Shown here: positions 1 through 64,000 of the stretch, piece by piece
Numbering within the stretch: position 1 is the first letter of the stretch
Layout: each line of letters begins with the position of its first letter
NCBI RefSeq assembly: GCF_036711975.1
Contig: NC_091973.1
Coordinates: 20,956,001-21,020,000, forward strand
Direction: 5' to 3'
DNA length: 64,000 bases
Origin: Onthophagus taurus
Lineage: Eukaryota; Arthropoda; Insecta; Coleoptera; Scarabaeidae
Notes under the pieces: generated by a model
Database searches by the model: none
What the model was told of the DNA's origin: nothing
The model's input: the letters and a program-made list of their open reading frames with translations, nothing else
Program-made: the position numbers and the translations under genes

Positions 1-222
1 TTGGGTGCCGTTGGGTGCCGTCGGGTGCCGACGGGTGCCGTCGAGTGCCGTCGGGTGCCGTCGAGTGCCGCCGAGTGCCGTCGGCTGCCGTCGGGTGCCG
101 TCGGGTGCCGTCGAGTGCCGTCGGGTGCCGCCGAGTGCCGCCGAGTGCCGTCAGGTGTCGTGGTCTGCCGTGGTGTGCTGCGGTCTGCCGTGGTGTGCCG
201 TTGGGTGCTGTGCGTTGTTGAG
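1..222. repeat. 10-bp tandem repeat (consensus TCGGGTGCCG)
   Basis: About 22 head-to-tail copies of a GC-rich 10-mer run from the first base to about 222, decaying after about 155 into variants such as TGGTGTGCCG. The array probably starts before the window. Ten is not a multiple of three and the unit has no stop in any forward frame, so all three forward frames are open and encode the same cysteine/arginine-rich decapeptide repeat. The array lies just upstream of an R1-clade ORF1 and is best read as that element's 5' leader repeats. Confidence 0.85.
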
Positions 223-304
223 GCGTGCGGCGGTTTCTCGTAGTGTGCAAATCTTTGCCACTTGCAGTTGTGCGAAAGTTATTTCCGGGACCGTGTGTAC
301 GCGC

Positions 305-320
305 AGCCCTAAAAAGGGCT
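305..320 (+). other. Perfect hairpin before ORF1
   Basis: AGCCCT-AAAA-AGGGCT forms a 6-bp stem with a 4-base loop. Its last base is the first base of a TAG (320-322) that closes the upstream repeat frame. ORF1 starts at ATG 332 in that same frame. A comparable CCCTTTTTAGGG palindrome lies in the minus-strand leader before the Jockey ORF1 (about 7332-7343). Any effect on translation is inference. Confidence 0.5.
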
Positions 321-331
321 AGTGTCGTGCG

Positions 332-2031
332 ATGAGCAAAAAAGATCCGGGCGAACATGTGTTTAAACCGTCGACGGTTTTAGCCAGATCACCGGTCGGG
401 TCTAGGGGTCCGGATGGGAGAAGGAGAGAGACCTCTGAGGGTAGTAGCCACAGGGGGGAGGAAGCTGAGAGGACTACAGTGGGGGAGAGAGTGAGAGAAA
501 TGGAGGAATCTGGAGCAGAGCGGAAGAAGGAGGCCGGAAAGAAGAAAGAAGGTGAGACTCGCAAGAAGAAGGAACCAGAGAGGAAGAAAGAAACTGGGAA
601 GAAGGATGAAGAAACGATGAAGGAAGAAGAAGTACGAAGAAGGAAGGCTGAAGAAACGAAGCAGAAGGTGGCGAAACTAGTAGCCGAAAGGGGGGTGGCG
701 CTGGCTGCGGAGACGGCTAGGGACGTGGACAACTGGGTCCTTGACTCGGGTTCTGTTGTACCTTCTGATGGCAGTGAGTCTATGCAAATGGGAGATGAGC
801 AGAGGAAGAGACAAAGAGACTCTGACAGTGAAGGCGAGAGGGATAGGGAGTCCTCTAAGAAAGGCCGCAGCGTGGGTGCGGCGTATGTATTTGGGGGTGG
901 CCTGCGTGGGTCGCCTGGGGCAAAAGGTGATGACTGCTACGAAAAGACTGAGATAGTCAAAAGAGAAAGAAATGCCATACAGCAGTACCTTTTATTACCA
1001 TCGGCCAAAGTTAGCAAAGAGGCCACGGCAGTTATCCTCCAGAGGTGGAACGTCATGGAGGACACGCTGCGAGAACTAATTGTGGAAAACCTGAAATTAA
1101 AAGAAGAAAACAAATACTTGCGTTTACAAAAAAACTCACCTGAAGGGGTCGGAGTGACGGGGTCTACTGCTTCTGCGGTGTCCTACGCTGGGGCTGCTGC
1201 CAGGGGTCTCGCTGCGGGTCCCTCTTCGTCCGGGGTGAAGCCGCGCCAGGGTGTCGTTCCAATGGAATCTGAAACAGAAAGAAAAATACTGATTAAACCT
1301 GTGGAGGGCTCTAAAGTCGCCAGAGTACCGTCGTTGAGGAGGAGATTTCCAAGGTACTGAGGAACGAACTTAAGAATGTGAAGGTCAGGGCTATGAGGAC
1401 GACGAGGAGTACTGGTATACTGTTGGAGGCGGCTGACAAGCGGGAGGTAAGTAAAATCTTAGCATGTAAGAAAATCGGGGAGCTCGGTTTCAGGGCAGAA
1501 AAGCCAAGGACGATGATGCCTACGGTCCAGGTTTACGACGTCCCCTTGGAGCTGAAGGATGACGACATCAGGCAAGATATCTTCAACAGAAACCTGGAGG
1601 AGAGGGGTGTCCGATGGGAGGAATTCAACAGGGATACCAAGGTGCTGACCCGACTGGGGAGGAAGGAGACCAGCAGCGCCGTTGTGTTGGAGGTGGCGCC
1701 TACCGTTTGGAGGGAGCTGCTCAATCTCCAGCGGGTGTACGTGGACCGTAGAGTCTGCAGGGTTGTGGATTACGTCCCGGTAACGCGATGTTTTAAGTGC
1801 CTGGAGTTTGGGCACATCGCGCGTGTGTGCACCGGTGAAGAAACTTGCAGACATTGCGCCGGTAAAGGACATAATGAAAAAGATTGCCCTAATAGGGAGC
1901 GACCGCCGTGTTGTAAACTGTGTTCCGGTCGGGGTAGGTCGAGCGACCACCCCACGACGTCGGGTAAGTGTCCTGAATTTGTCCGGCAGATTCAACTAAG
2001 GCGCGATAAAACAGACTATCTTCACAGTTAG
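332..2031 (+). pseudogene. R1-clade ORF1 (gag-like), frameshifted
   Basis: ATG 332 opens a highly charged N-terminal half: a Lys/Glu-rich coiled-coil stretch (about residues 50-125) and a second coiled coil near residue 235. That frame ends at 1360. The rest continues in the next frame to 2031 and holds an RRM-like middle region and three zinc knuckles, beginning CFKCLEFGHIARVC and CRHCAGKGHNEKDC. Comparison with copy 2 (37.7-38.8 kb), which reads straight through, puts a one-base lesion near 1320, just after KILIKPVEGSKV. The product would bind LINE RNA and form the RNP. The stop at 2029-2031 overlaps the expected ORF2 start, as usual in this clade. Confidence 0.85.
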
Positions 2032-5000
2032 GTGCATCCAACTGAATTGTCAAAGGTCAAAGGCGGTGATGGGGGAGGTGTTGAAGTGCGCGACGGAGAG
2101 AGGTGTGGATATCCTGTTATTACAGGAACCATACTTCTCGCGGGACGTGGAAAACTCATTGTCGCGGGTGGGTCGAATAGTAAAAAGCGCGGGTGTGACC
2201 TCCGGCGCGGCCATAGTGGTCCTAAATGAGAGCTTCATTATCACGGTTCTCGGGACTTTTATGAGCTCGAACGTCGTAACGGTGGCGTGTGAATTCGACA
2301 ACACGAGGTTAATTTTCGCATCTGTTTACTGTCAATATAGTGAAGGTATCGATCGGTATATCGAGATACTGGAAAAGCTCGAGAGTAGATTCGGTAACGG
2401 TGCGGTGGTGATTGCGATGGACGCGAACGCGCGGTCCCCGCTCTGGTTCGATAGAATCTTGGACGAAAAGGGTGAAAAATTACAAGAATACCTGATCTCG
2501 AGTCGTCTCCACCTGGCAAATGAGGATGGACCGCTGACTACGTTTCATACAGAAAATGGGGAATCCAACATTGATGTGACGATTGTCGGGTCGGGCTTGC
2601 TCGGGTCGGTGGTGGACTGGAGGGTGGCTGTTGAGACGACGTCCGATCACAGGGCCATCGTCTTCGGGCTAAAAGTTGGTAAACCTGAAAAAGAGAAAAA
2701 AGTAATTAAAAAAAGTGTCAAAAAAGTAAACTGGAGTGCGGTTGAAGATCTTATTGGTAGTGAGTTCGCGAGGCGGGAAATGGACCCATTGTTGGAAGGG
2801 AGTGACGTCGAGGCTGTGGTGCGTGAAGTTACTAGTCGGTTGTCGCGAATAGTGGAGGTTACTATCGCGAAGCGGGTCGTGAAACCAAACCGATGTAAAT
2901 GGTGGAACGTGGAGTTGGGAAGGGAAAGGGCGATTGTGCGTCGTATCCGCCGGGAGCTCCAGAGAGAGCTAAGAATGGGAAGTGAGATGGTGCCCAGACT
3001 GAGGGAAACTTTGAAAGATCGAATTCGTAAATATAAGCGATTGATAGAGGCAGCCAAAAAGGAGTCATGGGAGAAGTTCGTGGTTGATCATAGTGACGAC
3101 CCGTGGGGCTTGCTCTACAAATTAGCCATGGACAAACTGCCCGTTCGTGACTTGATTCACTCTGTGGTTCTGGGTGGCCGTGAGACGGTGGGGTGGGCAG
3201 ACACTGCGCGTACGGTCCTGGAGTCGCTAGTGGTATGCAAAGAGGAGGAGAGGGGGGTGATAGAAGATGAGAACTACGCTGCCGAGTCTCCTGAAGTCTG
3301 GATAAGTATCCACGACCTTAATGCCGCGGTGAAGGGGATGAAGACGGGGAAGTCTCCTGGTAGCGACGGCATATATCCGGAATATGTCAAAAAGTTGTGG
3401 GAACTGCGGCCGGGCGTACTTAGGGACTTATTCAACCTATGCCTCGAACAGAGAAAGTTCCCTGGTCTTTGGAAAACCGCTGAAGCGGTCATGTTAATAA
3501 AGAAAAAAGGGATAGTGGATAACGTAAAGGCATATAGGTTGATCTCCCTGCTGCCTGTCTTGGGCAAATTATTTGAAAGGCTACTATGGGTGAAGATTGA
3601 TGAGAGGTATCGAGTGAATGTAGGCCACAGCTCGAGGCAATACGGGTTCCGTGCGGGGAGAGGCACCGGCGACGCCTTGTTCAGAGTGCGGGAAGCGGTG
3701 CTGACCAGTGACACCAAATATGTCCTGGGCGTCTTTGTGGACATAGCGGCGGCCTTCGACACGGTATGGTGGCCGAAAGTGTTGCACAGGCTTAGGTTGG
3801 CCGGGGTTTCGCGTAATGTGTACGAAGTGGTGCGCGACTACTTTCGAGGTCGCGAAGTAGTTATGACGTCGGGTGTGGGTGAAGTGAGGAGCGGCATGAC
3901 TAGGGGATGCCCGCAGGGCTCGGTCCTTGGACCGAGATTCTGGGGCATACTCCTGGATGCCCTGCTGGAGGAGCGGATCCAGGGAGTGGAGATCTTGGCC
4001 TACGCCGACGACCTGTTGCTCCTGGTGATGGGTGACAGTCGGGCCGAGTTGGAGGATTGCGGGAACGCAGCATTGGTTCGGGTCAACGAATGGGTCAGGG
4101 ATAACCGACTACAAATCGCCGGGACAAAGACCCAGATGATGATGCTGAAAGGAAGCCTGAAAAGAAAGCCAATCCTTAAAGTTGGGGGTGAGCCTGTTAA
4201 ATATAAATCCTCTGTCCGTTATTTAGGTGTCGTCCTTGACGAGAAATGGTCTTACCTTCCGCATTTAGTGGAGGTCAAGGCGAAAGTGGTTATGATGGTA
4301 TCGAAACTGAAGGGCGTCATGAGAGCAGAATGGGGGATGGGAAGAAGATCGCTCCGGACCATCTACTCCGGGCTATTCCTGGGTGTGGCATTATACGGTG
4401 TGGAACTGTGGGGTGAGAGGTTGGAGAACTCCCACCTACGGAGAAAACTCGCCTCCATCCAGAGATGTATGCTGGTTGCGATGATGCCGGTGTGCAGGAC
4501 GTCTTCCACGGAGTCGCTGCAGGTGTTGGGTGGCTGTCCTCCCCTGCACCTTGTGGCTGCTGGGAGATATGTGGGTTTCCTAAAAAAGAAAGGCGTAAAT
4601 AAGGTAATCTTAGAAATAGGCTGTGATACCGAGGTAACCAAGAAATCTTTAATAAAAAAGGGTATAAAAAATAAAGTAATGGCCGTATGGCAAAGTGGAT
4701 GGGACAACAGTGAAAGGGGTAGGGTCACTTACCGTTTTGTTCCCAGGGTTAAAGACAGGTGGCCGGCGTGGATGCGTATTGGTTTGCATCTTGGCTTCGC
4801 TCTTACTGGGCATGGTCCGATAAGAGAAAACCTCCATAGATTGGGTTTAGAAGAATCGGACCGGTGTTCCTGTGGAGAGGTGGAGTCGGTCGTGCATATG
4901 CTGGGCTCCTGTCCTTTGTACGGAGAGATAAGGTTCCGGTACTTAACCACACAAGGCTTGCGTACATGGGATGAGATACAACTCAAAAAGGTAATGTTGA

Positions 5001-5071
5001 CTGAACAAAGTTATTCGAACTTCAAAACATTTGTGGACGCCTTGTTCTGTGTGAGAAGAAATTTACCGTGA
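2018..5071 (+). CDS. R1-clade ORF2: endonuclease-reverse transcriptase
   Basis: A continuous frame of about 1017 codons encodes the protein that nicks target DNA and copies the LINE RNA in place. The N-terminal endonuclease shows QLNCQ, LLLQEPY, DANARSPLW, SNIDVTIV and SDHRA. The RT has [39 protein letters not shown] and AYADDLLLL. The C-terminus has CSCGEVESVVHMLGSC. I place the start at 2018 by analogy with copy 2, whose ATG overlaps the ORF1 stop; here that codon is ATC. The next in-frame ATG (2069) would drop about 17 residues, including QLNCQ. The catalytic motifs look intact. Length is close to copy 2 (1028 residues). Confidence 0.88.
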   Translation: MFTVRCIQLNCQRSKAVMGEVLKCATERGVDILLLQEPYFSRDVENSLSRVGRIVKSAGVTSGAAIVVLNESFIITVLGTFMSSNVVTVACEFDNTRLIFASVYCQYSEGIDRYIEILEKLESRFGNGAVVIAMDANARSPLWFDRILDEKGEKLQEYLISSRLHLANEDGPLTTFHTENGESNIDVTIVGSGLLGSVVDWRVAVETTSDHRAIVFGLKVGKPEKEKKVIKKSVKKVNWSAVEDLIGSEFARREMDPLLEGSDVEAVVREVTSRLSRIVEVTIAKRVVKPNRCKWWNVELGRERAIVRRIRRELQRELRMGSEMVPRLRETLKDRIRKYKRLIEAAKKESWEKFVVDHSDDPWGLLYKLAMDKLPVRDLIHSVVLGGRETVGWADTARTVLESLVVCKEEERGVIEDENYAAESPEVWISIHDLNAAVKGMKTGKSPGSDGIYPEYVKKLWELRPGVLRDLFNLCLEQRKFPGLWKTAEAVMLIKKKGIVDNVKAYRLISLLPVLGKLFERLLWVKIDERYRVNVGHSSRQYGFRAGRGTGDALFRVREAVLTSDTKYVLGVFVDIAAAFDTVWWPKVLHRLRLAGVSRNVYEVVRDYFRGREVVMTSGVGEVRSGMTRGCPQGSVLGPRFWGILLDALLEERIQGVEILAYADDLLLLVMGDSRAELEDCGNAALVRVNEWVRDNRLQIAGTKTQMMMLKGSLKRKPILKVGGEPVKYKSSVRYLGVVLDEKWSYLPHLVEVKAKVVMMVSKLKGVMRAEWGMGRRSLRTIYSGLFLGVALYGVELWGERLENSHLRRKLASIQRCMLVAMMPVCRTSSTESLQVLGGCPPLHLVAAGRYVGFLKKKGVNKVILEIGCDTEVTKKSLIKKGIKNKVMAVWQSGWDNSERGRVTYRFVPRVKDRWPAWMRIGLHLGFALTGHGPIRENLHRLGLEESDRCSCGEVESVVHMLGSCPLYGEIRFRYLTTQGLRTWDEIQLKKVMLTEQSYSNFKTFVDALFCVRRNLP

Positions 5072-6066
5072 TTATGTTTGGTTGTGTAAGTAATAGAGGT
5101 TTTATTTATTTCTGTGTTATTCGTTTGGAGATATCTTATTTATTTACTTTTTAAATTATTGCGATATTTATATTTTTATAGGTGTGATATATGACTGTGA
5201 TATTTTTACCTTATTGTTCATCCGACGTGCGTTGGAACTGTTGTCTTCGGAAACTCCAGGATTGTGGCGGGCTGGATCCTGCTGGGGACCTAAAACAAAG
5301 AGAAAGTAGATGAGGGGGCTGCATATGTCTTACCTTCGGCCAGTCGTCCGAGTGTGCTGTGTAGCTACAGCTGATGACTCAAACTACATCTAACGATGGG
5401 TCAGGTCCCAGATAAATCTGTTGATGACAGGGTATTGGTTTTAATTTCTATGTTGGGTGAAGATGATGTGAGTTGAGAGAGAGTGTGAATGTGGAGGATG
5501 GCTATCCTGGTGTGCCGGGGGTCGGTCACCGCGGAGGAAGGTCTGGGTGCGGTTCCGCCTTGGCAACGGTTACTCGTGTCCGTCTCCTGTGGGGCTGCCG
5601 AACAGAAGCGTATGCTTGCCCCTACTGTCGTCAAGGCTTCCGGTAGCTATAAACGCTGAGTGAGGCTGAGATGGCAGAGGGAGGGCCTTTGGGCTCCGTG
5701 CGGCTGCGTGGAGGGTTGGTGTGCGCCGTCGGGGGAGGGTTCGAGGGGCGTGCCGGGGGTCTGGTCGTGGCCTGGACTGGATGCCGCGGGAGTGGTCGCT
5801 GGTGCGGTGGAGGGTCGTCCTGGGTGAGTATGGCGGGAAGGTGTGAATTTAATGTTGTCCTGCGTTGGTCCTAGTTAGTGAAATTCAGGTGAGTCGGCAG
5901 TGGTTTCCTGGTGCGTGGGGCCCCGCCTCCACGTGGCAGGGATGGTAACTTCTCCCCTTGGGGAGAAGGCAAAGTGGGCGAGAATATATGTGAGGAGAGA
6001 ATGAAGCGGCTATGGGCTATGCCCTGGTACCGCATGTTGTGTCGAGTCTGTGTTGTGTGTGTGTGA
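5072..6066 (+). other. 3' untranslated part of R1-clade copy 1
   Basis: No credible protein. It is AT-rich to about 5220, then G-rich, ending in TG-rich sequence abutting Jockey homology. The TG-rich end recalls the ACAY-repeat targets reported for Waldo-type R1 elements. That is a resemblance only, because the left target flank is outside the window. Confidence 0.5.
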
Positions 6067-7271
6067 CCTTTGGGGCTGCCGCCGGCGCCCTCGTTTCCGC
6101 CGCCTTCGGGTGTTTTTGGCACCCTTTGTAGTTGGCAGTATGAGGGCCACCGCAAAGGACGCACTTGGCAGGCGCATCCTTTGCTTTGGAGCAGGAAGCC
6201 GTCCGGTGGTCACCGGCGCACTTAACGCAACGAGGTGCACCATTGCACATTCGTTGGGAGTGGCCGTAACGCGGACAGCGATGACACTGACCGACTTCCG
6301 TCTTCTTCTTGGCGCTCTCGACCGTTATGGTTAAACTCATGACCGTCTTGAGGTCGAAGATCCGCTTGGAGTCTGCGGTCTTTTTCAAGACACACAGGAC
6401 TAACGGGATCGGCCCTTCTTTCAGAGCCCTGGCGCATACGTTTTACCGTATCGGGCCAGAATCCCTGTTTTCTCAGGTCGGCAGCAATGCTGTCCTCCCC
6501 GATACTGGTAGGGACGCCTCGAAAAACCACCTTTAACGGCTTTTCCTCCGGTAGAGAAAATGTGTGGTACTGGTGTTTACCAGCCATCAACATCTTCACC
6601 AGGGCGCGATAGGCTTCCGCGGTGGGGAGCTCAATCTTGATTTCTTGCGGAACCGCTCTGGCTTTCGTAAAGGCGATCCGAAGTCTCGCCATCTCTGCCG
6701 AAATGGAATCCCAGTTTTCCTTCGCATGAAGGATTACCGGGGGGACCCGCTTGGAAACGTGTTCCAAGCGAGGACGCACGGCCTCCGAGTACTCCGCGCT
6801 GGTCGTCGCATCCTCTAGGGAAGCAGTACGGCCTGATGTACCTGTCTCGGCTGCCGCCTCCGCTGGGGAGGCAGTTCTGCCAGTGACTGGTGTCGTTTTG
6901 GTCGCCGCCTTCACGGGGGAGGCGGTGCGGCCTGATGATTTGGCTGCCGCCTCCACAGGGGAGGCAGTCTTGCCAGGAACGGGGATGACGTTGGTCGCCG
7001 CCTCCACGCGGGAGGCGGTGCGGCCTGATGGTTTGGCTGCCGCCTCCACTTTGGAGGCAGTTCTGCCGGGGGTGGTATTGGTTGCCGCCTTCACGGGGAT
7101 GGCGGATCTAACCTTCCGTTTAGTCGTCGCCTTCAACGGGGAAGGCGGACGGCTCGGTGGAACGGGTCTCAATGTCCCGTTGTTGTCGATGGTGTGGGTG
7201 TCGACCACGCTTGCTAACAAGCGAAAATCTGCACACGACGTGGATAAGCCTTTTCCATTTTTAAACGACAT
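6066..7271 (-). pseudogene. Jockey-clade ORF1, 3'-truncated and frameshifted
   Basis: It reads from ATG 7271 downward. An N-terminal block of degenerate 12-17-residue repeats (GRTASPVEAA-like) precedes PVILHAKENWD, an RRM-like segment (KVVFRGVPTSI) and three zinc knuckles (CHRCPRYGHSQRMC, RCVKCAGDH, CVLCGGPHTANYKGC). It matches the plus-strand copy at 25.5-27.1 kb closely. One extra base near 6410 (run AGAAGGG against AGGAGG) shifts the frame. Homology stops at about 6066, after AAAPKV, where the R1 element begins. ORF2 is absent. This copy supplies the ORF1 N-terminus missing from the 25.5-kb copy. Confidence 0.85.
6850..7130 (-). repeat. Dyad repeats inside Jockey ORF1
   Basis: Several units contain GCCGCCTCC and GGAGGCGG about three bases apart, so each coding repeat is also a potential hairpin. 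The protein unit is a Thr-Ala-Ser/Glu-Ala-Ala motif. Copy number differs between the minus-strand copy here and the plus-strand copy near 25.5-25.75 kb. Confidence 0.65.
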
Positions 7272-7638
7272 TTCTGCCGATTAAAATGGAGGCGAAAACT
7301 CACTGATTGTGTCCCTTACGGGAACCAGACCCTAAAAAGGGCGTTTTAGTTTCGAAAGAAACTTACCTACTCCGGATTACTCTTGTCGAGGTCACCCAGG
7401 CAGAACTCGAATCTTCCTCCTTCCTTCGCTCACGCTGCAGGTGGTGGATTCTTCAAACTTCTCTCCAGGCGATGTTGCACTCCTCAAGGCACTACACGGA
7501 CTCGTTCTCTGAGAGAGAGTAATGTCCTCTGAGTCGAACGGCCTTCCTTTTTAACTCGGCTCCATGAATGCCGACCAATGGGGTGCGTCCGACCATTCGG
7601 CACGGCCTTCCCAGTGTTGGAAGGGAAGGTAAGCGTGG
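7272..7638 (-). other. Gypsy LTR start and Jockey leader, boundary unresolved
   Basis: On the minus strand the gypsy pol stop (7653) is followed by a purine-rich tract (about 7639-7652) and TGTTACCACG, a plausible start of a 3' LTR. Sequence nearer 7272 is the leader of the Jockey ORF1, with the CCCTTTTTAGGG palindrome. I cannot place the junction because no second copy of either leader exists in the window. No protein-coding gene is seen. Confidence 0.45.
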
Positions 7639-7652
7639 TAACACCCTCTCCC

Positions 7653-9621
7653 TCAAGAGGCCGCGCCGGGTTGTCGGGCTTGTTGCCGGCGTGGTGGAGG
7701 TGCCGGGCGAAGATCGTTCACGTGGACCTTGGTGGCTTCCGCGGTGTTGAACCGTCTAACCCAATAAGTGTTGGTTCCAGCGGCACTGATAATGATGTGA
7801 GGTCCGTTCCAACGTGGGGCGAAGGGCTTAAGAGGTATTTTGTGGCTGCGTTCCATGACTTTATCACCGGGTGTGAATTGAATTCGTGGAGGAACCTCTC
7901 CTGCGTATCGTTGCCGGTATCTATGTTCGTTTATATGGGCGCGTCGTATTCGTTCTTGTCTTCTTTCTTCTCCGTTAGGGGCTTGGTTGGGTGCCGGATC
8001 TTCGGCGAACCATTCTCCAGGTTTACGGAGCTCGTAACCCAATAGCAGAAGAGCCGGTGTTTGTTTCGTTGCGGCATTTCTTCGAGACCGGATGTCGAAT
8101 AGAGCGGTTTGCAGGTGTTTGTCCCAGTTATTGGTATTGTGTCCTTGTAGTTGCAGACGTAGGCATTTTTTTAAGTCCTGTATTCGTCGTTCTGTCGGGT
8201 TGACTTGGGGGTGGTATATCGGCGTAGTCCATTGAAGACATCCCCACCGTCGGAGTGCACCGTCCCATTCGATGGATATGAATTGTGGGCCGTTGTCAGA
8301 AAGGATAGCCCTGGGGTACCCGAATCGTGGGAATACTTCTACGTCCATTATACGGATGACGTCCGCGGTGTCCGTCCTTTGGATGGGGAACGTCTCCACC
8401 CAGCGGCTGAACAAGTCTGTGATAACCAGTATGTGGCGGTTACCAGTAGTGGTAGCATTGTATGGTCCCATTAGGTCTACCGCAATCACTTCCCAGGGCA
8501 TTGTGGGCTCATGTGGCCGAAGAGGGGCCCTTTCCTGGAGTGGGCCGCGTTTTAGTGAGGCACACGCCCAACAGGTGCGTACGTGTTGGCGAACGTCGTC
8601 GTCCAAGTTTAGTCAGTAATAGTGACGTGCTATGGCTCGTGTAGTTTCTTCCGCTCTTGGGTGCCCTGCACTTGGTGAATCGTGGTACACGAATAATACG
8701 TGCTCCTGCATGTCTGTGGGTACGACGAGTCTGTTGCCTTCATCATTTCTTCGCCAAAGCAGGTCGTCAGCAACCACGTATTCCCTTAGGATTTTTTCTT
8801 CGGTCGCGTTCGTAGAGCCGTTAGTACGTATAGTATTCCACGCTTGGATGAGGTTTTCTGCGTGATGATTCTTTTTCTGGTTTTCTTTAATCATGTTGGC
8901 CAGGTCCGCCACAGCGATGGCGGCGACGAAAGGTTGTTCTTCTTGCGTAGCTGGTGTAGTTTTGTTTCCAGGTGGTAACATTCTGTTTATGTCAGCTTCG
9001 TCGTCGTCAGTCAGTGTTTGTTGTACCGGTTCTCTTGACAAGAAATCTGGTAATTCGTTCTTCTCGCCCGGTACATGTTCTATTCCGAAGTTGAATTCTT
9101 GCAATAATAGGGACCATCGTGTGAGTTTGGCATTTTGGTTACAAAGAGTTTTCAGCCATAGCAAACTACGGCTGTCGGTTCGTAGTGTGAAAGACCGATC
9201 TTCTAGATAGGGTCGGAAGTGTTTCATGCCCCAGACTACCGCCAGGCACTCCAATTCGTTTGCATGGTACTTCTTTTGCGTCGGATTAAGTCTAGCGCTC
9301 GCAAAACCGATGATTTCTCTCTGATTCTCTTCTTCCTGGTATAAGACCGCTGCGATCCCTTTGGCGCTGGCGTCTGTTTGTAAGACGAATCGTTTTTTGA
9401 AGTTCGGACGATGGAGGTGGAGGGGTCTTTCCAAGTTCCTCTTAATGTTCTGGAATCCTTCTTCGGCTTCGGGGGTCCATTTGAAAGGCTTATTGCCGCG
9501 GAGTAAATCTGTCAGGGGTTGAAGTATTTCGGCACATCGGGGTATGAATTCTCGTAACCAACCGCAGAGCCCCAAAAAGCTTCTCAGTTGTTTTTTTGTT
9601 TTGGGTTGTGTGGCATTGTTT
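7653..9621 (-). pseudogene. Ty3/gypsy pol (RT end, RNase H, integrase), family A
   Basis: Reading from 9621 down: the end of RT (LRSFLGLCGWLREFIP), RNase H (FVLQTDASAKGIAAVL, ELECLAVVWG, LRTDSRSLLWL), then integrase with an H2C2-type finger (ending CWAC), catalytic AVDLMGPY, ILSDNGPQF and a later Glu (NPTERR), and a C-terminal GPHIIISAAGT segment. One in-frame TGA (8613-8615) replaces the conserved Trp before the integrase finger; otherwise the frame is open. Gag, protease and most of RT are missing because a Jockey copy joins at about 9622. The ending resembles the fragment at 29.9-30.2 kb. Confidence 0.87.
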
Positions 9622-10963
9622 TGGGTGTTACCGAAACCCGGGGCGAACCTAACGTTCCCGCAAAGCTACAGGCCCATCAGTTTGCTTTCTTGTCTCGGCA
9701 AGGTATGCGAGAGGATCGTTCAGACGAGGCTACAAACATCAGTTCAAGATCTTAAGCTCATTCAGGACGAACAGTTTGGTTTCCGACCCAAACATTCGAC
9801 CGTACACCAGGTACCGCGACTTGTCGAATACATAACCGAAGGCTTCAATCGAAAGCAAAGCACTTGTGCGGCGCTTTTCGATGTTGCCAAGGCGTTCGAC
9901 AAAGTATGGCATGAAGGACTTTTGTTCAAAAGCGGGCGTGCCCCTGGCGTTGGTTCAATTGATCGCGTCCTATCTTGGCGGTAGGAAGGCGCGCATCAAA
10001 TTGAACGGTACGCGTTCGACAGAGCGAATCCTAACTGCTGGCGTCCCTCAGGGGTCGTTGCTTTCACCGATACTCTTTTGTATCTTTGTTAGCGACTTAC
10101 CCCGGTGCGAGGGCACTCAGTTAGCGATGTACGCCGACGATGTGTGCATCTACAGCAGATCTTGGTCCCCCGAGATCGCCGCTCGTAGACTGCAGACAGC
10201 ATCGGATCAGCTGCAAGACTACTTCGCAAAGTGGCGGGTCAAAATCAACGCTGATAAAAGTACCGCAGTACTCTTTACTCGGCGTAGACAGAGACCCCCC
10301 GATGCGTTGGTACTGCGAGGGAACGAGCTTCCCTGGCATTCCGAAACCAGGTATTTGGGTGTCATTTTGGACTCTAAACTAACTTGGAAAAGTCACATCG
10401 AGGCCATGGCGAACCGGGCGAAGGTAGCTCTGGTCAATCTGTACGCTCTGATAAATCGCCGAAGTAAGTTGGATCCTCTCCATAAGATTAGACTCTACAA
10501 AGCGGTTATCAGACCTGCGATGACATACGCTTCTTCAGTCTGGGGTTACGCTGCGCACTCGCACGTGCAAAAACTCCAAGTGGATCAGAACAAGGTCCTA
10601 AGGATGGCATTCGATGCTCCTTGGTTTGTCAGTAATGCGACACTGCACAATGATTCCCAGATGGTGACCATCGAGGAATTCATTCGGAACAAAGCCAGTA
10701 CCGAGTTTACGCGGCTCGAAGACCACCCAAATCCCCTCCTAGCGGGATTAACGGATTACGACGTTGAACACCTTCGCCATAAACGGCCAAGGCTGCTTCT
10801 CGTCTGACGATCCGTGAACCCGACTGTCCTTTCCAAATCCACTTCCGATATCGCTAATTTAGCGAATATTAACTAATACATTTTCCGTCTGTTTTAGACC
10901 CGATGAAGAGGGTTAAGGAAGATTCCAGGAACCTCAAGGGGCCCGTCAAGTTCACCGTTCACC
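9622..10963 (+). pseudogene. 5'-truncated Jockey ORF2 copy
   Basis: It begins inside the RT at the sequence encoding LPKPGANLTFPQSYRP and is nearly identical to 28.56-29.90 kb. An 8-base deletion near 9931, flanked by short AAAA/AGCG homology, breaks the frame between KAFDKVWHEGLLF and GVPLALVQ. The rest, with GVPQGSLLSP and MYADDVCIYS, runs to a stop at 10,807. The 3' end is two GTTCACC units with no poly(A). The near-identity implies recent activity of this family. I find no convincing target duplication. Confidence 0.88.
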
Positions 10964-11465
10964 GTATGGTGTAAATGTATTATAAACACGTTTCGAGTCA
11001 TATGTGAAAGTTTTCGGGTTGTTTGCAGACTTTAGAAATATGCAGGTCCGTAATGAAAGTTTTGTCGGAATCGGAATTTTTTCCTTCATCTTTTCAATAT
11101 TTCAATCTTTTCAATTTTTTCGCTAGTTTGTATAAAAATTCAATATATTCAGGTTTTTTGCGTGTAAATAAGAGATCTGTTGGGACCGGAAACTAAATTT
11201 TAAAACGCTATGAGAGTTTGTTTGCACAGGCCGTATTTATTTTTTAGGAGTTATTTACGATTCGATTTTATGAGTAGGTAATCCTTGGAGGATTTCGCGG
11301 TATATTCAGAATACGGTTGTCAATATATAAGTTTAGAGATCCACGTTACAGCCATTGTGTAAAGTGTCGTTGCAGCGAAAAGAAGTCATTTTATTCAAAA
11401 GTTTTTGTGTTGAAAAAAATATTGAGTGTGTTAAAATATAACAAGTGTTAAAATATAATAAATAA
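10964..11465. other. No gene recognised
   Basis: AT-rich sequence between the Jockey 3' end and the piggyBac relic. I see no coding homology, TIR or clear repeat. It may hold the 5' end of the piggyBac element, but I found no TTAA-bounded terminus. Confidence 0.4.
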
Positions 11466-12269
11466 ATGATGGCACCACAAGAAATATCATCTAAAAGTGA
11501 TATTGAAAGCAACATTCAAGGACTATTTGATAAACCGCAAAAAGAAGAAGAGGATAGTGAAGCCGAAATTGATTTGAGTGATGAAGAAATTGAAGTGAAT
11601 AATTTTGACAGCGCATCTGAAGAGGATAATTCTTCTGAAGAGGATGAAGAAAGCATTGAGACATGTATTGAAGATTTTTATGTTGGCAAAGACAATGTCA
11701 GCATGTGGAAAAGAACAAAATTTGCAAAACTTCGACTTATCGAATATTTTTAGTTTCAGGTCCTACTTGTGGTGGAAAAAATCTTAGTGAATTAGAATTA
11801 TTTCAAAAAATTATCGGTAGTATAATGCTTGAAAATATTGTGGCACATACAAATACTTATTACTTTTTTATTTACTATAGAATCTCTAAGATTAAATCGT
11901 GATTACACACGAGGCAGAGATATCAAAGATAGCAACATAACCGAATTATTGGCTTATTTGGGAATACTTTTCTTAATAGGTATTAAAAAGTTACATTTTG
12001 CCAATGTAAAAGAAATTTACTTAATTCAAATGGTTAGAGCAGTGATGAGCTACAAACGATTTTTGTTTTTAACTCGATCTCTCCGCTTTGATGATAAAAT
12101 TACAAGAATCGATAGGCGTAAAACTGACAAATTGGCAGCAATTCGGTGTTTCTTCGAGAAATTTCTAGAAAACAGCCAAGCGTGTTTCAAGTTAGGTGAA
12201 TTCGTCCCAATAGACGAAATTTTGCATCCTTTCCGAGGTAGATGTGCATGGATACAGTATATTCGCTAG
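11466..12269 (+). pseudogene. piggyBac-like transposase, truncated
   Basis: The N-terminus is acidic, rich in Glu, Asp and Ser, as in piggyBac transposases. It is followed by SELELFQKIIGSIML, IVAHTNTY, an ELLAYLGILFLIGIKK-type helix and EFVPIDEILHPFRGRCAW, which contains the first catalytic Asp region. At least two frame changes (about 11,750 and 11,880) interrupt it. It stops just after the FRGRC motif, so the second and third catalytic residues and the Cys-rich tail are missing. It cannot be active. No ITRs were identified. Confidence 0.8.
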
Positions 12270-12990
12270 GTGTCCAATTCTAAATCGGTCGTATTAATTT
12301 TATTCTTCCTTTTTGTATCCTGATTATTGTCTCAGTTAATGTTTTAAAGGTTCACGAATTTTTAACAAATAATTTTATACACTTGATTGAATTAGTTTTT
12401 TTTTTAAAGTTCTAGTTTTTTTTTATGTTTAAACTCACATTAAGTTATTTCTTCTTCTTCTTCACTCGGGTTATGGTTTTGTTTTTAGTCTCTTTTCGTT
12501 GTCGAATGCGTTCACAACAAAACGATGCTTTGTCTTCTACGTTTCAACTCTTATTGTTTGTTATTTTTTTAAGCGTCGGTTCTTCAATTTTTTTATCAAA
12601 ATGCATAGCGACTAAGTTCTGACAATCTTGGATTATTCCAAAAATAATTCAAATTTAGGTTTAAAAGATACGTCAAAAGATAATTTATGTAGAATTTTGG
12701 AATGACATACAATGTCGATCAAAATATTTTAAATGTTTTTCTTTTCGTTTTTCCAAAAATGATGATTATCAATGATATTGTATCGATTTGTTGTTTAAAT
12801 TTCTTCAATTTCAGAAACAAGATGGTTTTAAATAAGTCTTTATCATTATCGCTGAATTTTGAAAATAAGATTTTGGAATGGATATGGATCAAATATTCGT
12901 ATCAGTCTGAATTACTACAATATTAAATACTTCTACTCTAGTAAAATGCGTGTTTTTTTAATAACCTAATACATACTTATTAATAAAGAA
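12270..12990. other. AT-rich, no gene recognised
   Basis: The open frames here are low-complexity and lack family motifs. The left boundary of the Harbinger element must lie near the right end of this stretch, because the transposase N-terminus is missing there. Confidence 0.4.
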
Positions 12991-12995
12991 ATATT

Positions 12996-14852
12996 GAGGG
13001 AGAATATACAACATTATTTAGAGAACTGAGAGATGACGAAACCAATTTTTTTGAGTATTTGCGGATGTCAATATATAATTTCCACGAATTACTGTTAATC
13101 ATTGAGCCGGTGATAACAAAACAAAGAACAACATTCAGGGAGGCGATAACAGCAAAACAAAAATTATGTATTTGTTTAAGGTAAGTTGTTTATTAATTAT
13201 GGCAATAATACAAAAAAAAATTGTAACTTATTCAATATTTGCATGATCATAAAATGGTTCTATGTATGAAGCAGCTGTTGAATTTGAAGTAGCAGGGCAG
13301 GGCGTAGACGCTGGAGCAGTTCGGGTGTGAAAATTGTAATTGTTGCTAGTAGTTGGTTGTTGTTGTTGAAACTGAGAAGTTACGTTTGAAGGTTGATTGG
13401 TTATTGAAATTTGCTCTAGTTCCATATCTTGTACCAAATCAAAGATCCTACTTTCTGCAATGTTTCTGTAATACGGCGTAAAGCGTTTAACCTTTGCAGC
13501 AATACTTTCAAAAAATATATCTGTTGAATCTTTTACTGCAGGAAGACTTGTTTTTTCTCTTCTTTGCTTTTCAACAAGGTACTTCATTATTACTCTAGTC
13601 TGTTTAGGTTAGAAGTAGATTTAGTTTGAGCAGGAGAAACTGTAACCCCTTCTGCGTTTTCCAATGCATCAGTAACTTGGGTCCCAGTAGCCGCAATATT
13701 GTCGTCTCGTTCTTCTTCTTCGTTCACGTCAATATCGGCAAGATTGCCAATTGTTTCTCGTTGGCGCGAAAATGGTTCTAAAAACCCCATTTGTTCTTCA
13801 AATCGCCATTTTAGTAGCTTACTCGCTTGTCCCGATTTCGTCAGTTTATTGTTTTTTACTTTTTCGTCACTGATATCTCAACTGATTCCATCTATTTTTG
13901 CAAGTCGACCCTATACATAGAAAAAGTATTTATTCGAAAAGGTCTATTTATATATTTTATAAATATTGTAAAAGTTTAAAAGTTAAATCTTTACTATTTT
14001 TTGTTTTTTTAAGTTTTTGGCAACGGGCGATTCTTTCCGCACAATAGGTTTTAGCTACAGATTCGGGCATTCAACAGTATGCAATATAGTAAAAGAAGTC
14101 TGTGATGCAATAATTCAAAAAACATTGCGTACGTTGATGCCTACACCCACGGAAGACGACTGGAAAAGAATTGCTAATGAATTTTGGAATATTTGGAATT
14201 TCCCCAATTGCTTGGGAGCTCTTGACGGGAAACACGTCGTGATTACAAAAAAACCTTTTCGATAGTTCTCCTAGCACTGGTCGATGCGCAATATAATTGT
14301 ATTACCGTTGATATTGGATCATACGGGAAAAACAGCGACGGAGGCATTTTTGCCCACTCAACTTTGGGAAGGGCTTTAGAACAAAATAACTTAAATATCC
14401 CTTATCCCGTAGAACTTCCCGGTACCAACCAAAAGGCAAATTTTGTGATAGTAGGGGATGAAGCTTTTCCCTTAAAACCTAATTTATTAAGACCATATTC
14501 TTCTGCTCAACAACGAGACGATACAACAAAGAAAATATTTAATTATAGATTATCATTTGCTCGAAGATGCTCCGAAAACGCCTTTGTTATTTTAGGTCAA
14601 AAATTTCAATTTTATAATAGAAGATTAAAATATGCACCACAATATGCAGATAAAATTGTTTTAACTACATGTTTACTGCATAATTTTATCAAAGACTATC
14701 AAATCAATTTCACAGCTACCAACTCTACCGTAGAAAATTTGCCACATCAAGGAGGAAATGCAACAGCTACTACGTTTCAACTAAGAGACATTTACAAAGA
14801 TTTTTTTAATTCTCCAATAGGAGCTGTTGACTGGCAAATGAGTGCAATTTAA
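12996..14852 (+). pseudogene. Harbinger transposase, two exons, decayed
   Basis: Exon 1 (GEYTTLFRELRDDE, FEYLRMSIYNFHELL) ends at a GTAAGT donor (13,181). Exon 2 opens near 14,014 with LATGDSFRTIGFSYR and contains the DDE nuclease: ALDGKH (first Asp), a VDIGSYGKNSDGG segment (second), GDEAFPLKPNLLRPY (third), and the family-typical FNYRLSFARR. A deletion at about 14,255 removes roughly the NSGS-x-x-NYK region between KHVVITKKP and FSIVLLALVDA and shifts the frame. Exon 1 lacks the usual basic N-terminal residues. The phase at the exon-2 acceptor is off by one, so this copy is dead. The intron holds the second exon of the opposite-strand MADF gene. Confidence 0.85.
13228..13910 (-). pseudogene. 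MADF-BESS gene exon 2, antisense in the transposase intron
   Basis: A CTATGTATAG acceptor at 13,911-13,920 is followed by STCKNRWNQLR, the second half of a MADF (Myb/SANT-like) DNA-binding domain, then KWRFEEQMGFLEPF. The tail is acidic and Gln/Ser-rich, with a BESS motif (DIFFESIAAKVKRF). Joined to exon 1 (21,449) the splice keeps frame at a Gly codon. Small frameshifts occur near 13,870 and 13,588. Harbinger elements use a Myb/MADF partner to bring the transposase to DNA, so this is the element's second gene rather than a host gene. Confidence 0.75.
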
Positions 14853-16148
14853 AAAGTTTACCATTATATTAATCCGTAGTTACATTCAGGCCCGGTTCTA
14901 GGGATGAAGTCATTATCGTGCCATTTAATTTCAGCCGCCCCCGACAGAGCCACCTTTTTAAAGATCTTGTATTTATTATTAATTGTAACGCATTTTTAAT
15001 TTTTTTTTTAACAATATAGAATTGATAAAGGAGTGAATAAAAATTGATTTGATGTTTAACAAACGTTTAGTTTATCGCTTAAAACTCAAATAGTTAAAAA
15101 AATTTTCAAAAACTAAAAACTGATATTGCACTAAAATGTGTGCTTTTTTATTTGCAAGTTCGTCAATAACGGTATCTAAATTAATTTCTTCTGACAATTC
15201 TTTTTCTATTGCTACTAAACTTAAGTTACTAAGTCTCTCTTGGCACATAGATGATCTTAAATATGATTTAATTAATTTTAACTTAGAAAAACTCCTTTCA
15301 CCTGTTGCAACTGTGACTAGTAGTGTTAAATATATTCTCAAGGCAACAGAAAAATTGGAAAAGGATGAAATTAAACCACTGGTTTGAATGAATTGTAAAT
15401 TCTTTAAAGGGTCGGTAACATCCTCATTAAGTATTTTGTACATTATCAATTCGTTGTACAAATCTTCACCGTCAACATCCTTAGAGATATCATCGTTATT
15501 TCGAACTTGCAAAGCTATATCAAAGTCTGCACAAGATTTTCTTAGATCATCTTCAGACATATTTCTGAATTCAATTAAAAATTTGAACAATGCGTTGCAC
15601 TCATTTAACGAAGTAAATCTTTCTTGAATAGAATTTAGAGTTGTGTCCCAAAGTGTAAAATAAAATTCCACTTTAAACAATAATTTTGGATCTTGAATCC
15701 GTTCATTATGGCATTCATAATCGAAAATACGAACTTTTTTCTTCTGCCTCTTCAAAGGAAATTCTATCTCTATATCTAGATCGGTTGCTAATGTTGTAGC
15801 ATCGTTAATATACTTATTGAAAGCTGCATCACACCTAGATGAATTTAAGAAGTCAATAATTTTGTTGAGTGATTTCACAGATTCATTAATTGTTGTTGTG
15901 GACGATTGTAGTAGCTTACTGGCAATATTAATATTTGAAAGAATATCATCCCATATTAAAATTGAGCAAATAAATTTAAAAGTACACTGAAAAAAATGGT
16001 ATTACATTTACAGTCATCTTATTGCACCATTTTACAATGAAATCATTGTAATAAAGTCAATTAGTCATATTATTGGAAAAAACATTTTCAAAAACGTATT
16101 CGCAACAAAATACGGAGCATTTACAATTTCTTTCGCTTCCACAATAAC

Positions 16149-18351
16149 TTGCGAAATAAAAATCATAACAATGAAAATGTAAATAACTCAAATAATCTCA
16201 TTCCTCAAACTCTTACAAATAATTTATTGGAGAACAATTTTCCCGAATATGCGGATGACGTCGGCGCACATACTAATGAACAACATTACGAACTTGCTAT
16301 GAAGTTACAGGGTTTATTATTTTTAACATTACAGTCAAAATATAACATTTCAAATAAATCATTGCAAACTATTGTTGAAAGTCTTTCTGATTTGAATAAA
16401 CTTAATTCTGAGTATATTATCCAAAAACTTCTTGATAGTGGTTATGTGTTTGATAAAAATATTATTCACAACGACTTATTTCAACAAGTTATTAATTCGA
16501 CGAATGGTAAATTACGAAACCAATATAACAGAGATATTTAGTATAAACAAAATTTTAATAACGTAGCACCTGTATGTTATAAATTGAGCAATAATTCAAC
16601 GTTTTACTATGTGCCTATAATTAACACAATACAATGTCTTTTAAAATATAATAATTTCAAAAATTTAATGTTTAGCAACAAAGAATCTACATCTAATGTA
16701 TTAGCTGATATTACAGATGCTAGCATCGTGACAAAAAACACTTTTTTTTACTCTGATAATGGTTATACGATAAAAATAATTTTGTTCCAAGATGCCTTTG
16801 AAGTGTGTAATCCTTTAGGATCATCAAGGAAAAAACATAAAATCATTGGAATGTATATGACCTTTGCCAATACGCCTGCATGGTTTCGTTCTCAGATTGA
16901 CAATATACATTTGGTGGCCTTAGTTTATGAAAAAGATGTTAAACAAGTTGGATTTGATGAAGTGTTGAATGTTATTGTAAATGACTTAAACACATTAGAA
17001 TTAATCGGCGTTGATGTTGAACTAAACGAGAAAAATATATCTGTAAAGGGTAGCATTTTAACAATTGTTGGTGATAACTTAGGAAATCATCATATCGGCG
17101 GTTTAAATGAAAATTTTAGTTTATCATCATATTTCTGTAGATTTTGTCACATTAACAATATAAAAAACAGCAGTGACATAAACAAGCACTCGTGAGTCAT
17201 ATGAATTTGATGTTGACATGGCCTCTTTAACACAATCATCCCACAGAGGAATTAAATCAAATTCAATACTCAATTCTTTAAGATTTTACCATGTAATGAA
17301 TCCAGGCTTAGCACCATGTATAGCACATGATGTTTTTGAGGGAATTTTGAAGGTAGATTTAGCACATGCTCTTGACATGTTAGAAGCTCAAAATTTATTA
17401 TCCTTCGAAGATTTAAATAAACGACTTCAGACTTTGTCATTTGAAGGTGAATCAAAAATCCACTTCCCTTTAATTAAGAAAAAAAACAATCTGTCGGGAT
17501 CTGCATATCAAAACATGATGTTTATAATTGTAATACCTTTTGTATTATCAATAAACGAACCAAATTACGCGTGGGAATTAATTTTGTTATTAAGAAAGAT
17601 TGTACTTTTACTTCTAGCATTTAAATTATCGACAAACCAAGTGGCTTATCTAAAATCTTTAATTGATGATTATATAGATTTAAAGTGCAAAATTTTACCA
17701 CAAATTCCATTTAAACCTAAACAACATTTCATAACCCATTATCCAGAACTATTTCTTCATTTTGGTCCACTTCGGCACTTGTGGACTTTGCGTTTCGAGC
17801 ATAAACATCAATACTTTAAAAATGTAGTAAGACATTCTAATTGTTTCAAAAACCTCTTAAAAACTTTATCATATCGACACCAGCTTTTACAGAGCTTAAA
17901 TATTGCACAAAACAAGCTGTATAATTCAGAATTTATTACTGAAAGTATTAAAATGTGCACAGAAAAATATTCCTCTGTACACTCATACCTTATGTCAATT
18001 AATGTTATTGATAGTACTGAGTATTTCATAACAGATCAGGTATTATACAGAGGAATTATATATGCGAAAAATTTTGTAATTTGTTACGGGCAAAATGATG
18101 TTGGCGATTATTTATTGTGTAAAATTAATAATATACTATTAAATTTTAAATTGAGCACATGTACTTTCATTGGAACTTCAGTTGTTGTATCGTCTGATCC
18201 CATTAGTGGATTATATTTCGCTAATAATAATGTTTCTGATAAATTAGTATACATAAATGTAATGTCTTTGATCTGCATAGAGCCTCTTTTGGTGCAAAAA
18301 GTTGGTAATTACCATCAGTACTCTTTTAGGTCTGCACCACTTGAACTATAA
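16149..18351 (+). pseudogene. CMC-like transposase gene
   Basis: An N-terminal helical region is followed by a nuclease-like core. QDAFEVCNPLGSSRKKHKI may carry the first acid, GDNLGNHHIGG...CRFCH the second with a zinc-binding pair, and LWTLRFEHKHQYFK the Glu. GLAPCIAHDVFEGI is a diagnostic block of an unnamed transposase-like family scattered through animal genomes. A TAG at 16,539-16,541 and a frameshift near 17,190 break it; flanking protein is otherwise continuous. No N-terminal zinc finger is seen. I infer a TNP2/CACTA-type DDE transposase; the catalytic assignments are by position and not proven. Confidence 0.7.
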
Positions 18352-18388
18352 CTATCACACACATTACATTGTATTATACCGCTTAAAA

Positions 18389-19385
18389 ATGACGCTGTTT
18401 AAAGTATGGGATTCGACACGTAATAAACGGTTTATGGTAATGGTTCCTGATGGAGAGGATCTGTATGAACAAATAGTACTTAGAGGTAAACATTATTTCA
18501 ATAATTTTATATTGCGTATATTTTGTTACTTCCTATAGTATAAAAATTTATTATTTCTTAGCTTCTACCAAATTACAAATAAATGGGGTATCGTTAGTGC
18601 TAGAAGAAGATGGTACAGTGATTGATGATACTAACGTACTCCGCGAGTTAAGGTCTGAACAAACACTTTTGCTCCTAACTGCCAACGAGAAATGGACGGA
18701 GCATTTAAATTTGACAACGACAGAATCAAGAACGTCAGGATTTAGTACGCCGACATCTGCTACATCTTCAATGCTATTATTTAATATTGAAAGTAGTGAT
18801 AATATTGCAAATCTGAATGTTGAAAATGATAACACTGAAATTAATAATATTGAAATTAATAGTATTGAAATTAATGATATTGAAAATGAAATGAATGTAA
18901 TGAATACTGAAACATTATCTAATAGAAATGAAGAACTCGACTGGACTAGATTCCAAATACCTTGTCACAAGTTCCCAGCTAACTACTTACATTTATATGA
19001 ACAGGGGACAAAACACCAACATATTATTACAGATATGGTCCACATAATTGTAAATGTATTAAGAACCATAGATACCCAACCACCGATGCGTACACTCAAA
19101 AATATAGCTAGAGAAATATCGTAAAAGTATCCTAAAACTTTCTGCGATGTAGACGATGACGGTGCAGTATTAGGGAATGGGTTCGCAAGTTTATTTTTCA
19201 AATTACATGAACGGGTACATTATTTAAGGAGGCCACACAAACGGTCAAATAATAGTGTAGAACCAACAACTCCAAAAAAATTTTTAAAAAAGAAAACTTC
19301 TGCACAGGCAGGATGCTCACAATGGGCATCTGTTGTAGTTAACCACATTGAAAACATCAATTATATTGATAATTTTACACTGTAA
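18389..19385 (+). pseudogene. Transposon-borne CIDE-N domain protein
   Basis: ATG 18,389 begins MTLFKVWDSTRNKRFMVM. A 76-bp intron (GTAAAC donor at 18,486, TTAG acceptor ending 18,561) joins in frame to STKLQINGVSLVLEEDGT, DDTNVLRELRS and LLLLTANEKW. This matches the CIDE-N fold signature of CAD/ICAD and CIDE proteins: an acidic LEEDGT strand, a D-D turn and a closing hydrophobic strand. An Asn/Glu-rich linker of INNIEINSIE-type repeats follows, then a second conserved module (FQIPCHKFP; LKNIAREIS). After an in-frame TAA at 19,122, KYPKTFCDVDDDGAVLGNG and LHERVHYLRRP continue in frame. CIDE-N normally mediates protein-protein association; its role here is unknown. Confidence 0.7.
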
Positions 19386-21448
19386 ATTTACAATTGCAAT
19401 GTAAATTTATGTTAGTACGTGTAAATTCACTTTTACTATAATAACATTACAACGAAACGATGGGTCAAAAATAACCAATCATCTCATCGTAATTTTCCCA
19501 CATTTTTTTTTCAGTGTAGATATATTGTTTACTAAAGCATTTGCTGCAACTTTCGTTTGGATCCGTTATCATATCCTTGGCCATGTATGTTTTGCACATC
19601 TAAATCATAAGTACTTAATAATTCATTGGTAAAGAAATTAAACAATCCTTCTCCAGTTGCATCCAATACTGGATAGAACCCAAGAAATAGTTCTTTAATT
19701 TCAATAGGAGATGTACTCATATCCACTATTCTGGCTACAAAAGAAATTTGTTCAACATGCGTTACATCTGACGTACAATCTAAAATAACAGAAAAATATT
19801 TCGATTTTTTTATTAACTCTTGAATTTTTGTTTTTATCGAATTAGCCAGTTTCGTAATAATTTCATTTTGGAAAGAGTGTCCTAGGTAATGAGGCATGTA
19901 ACTGTAGTTCTTACTTTTTTGAATATTATTGATATGATTTGAAATAATTGGATCAAATTTCGCCAGCATTTCTATACCTTTTAGAAAATTTCCGTTATTT
20001 CGTTCATATAATACATCAGAATCACATCTAAAAGCTAAACATTGTCCTGCTAAATACTGTACAATTGCAACAATTCTGGTGACAATATCACGCCATCTTC
20101 TTTTCTCCGACTCAAAATATCGTTATTGTTCACAGTCTATAGTACAATTCTTACTAAGTCTTTTTTTCAATTCATTCCACTTTTGATAATTGAACATATG
20201 ATCAATACTTGATTCATGTCGGGATAATTGTGTAGCCAAATGTCGCCAATCAGAAAATTCGTCTTTTCCTCCTAATTTCATTGATTTAATGGAAAATAAT
20301 TTGCAACAATAACAAAATGTGCTGTTTGCCTTGAGTGAGTACACCAACCGTTTTTCTCCGTTTTTTTCTTTCAATCTTTTCACCATTTGGTAATATTCGA
20401 AAGTATTGTGACGGTGAGAACGTCACAATACTTTCTTCATCGCTGTCTGTGTTTGTAGGAAATTTTATGTTTTGTTGAATCGATGGAGGTCCTTTTTCAA
20501 CGAGAATTTCCAATAATCGGTTATTGATTATTGCTGGCCAAGTAGAGGGGTCGTGTAGATTTATAGATGAGGTCGAAGATACATTATCAATTTCTATTTC
20601 AGTATTTTTTTTCATACGCGGAACTTGCGGGACTAGTGGTAATACTGGTAATGTCATCAGTTGGGATAGTAATGTTACTAATATTATCAGATGTTGCTTC
20701 GTCGATAGAAAAATTCCTCGCTGAAGTCGAAACTGGATTATTATCTTCATCTAACATAACAAACTTAAGCATAGAATTTCGTAATTTTTTTTCTTGCTTA
20801 TCTTTTTCCGCTTTACGCTTTCTATAAAAAGCACCAGATTCACGCTTTGTCTTCCTTTCTGACATCTTCAATCTTTATGCTTATGTTAAGAAATAATATC
20901 CACCTTAGTTAACTTAGTGTCTAAGTAAATAGGAATTTTATTTATCTTCGAATCGGCAGGTTATTTCACAATAAACTAAGTTAATAAACCAAATATTAAT
21001 ACATTGAACATTTGGGAAACAATGGTGGGTTTGGAATGCCAACTTAATCACAGCCGTAACCGATTTAGAGGTTAGCGCTGACCGGTTAGGAAACATTTTT
21101 AACGATTTTAAATTTTACTTAAAAGAGGTAAGTGTTGTCAACAAAAAAATCAGAACCAATTTTTTTATTTATGGTTGGTAGCACGATGTAGTTTTACTTT
21201 CGGCGACTAGATGCCGCTGAAGGCATTCGAAGTTTGAGTAATTTCCGTCGAGTCGTATGATGGCGCAAACTGAATATTTCAATATGGTTTCTTTTTAATA
21301 TTTCGTCTGTGCATATGACGGCCGGCCGCCTTCGTGCATGCACGCTTCGCACGCTCGGTAGAACCGGGCCTGGTTAAATTTCATATGTATATACTAATAC
21401 TCTTGTAATAAAATGATTAGTTAAAATTATGAAAATATTCTTCTTACT

Positions 21449-21497
21449 TACCCAGTGTGACGTTTAGTTCCTTTGAAATAACTGATCAAATCTTGTC
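21449..21497 (-). pseudogene. MADF exon 1, distal part
   Basis: Reading down from the gypsy LTR: DKI, TGA, SVISKELNVTL, then a GTAAGTAAG donor. This is the middle of a MADF domain, with the conserved Trp codon changed to TGA. It continues the fragment at 24,843-24,929. The two were separated by insertion of the gypsy element. Confidence 0.65.
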
Positions 21498-21670
21498 TGT
21501 ATTATTCGTATTTAGGATTTTGTGAATTAAAGTAAAGATTCAAACTTTCCTAACTTAACTCCTTATTACAAGCACGTTGACATGTTACACACCGAGGTGA
21601 AGTGATCATTCCTCTTCGACGGTACTCCCATCACACCCACGCATGCGCAATATCGATAACTTTCAATACA
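21498..21670 (-). repeat. 3' LTR of gypsy element
   Basis: Direct repeat of 24,667-24,839, with only a few differences, such as CTCCTT against CTCTTT. Low divergence between the LTRs suggests a fairly young insertion. Confidence 0.88.
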
Positions 21671-21755
21671 TTACACACCTCTCGGCGAATCAACGAACTA
21701 AACAAAAACAAAACTAGTAATTATAATTTAACCTAACCGGTATTTTGCGTGTGCG

Positions 21756-23640
21756 TTATGGACGTAACGGTATTGACTCGTCTTTATCAGAAACAGAAGG
21801 CGGATCAGGCGAAATTATCTTATCTCTATCATCCCTATTCGACTCATTCTCTATTTCTGGTGGTTCGACGGGTACTACTTCGGCTTCGGTTTGCGGTCTA
21901 ATATTAACAGTAGCATGTGAAACGTCATCGATTACTAGTTCTCTTCTATTTATTTGATTGATGTGACGTTTCCACACTAAAGGCGTGTTACAAACAGAAA
22001 TTAAATAACAATTCTTTCCAATAATTTTTTTTACTATTCCTGCGGTCCATTTCACATTATTATCACGATAATCATTACAAAATATAGTATCACCAACTAT
22101 AAAACTCTTTCTTTCTTTTCCCCCTTTATAAAATTTATTAGAGTTTTGATTTTTCACAATATTTTTTTGAATTATTTTTAAATTTACAGGTAAATTTTTA
22201 CTGTTATTTCTATCAGGTGTAAGTAAATCTAATCTAGTTTTTATTTGTCTGCCTAACATTATTTTAGCTGGCGATTCTTTAGTAACACAATGTGAAGTGA
22301 CACGATAATTAAATAAAAATACACAAAGTTCTTTGTTTAAATTGCAATGTGTGTTATTTTGAATTTTTTTATATATGAACGATTTTAAAGTTTTTACAAC
22401 ATTTTCGGCTAAACCATTAGATTGTGGATTGTATGGTGGAGAAGCGACATGATTTATACCATTCATTTTCAAAAAAGTTTCAAATTCTACAGACGTCAAT
22501 TGTGGTCCGTTATCAGAGACCAAAGTTTTAGGTACTCCAAATCGTGCAAATACTTCTCGTAATTTATTAATTGTTTGTTCTGTTGTTATAGAGTTCATTA
22601 TGAAAACTTCTACCCACTTTGAAAAAGCGTCAACCATGACTAAAAAATATTTATTTTTTATAGGTCCGCAAAAATCAATATGAATTCTTTCCCAAATGTT
22701 ATCTGGTACAGGCCAACATTTTAATGTATGTTTAGGTGGATTACACCGATTAACTTGACAAATTTCACAATTTTTACATAAATTTTCTAAGTCTATATTT
22801 AATTTAGGCCACCAGATGTAAGATCTGGCTAATGATTTGGTTTTAACAATACCCATGTGAGCACAATGTAATTCACTTAATATTTTCTCTTGCAAAATAG
22901 TAGGTATTATTATTCGATTTCCCCAAATAAGCAAATTATCTTCTATATTAATTTCATTTTTACGTTTCCAATATGGCTTAAATTCTTCGCGTTTTTCCTT
23001 TTCTGGCTAGCCTTTATAAACATATTCTTTAACTTTACTTAATATTTTATCATTATTTATTTCTCTTACGATATCCCTACAATTTATTGGAAATTCACTT
23101 TGACTATTAATATAGTCCACCAAATAATTCTCATGAATTTGCTCATTACTAAATTCTTTACATGGAAGTCTAGATAAAAAATCCGCTGTGTTATCTGCGG
23201 ACTTAACATATTTGATTTCAAAATCATAACCAAGTAATGAATATACGTATCTCTGAATTCTGTTACTGGCCATTAATGGTACACCTTGCTTAGGTGAAAA
23301 GATATACACTAGTGGTTTATGATCAGTCAAAATAGTGAACTTACGCCCATACAAATATTGATGAAACTTTTTAATACCAAAAACAATGGCAAGTGCCTCT
23401 TTATCAATTTGAGAATACTTTTTCTCTGAAATTCCTAGTGTTCTAGATGCGAACGCAATGGGCTTAACATCATTAGACTGAAAAGAATGTGCCAATACAG
23501 CACCTAGCCCATACGAAGAAGCATCAACAGTTAATATTACATCAATTTCTGGATCATAATGAGCTAAACATTGTGGCGACAATAACATCTCTTTAATTTT
23601 TAAAAAAGCATCTGTACAATCTTTAGTCCAATTCCATGAA
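21756..23640 (-). pseudogene. Gypsy pol remnant: RNase H and integrase
   Basis: From 23,640 down: RNase H (VILTVDASSYGLGAVL, EKKYSQIDKEALAIVFG, ILTDHKPLVYIF), the tether SADNTADFLSRLP, then integrase with its HCAHMGIVKTKS...CKNCEIC finger and catalytic HIDFCGP, LVSDNGPQL and NGLAENVVK. A single TAG at about 23,007, where Trp follows YKG in relatives, separates RNase H from integrase in the same frame. The C-terminus (TPLVWKRHINQINRR) ends at 21,756. The RT palm is absent, so this copy would need proteins in trans. Confidence 0.87.
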
Positions 23641-23677
23641 TTTTTTTTTTTGCAATTGATATAAAGGATGTAAAATA

Positions 23678-24628
23678 TCAGGTATTTTTTGCAAAAACTC
23701 CAGAATCTAATTGCAAATTACATTTTAATTGATTTAATTTTACCGCCAAATAAATCGGTTTATTTCTGTGATTATTAATACAAAATAAAGATGATTCATT
23801 CAATAAATTTACATTTCTATTCTTGCAAAATTTGCTAAGATGCCCTTTTTTATTACACGCGTGACAAATATAATTTCGGTAACGGCAATTCTCTGCGCGA
23901 TGATTAGTCTTACCACACCGATAACACATCAACGACCCTTTCGTCGCGACTGAGCGGCTGTTGTCCTGCTGCGCCTGCGGTCTACCACCCCCTCTGCTTG
24001 ATCCTGGACGATTCGGTCCTGCGCGAAGCTTAAGGATCTCACCGGGTTCCTGCTTAACGACCTGCTGCTGACTGAGCCGTTGATTCGTTCCGCCACTTTG
24101 CAAAAACTCCAAGGACTCGGCAATTTCCATCGCCTCCGCGAACGTTAATTTTTCGTCCTCCATGATGACTTTATCCAAAATTCGACCCGGATTTAACCCA
24201 GCAATAAATTTGTCCCGTAACGCCACGTCTAAGAACGTTCCGAATTTGCAATATAATCCCAATTTTGTTACTCGGACGCCCTATTCTTGCGTATTTTCCC
24301 CTTCGCTTTTCATTGCGTTGTAGAAATTTGTTCTTTCGACGAAAACAAATTTCTTCGGCTCGAAATGGGTGTCTAGAACTTGAATTATTTCTGTATATGG
24401 CATTCCTTCCGGTGTACGCGGTACCAGTAAATTTTCCAGTAATAAATAAGCCTCTTCGGATAAACTATTTAATGCCACTGCGCATTTTACCCCGTCTTGA
24501 TTTACCCCATTCGCGATATAATACTGCTCCAATCTTCTTTTGTGAATTGACCAGTTATTTATCGCCGGTGTAAATTGAAAAGCAAACGTGGTCCGCACGT
24601 GGTCCATCGGTGGATTTCCGTCAACCAT
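23678..24628 (-). pseudogene. Gypsy gag with start of protease
   Basis: ATG 24,628 opens a capsid-like protein (AFQFTPAINNWSIHKRRLEQYY). Two CCHC knuckles follow (CYRCGKTNHRAENC, CHACNKKGHLSKFC). A TAG at 24,281-24,283 interrupts the otherwise continuous frame. The end, LQLDSG, is the protease active-site triad; directly after it the sequence leaves the protease, marking the deletion edge. Confidence 0.85.
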
Positions 24629-24666
24629 TATATCTTAAATTTCTTCCTTTTATCCTCGTCGCCAGT

Positions 24667-24839
24667 TGTATTATTCGTATTTAGGATTTTGTGAATTAAA
24701 GTAAAGATTCAAACTTTCCTAACTTAACTCTTTATTACAAGCACGTTGACATGTTACACACCGAGGTGAAGTGATCATTCCTCTTCGACGGTACTCCCAT
24801 CACACCCACGCATGCGCAATATCGATAACTTTCAATACA
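24667..24839 (-). repeat. 5' LTR of gypsy element
   Basis: Partner of 21,498-21,670. It adjoins the candidate primer-binding site (minus strand TGGCGACGAGG, about 24,655-24,665). Confidence 0.88.
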
Positions 24840-24842
24840 TTT

Positions 24843-24929
24843 ATAGTGGTTGTCACTATACTTAGAATTTTCTAAATCATAGAGGGCCTTATTTTCCCTT
24901 ACCAGTTCGATTAACTTCTCGTCATTCAT
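24843..24929 (-). pseudogene. MADF exon 1, start
   Basis: ATG 24,929 opens MNDEKLIELVRENKALYD, a textbook beginning of a MADF domain, continuing ENSKYSDNHYK up to the LTR edge. Its continuation lies beyond the gypsy insertion at 21,497. It is the 5' end of the Harbinger partner gene. Confidence 0.7.
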
Positions 24930-25299
24930 ATCTCAATAACACGATAAACAATAACAATAACACAATAAACACGAAAAATGTAAACGCGAAACACAATTTT
25001 ATATTCAGTGCAGTTCAATAAAATATTGAACTGAACCGTAACGGTATCCCCACTATCAATAACGTTTCCGTCACGTCTCAGCTTGTCCGTTAAAAATATG
25101 ATTGCATCAATATGGAACGGAACGGAATGGAAACGGTATGTAAATGGAACGGAAGGTGTGCATGCGTCCACTCATTTACAGCCTATAATATTTTACGTAA
25201 ACGGAATGGTACCGGTACGGACTGGAGACGGAACGTATAGTGAGAATCAACCTTAAAGCGGAGCGCATCTAAAACGTATGTTATCGCTTCGGCGACTGA

Positions 25300-25392
25300 A
25301 CGTTTTGGCTGCCGCCTTCACGCGGGAGGCGGAACTTGCCGGGCGTGTTGTCTTGGTCGCCGCCTTCAACGGGGAAGGCAGACGGCCTGATC
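25300..25392 (-). mobile_element. Inverted Jockey ORF1 fragment
   Basis: Read on the minus strand this encodes RLPSPLKAATKTT and ASRVKAAAKTF, the N-terminal repeat region of the Jockey ORF1, opposite in direction to the large copy starting at 25,474. Confidence 0.65.
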
Positions 25393-25473
25393 ACTCCCAA
25401 TCGGGAGTAGGTGGGCGCGGCCGGTTGGTCGGCGTCCAAAGGCGGTATATGGTGATACTCTCCCCCTCAAGAC
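25393..25473 (-). mobile_element. Gypsy LTR start and polypurine tract
   Basis: On the minus strand GTCTTGAGGGGGAGAG (polypurine tract) runs into TATCACCATATACC and further LTR-like sequence. The same tract continues the gypsy pol end at 29,915, so the two were one site before the Jockey insertion. Confidence 0.55.
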
Positions 25474-27064
25474 ACCAGGCCGTACTGCTTCCTTAGAGGA
25501 TGCGACGACCAGCGCGGCAGGCCGCACCGCCTCCCTCGAGCAGGTGGCGACCAAATGCACACCTAAGGTTAGTACCGCCATCCCCGAGAAGGCGACAACC
25601 GAAACAACCCCCGTCCTTGGCAGCACTGCCTCCCCAGTGGAGGCGAAAGCCATAGCACCATCAGGCCGTACTGCTTCCCTCGAGGATGCGACGACCAGCG
25701 CGGCAGGCCGCACCGCCTCCCTCGAGGAGGCGGCGACCACCTCCACTCCGAGGTCATTCGCCGAGGCGTTGGCTTCCATCCCGGCGGGTAAAATGGATGT
25801 CGACGTGGCAGTCGGTCCATCCAACGGGAAAAGGAAGGCCAGCAGCGACCTGGAGGACGAGTACTCGGAAGCCGTGCGTCCTCGATTGGAACGCGTTTCC
25901 AAGCGGGTCCCCCCGGTAATCCTTCATGCGAAGGAAAACTGGGATTCCATTTCGGCGGAGATGGCGAGACTTCGGATCGCCTTTTCGAAAGCCAGAGCGG
26001 TTCCGCAAGGAATCAAGATTGAGCTCCCCACCGCGGAAGCCTATCGCGCCCTGGTGAAGATGTTGATGGCTGGTAAACACCAGTACCACACATTCTCTCT
26101 ACCGGAGGAAAAGCCGTTAAAGGTGGTTTTTCGAGGCGTCCCTACCAGTATCGGGGAGGACAGCATTGCTGCCGACCTGAGAAAACAGGGATTCTGGCCC
26201 GATACGGTAAAACGTATGCGCCAGGGCTCTGAAAGGAGGCCGATCCCGTTAGTCCTGTGCGTCTTGAAAAAGACCGCGGACGCCAAACGGATCTTTGACC
26301 TCAAGACGGTCATGGCTTTAACCATAACTGTCGAGAGCGCCAAGAAGAAGACGGAAGTCGGCCAGTGTCATCGCTGTCAGCGTTACGGCCACTCCCAACG
26401 AATGTGCAACGGTGCACCTCGTTGCGTGAAGTGCGCTGGTGACCATCCGACGGCTTCCTGTGCCAAAGCAAAGGATGCGCCCGCCAAGTGCGTCCTTTGC
26501 GGTGGTCCTCATACCGCCAACTACAAAGGGTGCCCAAAACACCCGAAGGCGGCGGAAACGAGGGCGCCGGCGGCAGCCCCAAAGGTCAAAGCGACCGTTC
26601 CCCCGAAAGCACCTATTCAGGCGCAAAAGGGGGACAAAAAGGCTCCAGTAGTCGCGGCGAAAACCGTGAAAGCGGTTAGTAGTCAGGCGAAAAAGCCGAA
26701 AGGCAACGCTAACGTTGCCCCCAAAGCGAACGCTCCAGCTACCAAGGTAGTTCGGAAAGAGGTCGCGGCGCCCAAAGCTAAGCTCAACGAGCCGAAGCAA
26801 AAGGCGACCGACGACCCCCCGAAGCTGTCGAGGTCGCAGAGGAGGCGTCACAATAGGAGGCTTCGTAAAAGCGGGTCGATCGCGGTGGCTGAAACACCAT
26901 TCCCGGTCAATGTTGCGGCACAGGCGGCGGTTGAACCCCCAACCGACCCCCTTGTCAACATACTGGCGATGATGAGCGAGATCATCCAAATCGACAAATC
27001 CGATAGGGACGCGCGAGTTAAGTTGTGCGTCCAAATCATGTCCGAGATGATGAAACTCTTATGA
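25474..27064 (+). CDS. Jockey ORF1 (gag-like), 5'-truncated
   Basis: Open from the truncation point to TGA 27,062-27,064, with no native ATG. In order: Thr-Ala-Ser/Glu-Ala repeats, PVILHAKENWDSISAEMARL, an RRM-like section with KVVFRGVPTSI, three zinc knuckles (CHRCQRYGHSQRMC, RCVKCAGDHPTASC, CVLCGGPHTANYKGC), a long Lys/Ala/Pro-rich basic stretch and a C-terminal helix (LVNILAMMSEIIQI). It would coat LINE RNA. The stop overlaps the ORF2 start as ATGA. The missing N-terminus can be judged from the minus-strand copy at 7.27 kb. Confidence 0.88.
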
Positions 27065-29748
27065 TGACTCATCGAAGACCGAGAGTACCGCATTCGCTTG
27101 AGTTGGCTTATTGGAACGCCAACGGCCTTGTCTGTAAACAGAATGAACTTCGCGAGTTCGCCGAAAGGTACGACCTTGACGCGATACTCATTTGCGAAAC
27201 CCATCTGCGAGCGGGCGACAGGCCACGGCTGCCCAATTATCGCTTCTATCGAAACGATAGAGTTGGTGCAAGAGGCGGCGGGACAGCCATCTTTGTAAGG
27301 ACCAGTTTGGATCATTACGAAGATCTGACTCCCCCTCTTCAACATCTCGAAGCTACTACGATTGTGGTACGAACACTATCGGGGTGCGTCCGCTTGGTCG
27401 CCGCCTACAATCCGCCGAATCGGCGGCTGTTGGAAGACGACCTAACGGGTGTCTTGGATACGGACAAAGGCGTGGTTATCGCCGGCGACCTAAACGCTAA
27501 GCACCCATCGTGGAACAGTCGGATCGCAAACGCGAACGGTAAAATACTGCGGAGTTTTACCGACGAGACGGGCATTGTCACCGATGCCCCCGCCGACCAC
27601 ACGTATTACCCGTCGAACGAAGGGCAACGATCTGACGTTTTGGACGTGGTTGTAATCAAAGATGTCAGACTAGTTCATAGAGTTACCACGCTCAACGAAC
27701 TTAGTTCCGATCATCTCCCTGTGCTGCTGCAGCTAGGAGACGTCCCGGACGTTCGCGTCCCGGTTGAACGTTCCACTGTATCGTGGCCGGCTTTTAGCGA
27801 CCACTTGCACCACAATATGGGACAAATACGACCGATCCACAACGCTCAGGAACTGGATGAGGCTGTTGAACGACTCACGGTCGCAATCGAGGATTCTCTT
27901 CGATACGCGACCAACACGATTCCCGTAAAGGACCATCGATGGGTGCTTCCGGCGCACATCAGGGAACTTATGCGGGAGCGTGATCGCGTCAGGCGGACTT
28001 ATCAGCGCAATTGGGATCCCGATCTCAAGCGTCGCTATAACCGTCTGCGCGGTGATGTGAGAAGGGAGCTCGCGGAGTTCCGATACGCGTCTTTCGACGC
28101 CAAACTCGACGCCCTGAACACCGAAGACGATCACTCCTGTTGGAAGATGGTCAAGGTGCTGAAGGGGAACACGACGCGCATGCCGCCCATTCACGGTGAA
28201 ACCGGAATGGCTTTCACTCTCGAAGAGAAAGCAGAGGCTCATGCCGATAACTTCGAAAACCAGTGCAGCCCGCTATGCGACGATGACGAAGATGAAGATT
28301 TCATCGATCGAGTCGAACGCGTAGTGAGTAGGCGGCTGGCCGTAGAAGATCGTCGGCATATCGAGCACGCTTCTCCGACCGAGGTGAAAGAGGCAATCGC
28401 GAGATGTAAGTCGAAGAAGGCATCGGGACCGGACGGGATAGGAAACGCTGCTTTAAAGGCCATGCCTTTAAAAGCGGTCGTTTCGCTGACGGGAATCATC
28501 AATGCGGCGTTCCGGCTGCGGCATTTCCCTACCAAGTGGAAATGCGCGGACGTCGTCGTGTTACCGAAACCCGGGGCGAACCTAACGTTCCCGCAAAGCT
28601 ACAGGCCCATCAGTTTGCTTTCTTGTCTCGGCAAGGTATGCGAGAGGATCGTCCAGACGAGGCTACAAAGATCAGTTCAAGATCTTAAGCTCATTCAGGA
28701 CGAACAGTTTGGTTTCCGACCCAAACATTCGACCGTACACCAGGTACTGCGACTTGTCGAATACATAACCGAAGGCTTCAATCGAAAGCAAAGCACTTGT
28801 GCGGCGCTTTTCGATGTTGCCAAGGCGTTCGACAAAGTATGGCATGAAGGACTTTTGTTCAAAATGCTAGAAGCGGGCGTGCCCCTGGCGTTGGTTCAAT
28901 TGATCGCGTCCTATCTTGGCGGTAGGAAGGCGCGCATCAAATTGAACGGTACGCGTTCGACAGAGCGAATCCTAACTGCTGGCGTCCCTCAGGGGTCGTT
29001 GCTTTCACCGATACTCTTTTGTATCTTTGTTAGCGACCTACCCCGGTGCGAGGGCACTCAGTTAGCGATGTACGCCGACGATGTGTGCATCTACAGCAGA
29101 TCTTGGTCCCCCGAGATCGCCGCTCGTAGACTGCAGACAGCATCGGATCAGCTGCAAGACTACTTCGCAAAGTGGCGGGTCAAAATCAACGCTGATAAAA
29201 GTACCGCAGTACTCTTTACTCGGCGTAGACAGAGACCCCCCGATGCGTTGGTACTGCGAGGGAACGAGCTTCCCTGGCATTCCGAAACCAGGTATTTGGG
29301 TGTCATTCTGGACTCTAAACTAACTTGGAAAAGTCACATCGAGGCCATGGCGAACCGGGCGAAGGTAGCTCTGGTCAATCTGTACGCTCTGATAAATCGC
29401 CGAAGTAAGTTGGATCCTCTCCGGAAGATTCGACTCTACAAAGCGGTTATCAGACCTGCGATGACATACGCTTCTTCAGTCTGGGGTTACGCCGCGCACT
29501 CGCACGTGCAAAAACTCCAAGTGGTTCAGAACAAGGTCCTAAGGATGGCATTCGATGCTCCTTGGTTTGTTAGTAATGCGACACTGCACAATGATTCCCA
29601 GATGGTGACCATCGAGGAATTCATTCGGAACAAAGCCAGTACCGAGTTTACGCGGCTCGAAGACCACCCAAATCCCCTCCTAGCGGGATTAACGGATTAC
29701 GACGTTGAACACCTTCGCCATAAACGGCCAAGGCTGCTTCTCGTCTGA
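27061..29748 (+). CDS. Jockey ORF2: endonuclease-reverse transcriptase
   Basis: 895 residues, no internal stop. Endonuclease motifs: LAYWNANGL, ICETHL, RNDRVGARGGGTAIFV, GDLNAKHPSWNS, SDVLDVVVI, SSDHLPVLL. RT motifs: KKASGPDGIGN, SYRPISLLSCLGK, ALFDVAKAFDKVWH, GVPQGSLLSPILF, LAMYADDVCIYS and RYLGVILDSKLTWKSHI. ATG 27,061 overlaps the ORF1 TGA (ATGA), suggesting translation by termination-reinitiation. It appears functional at the protein level, so this copy could have supplied enzyme for the other copies. Confidence 0.93.
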   Translation: MMTHRRPRVPHSLELAYWNANGLVCKQNELREFAERYDLDAILICETHLRAGDRPRLPNYRFYRNDRVGARGGGTAIFVRTSLDHYEDLTPPLQHLEATTIVVRTLSGCVRLVAAYNPPNRRLLEDDLTGVLDTDKGVVIAGDLNAKHPSWNSRIANANGKILRSFTDETGIVTDAPADHTYYPSNEGQRSDVLDVVVIKDVRLVHRVTTLNELSSDHLPVLLQLGDVPDVRVPVERSTVSWPAFSDHLHHNMGQIRPIHNAQELDEAVERLTVAIEDSLRYATNTIPVKDHRWVLPAHIRELMRERDRVRRTYQRNWDPDLKRRYNRLRGDVRRELAEFRYASFDAKLDALNTEDDHSCWKMVKVLKGNTTRMPPIHGETGMAFTLEEKAEAHADNFENQCSPLCDDDEDEDFIDRVERVVSRRLAVEDRRHIEHASPTEVKEAIARCKSKKASGPDGIGNAALKAMPLKAVVSLTGIINAAFRLRHFPTKWKCADVVVLPKPGANLTFPQSYRPISLLSCLGKVCERIVQTRLQRSVQDLKLIQDEQFGFRPKHSTVHQVLRLVEYITEGFNRKQSTCAALFDVAKAFDKVWHEGLLFKMLEAGVPLALVQLIASYLGGRKARIKLNGTRSTERILTAGVPQGSLLSPILFCIFVSDLPRCEGTQLAMYADDVCIYSRSWSPEIAARRLQTASDQLQDYFAKWRVKINADKSTAVLFTRRRQRPPDALVLRGNELPWHSETRYLGVILDSKLTWKSHIEAMANRAKVALVNLYALINRRSKLDPLRKIRLYKAVIRPAMTYASSVWGYAAHSHVQKLQVVQNKVLRMAFDAPWFVSNATLHNDSQMVTIEEFIRNKASTEFTRLEDHPNPLLAGLTDYDVEHLRHKRPRLLLV

Positions 29749-29902
29749 CGATCCGGGAACCCGACTGTCCTTTCCAAATCCACTTCCGATATCGCTAATT
29801 TAGCGAATATTAACTAATATATTTTCCGTCTGTTTTAGATCCGATGAAGAGGGTTAAGGAAGATTCCAGGAACCTCAAGAGGCCCGTCAAGTTCACCGTT
29901 CA
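29749..29902 (+). other. Jockey 3' UTR
   Basis: About 150 bases, nearly identical to 10,808-10,963. It ends in tandem GTTCACC and has no poly(A) tail or AATAAA near the end. Confidence 0.75.
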
Positions 29903-29914
29903 CCCCCTCAAGAC

Positions 29915-30235
29915 GCCGTAACGGGCGGCGATGTTGTTTTTGGGGCCTGTTGTTGGTGTGGGTGGCGAGGCCTTGGTGGAGGTGCCGGACGGAGGATGTT
30001 AATGTGCGCCGTTGTTGGTTCTGATGAGCGATGCCTTCTTATCCAATAAGTTGTAGGACCGGCTTCTTCTATCACCGTGTGGGGCCCTGTCCAGCGAGGT
30101 CCGAAAGGCTGCTTCATGTATGCGTGGGCTCGTTCCATGACTTTTTGTCCCGCAACGAATCGTCTCGGTGGCTCGTAACCCAGTAGTAGACTGGCGGGAG
30201 TTTCCTTCGTGGCGGCGTTTCGACGACGATACGAT
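29915..30235 (-). pseudogene. Gypsy integrase C-terminus, relative of family A
   Basis: On the minus strand RRRNAATKETPAS, LLLGYEP, KVMERAHAY, GPRWTGPHTVIEEAGPTTYW and a Pro-rich tail match the end of the pol at 7.65-8.0 kb. It ends at the polypurine tract duplicated by the Jockey insertion. Everything upstream is missing beyond about 30,235. Confidence 0.8.
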
Positions 30236-30589
30236 GTGCACGTGAATTGATTTATATTTTTTGTTATTATTGTAAAATTGTTAGAACAATTTTTTTTTGC
30301 TAATTTCTTATAAGGACATTAGTACGTCTATTTATATTACAATAAATCTTGTCTATTGTAGTTTATTTTATTTTTATCAAAATAACAGTGCGAATACGCA
30401 TGGTGAGCGAACAATTTTTGGAGTCACTGTAAGTTGTTTTTCCAAATTTTTTAAGTTAAATATTTGGTGCTTTGGTAAAATTATTATATATTTTATGTTT
30501 AAAAAGAAAAGTTTCAATATAAAGTTATATATCAGTGAATTTTTGTCTTGAATTTTTGTCAATGTTATTACTCTACCCTTTAATTCAGA
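30236..30589. other. AT-rich, no gene recognised
   Basis: Low-complexity open frames only; no family motif seen. Confidence 0.4.
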
Positions 30590-31040
30590 CGCTTGTGATT
30601 TTGACGATCCTGGTTTCAGATAAGGATTTTTAATCCAGCATTGTGACCCTTTAATGACCCTAATTTTTGCATCCCGATGCCATATGACCATGATTATAAC
30701 ATTTAAAACACACCCGTTCTTTCCTTTCCAAGTGCTCAGTTGACGGTTTTAATTCCCATTTATCTCGATTGTTGTTTATCATTCCCGATTTTCTATCGTG
30801 CCCTAGTCTGGATTTATTTGTAAACATCTCTCGACTCAGTGGTTTCTCAGGGTGCTAACCTCGACGAGTTTCTTTCGTTGACCCTTTAAAATTATTTACA
30901 TTCTGTAAAGTATTAATTTCGAAAGCCATTCCGCCCATCATCATTTGATTTAACTCTTCCTGACTTGCTATTTCAGCAGCTTTGTCAAGATTCAGCTGTT
31001 TTTCTCGCATCAACAGGACGCCCTTGTGATTTCCCTTCTA
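30590..31040 (-). pseudogene. Retroelement gag remnant with a CCHC knuckle
   Basis: Minus-strand sequence encodes REKQLNLDKAAEIASQEEL, then CFKCYNHGHMASGC, a canonical C-x2-C-x4-H-x4-C knuckle, among several stops and frame changes. It lies just inside a copy of an LTR-like sequence shared with 41.66 kb. The family (Ty3/gypsy or another LTR class) is uncertain. Confidence 0.5.
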
Positions 31041-31095
31041 AAGCCCAAAGGAAATTGTGTTTATAATAATTTATTATTTTTCTTAGTTATCCCCT

Positions 31096-31150
31096 TGTGG
31101 GGTTATTCTCACATATTAAAAAAATTAATGGAAAAAGATTTTTTATAAAG
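31096..31150. repeat. LTR-like direct repeat, copy 1
   Basis: Starts TGTGGGGTTATTCTC and matches 41,662-41,716 over about 55 bases (TGTGGGGGTATTCTC...). Both sit next to gag remnants on the same strand, so they are probably LTR ends of one gypsy family. Confidence 0.6.
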
Positions 31151-31287
31151 AAAATAAAAATTGACTTTCATATTTACATATAATACAATTAATAGAATAG
31201 ATTGAAAATTTTCTTGGAGCATAGCTTCCACGACTAGTTTTCTCTTAACCCATATTGAACTAGTCTTTTCTATAGCCATTACTCTTT

Positions 31288-31862
31288 CTAATTTTTACCT
31301 AGGTGTTCCATTATCAGGCGTGCGGAATGCGTAGCAACGCTATATGCCGCTCTCCTGACCATTTGCTGGAAGGCATGGTCCATCACTCCCAGCTGCTGAA
31401 CGGCTTTCTTGAGGGTTTTGTGTTCCTCCGTCTTTACAACACCTCCCAAACTGCATACTGTAAAGATGGCCAGCTGCACATGGCAATGATGTGCCGCCCT
31501 TAGTTCTTCTACTAGGTTTAAGTTGCGGGGGATGTGATGGAGGTAGAGGTCTTTCCATTCTCTTGTTCGACGGATATGTATATGTCTGGTTTGTTGTGGT
31601 GTAGCTTTTTGTCCGTAATAATCTGTTGTCCTGCTCTTAGTGAGATTATTTTTTTACCCCATTTGTAGTTTATTGCCGCCTTGCCATATTGCAGCTACCT
31701 TACCACTTCTTCCGGGGCTTTCGTTGTTGATAGGATGGATTTCAGCAACCTGTTCTTTTATGCTTTTTATAACCGTTTTGATGTCTATGTTTTCCTCAAT
31801 TGAGTATTTCTTTCTGATGTATTCGTAGTCTCCTAGGGGGTTCTACAGCCCCTGCGTTTTGG
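31288..31862 (-). pseudogene. RLE-type LINE, C-terminal part
   Basis: Minus-strand frames contain LGDYEYIRKKYSIEENID, then TDKKLHHNKPDIYISVEQ and, after a frameshift, LYLHHIPRNLNLVEEL, QLAIFTVCSLGGVV and LKKAVQQLGVMDHAFQQM. NKPDIYI followed by further strands resembles the restriction-like endonuclease domain that ends R2/NeSL/CRE-group LINE proteins. It is the continuation of the RT at 39.25-40.08 kb, displaced by a 7.4-kb insertion. Confidence 0.6.
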
Positions 31863-33458
31863 GGTTTCGAACTGTTTCCTTGCCTCCGCAAGCTCCTCAT
31901 GCTCAACCAGATAATAATATCCTTTTTAGGTCCTTTTTAATCTTTATGCACCTATCAAGACATCGGTTCTACATAAGCATTACCGCCCTTGGGTTACGGA
32001 CAACAAAAACTTCTTATGAGATTGAGAGATACGGCCTATAAGAAGTTCAAATCCTCTAATTCACCATCTGATTTTACTTACTACAAACAACTACGTAACT
32101 TCACCAATATTGCACTCCAACATGAAAAGAAAGCCTTTTTATCTCACGTATTCAGGCATAATAATTCAAAAAAACTATGGGGTGCCTTCAGATCTTTGGG
32201 AGTGTATAAAAATAAAACTAGTGGCATTCCTAGTAACATTGGCGATGCTGATTCTATTAACAATTTTTTTCTATCCTCTCAAAATAACAGCCCTGGTGAT
32301 GCAGATGTTATACAATTCTATAATTGTAATTTACTGCCTCAGGTATCTGGTAGGCTGTACTTTTCGCTTGCCTCTAAAGAGGAAGTCTTTCGTACGTTAC
32401 AATCTATTAAAACTAATGCAGTTGGGTGTGATGGTATTAGCGTAGAAATGTTGTTGTGTTGCCCTGTTATTGTTCCATATTTGTGTCATATTATAAACTG
32501 TTGTCTGGAATTTGGGGTTTATCCCGACCAATGGAAAACTGCATTGGTTTCACCAATTCCAAAAAACAAGAATCCAAATGCATTGGTTGATTTACGGCCT
32601 ATTAGTATTTTAAATGTTACCTCGAAGGTTTTGGAGAGGATTGTGGCGGCGAGAATTTGGGGCCATCTTAATGAATTTAATATATTACCAGCCAATCAGT
32701 CTGGATTTCGCCCTGATTTCAGCTGTACTACGGCTCTTCTTGATGTTACCGACGATGTCTTGCGTGGGGTGGATGAGGCTAGGCTATCCTTGAACATTCT
32801 TGTTAACGATGAACAACTAAACTTTACGCACGTTGCCCGTAATTTAGGTATTGCCATGGACTCTGATTTGAGATTTAAAGGGCATGTCAGTAATCTCCTT
32901 CAAAGAGCCTACTCCACCCTTAAGCTTTTGTATTCAAGTAAAAACTTACTGCATCAACAATTAAGAATTCATTTATGCGAGTCACTTGTGTTATCCATTT
33001 TTAATTATGGGGATGCTCTGTACCACTCTTGCATCGATGCTGCGAATAGATGTCGTATTCAGAGGGTGCAGAATTCTTGCCTTCGCTTTATCTATGGTAT
33101 CAGAGGATGTGAGAGAATTTCTCATACGCTCGGTTGGGTCGGTTGGCTGAATATGTCACGACGTAGAATACTACACTCCGCTTGTCTGTATCATAAAATC
33201 CTTACTTATAAAACCCCTCCTTATTTACACAACAAAATTTGCTATCGGACAGATATTCATAATATAAATGTTAGGCACCGTTACACGTTAACAATACCGA
33301 AGCATCGGATCGAACTGTTCAAGAGAGCCTTTTCCTACTGTGTGCCTAGCATTTATAACAATATCCCACTTACTATAAAGCTGGAGAATGTGCGTGGTTT
33401 CCGAAACAAATTAAAAATTGAACTGCGGAGACAGCAGGAGGAAGCGGGCAATCATTAG
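31863..33458 (+). pseudogene. CR1/L2-like LINE ORF2, truncated and internally deleted
   Basis: Begins inside the linker after the endonuclease (YKKFKSSNSPSDFTYYKQLRN). RT blocks GCDGISVEML, LVSPIPKNKNPNALVDLRPI, SKVLERIVAARI and QSGFRPDFSCTTALL follow. It then jumps from VLRGVDEARLS to ILVNDEQLNFTHVARNLGIAMD: the palm with the catalytic YxDD and the thumb start are deleted in frame. The C-terminal domain continues to 33,458. Inactive. It lies within the RLE-type LINE on the opposite strand. Confidence 0.8.
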
Positions 33459-34371
33459 GCATATCAAGCATTTTATGACACACACACACATTACGCACTC
33501 CCTTTCATGTGGCATCTAGGCATCGCCCTTAGCCACCTTTCACACTACCTTTCACTCGACCCACTTGGCCCCCGGTTCGGATAATATCTTTCCCGGGGTT
33601 ACCGTCCCTAACCAACGTGGAGGTGGGGTCATCCTACTACCCGACGTTATCACATATCCCTCCCCCTTTCACCATCATACATCCCGCTGCCACCCTAGTG
33701 TCCGCCGTGACTTTACGTCCTCTCACGGACCATGCCGGAGTGAGGATTTTACCCCATCTTCCGACACTTCAGAGTGGCCGCTTACACTCCTTCACCAAGT
33801 GACTGTCGTGCCTTTACGGCCTCTCACAGTCCATCCCGCCAAGAGATTTTTCCATCCCATTAGCGGGACTTTAGGGGAATCACCCTAAAAAACCAGCCGT
33901 ACGCCATCGCGTCTCTCGCTGATACATCCACCCCTCCTTATATTCCACCAAACATTAAACACTTAAGAAATTTTAGCTAACTAGTAGCTAATACGCTTCT
34001 ATTTTATCATTATTTATACGATCAACACCATTATATTGATATCTCCCTTAATCCCAAATTTTCTTTGTTTCAGGTGCAGACCATCGGCCAGCCCATCGAC
34101 AAATCAACGTTCACAAGGAGCAGCAGAAATAAGGTACGAATACCCTATGTTTATAATCTCCAGTACATTACTTTACATATCTAACTACATTTCACCCATC
34201 TTTGTTTCAGATGACACATCTTTCGACTGTCACCCTACACTTAACTATCGTCTTTATAATTTGTTTTGTTTTAGGCACGTACTCACTCCCTCATGGGCTT
34301 CACTGGACTCTATGGAGCAGTCGGGATCGTCGCAAGAAGCTAATATCTCCGCAAAAAAAAAAAAAAAAATT
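33459..34371 (+). other. Non-coding sequence with a (CA)n and a 17-base A run
   Basis: Probably 3' non-coding sequence of the LINE above or a separate insertion. It has a CA repeat (33,480-33,491), a C-rich stretch, pyrimidine-AG acceptor-like sites near 34,073, 34,209 and 34,275, and a pure A run at 34,355-34,371 next to the 3' end of R1-clade copy 2. No credible protein. Confidence 0.4.
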
Positions 34372-34618
34372 ATAAAAATATAAATCCTTGTACATATAAC
34401 TATACACATGTAACTGTAAAAATATACTAAAAATATGTAACTCTGTATAAAAATATAACTCTGCAAAAATATATACTCTGTAACAATATACAACTCTCAA
34501 ACAAATAAGCAAACAAATAACAAATAAATAAATATATCTCTGAACTTTCACTTATTTTACGTTAGTATCACAGATAATTTTGGTTCAATATCACAAAGAA
34601 TTCGAAAACGTGACTAGA

Positions 34619-37600
34619 CTAGACGTTATCATTTGATACATTTTCTCGTCTGCGTATCGTAAATAACTCATCAACAAAAATCTTAAATAGTTCATACCTG
34701 TCTTGTGCTGTCATAATTTTATCATATTCCTTCCTTTCCCATCCTCTCTCGCACAATGCCTTATAATATGTATTTCGAATTTCATCGTACTTTGGGCAAG
34801 CCTCGATCATATGAACTAATGTTTCTGTTGCACCACAAGTGCACAGTCCATCTCCTCTCAGCCCAAGTTTCCTAAGATTTTCGCTTATCGGCCCATGGCC
34901 ACTTAATGCAAAACCAATATGCAACCCAACCTTTAACCATTTAGGCCATTTATTCCGAACAGTTTTAACATACATATACGTTGTTCTGCCTTTTTCTGAT
35001 ACTTCCCACCTATCCTGCCAAATTGTTTTTACCTGTATCAACGCGTTCTTTTTTATCGATTTCCTTGTATTTCCCAATAAGTCTCCGCGTATTCCTAAAA
35101 TATTCTTTGACTTACCCTTTATCTTCCAGGATGCCGCCCAGCTCGCCGCCATCTCTAAGTCGAGCGGAGCACAGCCAGCCAGCACCTGCAGGGCATCATT
35201 TGAAATTGTTCTACACAACGGAAGCATCGCTAACAACACAACTCTTTGGATTGATATCAATTTCCTGGAAAAATGTGCATTTGAGGCTCTCTCCCCCCAC
35301 ACCTCTACACCATATCCCACAATTCCCATAAATAAGCCCTTGTACAATATTCTTGTAGCATGTCGGCCCAGGCCCCATTCGCTTCGCATTATAGATCTTA
35401 ATTTATTCACTGTCATCAAGATTTTTTGTTTAATATACTCCAAATGCGGCAAGAAAGTCCACCCTTCATCCAATATTATCCCAAGATATTTTACTTTAGT
35501 ACTGTACTTTATTGTTTTTTCTTTTATCTTCAAGATAGGATATCTTTTCATTTTACCCTTTAGTAACATCATCTCTGTTTTGTTTTCCGCTATTTTTAAT
35601 TTATTTTGAGTCATCCAATCATTTACTTTTCGTAATACGCAGTTTCCTCTGTTTTCTATTTCCGTTCTACTGTTCCCTTTAATTAGAAGCAATATATCAT
35701 CCGCATAAGCCACAATATCCACACCTTCAAAATGACAAGCCAGAAGATCATCCAGAAGGATTGACCAGAATCTTGGACCCAAAACAGACCCCTGCGGACA
35801 CCCCCGCACTACCCTTCTCCCTATGATCTCCTTCCCCGCCCTTATGTTTATGTATCTGTCCTTAAAGTAATCCAACACCACACCATATACTGCCTGCGAC
35901 ACTCCAGCCAACCTAAGTCGCTTCAGGAGTGCCGGCCACCAGACCGTATCAAAGGCGGCCGCCACGTCAATGGAGACACCTAAAACATATTTATCGCTAG
36001 CCTCATTTCTTATCTGTCCTACCTTATTTATTGCGTCAACCGTTCCCATGCCTTGTTTAAATCCGTATTGTCTGTTACTATTCATGTTTTTATCTGTATA
36101 ACTCTTTTCTATTTTGTTCCAAATTACCCTTTCAAATATTTTACCCATAACTGGCAACAAGGAAATAATGCGATATGACTTTTGGTTATCCGCATCTTTA
36201 CTAATGTTCTTTATAAGCAGTGCTGCTTCCGCGCATTTCCAGGCAGTCGGAAATCGTTTACTATGCATGCAGCCATTTAAAATAGTTTTTATAATACCAG
36301 GCTTATATACCCACAACTGTCGCAGATATTCCGGGAATATCCCATCATTTCCTGGCGCTTTCCGCAGCCTCATCTGCCCTATAGCAGTATTTATTTCATG
36401 CATAGATACCCAATCATGCTCTCTATCAGCCATGTAATATATTTCATCGAGCGATTCCACCGGGCCACCCACTACCAAAGCGTCCAGCACCGCATTCACC
36501 GTCTCCCCCCACCCCCTTGTCTCTTCTCCGTTCACCTTAATTGATCTATATACCTCTCTTACTTTGAGTTTTTGCATGTGCATTTTATAGATATACCCCC
36601 AAGGGTCTTCACTATTTCTTTGAACATAACCTTTCCAACTTTCCATTTTTGCGTTTCTTATCTTTTCCTTATACTCCCTAACTCTGTCCCTGTAGTTTCT
36701 TTTCAGACCTAGTATGATTTCCTCCGCCCTTCCCTCTCTCACTCCTCTCTGCACCTCCCTCCTCATCCTTCTCACTATTCCCTTATCATAGTCCAATTCC
36801 CTATTCCACCACCTATTTCTTTTATTTCCTCCCCGCCTTCTACTCGGGAGTGTCCTAGCCATAATCGTTCCCATTCTATCGTTTAGCGTTTCTACCATCT
36901 CATCAACATTTACCAACTCATTTATCTTTTTCACAAACTCCCCATCCATAACCTCCCTCATCTCCTCCTCCACCTTTTCCCATCTAATTTTTTTGATAGT
37001 ACCAATGCAACTAATGTCTTTTTCTTTATCTTTTTCAGGTCTACCCCATTGGACAGAGAATAGGATCCCCCGATGGTCGGAGGTGGTGACAGCTTTCACC
37101 CGCCATTCGCCTACTAAGGACAGAGCCAGCCCGTTTACAATGGTCAAATCAATGTTGGATTCGCCGTTGGGCGTCCAGTAGGTAGGAATATTGCCTGCCT
37201 CATTTACTGTGTACAGGTCATTGGTAAGTATGAATTCTTGCAGAATTTCGCCCTTTCTGTCAAGTTTTCTATCGTGCCACATTGGTGATTTGGCATTGGC
37301 ATCCGCACATATAATAATTGGCACTCCCTGGAACAGACTTAAAGTATTTTGTATCTTACCTACATATGCAACAATATCATCGGAGTATTGGCAATACAAG
37401 GACACAATGACCAACATCTTTTCGCCAACGCCCAGTGTTACAACCACACAATTCTTATCAGTTAGCCCCGTTTGTATTGTTACCACCAACGTGTTATTTA
37501 AAACAAAAATAGCGGAACCTGGTTCCCCAGATCCGCATTTAATTATCCTCCCTAGATTTCTTTGCCACATGGGCTTATTTACTGGTATGTACGGTTCCTG

Positions 37601-37705
37601 TAACAGCAAAATATCAAACTTACCTTGCATTGCAAGGCACTCAATCTCTCCCATCACCGCCCTGGAGTTTTGACAGTTAAGCTGCAATATTTTCAAACTA
37701 GACAT
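34619..37705 (-). CDS. R1-clade ORF2, copy 2: endonuclease-RT, intact
   Basis: ATG 37,705 overlaps the ORF1 stop by eight bases (ATGTCTAG) and opens 1028 codons without interruption. The frame is open further upstream, but that stretch is the ORF1 zinc-knuckle region read in another phase. Motifs: LQLNCQNSRAVM, LLLQEPYIPV, ADANAKSPMWHD, SNIDLTIV, SDHRGILF; then [72 protein letters not shown]; and the C-terminal CTCGATETLVHMIEAC. All expected catalytic residues are present. Confidence 0.92.
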   Translation of the reverse strand: MSSLKILQLNCQNSRAVMGEIECLAMQGKFDILLLQEPYIPVNKPMWQRNLGRIIKCGSGEPGSAIFVLNNTLVVTIQTGLTDKNCVVVTLGVGEKMLVIVSLYCQYSDDIVAYVGKIQNTLSLFQGVPIIICADANAKSPMWHDRKLDRKGEILQEFILTNDLYTVNEAGNIPTYWTPNGESNIDLTIVNGLALSLVGEWRVKAVTTSDHRGILFSVQWGRPEKDKEKDISCIGTIKKIRWEKVEEEMREVMDGEFVKKINELVNVDEMVETLNDRMGTIMARTLPSRRRGGNKRNRWWNRELDYDKGIVRRMRREVQRGVREGRAEEIILGLKRNYRDRVREYKEKIRNAKMESWKGYVQRNSEDPWGYIYKMHMQKLKVREVYRSIKVNGEETRGWGETVNAVLDALVVGGPVESLDEIYYMADREHDWVSMHEINTAIGQMRLRKAPGNDGIFPEYLRQLWVYKPGIIKTILNGCMHSKRFPTAWKCAEAALLIKNISKDADNQKSYRIISLLPVMGKIFERVIWNKIEKSYTDKNMNSNRQYGFKQGMGTVDAINKVGQIRNEASDKYVLGVSIDVAAAFDTVWWPALLKRLRLAGVSQAVYGVVLDYFKDRYINIRAGKEIIGRRVVRGCPQGSVLGPRFWSILLDDLLACHFEGVDIVAYADDILLLIKGNSRTEIENRGNCVLRKVNDWMTQNKLKIAENKTEMMLLKGKMKRYPILKIKEKTIKYSTKVKYLGIILDEGWTFLPHLEYIKQKILMTVNKLRSIMRSEWGLGRHATRILYKGLFMGIVGYGVEVWGERASNAHFSRKLISIQRVVLLAMLPLCRTISNDALQVLAGCAPLDLEMAASWAASWKIKGKSKNILGIRGDLLGNTRKSIKKNALIQVKTIWQDRWEVSEKGRTTYMYVKTVRNKWPKWLKVGLHIGFALSGHGPISENLRKLGLRGDGLCTCGATETLVHMIEACPKYDEIRNTYYKALCERGWERKEYDKIMTAQDRYELFKIFVDELFTIRRRENVSNDNV

Positions 37706-38782
37706 AGTTTGTTTTTTCTCGGCGTAGTGCGATCTGGCGAACGAACTCTGGGCAGCTGACCGAAGTCGTCGAGTGATTACTTTGCCTATTTCTGCCCTTA
37801 CAACATTTACAGGTCGGTTCTTTAATTTTATCCGCACAGTCTTTAATTGCGTGCCCCGTCTTGGCGCAGTGCCTGCACGTGTCCTCGCCCTTGCATACTT
37901 TCGCAACATGCCCAAACTCTAGACATTTGAAACATCTTGTAACTAGGACATAATCAATTACCCTGCATGATCTGGGCCCTATATATACCCTGCCAAGTTT
38001 TACTAGCTGCTTCCAGACTTCTACCGGTACCTCGAGTATTACGTTACTTTCAACTTCTTTCTTAGCAACTCTAGTTATTATTTTCGATTCTTTGCAAAAC
38101 TTTTCGCATGTAAGCCCCATTTCAACTGTTATGTTCCTGTTATAGATATTATTCAGTAGGGTCTCCTCCGTTATGCTGTTTGGGACATCAAAAATTTGGA
38201 CCGTAGGTTTCAGACTTTTTGGTTTCTCAACTTTTAAGCCCATTTCCTTAAACTTCATACAGTCTCTCATTTTTCTTATTTCGTTTTCACTCGCAACCTC
38301 AATCACCACACCAGAGTTTCTTATCGTTCTTATTTTATCTATTTTTACGTTTCCCAAATCGCTTTCTATAACTTTACACACTCTTTCTTTAACCATCTCG
38401 CTACTAACCACATCACCCTCTTCGCAACTCTTAATTAATATTTTACTCTTTGTTTCAGGTATTCGGACGGACTTCGCCACCAAGCCAGTTCCAGTTCCCG
38501 TTCCAGCCACCACCTTCGCAAATGACCGAGACTGGGCCGAAGGACCAGCAGACTGATCAGGTACGTCACGTTTAATATCATTAAGCCTGTTTAAATATTT
38601 ATTCTGTTCCCTCAATTTCATGTTCTCCACCAACGTCTCTCTCAACGTGTCCTCGAGGCCATTCCACTTTTCGAGGATCACCACAGAAGCCTCTTTAGAT
38701 ATTTTAGATGCTGCAGACAACAGGTAAGTTTGTAAAGCAGATCTCTCTTTCTTAATTTTTTCAATCTTATCCTCCTCCCTAA
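37698..38782 (-). pseudogene. R1-clade ORF1, copy 2, N-terminus missing
   Basis: Open from the truncation point, with no native start: EKIKKERSALQTYLLSAASK, a coiled coil (WNGLEDTLRETLVENMKL), an RRM-like region (VQIFDVPNSITEETLLNNIY) and three zinc knuckles (CFKCLEFGHVAKVC, CRHCAKTGHAIKDC, CKCCKGRNRQSNH). The stop at 37,698-37,700 overlaps the ORF2 ATG. The frame is uninterrupted, which locates the ORF1 lesion in copy 1. Confidence 0.88.
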
Positions 38783-38785
38783 AAA

Positions 38786-39232
38786 AAAATTTTTATAAAA
38801 TAAAATAAATAAATATGCAAATAAATATGTAAATAAAATATATACTTATAACAAACTCTGAAATCGTATAAATATCGCTATCACACAAAACACTTAGAAC
38901 GCAGCAACTGTAACCTCATTGGTTACGATACTGCCACTGCGCAAAGCATTTTATGACACCTTGAAACCTTTGAATTGTCGTTGCACTTGGGGTGGGTGGT
39001 GGGATGGGTTTTAGATATAATTTCATTTAATACTTCCGAGGGCCAATGAAAAACAGTTTGCGCTTTCGCTAATTGACTTGGCCCTCTTTAACTCCATTGA
39101 TTGTTTATTAGTATTATTATTAGTTTATATACTTTCCTTTGTCATATGATTTTTTTTTGTATTACTCTTCTTTTTGCAATGTATTACATGGGGTTAATAA
39201 ATATTATATTATTATTATTATTATTAATATCT
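38786..39232 (+). other. LINE 3' tail with a (TTA)n run
   Basis: AT-rich tract, then non-coding sequence ending GGGGTTAATAAATATTATA and a TTA repeat (39,204-39,226). I read it as the 3' end of the plus-strand CR1/L2-like LINE. At 39,232 the opposite-strand RLE LINE resumes. Confidence 0.5.
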
Positions 39233-39247
39233 TCTGGGATACTGGAT

Positions 39248-40077
39248 CGCCGTTTCCGCCTAGATCGATCTGAATCTCAGACCGCCCAACGATGGTGTCA
39301 GGTACATACGCTGGTTCGAAGTTGTACCGCTTTTAACATTCGCGCTGACAGCAATCTTCCGAATTTCCGTGTCCAGTTTTCTGCATTTCGTCAGGGTTGA
39401 CAACACTGATTCTTCAGGGTATATTTTCCCCATGACGTATATGGCTGCCGGTAACACCCGTGTAACTACCGTGTTGAACAGTTTTCTCTTTTGGGATGCG
39501 TTTAAGCCTGAGTTCATTCTTTGTACCGCTTTTTCTGTAATTTTCGTTGTTAGTAGTTCGTAGTTATTTTGCGAGCCTCTTTCTATCTGGTAGATACCTA
39601 AATATTTGTATGCTTTGCGAATTTGTGGTATATGATCTTCATCGAACTGCTCTTGTGTTTTCATTCCTGTATCAAGTGTACCACATTTGTTATAATTCAG
39701 CTGCAGGCCCAATTCAGCCGACCCATTTTCTACAATTCCTATCGCTCTGGCTCTTGCCTCCTTTGATGACGTTTGGAACTTAATGTCATCCATATAAGTG
39801 ATAGTTTGTATTCTGCCGTGGCATGATTTTAGTAATTCCACGGTTCTATTTAGAAGCGGGCTGAGGCAGTCTCCTTGTAGGATCCCTCTCTGGATTTTTA
39901 TTGGGGGACCTAGATCTCCTTTGATTCCTTTAATCCTGGTGTGCCATTTAGTTATCGCCGCTGTTATGATATTTTTGAGTTTGGAATCCACCGGTAGAGC
40001 TTTAACTACTCGTCGTAGACTGTGGTTGCTGATGGAGTCGAAGGCCTTTTTAAAATCAAACCATACCGTAAAATACA
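39248..40077 (-). pseudogene. RLE-type LINE reverse transcriptase, 5'-truncated
   Basis: From 40,077 down: LYFTVWFDFKKAFDSI (motif A), RGILQGDCLSPLL (motif B), TYMDDIKF (motif C, with Met as in R2/R4/NeSL types), RKAYKYLGIYQIERG, then SLGGLRFRSI followed by a TAG. The C-terminal endonuclease region is found at 31.3-31.86 kb on the same strand, beyond a nested LINE. The 5' truncation point lies inside a tRNA-like sequence. Confidence 0.75.
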
Positions 40078-40139
40078 GGTCAGTGCAACCGTCCGGTAAA
40101 CGGGAGACCTGGGTTCGATTCCCGGCGCTGCTAATTTTT
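40078..40139 (+). tRNA. 3' part of a tRNA-Thr-like sequence
   Basis: GGTCAGTGCAA (D-arm end), a CCGT/ACGG stem with loop CCGGTAA (anticodon position GGT, Thr; U33 is C), GAGAC variable loop, T arm CTGGGTTCGATTCCCGG including the B box, acceptor CGCTGCT, and TTTTT (40,135-40,139) as a pol III stop. The 5' third is replaced by the RLE-type LINE. It could be a disrupted tRNA gene or a tRNA-derived SINE head; no SINE body follows. Confidence 0.55.
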
Positions 40140-40292
40140 CCTTTCTATTATTCCTGACTTCAACGTGTGAATGCTAAAAATCCTTCCTTCTGGTTGTTTG
40201 TTTATGTTACTTACACGTATTTATTATTCCAATTAATATTTGATTTTGTGAATTATTGTTACTAAATTTTAAATTATAAAATGTTGAAACCT

Positions 40293-41270
40293 TTATGCAT
40301 TTTTTAAGAAATTGGTGTTTGAATTTAGGTTATTAAAATTTTGATAAGAGCCGCACCAAGGACCTTGACATTTCAATGCTTTATCTTTGAATCTGTAGTG
40401 GTAATAACAAAGTGAAGAAGAAGAAGAAGATTGATCTTCTTTTGTACGATTTCTAGAGTTAGAACGCGATCTATATCTTTGTTGACAATTTTGACAAGTA
40501 AAATGTGGTCTATAATTATCGCTATCTTTAACTTGATTTTGAATGTTGGTAATTTGGGTTTCCATAATTGCTTGTTTTTGAGAAATATTTGTAATCAGTG
40601 ATTGACAAGAAATGTTTAGATCACTAATTGCTTTTATCAAAGATAAATTATTTTGTTGATTCTATTGAGCTGTTGAAACATCCGAATTTTGATTAATGTT
40701 GGAAATATTATTATGAGGAGCAAATTGATTAAAGGAATCCCAGATTTTATCTGCAATTTGTAAAAGATCATCAATATTTTCTTTTCCGGATGCAAGAAGT
40801 GCTACAGAGATGAATGGATTGTGGAATGCTTCCACAATTTTAAAGGGAGATCATGACTAACCATCTGTGTTCCGCCAACGGTACTCAACATACCTCAATA
40901 GAAATCAGATGGTTTTTGATTTCCCATCTCGGCACCCGACAACAGTTCATCAAGTCTTTTTTCTTCACTGAATGATAGTCGAGAAATTAAAGCAGTTTTA
41001 ATTGTATTATACATATCTATATCATATCATATATCTTTATCAGGAGGTGAAGAGATAATGTCAAAAATATTAGAAATTATATCGAAAGGCAAATTTGCAA
41101 CCACCAAATGATGCTTGGACTTATCATTTGTTATTCGAGAAATACAAAATTGGGATTCAATTTGAGTGAACCAAATTTCAGGTTTTGATGTCCAAAAGGG
41201 TGGCAATTTAAAATTTGAAGATGAATCACCATTTTGATTCGAATTTTCTGTCATATTGACGTTGATTTAT
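40293..41270 (-). pseudogene. CsRn1-like gypsy gag
   Basis: From 41,254: FKLPPFWTSKPEIWFTQIES, ITNDKSKHHLVVANLP and DIISSPPDKD are typical of this gag. Several stops follow. The distal part (to 40,293) has an Arg/Ser-rich stretch and LCYYHYRFKDKALKC, the atypical CHCC knuckle of the CsRn1 clade. Pol is absent; the element is cut at about 40,290. Confidence 0.72.
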
Positions 41271-41661
41271 TAAATTTATTAAAAGAAAATAATTTTGAAA
41301 TATATATTGCGAAGTTGTTACTTTTGGGAAGGTAAATACTTGTAACGCACTTCCCGATTCCGATGCCAATTAAAAGAAATTTAAATTATAAATTAAGTAG
41401 ATGCAAGTGATTTTCTAAATTTTGATGTTCCAGTAAGTTTGATGGCGTCGGATGATACGTCTTTCTTGATTTTAAATTTGTTCTTAAGCTCCTTTTTCTT
41501 TGATTCAATTCATTTATTTTTCATATTCAATTTGTGTTATCTTTTTCTTTTATCTTCTTAAAAATTTAATTTTTTCTTCTTAGATTTTTAACTTTTTCTT
41601 TATAAATTATCGTTGTCTTGTTCTTGCGTAGGCGTAGTCGCTTCCCGGGGTAACCAAAATA

Positions 41662-41760
41662 TGTGGGGGTATTCTCTCATATTAAAGAAATTAATGGAAA
41701 ATGATTTTTTATAGAGTAGTATAGAAATGAGAGTTCTGGCGCAGGAGCTGCTCCCCCTGT
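41662..41760 (-). repeat. CsRn1-like LTR end and primer-binding site
   Basis: Contains the 55-base repeat shared with 31.1 kb. On the minus strand it ends CCCCCACA and is followed by TGGTTACCCCGGGAAGCG, a likely primer-binding site, then the gag at 41,254. The outer LTR edge is not resolved. Confidence 0.55.
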
Positions 41761-41846
41761 GACGTTACGCTCCAATGTTATAAGATAGGGAAAGTGACCA
41801 ACTTAAATCTGGGTTGTGAAAAAAGTTACCAAGTTTGCAGAGAAAA

Positions 41847-42934
41847 TCAACTTAATAATTGTTCAAAGTGTTGTCCGTTATTAGCTAAACAATGGTACAA
41901 CCGTTGTTCAAAACTACGGCGCACATTTTCAAAAACTTCCCTTTGAATTCCACGGCAAGCTGCAGTAATTCTCTGACGAAGTTCTTCTAAATTTTGAGAT
42001 TGAGGGGTAAATACAACAGACTTTAAATGACCCCATAAAAAAAGTCTAATGGCGTCAAATCTGGTGATTTGGCTGGCCATTCTATAGGACCTCTTCGTCC
42101 TATCCATCTGTTTGAAAACGTATTATCTAACCACTGTCGTACTGGGAGAACATAGTGAGGAGGAGCTCCGTCTTGTTGAAAATGTAATTCATTCTCATCA
42201 AGTAAGGCATTTTCTTCTCTATCCAACTGATTCTCGAGAGCTTCCGTAATTAGTGGATTGATAGTATTTTCTAACATATCCAAGTACACTTCGCCGTTTA
42301 AATTTCCATCGATAAACACTGGACCAATCACTTGGTCTCCCAAAATGCCGGCCCATACATTAACTTTTTCAGGATATTGTGTATGCCCTTCTACAGTCAG
42401 ATGAGGGTTTTCATTACTCCAATATCTGCAGTTATGTTTATTTACAAATCCATTTAAAGAAAAAGTGCATTCATCACTAAAGCAGATATTTTTCACAAAA
42501 ATGTTGTTATTATTAATAATAGTGGTCACTTCTTCACAAAACTGTATTCTCCTGTCAAAATCGTCTTAAGTTAGCTCTTGATGTATTTTCAATTTATAAG
42601 GATGGAATTTGTGAAGTTTTACAACTTTATGAACAGAACCCAAGCATATACCAGTTGCACGAGATACCTGACGCAATGAAGTATTGGGGTTGATACCGAA
42701 ATGACCCAACACTTCCAGTTGAGCGGTTTCATTCAAAACTCTCGACTCATTATGTTTTATGTTGGCAACAGACCCAGTCTGAGTGAATTTCTTCGTGAGA
42801 TTCAGGACGTATGTATGAGATACGTTCTTATCAGGATGCCTTTCATTAAAAACTGCGGCAGTTCGTCGAGCACATTCATTTTGGGATCCATACATTAATA
42901 CAATTTCAATCCTTTCCTGCAAGCTGTAAACCAT
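41847..42934 (-). pseudogene. mariner/Tc1-like transposase
   Basis: ATG 42,934 starts a helix-turn-helix N-terminus (YSLQERIEIVLMYG, TGSVANIKH, NTSLRQVSRATGI). The DDE part has FSDECTFSLNGFVNKHNCRYW (first Asp region), HFQQDGAPPHY (second) and WPAKSPDLTPLDFF (third). A TAA (about 42,566) follows HQELT in the same frame, and a one-base change in a T run (about 42,036) shifts the end, LKSVVFTPQSQNLEELRQRI. Its promoter side was cut by the BEL element; the sequence resumes at 49,243. Confidence 0.85.
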
Positions 42935-42944
42935 TATTGCTGTT

Positions 42945-43242
42945 TGTTTAAAAAGTTTAATTTATTTACATTTTGTTTATTTTATAGAACTGTTAAAAAA
43001 TGTATTGTTTTCGTTTCATTCACATATTTTATTATTATTTTATTTTTAAATTCAAATATTATTTCATATCGTATTTCTTGTTCCTGTTTGTCTTGTATAA
43101 AAGTCGTGTTTTTCGAATAAATGTCCTCTTTTGTCGTTCAGATTTTGTGGTGTTTAATTCAAAACCTGTTCCCCCAAAAGTTATTTCGATTTTCAATTCC
43201 CGAAAAATACCCCTTGAATTCCGCGAAAGTTTTCGTTTAACA
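42945..43242 (+). repeat. BEL 5' LTR
   Basis: Contains TGTATAAAAGTCG, a TATA-like box (about 43,093-43,105), followed by AATAAA. Matched by 48,940-49,237. Confidence 0.92.
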
Positions 43243-43246
43243 TTTT

Positions 43247-43598
43247 TTGGTCCTTCGAGCCGGATGTTATAATCGCGGATTATTTCGATTTTCGCGGAAT
43301 CACGTTAGTTTCTTCACGTGTGCGCCATTTTTTGGTGGTCTTCAAAAACGTGGGTGCTCCAAGGCTTCACTTGGTGCCTTTTCAACGCCGTCATCCGGGT
43401 GCTCCAACCCTCCACCAGGTGCTTCAGGTCTCCACCAGGTTCGACATCGCCTTCAACGTGCTCCAAATCTTCTCCTGGTGCCCTTTCAACACCATCATCC
43501 AGGTGTTTCAAGTTTCCCTCAGGTGTCATCGTTTCAACGAAATTCATTAAATCTGCAACAGGTGACAATTTACTTAAGTTTCCGAACATTTCTTATTC
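43247..43598 (+). other. BEL leader with degenerate 20-bp repeats
   Basis: Between primer site and gag. The words CACCAGGTGCT, TCTCCTGGTGCC, ATCCAGGTGTTTCAA and CCTCAGGTGTC recur about every 20-40 bases, each containing CAGGTG or its complement. Possibly a packaging or splice-related region; function unknown. Confidence 0.5.
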
Positions 43599-46500
43599 GT
43601 GTTCGACTTCGCGATGCCGAAAGAATCATCCGCGAGCGAACTAGACGTTATTTTCGAGCGTCAAAATGAACTCTACAGTTCAATTTCTCGCGCAGCTGAT
43701 AATGCTCGTAAATTGGCCATACCCAACCGAACTTCTGGCCAATTCGCCGCTCGTTTAGAGAGATTGACCGATAATTGGACCGAATTTAGTAAAAACCATC
43801 GGCTCTTAAATCAATATCGGTCAAGTTATTCAGAAACCGTATACTTCTCAGATGATTTATATAATTGTTGTGAAGAGAGTTACATAGACTCTAAAGCCGT
43901 TATCATAGATATGCTGAACGACATAAAAAAACCTTCAGATGCTACGGTATCTACTGCTCCGGATGTCGTCGAGTCGCGTTCCAAGCAGCTTCCGCGCATT
44001 AGTTTACCAACATTTAGCGGGCGGTACGCGGATTGGACGCAATTTCGCGATCTTTTTGTAACTATGGTAAAGGACAACGCCTCTTTAACAAAAGTAGAGA
44101 AATTCCAATATCTCAAGATGAGTTTAGAAAAAGAACCCTCCAAATTAGTTAAAAATCTTCTTATTACCAACGATAATTTCGACGTCGCGTGGACACTGTT
44201 GGTAGAAAGATACGAAAACTTAAGAATCTTAATTGACACCCAACTTACCATTCTGTTATCCATCAAAGCTCTTAAAACCGAGTGCTCTGTTGAGCTCAAT
44301 ATGTTAATCTCGGAGGTAAAAGAGTCTCTCGGAGCGTTGGAATCTTTGGGATGTCCAGTTGATCATTGGGATCATCTCTTAATACATATCCTCGTGAGAA
44401 AGCTGGACTGCGAATCGATCAAAGAATGGGAAAAGTCGATAACTGATCGTAAGGTTCCGTCAAAATTTTCAGAATTCTCTCAATTTCTTATCGGGCGCGT
44501 TTTAACCCTCGAAGCTATTGAGAAGCTATCCGATAAACGAAAAAATTTTAGTTTTTCTTCAAGATCAGGCAACAAATCGGGAACGATAAAATCTCACAAT
44601 GCATCGGCTAAGAATTGGACATGTGTTTTGTGCGGCGACGAACATTATTTATCTCGATGTAAAGCCTTTCTCGCGAAATCACCAAAACAACGTTCCGAAT
44701 TCGTCGCCGATCATAAGCGTTGTTACAATTGTCTCGGTCGTCATCTCCTCGATAGATGTCTTGTAACATCACGATGTCGCACGTGCGCGAAACGACATCA
44801 TTCGCTATTACATGAGTTTCCCCCTGAAAAACTAAACAAAGTTATTTCAAATGAAAACAATAAAACTAATTCGAATTTACCTGAACCTTCGACAAGTCAT
44901 CGTATTCACTCGTTCCATATTCATTCTTCTGTTCTGTTAGCAACAGCCTTAATTAAAGTTAAATCAGTGCGTGGTGACCTTTTTCTGGTTCGCGCCTTGA
45001 TTGATCATGGCTCGAAAGTCTCCTTCATAAGTGAATCGTTGGTGCAGCGTTTGTCTCTTCCTCGTAGTGCAGCTTCCGTTCCAATTAACGGTGTTGGATC
45101 GACGCGAACGTGCATATCCAATGGACTTGCTTCGATTCAATTAGTGTCGCGACATGATGGTTCGATCTCGTTTGAAGAAAAAACGTTTATTCTTCCGAAA
45201 CTAACTTCATACGTGCCTAAAGTACAGTCGAAAAGTATTCCTCCGGAACTAAAGACACTTGATCTTGCTGATCCTGAGTTCAACTCTAATCGCAAAATCG
45301 ATCTTATTCTTGGTGATAAATTTTATTCGCGTATCATTCAAAATAACATCCGAAAATTTAATAATGGGTTCATGGTAGCACAAGAAACGTTGTTCGGTTG
45401 GATTCTCTTCGGTTCAGTGTCCGATTCCTGTTCTATCTCAAATTCAGAGCGGTACGGGTTCCAGTGTTCGGTCGATCGCGAGCTTTTGGAGACGATTCAA
45501 CGTTTCTGGAAGTTGGAGAACGATTCTATTCCGATCCGGAAGCTTTCTTCCGACGAAGAAGAATGTGAAAATCATTTCCTTCAGACGTGTTCGCGGGATT
45601 TAAGCGGTCGGTTTGTTGTTCGGTTGCCTTTCAAGCGATCTCCATTAGCGCTCGGTGCCTCTTATAACGTCGCCGTTAGATCTTTCGGACGAATGGAACA
45701 GCGGTTCGCGAAAAGTGAGAGACTATCTGTATCGTATCACGACTTTATGCACGAATACTTGTCTCTCGGACACATGCAGCTCGTTTCATCGAACATACAA
45801 GCTCCAAATTATTATCTTCCGCATCACGGAGTGGTTCGTGAATCCAGTACTACAACTAAGTTGCGCGTCGTCTTCAACGGGTCTGCTCCAACATCTTCCG
45901 GACTCTCATTAAATGAATGTTTACATATGGGTCCAAAGTTACAGTCAGAATTGGTTGATGTTCTATTGCGTTGGCGACGTCATAAAATTGTCTTTTCTTG
46001 CGATCTAGAAAAAATGTATCGTCAAATTTATATTCACCCGGAAGATAGATCCTTTCAGCGGATAGTTTGGCGTGATAACCCTTCTCAAGAGATTCAAAGT
46101 TACGAATTAAAAACGGTTACCTACGGTTTATCGTGTGCACCATTTCTAGCTATACGATGTCTTCGACAGCTGGCCAACCAGCATTCTGGTCTTCAACCAT
46201 CCGGTTCAGCGGTACTATTAAACGACACGTATGTTGATGATATTTTGACGGATGCGGAAAACATTGTCGAAATTGGCCAAATCATGCAACAATTGAATTC
46301 TATTCTCACGGCGGGCGGCTTTCACGCGCGAAAATGGATTTCTAATCATCCTGAAATACTCGCACAATTACCTCCTGACGATATGTCGGTCACTAAGACA
46401 GTTAATTTCAGTGAGGATGATTCTCCACGAGCTTTTGGACTTCTCTGGAACAATGAAAGTGATCAATTTTTGTTCGTGTTAAACAATAAAATCGAAATTA

Positions 46501-48698
46501 AAGATCCACTCACGAAAAGATCCGTCTTATCATTCATAGCGCGACTGTATGACCCTCTCGGACTCTTATCTCCATTCATCATCACTGCCAAAATCTTCAT
46601 GCAGGAGTTGTGGGTGCGCGGGCTCGATTGGGATGATGAACTTCCGGGCGATCTCGCAAAAAAATGGACCCTTTTTCAACGCGATCTTTTAAACGTTCCA
46701 ACGATTCGCGTTCCGCGATGGCTCTGTATTGATAGTGACACAATTAATATTGAGCTTCACGGTTTTTCCGATGCGTCTTCGAGTGCCTTTGGTGCGGTCG
46801 CTTATCTTCGGGTAGAAAAATTGGCGGAGGTGCGGGTAGTGTTGATTGGATCTAAAACAAAAGTTGCTCCTTTGAAAAATGTATCGATACCACGCTTGGA
46901 ACTGTGCGCGGCGGTAGTTCTTGTTCGGTTGATAAAGCGCGTTTCGGTTGCATTAAAACTAGACAATATTCCTGTTTTTCTTTGGACTGATTCCACAGTA
47001 ACGGTTTCGTGGATACTCAGCCACCCAAACAGATGGAAAGACTTTGTTCGTAATCGGGTCATTGAAATTCAAGACTAGAGAATCCTGCAGACTTAGCTTC
47101 GCGAGGTGTTCCAATCAACCGCCTTCAGAACGAATCCATCTGGTGGTCTGGCCCTCCTTGGCTTTCTGGTCCTTCAAATTCTTGGCCAACTTCGCAAATT
47201 CCAAATTCTCCAGAAGCCGATCGTGAGAAGCGAACTACGATTTCATGCCATGTGGCATTGGTTCAAGGCTGGGATCTAAAAACAAAATATTCTTCGTTAA
47301 TAAAACCATTACGAATAACGACGTGGTGTTTTCGTTTTATTAAAAAGCTTAAACGTGACTTTGTTACAGAGTATATTGATCCAGACGAAATTGAAAATTC
47401 TCTTTTGTTTTGGGTTCGTGACAACCAACAAAGCAACTTTAACGAAGAAATTCAATGTCTACATAATGGAAGACCTATTCCAAAGTCAAGTTCACTATAT
47501 CGACTTACCCCTTTTCTTGACGGTAATGGTTTACTAAGAATCACCGGACGTCTTCACTTCGCCTCTCTACATTGGGATGAAAAGCACCCAATGATTCTTT
47601 CAAAAGATTCCCATTTTACCAAGCTGATTATCGATGCTCATCACAAACGGACGTTGCATGGTGGTACACAATTGACGTTATCTTCAATTCGAAGACGATT
47701 CTGGATTATTGGTGGAAGAGCTCCTGTTCGAAAATTCATCCACCGATGCATCGTTTGTGCAAAACAAAGATTACAATCAAGTCAACAATTGATGGGTCAA
47801 CTGCCGCCTTCACGGGTTGTTCCCTCCAGACCATTCCTTCACTCGGGGGTTGACTACGCAGGTCCATTCATTTTGAAAACTTTTAAAGGACGAGGTTGTA
47901 AGACATATAAAAGTTACTTAATCCTATTTATCTGTTTAGCTACTTCCGCCATCCATCTAGAAGTAGCTACAGATTATACAACGAATGGATTCATAGCCGC
48001 TTATAAACGTTTCACTGGTCGACGAGGACTTTGCCAGTGCTTATATAGTGATTGCGGTACTAACCTTGTAGGAGCTGATAAGGAACTCCGCTCTCTTTTT
48101 ACTGCAACCTCCAAGGAGTGGAGAGGAATAACTGACTTATTGAGCAACGATGGAACACGTTGGAAATTTAACTCTCCAGCATCACCACACTTCGGAGGAA
48201 AATGGGAAGCTGGGATGCTTACTCACTTACGAAGAGTTTACTACGGTTCTCATTCAAATTGAGGCTATTTTAAACTCTCGACCCCTTTGTGCTGTTTCAG
48301 ATGACCCAACCAATTATGAAGTTCTTTCTCCGGCACATTTTCTGGTTGGATCATCTCTTTCTGTTGTTCCGGAGCCTTCATTATTGGACGAAAAGTTAAG
48401 CCGTCTCAACCGATTTCAACTTCTTCGAAGAATTATCGATGAATTCTGGAATAAATGGCAAAAATTTTACCTTCAATCCCTTCAAAACAAAACAAAATGG
48501 TTTGAAGAGGTGAACTTACCAACGCTTGGATGTTTAGTTCTCGTCAAGGACGAGCGACTTCCACCAGCAAAGTGGATGTTGGCTCGTGTTTTAGAACTCC
48601 ACCCCGGAAACGATGGTCGTGTACGAGTAGCAACCATTAAAACACCTACTACAACACTGGTGCGTCCAATTGTCAAGTTGTGCGTTCTTCCACATTAA
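43599..48698 (+). pseudogene. BEL/Pao gag-pol
   Basis: Open to 47,078: gag (LPRISLPTFSGRYADWTQF, as in DUF1759 proteins), Cys/His knuckles (CVLCGDEHYLSRC, CYNCLGRHLLDRC), an aspartic protease whose triad reads ALIDHGSK where relatives have D-S/T-G, RT (LRVVFNGSA, FSCDLEKMYRQI, YVDDIL) and RNase H (HGFSDASSSAFGAV, WTDSTVTV). At 47,075 a small deletion removes the stretch before ENPADLASRGV and shifts frame. Integrase follows (RRRFWIIGGR, SGVDYAGPF, YSDCGTNLVGA, SPHFGGKWEAG), with a second small deletion near 48,215, then the C-terminal LTYEEFTTVL, ILNSRPL and KLCVLPH. Defective by these two lesions and probably the protease change. Confidence 0.9.
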
Positions 48699-48939
48699 AT
48701 GGCGAATGACGCGAATAACAAAGATGGCGAGGATCCAATTGATGTTTCGATTGACCGGTTGATATCGGTCGAATTTTTTTTTCTTTTCTTTCATTTTATT
48801 TTTCATTCATTTATTCAATTTCATTTTATTATAAACTTTTCATTCTTTTTTTGTGTGTTCAATGTAAATATTTCAATTTTCTTTGTCTTACTTACGAATT
48901 ACAGTTGTCTGTGTTGCCGATTCGGCAAGGCGGGCGGTA

Positions 48940-49237
48940 TGTTTAAAAAGTTTAATTTATTTACATTTTGTTTATTTTATAGAATTGTTAAAAAATGTAT
49001 TGTTTTCGTTTCATTCACATATTTTATTATTATTTTATTTTTAAATTCAAATATTATTTCATATCGTATTTCTTGTTCCTGTTTGTCTTGTATAAAAGTC
49101 GTGTTTTTCGAATAAATGTCCTCTTTTGTCGTTCAGATTTCGTGGTGTTTAATTCAAAACCTGTTCCCCCAAAAGTTATTTCGATTTTCAATTCCCGAAA
49201 AATACCCCTTGAATTCCGCGAAAGTTTTCGTTTAACA
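48940..49237 (+). repeat. BEL 3' LTR
   Basis: Near-identical copy of the 5' LTR; the TSD CTGTT follows directly. Confidence 0.92.
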
Positions 49238-49242
49238 CTGTT

Positions 49243-50090
49243 TTATTTAAATAACTTTGTTAAGTGGATAACACAAAGTTGTTTAAGTAATAACCAAATA
49301 AACTTATGTTTAGAATTGCACTTTTATTTTATTCTTTTCTCGCACTGTGAGCCTGCCTATAACTCGTTTATAGAAAGAGAAAAATTTCGTCTCTTTTTTT
49401 CCTTTTTTTGGTCATTCGAGTCAAGAGTAATTTTCATACAGGTTTAATGTAATATACTTTCAATAAAATTTAGTTTAATTCATAATTATACGTGTTTAGT
49501 TTTCTTAAATATTTCCGATTGCTCCGAAATAATAAAGCTGATTAAAGTTTTTAATATTAATTAAAGCGGGAAATACAAAACAAAGATTTCCGCAAAAATT
49601 TTGAACACGAATCAATCGATCAATTTAAAAAAAATAAATACTAACTTAAAAGACCTTTAAAATGAGGTATCACTTGACACCCCCTTCCATTTAAGATTTT
49701 TAAGGGGTTGGTTTCTGGCGGCGGGGGGTTGAAGTGAGTGAGTCAATTTTTGCATAAAAAGTTGTCCCCCTTGGTTTTATTCTTTACCTATTTCAGCGAT
49801 TTTCTTTTTAAACTTCCGGATTTACAGAAATTGAGGTGGAAAGTTTTGAAATGAAGGGTGTTCATTTCAAAACTATGTATAACAGTTGAACAGAACAAAA
49901 AAAACATAAATTTAATAATGATAAAACTATTTACAGAGCTATTAAACGCTATTATTATTAATACTATGATGACCCCAAGCTAATGTATCAATCCCGTCAT
50001 TACAAATACTACTATTCATTTTAACGTAGTAAAAATTATGTGATGAAAACTCCTAAAAGATAATTGCTTTCTAAACAAAACCGCTTTAGA
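49243..50090. other. Mariner upstream end, then unassigned AT-rich sequence
   Basis: The first about 60 bases are mariner upstream sequence displaced by the BEL insertion. Further on there is GGTCATTCGAGTC (about 49,410), resembling a BEL primer site, and a G-rich block (49,705-49,740). I recognise no gene. Confidence 0.4.
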
Positions 50091-50092
50091 AT

Positions 50093-50535
50093 TTAAACAT
50101 TCGATATAATTTTCAAAAGTAATTTTGAAATCAAAAGTATCGGAATAATGTTTTGAAGTTTGAAATATAGATTACAATTTGAATGGCGGTATTTACCGCT
50201 TATGTGACAATGATCTCGAACCTTAACTTGATCGGATGTGAAAGGATTTTGACAAATAAAACAATTTTCAGCCGAATCGAAATTCCGTTGCTCATCGACC
50301 GTTAGAGGTAGCATTGGTTTTACGGTTTTGAAGTATTTGTCGTAAATAAATTTGACATCATCGAGTAATTTTGAAATAAAAACTTTAGACGCATCCCCAT
50401 ATACGATTCGAATTTATTGAAATCGCTATCAACGGTGGAATTGATGTAATAGGCGAAACTGTAGGGCTGATGCATCTCTACTTTTTCGGTAAAAGATTTG
50501 GTTGGATTAGGCTCGTAAAAGTTGTTTTTTTAATA
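50093..50535 (-). pseudogene. Polinton/Maverick-type DNA polymerase B fragment
   Basis: Minus-strand frames give NNFYEPNPTKSFTEKVEMHQ, PYSFAYYINSTVDSDFNKF, then after a stop CFICQNPF...VKVRDHCHISGKYRHSNCNLYFKL. The zinc-binding C-x2-C...DHCH-x2-G-x-YR...CN block is characteristic of proteins tied to Polinton-like protein-primed polymerases in insects. Only this piece remains; it abuts the 3'-truncated R1-clade copy 3. Confidence 0.65.
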
Positions 50536-50547
50536 CCGGTCAATATT

Positions 50548-52173
50548 TTACGCGTACTGACAATACATCGACGCAAACACAACCCGCACCGTTCCAATCT
50601 CGCACATCACTACCGCACAGTTTTCTTCCATACACGACGACACAACATTCACCAAGAGCCAATCATTCCTTACCGCGATTATCGCCCCACATCCCGTTAA
50701 CCCGCACTTCACCACACGCCCCAATCCCCCCACATCCCATACAGACGACACACTTCGCCGGCAATTGCTTGTTCGGGCAATCCTTTTCAGAATGATCTAC
50801 GCCTGAGCATTGTCGACATTTCTCCACCCTATCAGAAACTCTGGCGATGTGCCCATAATCCAGACATTTAAAACAGCGCATAACCAGCACACAATCCACT
50901 ACCCTGCACGACTTTCCGTCAACGTAAACTCTTTGCAGCACAATTAAATTCGTCCATGTGCCTGGATTCACCTCCAATATTACGTTGCTGCATCCTTCCC
51001 GCTTCGATAGACGCGTTACAACTCTCGAGCTTTCGGCGAAAGTACTCTGACTAAACCCTGGCTCAGCCAAGTTCCTGTCATAAACATTGCCTATAATCTC
51101 CTTGTCCGACAGGTCGCTCGCAACATCGAATATCTGGACAGTGGGTCTCATCTGCTTAGGCTGTTCCATTTTAAATCCCAATTCTCCTATTTTGCTACAT
51201 TTCTTAATCTTCCTCCGTTCCGCCTGACTTGCAGCCTCCACCAAGACTCCCGTACTTTTCGTTGTTCTGACACCCTTGATTTTAACTCGTTTCTGAGAAT
51301 GTTACAAACGGCTTCTTTCACCTTTTCGCTGCTCTCAATTTTTGAACCCTCCACTGGTTTGATCAATATCTTATTTTTTTTCTCTATTTCAGGTACCTGT
51401 CTCATCCCGCGCGGAACACCACCCGATGCCCGCACCGCACTACCTGTCGCCGCCGTCGCACCAGCATAAACGCCCGCGTACGAAGCAACCGAACCCCCTG
51501 CTGTACCACCCGTTGGTACGTTTTTCAGCATTTTTAAGTACTTTACTTCCTCCCGGAGTTTAATAACGTCTATGTGTCACGAAGGGAATCTTCGAGCACA
51601 TTCCAACTGCGCAAAATTACTGCGGACGCGTCTTTGCTAACCTTTGACGCCGACAAGAGGAGGTACTGCTGATGTGCAGAGCTTTCGCGCTCTATAACTT
51701 CAATTTTGAGTTTTTTTTTAGATGTTGACTCCAAGTCTTCATCGCTATCGGTGTCTCGTTGCCTCTTGCCGTATTCCTCTGTCAGCATCGGTTCTCCCGC
51801 CTCCGAGGCCCTCGAACTGACGACCGATGCAGAGTCCAAATTCCAGTCGACTAAGTCGGCGTACGGAGTAGCCTCTTTCCGCCCGTTTCTTCCCCTCGTC
51901 CGCCTCCTCCCTTTCAGCTTCTTTCTTCTTCCTCGTCTCCCCTTCTTTCTTGCGCTGTTGCATTTCTTTCTTCTCCATCTCCTTGACTTTCTCGACCACG
52001 CTTTTCTCTGCTTCTTTCTGGTGTCCGTCACCTCCCGGTTTAACCAGAAGTGTAAAACCACGCCACAAAACACCCCTACAACACGACAAACACAGTGGTT
52101 TTTGTTCCAACCACGTCAGATGAACCGTTCGTGAGTTATCGATCACTTCTGGTCGGACCGGAAGTTCACCCAC
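50548..52173 (-). pseudogene. R1-clade LINE, copy 3 (ORF1 and the start of ORF2)
   Basis: ORF1 is spread over several frames: a Lys/Glu-rich N-terminus (EKVKEMEKKEMQQRKKEGET), DLVDWNLDSASVVSS, HQQYLLLSASKVSKDASAVI, KILIKPVEGSKIESS, VQIFDVASDLSDKEI and knuckles CFKCLDYGHIARV and CRQCSGVDHSEKDC. The closing part loses frame before the third knuckle. A short ORF2 piece (WDVGGLGRVVKCG, VFASMYCQYA) ends at 50,548. Loss of the 3' end is unusual for a LINE and implies later deletion or rearrangement with the Polinton fragment. Confidence 0.8.
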
Positions 52174-52983
52174 CCTAAAATGAACTTCACGCCCACTATG
52201 AGGTGTTATAGGGGGACCGAAAACACGGTCCGTTACGCTCTCCGACCCTTAGTTTACGAGATACGGCCGAATTTATGTTGTGATGTTTATGCTCTTCTTT
52301 TCATTCTCTGTATAATTGCTTTATGGATTTGGAGTGTAATTTGTTTAAAATAAACTTATTTCTTTTATTTTCTTTATTTAATCTTTCGATGACTACATTA
52401 CGGTTCTAAGTTTAGCTTACTTCTAATTACTAATATAAAATCAAACACAATTTATTTGTTGAATTGGCGAATATCGCACTCCTCGCCCAAGTATGCCTAC
52501 TCGTGCATTTGAGTTTATTGACTTGATTAATTATTGTGCAATATTCGCCAACTACAAATACTTTATTTTCCATTACAATGTTTATATGCGCCATCCTATA
52601 TATATTTTTGTCACCAGACGATACGTCACGCCACAACACAACACTCACCGTCTTCGACTAACACACGAAGGGATTCTGCTCAGAAAAGGGAACCTTTTCT
52701 GTCACACAGTGACTCGAGGCCTGTGGGCGATTTTCGACCTTAAGTCGAAAACACGCGATTTCTTAACACAAAACACTTAATAATTACTACAAATCTTAAC
52801 TAATTTACACCGAACTAATTTTAAACTATGCACAATATGGTCCTGTATGTCGGCCAAGACAAAACCCGCTGAAATTCGCGAAGAAGCACTGTAATTCACG
52901 TCAAGATGAGAGCGTAGCCAAAATGGGTGCGTTCTCTCTCAACGATTGAACACGACTGAGTAGGTAGGGACAGCGGGAATCTT

Positions 52984-53024
<41 letters not shown>

Positions 53025-53459
53025 GTTGGCTACTTTAAACAGGTCCGAAAGGACATTTTGGCCGAAGCCATAGGTACCAGAGCAAGTGATGCGGTTAAAT
53101 TTAGGAAGGCACCATTCCGCCACGGCCGGACTATGTTACTTCCCAAAAAGGAAGAACAAGACCGCCGGGTCAGTTCCGGTCGCCGTGAGTGGGCTACTGC
53201 GATCTTGTAAGACGCTTGGGGAGCTAAGGCCTTCTGCACACGGAGCTGCTCGTCATAGACGCGTATTAGATGCGATTGTAGGAAGGCGTACGCTTCAGTG
53301 CATCTCACGTATTTTTAAATGAAAACCAACCTGCACATAACGACGCGGCGTCGCGATTTCGTCTAATAAAACACTTAAAAGCGTCATGCAGCTTCTTATA
53401 CGCCTAAAGATCCGCAAACGAACCAATCTTAAAATGTACTTTATTCACTACTTGTCAAT
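52174..53459. other. No recognised gene
   Basis: A plus-strand frame at about 53,010-53,210 encodes LDDEAVGYFKQVRKDILAEA and RTMLLPKKEEQDRR; I do not recognise it. The rest is AT-rich. The 5' end of R1-clade copy 3 and of the next Harbinger must lie here, but I could not define TIRs. Confidence 0.35.
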
Positions 53460-54970
53460 ATGTCAAGTGATGAAGAGGATCTACTTTTGTTAAATTATCT
53501 TCGTTCTCGTAAGAGAAAACAGAAATATAAGAGAAAATTTTGGGTGCATCCTTATATTCGCAAAAATATCGACAAGAGACTATTCATTGCTGCCAAAGAG
53601 CTACCAGTAGACGACTCTAAATTTCAAAGTTTCTACAGAATGTCTAAAAGTACGTTTAAAGAACTTGTGTTAATTGTAGGTCCCACCATTCAAAAACAAA
53701 ATACTAACATGCGTGAATGTGTTAGTGCAGAAGAGAGAATTTTGATAACGCTAAGGTAAGCAAAGTAATTTATTTATTATAAAAACAATAATACAAGTTA
53801 TATATTTAATTTTTTATGAAAATTATTTTGGTCATTTATATTATTACTACAAGCAGGTAAACTTTCCAAATTCTGAATTGTGTATCCATCCGTGGTGTCG
53901 TAAATACTGGAAGCTGAGGACGATGCAATACTAATCGGCGAGGGAGCATTGGTTTGTGCGTTATCGTGCATTTGAAAATAATCTATAGATTGCTCTTGCT
54001 GCATTAACAGTTGTTCTAGCAATACAAGTATTTTAATTTTAAATTGTCGTATATTTTTGTCTGATAAGTTCTTTATGTCGGGTAATAAACTTAAAAGAAA
54101 CCTTCGATCGTCATCTAAAGTCTTATTACCTTTCTTTTCTTTGATATAATCTAAAATAGCGTGATCGATTTCATCTTTTTCCTCTATATGTCTTCTCTTT
54201 CTTTTCTTTTTTTCAATGTTAAAAGAACTTTCTTTAGAAGATTTCGTGACGTTATCGTTTTTATTTTCTTCAAGCAGGTACTTAACTGAGGTTCAGGATT
54301 GTCTTCGTCGGTTTCTGTCACTATTTCACTTTCTTCCAACGAAATGTTTCCGGTTTTTTCTAAATGCTGAATGGGTCTTACATATGGCAAGACAAACTGC
54401 ATAATGTCATGCAAATAGTAAGGTTTTTAGATTTTGCTGATGATCCACTGGCAGGTGGTTTAAGGCTGCGCACAAAACCATTCCGAATGCTTTTCCATTT
54501 GTCTTTACAATCAGCCGCTATAAAAAAATCACGTGTTTATAAGCAAATATAGCGTGCTTTTCATATAATACCGTGGGAATTATTGTAGAACAAACTACAA
54601 AAGCGATATGGAATGTGTTGAAACAGCCATATATGTCGTTACCAAATACAGAAAAATGGAAACAAATAGCAAGTAGACTTTTTGAGCTATGGCAGTTGCC
54701 AAACAGTTTAGGAGCAATAGACGGTAAACATATCCGCATTCAGTAATATCCAAATTCCGGATCCACCAACTTTAATTATAAAAATTAACATTCTGTTGTT
54801 TTGTTTGGCTGTTGTGATGCTGAAGGTCTATTCTCAACAATAGAATGCGCGGATATGTTGGCCGAAATAGTGATGGAGGCATCTTTAGGGTTTCCACATT
54901 TGGTCGTTGGTTGGAGAACGGTAATACTTTGCCATCTTCAACAAAACTTCCAAACTGTAATGGTTGGTGA
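53460..54970 (+). pseudogene. Second Harbinger transposase, decayed
   Basis: ATG 53,460 opens an acidic start then KRKQKYKRKFWVHPYI, FQSFYRMSKSTFKELV and SAEERILITL, ending at donor GTAAGC (53,756). The second exon starts near 54,540: STVGIIVEQTTKAIWNVL-like sequence, then WQLPNSLGAIDGKHI (first Asp), NSGS and NYK motifs with stops between, and GRNSDGGIFRVSTFGRWLEN (second Asp region). It ends near 54,965, before the third catalytic residue. It is a different family from the 13-kb copy but has the same exon layout, with a MADF-BESS exon on the opposite strand in its intron. Confidence 0.8.
53800..54517 (-). pseudogene. MADF-BESS exon antisense in Harbinger intron, second case
   Basis: After acceptor TTTTTTATAG (54,518-54,527): ADCKDKWKSIRNGFVRSLKP (second half of MADF), SYM/HDIMQFVLPYVRPIQHL, an acidic stretch, a basic KKRKRRH-type segment and a BESS motif (DRRFLLSLLPDIKNLSD), then a Ser-rich tail (SPISIASSSASSIYD). 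Two or more small frameshifts. Exon 1 should lie beyond the transposase 3' end, which is lost. It is wholly contained in the transposase intron. Confidence 0.75.
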
Positions 54971-55407
54971 TAATGGTGTAAAATGATGGGATCTCCGGGT
55001 TAGAATAAACGCATAATAGCTTCTCTAAATTAATGCATTTATTGACAACACTTAAGTTACACGACGTGTCACCTTTCAGTAGCTTGAGTGTACTTTCTTT
55101 CCGAGCGATGACCGCCGCTACACAATACCCAACGTGCGTCATTTAGTGCTTACTATTAACTATCTTAACCTACTTAACAATTTGTTATTCTTACACTACA
55201 AAACGACGAAAGTGTCGCGGCTCTGATGATGACTCAAAAATTTCAATTTTTTTTAACACCTATACGAGTCCGCAAATATGAAACAATTATATCAATAATA
55301 CAATAATAACATACAATAATGCACATTATACGTAGTTCCTGTAATAGAAAAGAATCCGCAAAATCCGAGAAACTAGCCAGATATCGCACCACCCGAGAAG
55401 AAATCAC

Positions 55408-55439
<32 letters not shown>

Positions 55440-56133
55440 ATGTTATGAGGAAGTAAAATCTTCTCGGCAGGTGAAGAATTTTCATGTACATCGGTATTGA
55501 AATGTTGCTAGTATTGACTCGCACTGCTACTTGAACCGGGTGATGGCTCTAGAATCTTACTTAGAGAGTAGATTAGTGATGGTTGTGAATAAAAAGATCT
55601 AGACGGGGTCAATATTTGTGGATGGTGATAAGCCGGTATAAATAGCGCAGGAGGATGAGTAGCCTTCTGCTTTTTTTCATTACAATCGGACTTTAAATTT
55701 TCCAGTCGGTACGGACCACTTCACATGGTCCTTCGACACACAAGCCAGCAACCGAAATTAAAGTCTTCCTTTAGTTACTTCAGTCGTTACGGACCAGAAC
55801 AAAGGTTCTACGACAATTACAAACCAACAAATAAAACCTTACACTTTTCCTTCATCATGGAAGCATTAAACCAATCAAGAAGTACACAATATAACAAAAA
55901 AATCACAGTGCCGAAAGACGCCACATCACATACAACAGCGTCTACATACCCTCAAATCACTTTGGAGGAAGACGATGTTCTAAACTACATAAAGGGGTAT
56001 CCAAAGCCGCAACATCCCGAAACCAGGATGGAAGCAACAAATCAAGATCAAGAATAGATTCGAAAAATAAGAAATTACAACAGCTTCATTAGTATTATCT
56101 AATTAATTCTTCTTTCTCTTTTAGGCGGGCAGA
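54971..56133. other. Unassigned; (TA)n, TATA box and a paired repeat
   Basis: (TA)n at 55,412-55,435; GGTATAAATAGCGC, a strong TATA-like box (about 55,633); two imperfect copies of an about 75-bp unit (55,704-55,760 and 55,779-55,830) sharing AGTCGxTACGGACCA and TTCxACGACA-type words. A frame 55,857-56,057 (MEALNQSRSTQYNKK) follows, unrecognised. Because it ends just before a GGCGGGC polypurine tract, it may be the remnant of a BEL-like element. Confidence 0.4.
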
Positions 56134-56385
56134 ATGTTTAATCTCAATTAAACAATATTTGCTATTCAATTTTTCTTTTTATTTTTTACTTTTTTTAATA
56201 AGGTAAATTAACAAACGTTGCTGACCAAAGTCATCGCTCGCACCTCATAATTGTGTAATGCACGGTGTGCACAATTATGCGACCTAAATTAATTACTTTA
56301 AAAAGACTTGATTATTGTTATGTTAGCATGGAAGAATTTGTATATAAACCCAAAATTTGTATTAATAAAACAGTATTATTGATAT
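56134..56385 (+). repeat. BEL-like LTR
   Basis: GGCGGGCAGAA (polypurine tract) precedes TGTTTAATCTCAATTAAAC, the same arrangement as the BEL 3' LTR at 48.94 kb. A TATATAAA box (about 56,340) and AATAAA (56,363-56,368) follow. The end is taken where R1-clade copy 4 begins. Confidence 0.5.
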
Positions 56386-58392
56386 CTCCGTAATGCTCAT
56401 TTCCCATTCGCTTCTCACTATGCTTCTTAATTTATTGACTGCTGTAATATTTTTAGCCTTTATGTGTTCCAAATGGGGCATGAACGTCCAGCCCTCATCC
56501 AATATTACGCCCAAGTACTTTATGGTTTTACACTTTTTCGCCTTTCCCATTTTCATTACTTTCATGGCCGCGTTAATTTCATACATAGTTATCCAATCCT
56601 GATCATGATACGTACTACATCTCACCACCTCTCCCAAGACCATATCGTCATTCTCATTCCCTACAAGCAAAGCATCCACTACCACCTTACCCATTTCCTC
56701 CCAGCCCCTTGTTTCATTATCATTAACGCTGACTGAGCTGTAGAGATTTCTTATTGTTATTTTCTTCATGCTTAATTTGTAGAAATAGCCCCAGGGGTCA
56801 TTACAGCTATTTTCGACTGACCTTTGCCAACACTGCCTTTTCTCTCTAATAATCTTTTCTTTATATTAATTTAGTCGAGTCCTATAGTCCTGCCTTATTC
56901 TCACTATCACCTCCTCGTCTGCACCCTCATTTATTTTAGTTCTTAGTTCCCTTCTTACTCTTTTCACAATTCTTTTATCGTTTTCTAGCTTATAACATGA
57001 TTTATTGATTCATTGAACATATCAACCATCCCGTTTGCATCTGTCAATCTATTTAGCTTCCAGACAAACGTATTGTTAAAGACACTTCTCATTTCCTCCT
57101 CCACCCTATCCCATTTAACCCTTCTGATATTACCACCTTCATTAATCTTACTAATCGTATTTTCTATTTCATTTACAGGACCTAGATGGACGTGAAAGAG
57201 AAGACTACGGTAGTCAGAGGCAGTCGTGGACAGGACCCTCCACTCGGTTATCATAGACAGCGCCGGACCAGATACAATCGTAACATCGATAGCAAAATGC
57301 CCGTTGACAGTCTCAAAAGTTGGTAAGTTACCAGGTTCATTTATTATATACAAGTCCCTTGATAAAATATAATCTTGTAATATTTCCCCCCTATGATCTC
57401 ATATGCGGTCGTGCCACATTGGCGTTTTTGCGTTTACATCGGCCCCTATTACGACGGGAATACCCTGAAACATATTAATTATTGCCTCTAATTTATGTAA
57501 ATACCTGTCTATGTCCTCGTTGTATTTGCAATACACCGGAATTGTATCGTATAACTCGGCCCAGTCTATAATGCCACATCGGTCTACCGCTCGGTAAGTA
57601 TGGTTCCTGTAACAAAAAAACATCCATATTCCCCTGGGAAGCAAGGTACTCTACCTTCCCATTACAGCCCTGGCGTGTTGGCAATTTAGCTGCATAATTC
57701 TTAAAATTTAAACATAGTTTGTTTTTTCACGTCTTAGCGATACTTGCCGCAAAAATTCTGGGCATGTGGTGGAAGTTGGGGAGTGGTTGTGTTTTTTATT
57801 TCGGTTTTGACAGATTTTGCAAGTGGCTTCCTTTTGTTTATCCGGACAGTCATTAAAAGTATGTCCAGTTTTCGAGCAGTGTCGACATGTGTCGTCCCCC
57901 TTGCATGCTTTTGATATATGTCCATATTCCAGGCATTTGAAGCACCTAGTCACAAGAACATAGTCCGTGACTCTGTAGGATCTCGGCCCAATGTACACAC
58001 GCACTAGATTCGTTAATACTTTCCAAACGTTAGTTGGAACTTCAAAAATTATATTTGATTCGCTTTCTCGTTTCGCTACTCTTGTTATTATTTTGCAATC
58101 GTTTTTGAAACATTCATACCCTCTTTGCCTTCAATATTTCGATTATATAAGTTGTTTATTAAGTTCTCTTCTGTTCCGTCGTTAGGGACATCAAACATTT
58201 GTACTGCTGGTCTTAAGCTTTTTGGTGTTTAAACTTTTAAGCCAACTTCTTGCAATTTTGCACAACTTTTAACTTTTTGGACCTCTCGCTCATCCGCCAA
58301 CTCCACAACCACGCCCGAATTTCGTATCGTTCTTATTTTATCAATTTTAACATGTACAATTTTACATTCTTTTTCTCTTACAATTGCAGAGC
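56385..58392 (-). pseudogene. R1-clade LINE, copy 4, heavily deleted
   Basis: ORF1 end with knuckles (CFKCLEYGHISKAC, CRHCSKTGHTFNDC, CKICQNRNKKHNH) stops at 57,708. ORF2 pieces: LLQEPYLPS, GADVNAKTPMWHDR, FAIDVTIV, SDYRSLLF. The linker then passes from INAAMKVMKMGKA straight to KTIKYLGVILDEGW: nearly the whole RT fingers and palm are deleted. It ends after IVRSEW, so the 3' end is missing too. It is closer to copy 2 than to copy 1 by motif spelling. Confidence 0.8.
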
Positions 58393-60540
58393 ACCATCTC
58401 TAAACGCACATGGAGGTATTATAATTGTCACAAAACCGACGTTGACTTCACAAGTCCTCGATTTATCAATGTTCTCCAAAGAAAGATGCTTGGAAATATG
58501 TGCAATTCTTCTATTTAAATTAAATAGTGTAATTGCGATTTACCATCCTCCGAACAGAGATAAAATTGAAATGTTGGAAAATATGCTAACTCAAGTAAAA
58601 CACATTTATAAAAATATTTATTCTCATTGGCGACTATAATGTCTGTGTCAACGAATCAAGAAATCATAAATGTTATACGAGCTCTGAACCATAAAAACAC
58701 GAAAGACATATATGGTGTATCAGTAACGCTATTAAAGTCCAAAGATACAACAATTTCCAAACAACTGTGTAAAGTACTAAATAAATGTCTAAAGGGGGTC
58801 TTTCCCTCAGAATTAAAGATCGCTAAAGTAATACCGGTTTACAAAAATGGTGATATAAATGATTGTAAAAACTATAGGCCCATATCAATATTACCAAGCC
58901 TATCAAAAGTTTTTGAAATTATACTAAAGGAAAAAATTGTAAGTTATCTAGAGGACAACAATGTTATAACGAAATTCCAGCACGGTTATCAGAGAGATAA
59001 ATCTACCACTACAGCACTCCTAAGCTTGCTAAAAGAAATTATTCAGGAGTTTGATCTTCAGCAATACACACAGGTGGCTTTCTGTGATCTTAGTAAAGCT
59101 TTTGATAGCGTTTGATCATGGGATACTGAACGCGCAGTATAAGAAAAAAACTGGGTTTTAATAAAACGGTGCTGGTTCAGAGATATAAAGAATGAAATTA
59201 AAGCGTAGAAAAATGTGGGAAAAAGTAGAATAAATAAAAGAAGGTGGTTAAATTAAGATTCTTACGTTTAATTTTCACTTCACTAAAATACTGATTTTAA
59301 ACAAATTCATCGATGCATCGTGCGCATCGATGAATGAACTGAGGTCGCGTTAAAAAGAGGGTGAGCGCATGCTCTCGTGTTAAGATATCACAGCCCAGTT
59401 AAAAGCACGCACGTGCGTGTAAATAATTCTTAGGGTGACGCGGTGTGAACAGCTACTGTTATATAAACTGGAGAGATACGGGTTTCAGTATGGAGCTCTG
59501 AGACAAATTAAATCTTACCTATGTGAAAGAAAACAATGTGTATACCAGAAAGATCGCCAATCAGAATGGAACGACGGGTGTTCCGCAAGGCTCGGTACTG
59601 GGACCCCTTCTTTTTCTTTTGTACATAAACGACTTACCAGAAAATATCCTAACAAACTTAATGTGCTTATATGCCGACGATACGTCGCTTATGAATAGAG
59701 ATACAAATGTAGAAATCCTAAAACTAAAAACGGAACAGACTTTATGAATGCGTAGAGCAGAAGACTGGTTTAACTGCAATAAATTAAAACTGAATACGGA
59801 TAAAACTAAAATACTCACTTTTTATACCAAACGAAGAGGCGAGGTAACAAATCAAACAGTAACACTTCTGGGTGTTACTCTGAATGAAACTCTCACTTGG
59901 TCGGATCATATAACAAAACTAAAACAACGATTGACTGGTTAGCTGTACTGTCTAAAAGTTATAGCAAAGAACTTACCTTTAGAGGAAGCAAGAAATGTGT
60001 ACTTTTCGTAGTTCCACAGCATCGCGACCTATGGTATAATGGCATGGGGTGTCTCAACTGACATGGAGAAAATCTTCAAACAGCAAAAGAAGGCCATACG
60101 AATCTTACTGGCGATACCTCAACGAGATAGTTGTAAAACACATTTTAAAGATTATGTTCTACCATCGTGTTTTATACTTGCCTGTGCAGAACACATTCAC
60201 AAAAATCGAGGAGAACTCTCCGTAAATTCGGACAAACATAGTTACTGCACACGTCACAGAGAAGACTTAACGATCCCGTATCATCGGATAACCAGAACGT
60301 TAAAAACTTTCATTTATATAGTAATAAAATTATACAATGCACTGTCAACAGAAGTAAAGGAAATGAATCCCAAAAGGTTTAAAAGCACAGTGAAGAAAAT
60401 CCTACTGGAAGGAGAATTTTATTGTATAAATGTATTTATAAATCTTGAATTGTAATTTTTTATTTTCTTCTTTTTCTTTTTTCTGACGATATTTTGTACG
60501 CTCTTTTGTACCTTATTGAATAAATAAAATATAAAATATT
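58393..60540 (+). pseudogene. CR1/L2-like LINE ORF2 with an insertion
   Basis: 5'-truncated in the endonuclease (APSLNAHGGIIIV, AIYHPPNRDKIEML). RT: IYGVSVTLLKS, KVIPVYKNGDINDCKNYRPISI, QHGYQRDKSTTTALL, FCDLSKAFDS, then after an extra T near 59,110 and a 325-bp insertion [57 protein letters not shown]. The C-terminal domain (IRILLAIPQRDSC, HSYCTRHREDL) ends at 60,455. In-frame stops at 59,745 and 59,941. AT-rich tail with AATAAA-like repeats to 60,540. Confidence 0.82.
59129..59453. mobile_element. 325-bp insertion with 5-bp TSD
   Basis: TACTG occurs at 59,124-59,128 and 59,454-59,458; deleting one copy plus the intervening 325 bases restores DHGIL-LYKLERYGF. It begins AACGCGCAG and ends GAACAGC, without TIRs or an A tail. 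It contains a CATCGATGC/GCATCGATG inverted repeat. The 5-bp duplication suits a solo LTR, but TG...CA ends are absent. Non-coding; identity unknown. Confidence 0.75.
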
Positions 60541-60544
60541 ATAT

Positions 60545-61023
60545 TTACGACGAGAGAGATAAAATCCTATTAAACCTGCTTGATTTGAGTAAGGCTTTTG
60601 ACACTGTCAACGCAGAGATCCTTATCCAGAAGTTGCAACATTATGGGATAAGAGGAAATCAACTCGTGCTTCCGAGGTCTTGTTTACCGGATCGAAAGCA
60701 GCTCGTAGAGTGAGAGGTCAACTTACAATGATATTGCTCATGGGGTGCCTCAGAGGTCAATATTAGGGCCTTTGCTCTTTGTAATCTACATAAACGACAT
60801 GCCCAACTGCGTTGATGGAGAGGTATATTTCTATGCGGATGACACATCCATCATCATCAGAGGCAACAACAAGCTAAGTCTGGAAGGGGGATCAAAAGAA
60901 GCAGTCGAACAAGCACAGATGTGGTTCTCCGATAACAAGCTCAAACTTAGAATGAACAAAACGGAACAAATCATTTTTGAAACTACTCAATTGGAGGAAC
61001 CACATGTTGTCAAATTCTTGGGG
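60545..61023 (+). pseudogene. LINE RT fragment
   Basis: DLSKAFDTVNAEILIQKLQHYGI (motif A), a frame change, GVPQRSILGPLLFVIYINDMP (motif B), FYADDTSIII (motif C) and VVKFLGLY, cut at about 61,023. Both ends are missing. A relative of, but different from, the CR1/L2-like LINE just upstream. Confidence 0.78.
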
Positions 61024-61340
61024 TTATATACAGTGTGTTATATACAAATTTTTGAATTCAAATTAAATCTTTTGCAATGTCATAAAACGAAGTATAACCA
61101 AGTTTTACGTCAAATATCCTCAAAGTACCAAAGTTAACCGAAGTTTGTTAACTGTTGCAGGTAAAGTGGTCTTTCTGAGCAATGTACGACAAAAGTTAAT
61201 TAAGATAAAATGTTTGTTATGTTAAATTATAGCGATATGCCAAATTTTATTAATAATAATTAATTAATTAATTTTATTATTAATAATTTTATTAATCTTC
61301 ATCCTTCATTGAATTTGACTACCCTGATCTTGTATAATCT
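61024..61340. other. AT-rich, palindromic TTAATTAATT tract
   Basis: 61,246-61,305 is made of repeated ATTAATAAT words able to fold back. No gene seen. Confidence 0.4.
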
Positions 61341-61631
61341 TTAACTTTCGTCTTTCTCTTTTGCTTGTGCAACATTTCCCAGTTGAATTGGTAATTTATT
61401 CACCAAACAAAAAGAATTTATGTAATTTGGTATGTCAGTTTCAGTTTGTACTGGCAATCGTGATAAGCCATCTGCGTTTGCCACTAGTGCTCCTTCCTTG
61501 TATTCTATTTCATAGTCATACACTGATAAAATAATGGCCCATCGTGTGATACGTGCTGCTGCAGTTATCGGAATACCTTTCTTTCTTCCGAACAAGAATT
61601 GTAACTTTCCAATAATAGTCTCCAGGGACAT
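61341..61631 (-). pseudogene. Gypsy RNase H fragment
   Basis: LQFLFGRKKGIPITAAARI, RWAIILSVYDYEIEYKEGA and ADGLSRLP are the end of a Ty3/gypsy RNase H and its connection to integrase. The upstream part is missing at about 61,630, where Penelope-like sequence begins. Probably the same element as the gag piece at 62.45-62.82 kb. Confidence 0.75.
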
Positions 61632-61639
61632 TGTGGTAA

Positions 61640-62455
61640 CAATTAATGTAAAAAAACTCTAGACGTCCACAACGAGTAAAATTTATTTGATTTTTCACTC
61701 AGCACGACATATGTTTCGCTTATTAAGCGTCTTCAAGTGCGACTACAAAGTAGTAAAAAAATAAAACAATAAAAAATTATAGTAAATCGACGGGTAACAT
61801 TAACAAATGTAATTTAAATCTAAGAACACTGAATCTTACCGTCAATTAATCGAACAATGTTGTTATAATCATAGATATCCTAGTCATACATGAGCCCATC
61901 TAAATTAATTATAGTTGAAATAATTATATGAAAATACAACATCGAATAAATCCTGCAACGTGTTAAACTACGTGAAATAAGTCAAGGTTGAACCCTTGAC
62001 CTTGGATGTAGGAGGAAAAATACTCTTGAGTAAATTGTCAATTATAAAACTGAAAGTTATCAACTTACAGCAATGATAAAACTAATTATCACAATATTAG
62101 CCGCGCGCACAACTTAAAGGTTAAAACAGTCTAAATCCAGTTACAAACGAATCGACGAATGAGTGATAAACAAAAAAAGCAAGCTTTGCCGTCTAAAGAT
62201 GTGAGGTGGAAGAATCGAAAAAAACAAACTACACAAACTTCGAAAACAACCTATTACCACCGACAGTCGTAAATTCATTTAAAACAGATTCAGGGTCGGA
62301 TTCTAGATGTGATTTAATATAATATTCTTCATATAAATCCAGTCTTTTAGATTTATTGATATGTTTCAGCAACGTTATATTGTTAATGTCAATTTCATGA
62401 TTACTCTCCATTATGTGTTTATAAACTGTGGATTCTGTTTCCCCTGTTGGTATTG
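61640..62455 (-). mobile_element. Penelope-like element 3' fragment
   Basis: A minus-strand frame from about 62,455 to 62,229 encodes STVYKHIMESNHEIDINNI and KRLDLYEEYYIKSHLESD, the C-terminal part of the GIY-YIG endonuclease domain of Penelope-like elements. The remaining about 590 bases are non-coding and contain the hammerhead-like motif expected of a Penelope terminal repeat. RT is absent. Confidence 0.65.
61702..61742 (-). ncRNA. Hammerhead-ribozyme-like motif
   Basis: On the minus strand: GCAC (stem I), TTGAAGA (core box, consensus CUGANGA with C3 as U), CGCTT-AAT-AAGCG (stem II with triloop), AAAC, ATAT (minimal stem III), GTC (cleavage triplet), GTGC (stem I partner). The order and spacing fit the short type-I hammerheads described from Penelope terminal repeats. 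The C3 change probably weakens activity. Confidence 0.6.
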
Positions 62456-62816
62456 CCAGCAAAACCGCTCTTACAATTCCTATTAAAACCCCTGTTTCCT
62501 CTATTATAACCTCCACGCTTACCATAATGAAACACGTTAGATGAAAATGGTTTATTTCGTTCTTCGTCTTTCGCGGCGCTTATTACATCTCTCAAGGTTG
62601 AGCAATTTCTGGCTTTAACTATCATTCTAATGTCATGGTTTTTAATTCCATTGCAAAAAGAATAAACACCAATTGTTTCATTGATCACTCTCAAAGATTG
62701 TAATAATGTTGCATCATTTCCTGTCTGAGCCCAATTAAGGTTACTCAGGAGTTGTTCAATTTCTTGACCAAAATCATCTATAGATTTATCGAATTGACGC
62801 GCTTGATGAAGTTTTT
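62455..62816 (-). pseudogene. Gypsy gag fragment
   Basis: From 62,816: FDKSIDDFGQEIEQLLSNLN, RVINETIGVYSFCNGIKNHD, IRMIVKARNCSTLRDVISA and an Arg/Gly/Asn-rich end (KRGGYNRGNRGFNRNC). Typical of the C-terminal capsid region of Ty3/gypsy gag. Cut on one side by a LINE 3' tail and on the other by the Penelope fragment. Confidence 0.68.
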
Positions 62817-64000
62817 TATTTTATTTTATTTGTAATCTTTGGGATGCAAACAGGACAAGCATCCAGTGAAGCATCCACTAATAATACATAAGAGAACAAG
62901 AACAAAAAATTAATATTAATAATAATATAAAATATATACATATATTGTCTTGATAACGATTGTTGATGAAATATATATGAATTAAAGGTTCTTTCTCAGG
63001 GTTCACTTGTGTGAGTTCAGTTCAAAAGACAAATTTATTCAATTCAACTAACATTAGAACTAAAACTAGAACTAACACTAGAAACTTTCGGGTTTTGCCG
63101 TGCGTCTTTTAAGAAAAGGTTTTAACCTAAACCTTTACAAAAAATTAACAAAAAATAAAGTAATAACAAAAAGAAAATGACAATATTATGAATAAATGAC
63201 AATTTAATGATAATAATGATATCAATATCAACCACTCGCTCAGCTGGCTGACAACGCACGCAATGCTACTGACAATGCAAGTGGCGAATGTTTTTCTTGA
63301 ATGTCGCCGTATAGGTGTTGAACATATCGAGAACAGAGCAATAGCGATTAAACGTGTATATAAGGCGTGGAACCGCGGCGTTTGAAGAAGTGTTCGTATT
63401 AGTACGAGACACCGAAAATAAAGACAAGTCGCGAGACGGTCGAACAGGAATTTTAAATTTTAACCCGGATTGTATCGCGGAGCAGTCAATAAGGCCATTG
63501 CACACTTTATGAAGTAGGATTAAGTCATTAATATTGCGTTTGGAAGAGAGCGGCATGAGACCAAAAACTGTGCATCGCTGCGCATAATTACAATACGGTA
63601 AGCAAAATTTATGCGACAAATACCGAGCAAAACGCTTCTGGACTTGTTCCAGGCGGTCGATGTAGGTATGATATTGAGAGTTCCAAACGGCAGATGCGTA
63701 ATTAAGGACAGAGTATAAGGCAGAATATAATGAACGAATACAGGACAGATCAGAAAAAGCACGGGATATGCGACATATAAATTCGAGCATGCGAGAAGCT
63801 TTGTTAACAATACAGTCAATATGAGCCGAAAAAGAGAGTTTAGAGTCAAAAATAACTCGAAGGTCTCTCACGCATTCGGGTTGTGTGAGGATAGTTGAGC
63901 CAAGGGAGTAATCAAAGACGACAGGATAGCGTTTGCGAGTAAATGTAATTTTACTGCATTTATCAAGGTTTAAGAACAAGTTATTTCTTAAACAATATTC
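62817..64000 (-). pseudogene. LINE ORF2 C-terminus and 3' UTR, runs off the window
   Basis: A minus-strand frame 63,979-63,266 encodes NLDKCSKITFTRKRYPVVFDY, ECVRDLRVIFDSKLSFSAHI, VLNYASAVWNSQYHTYIDRL, EQVQKRFARYLSHKF and the usual C-terminal tail: the thumb and C-terminal domain of a Jockey/CR1-group RT. A 3' UTR of about 430 bases ends in an AAATAAAATAAAATAAA-type tail at 62,817-62,831, inside gypsy gag. The upstream RT continues beyond 64,000. Confidence 0.8.

What the first reader, a model, noticed from the sequence alone, without database searches (positions are those of the whole stretch)
15985..19516. Two-gene transposon whose second protein has a CIDE-N domain
The element is bounded by CACTG...CAGTG ends and a TA duplication. 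Gene 1 is a CMC-like transposase. Gene 2 joins, across a 76-bp intron, two halves of a CIDE-N-like domain (KVWDSTRNKRF; SLVLEEDGT; LLLLTANEKW), followed by a second conserved module around AREIS-KYPKTF. CIDE-N domains are known from apoptotic DNA fragmentation (CAD/ICAD) and lipid-droplet proteins, where they make head-to-tail filaments. One in a transposon accessory protein suggests polymer-based assembly or regulation of the transposition complex. I recall similar unnamed proteins in animal genomes but cannot verify that they have been described as a pair.
Basis: partly seen in the sequence, partly recalled or inferred. Interest (0 to 1): 0.86.

Follow-up and report, generated by a model that had tools for sequence, protein, structure and literature searches.

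The report
Beetle transposon with a CIDE-N gene
A decayed beetle jumping gene carries, next to its RAG-like transposase, a second gene whose protein starts with CIDE-N, a filament-forming domain otherwise known from cell-death and fat-droplet proteins, and related gene pairs lie in another beetle and an ant.

Summary
Window 15985-19516 (genome identified as Onthophagus taurus) is a 3,532-bp CACTG...CAGTG element with a TA duplication; 8 of 8 hAT paralogues compared cross the site with one TA. The spliced gene 2 product matches CIDE-N (Pfam E 5.8e-14, above cut-off); its 76-bp intron has counterparts in two diverged paralogues. Gene 1 is a CACTA/CMC-type transposase; an intact relative is predicted to have the RAG1/Transib fold. 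Gene 1 lies directly upstream of gene 2, same strand, at six O. taurus loci and in predicted proteins of a flea beetle and an ant. Six further gene 2 loci show no gene 1; two of these carry the element's ends. Between two copies gene 2 has dN/dS of 0.2. Five of six charged CIDE-N filament positions are mostly kept. This copy is broken: gene 1 has a stop and a frameshift, gene 2 a stop; zinc-finger part and gene 2 C-terminal domain are missing. Best reading: a two-gene CACTA transposon (laid out like plant En/Spm or the RAG1-RAG2 transposon) whose accessory protein self-assembles through CIDE-N. Self-assembly and its role in transposition are inferred. Five literature searches found no description of the pair. 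New variant of a known kind.

The parts
15983..15984 (.). left TA target-site duplication
   Evidence: single TA in 8 of 8 empty hAT sites compared
15985..15996 (+). left terminal inverted repeat CACTGAAAAAAA
   Evidence: left terminus also at L022, L025, L026
16032..16051 (+). left subterminal palindrome built on TTACAATGA
16065..18351 (+). gene 1, broken CMC/CACTA transposase (TAG at 16539-16541; frameshift at about 17182-17195)
   Evidence: relatives; fold of the intact relative P0005
16791..16793 (+). first catalytic Asp codon (P0005 D358)
   Evidence: catalytic role inferred from the invariant column and the RAG1-like fold
17073..17075 (+). second catalytic Asp codon (P0005 D453)
   Evidence: role inferred as above
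17136..17147 (+). C(2)C motif (P0005 C474, C477)
17725..17739 (+). H(3)H motif (P0005 H679, H683)
17797..17799 (+). catalytic Glu codon (P0005 E703)
   Evidence: role inferred as above
18389..18485 (+). gene 2 exon 1, first half of CIDE-N
18486..18561 (+). gene 2 intron, 76 bp
   Evidence: 63-bp counterpart in L007; same position in L063
18562..19121 (+). gene 2 exon 2 up to the TAA: rest of CIDE-N, low-complexity linker with 15-bp repeats, start of the helical module
19122..19385 (+). gene 2 stop codon and the open remainder of the KYP...RPHKR module; C-terminal domain missing
19447..19492 (-). right subterminal inverted pair of TTACAATGA-like sites (19447-19455, 19484-19492), one mismatch each
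19505..19516 (-). right terminal inverted repeat TTTTTTTCAGTG
19517..19518 (.). right TA target-site duplication
15072..20122 (-). hAT transposase gene split by the element (pieces 15072-15984 and 19517-20122)

Best explanation
Shown: a decayed, internally deleted copy of a two-gene CACTA/EnSpm (CMC) DNA transposon of O. taurus. Gene 1 is the cut-and-paste transposase; fuller relatives add N-terminal C2H2-like fingers, a predicted RAG1/Transib-like catalytic core and a tentative BAH-like end. Gene 2, directly downstream on the same strand, is an accessory protein: CIDE-N, flexible linker, helical module with a basic RPHKR/KKK stretch, C-terminal domain. Inferred: the CIDE-N domains join head to tail through their acidic and basic faces, so that gene 2 protein assembles into oligomers or filaments on the transposase or on the palindromic subterminal sites, and helps to bring the two ends together or sets transposase activity by concentration. 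This would be the job of TnpA in plant En/Spm or RAG2 beside RAG1 (roles recalled).
Confidence: 0.5

Rival explanations
1. The CIDE-N protein acts on the host: it joins the host DFF40/DFF45 (DREP) oligomers and blocks or blunts apoptotic DNA cutting in cells where the transposase makes breaks.
For: Host CIDE-N genes exist in the same genome (L001-L003). Granuloviruses of insects carry small CIDE-N proteins, for which this idea was put forward (PMC5245865, passages; weak structure hits E 0.05-0.08). Key charged faces are compatible with hetero-binding.
Against: Transposon CIDE-N domains form their own side of a small tree, split from 4 host domains at 99/98, and are 13-42% identical to them (the 13% row is a partial domain). 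Gene 2 also keeps two further modules that a simple decoy would not need.
Confidence: 0.2
2. Gene 2 is a regulator of element expression or silencing (chromatin or transcription), with CIDE-N used only to make dimers or small oligomers.
For: Second genes of CMC elements include TET/JBP enzymes in fungi, proposed to escape silencing (PMC12730594, passages). Subterminal palindromes are candidate binding sites. Gene 1 relatives have a tentative BAH-like end.
Against: No known DNA-binding or chromatin domain above cut-off in gene 2 by Pfam.
Confidence: 0.2
3. Gene 2 is a captured host gene piece without a function for the element.
For: CIDE-N resembles host DREP2 best among solved structures; gene 2 in this window is broken.
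Against: dN/dS about 0.2 between two copies, intron at the same place in three copies, same order in other insects, conserved C-terminal modules.
Confidence: 0.04
4. Intron or boundary misreading: the halves are not one protein or not in one element.
For: No RNA data seen here; in L007 the intron stretch is open in frame.
Against: NCBI model with the same junction; in the window the intron holds an in-frame stop; the L007 intron differs by indels (76 against 63 bp); L063 has stops between the two halves; empty sites.
Confidence: 0.02

Closest known systems
CACTA/EnSpm (CMC) transposons of animals, e.g. SmTRC1 of Schistosoma (PMC1636069, passages)
   Same: tnp2-like transposase, 2-bp target duplications (7 of 14 copies in that paper), spliced genes
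   Different: SmTRC1-type ends are said to begin CCC; here CACTG. No CIDE-N second gene was seen in the passages read
Plant En/Spm and other plant CACTA elements (PMC8978399, passages)
   Same: two genes (transposase plus a second protein of unknown function), subterminal repeats, CACT ends
   Different: 3-bp target duplication in plants; the second protein of plants is not a CIDE-N protein as far as I recall (not tested)
RAG1-RAG2 / TransibSU two-gene transposons (PMC4411706, passages)
   Same: predicted transposase fold, two-gene layout, CAC ends (recalled)
   Different: second protein is CIDE-N, not RAG2-like; 2-bp instead of 5-bp target duplication (5 bp recalled); genes lie in tandem on one strand, head to head in the sea urchin locus of that paper
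CIDE-N proteins DREP2/3/4, DFF40, DFF45, CIDE-A/B/C
   Same: CIDE-N fold and opposite charged faces that make head-to-tail filaments (PMC8647176, PMC6292858, passages)
   Different: no nuclease or DFF-C domain found; other C-terminal modules; encoded by a transposon
Betabaculovirus CIDE-N proteins (PMC5245865, passages)
   Same: CIDE-N domain on a mobile or viral genome of insects
   Different: 91-111 aa in four of five homologues named there, without the other modules; no transposase partner described in the passages read

Membership tests
CMC/CACTA (EnSpm) transposon | CACTR...YAGTG termini | tested here: met
   CACTG...CAGTG with 14-bp perfect inverted repeat including TA; same ends at L022
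CMC/CACTA (EnSpm) transposon | 2- or 3-bp target-site duplication | tested here: met
   TA in the window with 8 of 8 empty sites compared; AA at L022; 2 bp reported for animal members (PMC1636069)
CMC/CACTA (EnSpm) transposon | Transposase_21 (tnp2) domain above curated cut-off | tested here: inconclusive
   window piece 16.9 bits, P0005 25.7, P0017 26.9 against cut-off 28.6
CMC/CACTA (EnSpm) transposon | C(2)C and H(3-4)H motifs between second D and last E | tested here: met
   C474/C477, H679/H683 and D358, D453, E703 invariant in A4; present in the window; criterion from PMC12730594
CMC/CACTA (EnSpm) transposon | subterminal repeats | tested here: met
   20 sites with at most one mismatch in 9 ends (none in L027_R) against a mean of 1.4 and maximum of 6 in 500 simulated sets; 7 in the 3,272-bp body. 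Motif chosen after seeing the ends, which are homologous
Transib/RAG transposon | 5-bp target-site duplication (recalled) | tested here: not met
   2 bp
Transib/RAG transposon | RAG1-like transposase fold | tested here: met
RAG1-RAG2 type transposon | RAG2-like second protein | tested here: not met
   gene 2 gives CIDE-N and no other Pfam family above cut-off
CIDE-N domain (PF02017) | Pfam match above cut-off | tested here: met
   52.3 bits against 23.5
CIDE-N domain (PF02017) | CIDE-N fold | tested here: met
CIDE-N domain (PF02017) | opposite charged interface patches | tested here: met
   five of six charged DREP2 positions mostly kept; K23 is not, and the window has N at E64
CIDE-N domain (PF02017) | head-to-tail polymer formation | not testable with these tools
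   needs purified protein
DFF40/DFF45 apoptotic factors | DFF40 nuclease or DFF-C domain | tested here: not met
   no such Pfam match in gene 2 or the relatives scanned

The most novel reading that the evidence does not exclude
A lineage of animal CACTA transposons gave its RAG1-fold transposase a filament-forming partner: a CIDE-N protein taken once, long ago, and kept in beetles and ants, possibly also molluscs. The partner class is modular: a related 3,760-bp CACTG family in the same genome carries the same kind of C-terminal domain behind a different, SAM-like N-terminal piece. Transposition in such elements would then be switched by higher-order protein assembly, as apoptotic DNA cutting is.
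Probability: 0.3. Interest if true: 0.85.

Novelty: new variant of a known kind. Interest (0 to 1): 0.66.

Why it matters
CIDE-N is known from apoptotic nucleases, their inhibitors, lipid-droplet proteins and a few insect viruses. Finding it as a selected, repeatedly paired second gene of a transposon with a predicted RAG1-fold transposase adds a new kind of accessory protein to DNA transposons and suggests that filament assembly may control DNA cutting in mobile elements too. It may also explain CIDE-N gene expansions such as that listed for Hydra (PMC7642931, passages; this link is untested). The idea is directly testable with an intact relative.

Tried and rejected
Collections: gene 2 and gene 1 alignments gave no confirmed relative in viral contigs; gene 1 none in genome contigs. 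NCBIfam gave no family for the three proteins scanned.

Littorina saxatilis P0004 has a strong CIDE-N, but its remainder is not significantly related to the insect profile (hhalign probability 1.3, E 0.038), so I do not count it as a pair; it is a row of the tree. The L023 left 'CACTGAAA' is a chance match inside a retroelement (by eye). The SAM-like reading of L064 is not supported by Pfam (SAM_Ste50p E 0.043, below cut-off) or by PDB sequences. The folds of the middle and C-terminal modules of gene 2 remain untested, since CIDE-N filled the match lists. dN/dS of the 47-codon third piece is saturated and not used. C2H2 fingers of gene 1 relatives rest on spacing seen by eye and on Pfam matches below cut-off. 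I recalled fish proteins of a layout like gene 2 (SAMD3-like); the protein searches list none.

Papers: searches gave no description of a CIDE-N gene in a transposon. Of the 6 papers listed I read passages of two (PMC7642931, PMC5245865) and saw the rest in the listing only. Searches listed none. One search listed 15 of 358 papers, with CIDE-N absent from those 15. Repbase itself could not be searched.

Full report
What is there. The window lies on contig C8 of a 290.8-Mb assembly. The organism is identified as the dung beetle Onthophagus taurus by an NCBI protein, LOC111416030, that matches the spliced gene 2 over 219 residues with one difference, R63K. Bases 15985-19516 form a 3,532-bp element with CACTG...CAGTG ends, 12-bp inverted repeats inside a TA duplication. 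It sits inside a hAT transposase gene on the minus strand. One search lists 20 matches to the left hAT flank, the window included; I compared the 8 other long loci (L030-L037). 8 of 8 match across the joined flanks with a single TA: seven without a gap, L037 with one gap, L035 over 58-190 only. At about 40 bp from the insertion the window's hAT copy lacks 62 to 354 bp that these 8 paralogues have.

Is the pair real? In O. taurus, gene 1 lies directly upstream of gene 2 (within about 0.4 kb) on the same strand at six loci: the window; L007; L059 (gene 2 exon 1 only, E 1.9e-6); L062; L063; and C6:32513646-32514764, where transposase fingers are followed by gene 2 C-terminal pieces. L062 and C6 are joined by deletions within the element. 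Of the 25 matches of P0048 in the genome, 18 fall in 10 loci of this gene 2 family, counting C11:10301794 and C11:10308098 as one: 4 with gene 1, 2 with family termini but no gene 1 (L022 with both ends and an AA duplication; L023 with a right end 98.6% identical over 148 bp), and 4 with no gene 1 match. L059 and L062 come on top; they were found from gene 1 hits, of which I read four downstream (L059-L062): two paired, two not. The other 7 matches belong to a separate element family (below). Elsewhere, one predicted protein of Psylliodes chrysocephalus (P0025) and one of the ant Cyphomyrmex costatus (P0023) run from a partial transposase into CIDE-N and the gene 2 modules; CIDE-N in P0023 is below the Pfam cut-off (19.9 bits), with the first third of the domain missing. 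P0054 joins transposase-type fingers to the end of gene 2.

Is it functional? Between window and L007 copies dN/dS is 0.20 for gene 2 (191 codons, dS 1.13), 0.205 for CIDE-N (79 codons) and 0.345 for the end of gene 1 (103 codons). Both copies are decayed, so I read this as selection in their source elements. CIDE-N of 7 transposon-type rows (Littorina included) splits from four host domains at 99/98 in a tree of 11 rows; six of eight inner branches are unresolved and one host row is very long.

How it may work. CIDE-N domains of DREP2 and DREP3 form head-to-tail filaments by opposite charged faces, and K13D in DREP2 or D167R in DREP3 gives monomers (PMC6292858 and PMC8647176, passages). Of six charged DREP2 interface positions, the transposon domains mostly keep five (K13, R22, D56, E61, E64) and not K23; uncharged Q59, Y65 and N72 are kept in none of 7, W15 in 5 of 5 and T58 in 7 of 7. 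The element's ends hold inverted TTACAATGA-like sites: 20 in 9 ends, against a mean of 1.4 in simulated sets, with the motif chosen after seeing the ends. Plant CACTA elements have subterminal repeats and a second protein of unknown function (PMC8978399, passages), and the RAG transposon is a two-gene element (PMC4411706, passages). I infer that gene 2 protein oligomerises through CIDE-N and acts with the transposase at the ends. The host-directed alternative (a decoy for DFF proteins) is less likely but open.

A related find. L064 is one of several nearly identical copies of a 3,760-bp CACTGAGAAAAA...CAGTG element with a TA duplication (six other matches cover all or nearly all of its length at 97-100%; 73 matches in all). 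The copy read encodes a gene 2-type C-terminal domain (P0002 34% over 116 residues, E 6.6e-9), and no transposase was seen in it. Its N-terminal piece looks SAM-like to me but Pfam does not confirm it.

Verdict. Real, ordinary in being a dead CACTA copy, unusual in its CIDE-N gene. New variant of a known kind; the mechanism is inferred.

Noticed in passing
L064 1690-5449 (G000:C2:10802689-10806448): A 3,760-bp CACTG element family with several 97-100% identical full or nearly full-length copies and many short derivatives; the copy read carries a gene 2-type C-terminal domain and no visible transposase.
   Followed up: partly
G000:C8:13.53-14.25 Mb: Twenty matches to related transposase genes, many with long open frames, at regular spacings, some 105.9 kb apart, as in a tandem array; no CIDE-N there by the family search.
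   Followed up: no
window 15072-15984 and 19517-20122: The host hAT copy lacks 62-354 bp, at about 40 bp from the insertion, that the 8 paralogues compared have.
   Followed up: partly
window 18799-18906: 15-bp direct repeats inside gene 2 exon 2, coding a repeated N/I/E linker.
   Followed up: no
G000:C8:8834500-8844499 (L022): A copy of the family with both ends and an AA duplication, filled with other elements including a mariner-like open frame (mariner by eye).
   Followed up: partly
window 1-64000: Many long open frames look like retroelement genes (reverse transcriptase, RNase H, integrase-like; labels by eye); no tRNA gene.
   Followed up: no
literature, PMC7642931: CIDE-N is among the domains over-represented in Hydra, where it was grouped with DNA-binding motifs; copies of this transposon gene might explain it.
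   Followed up: no
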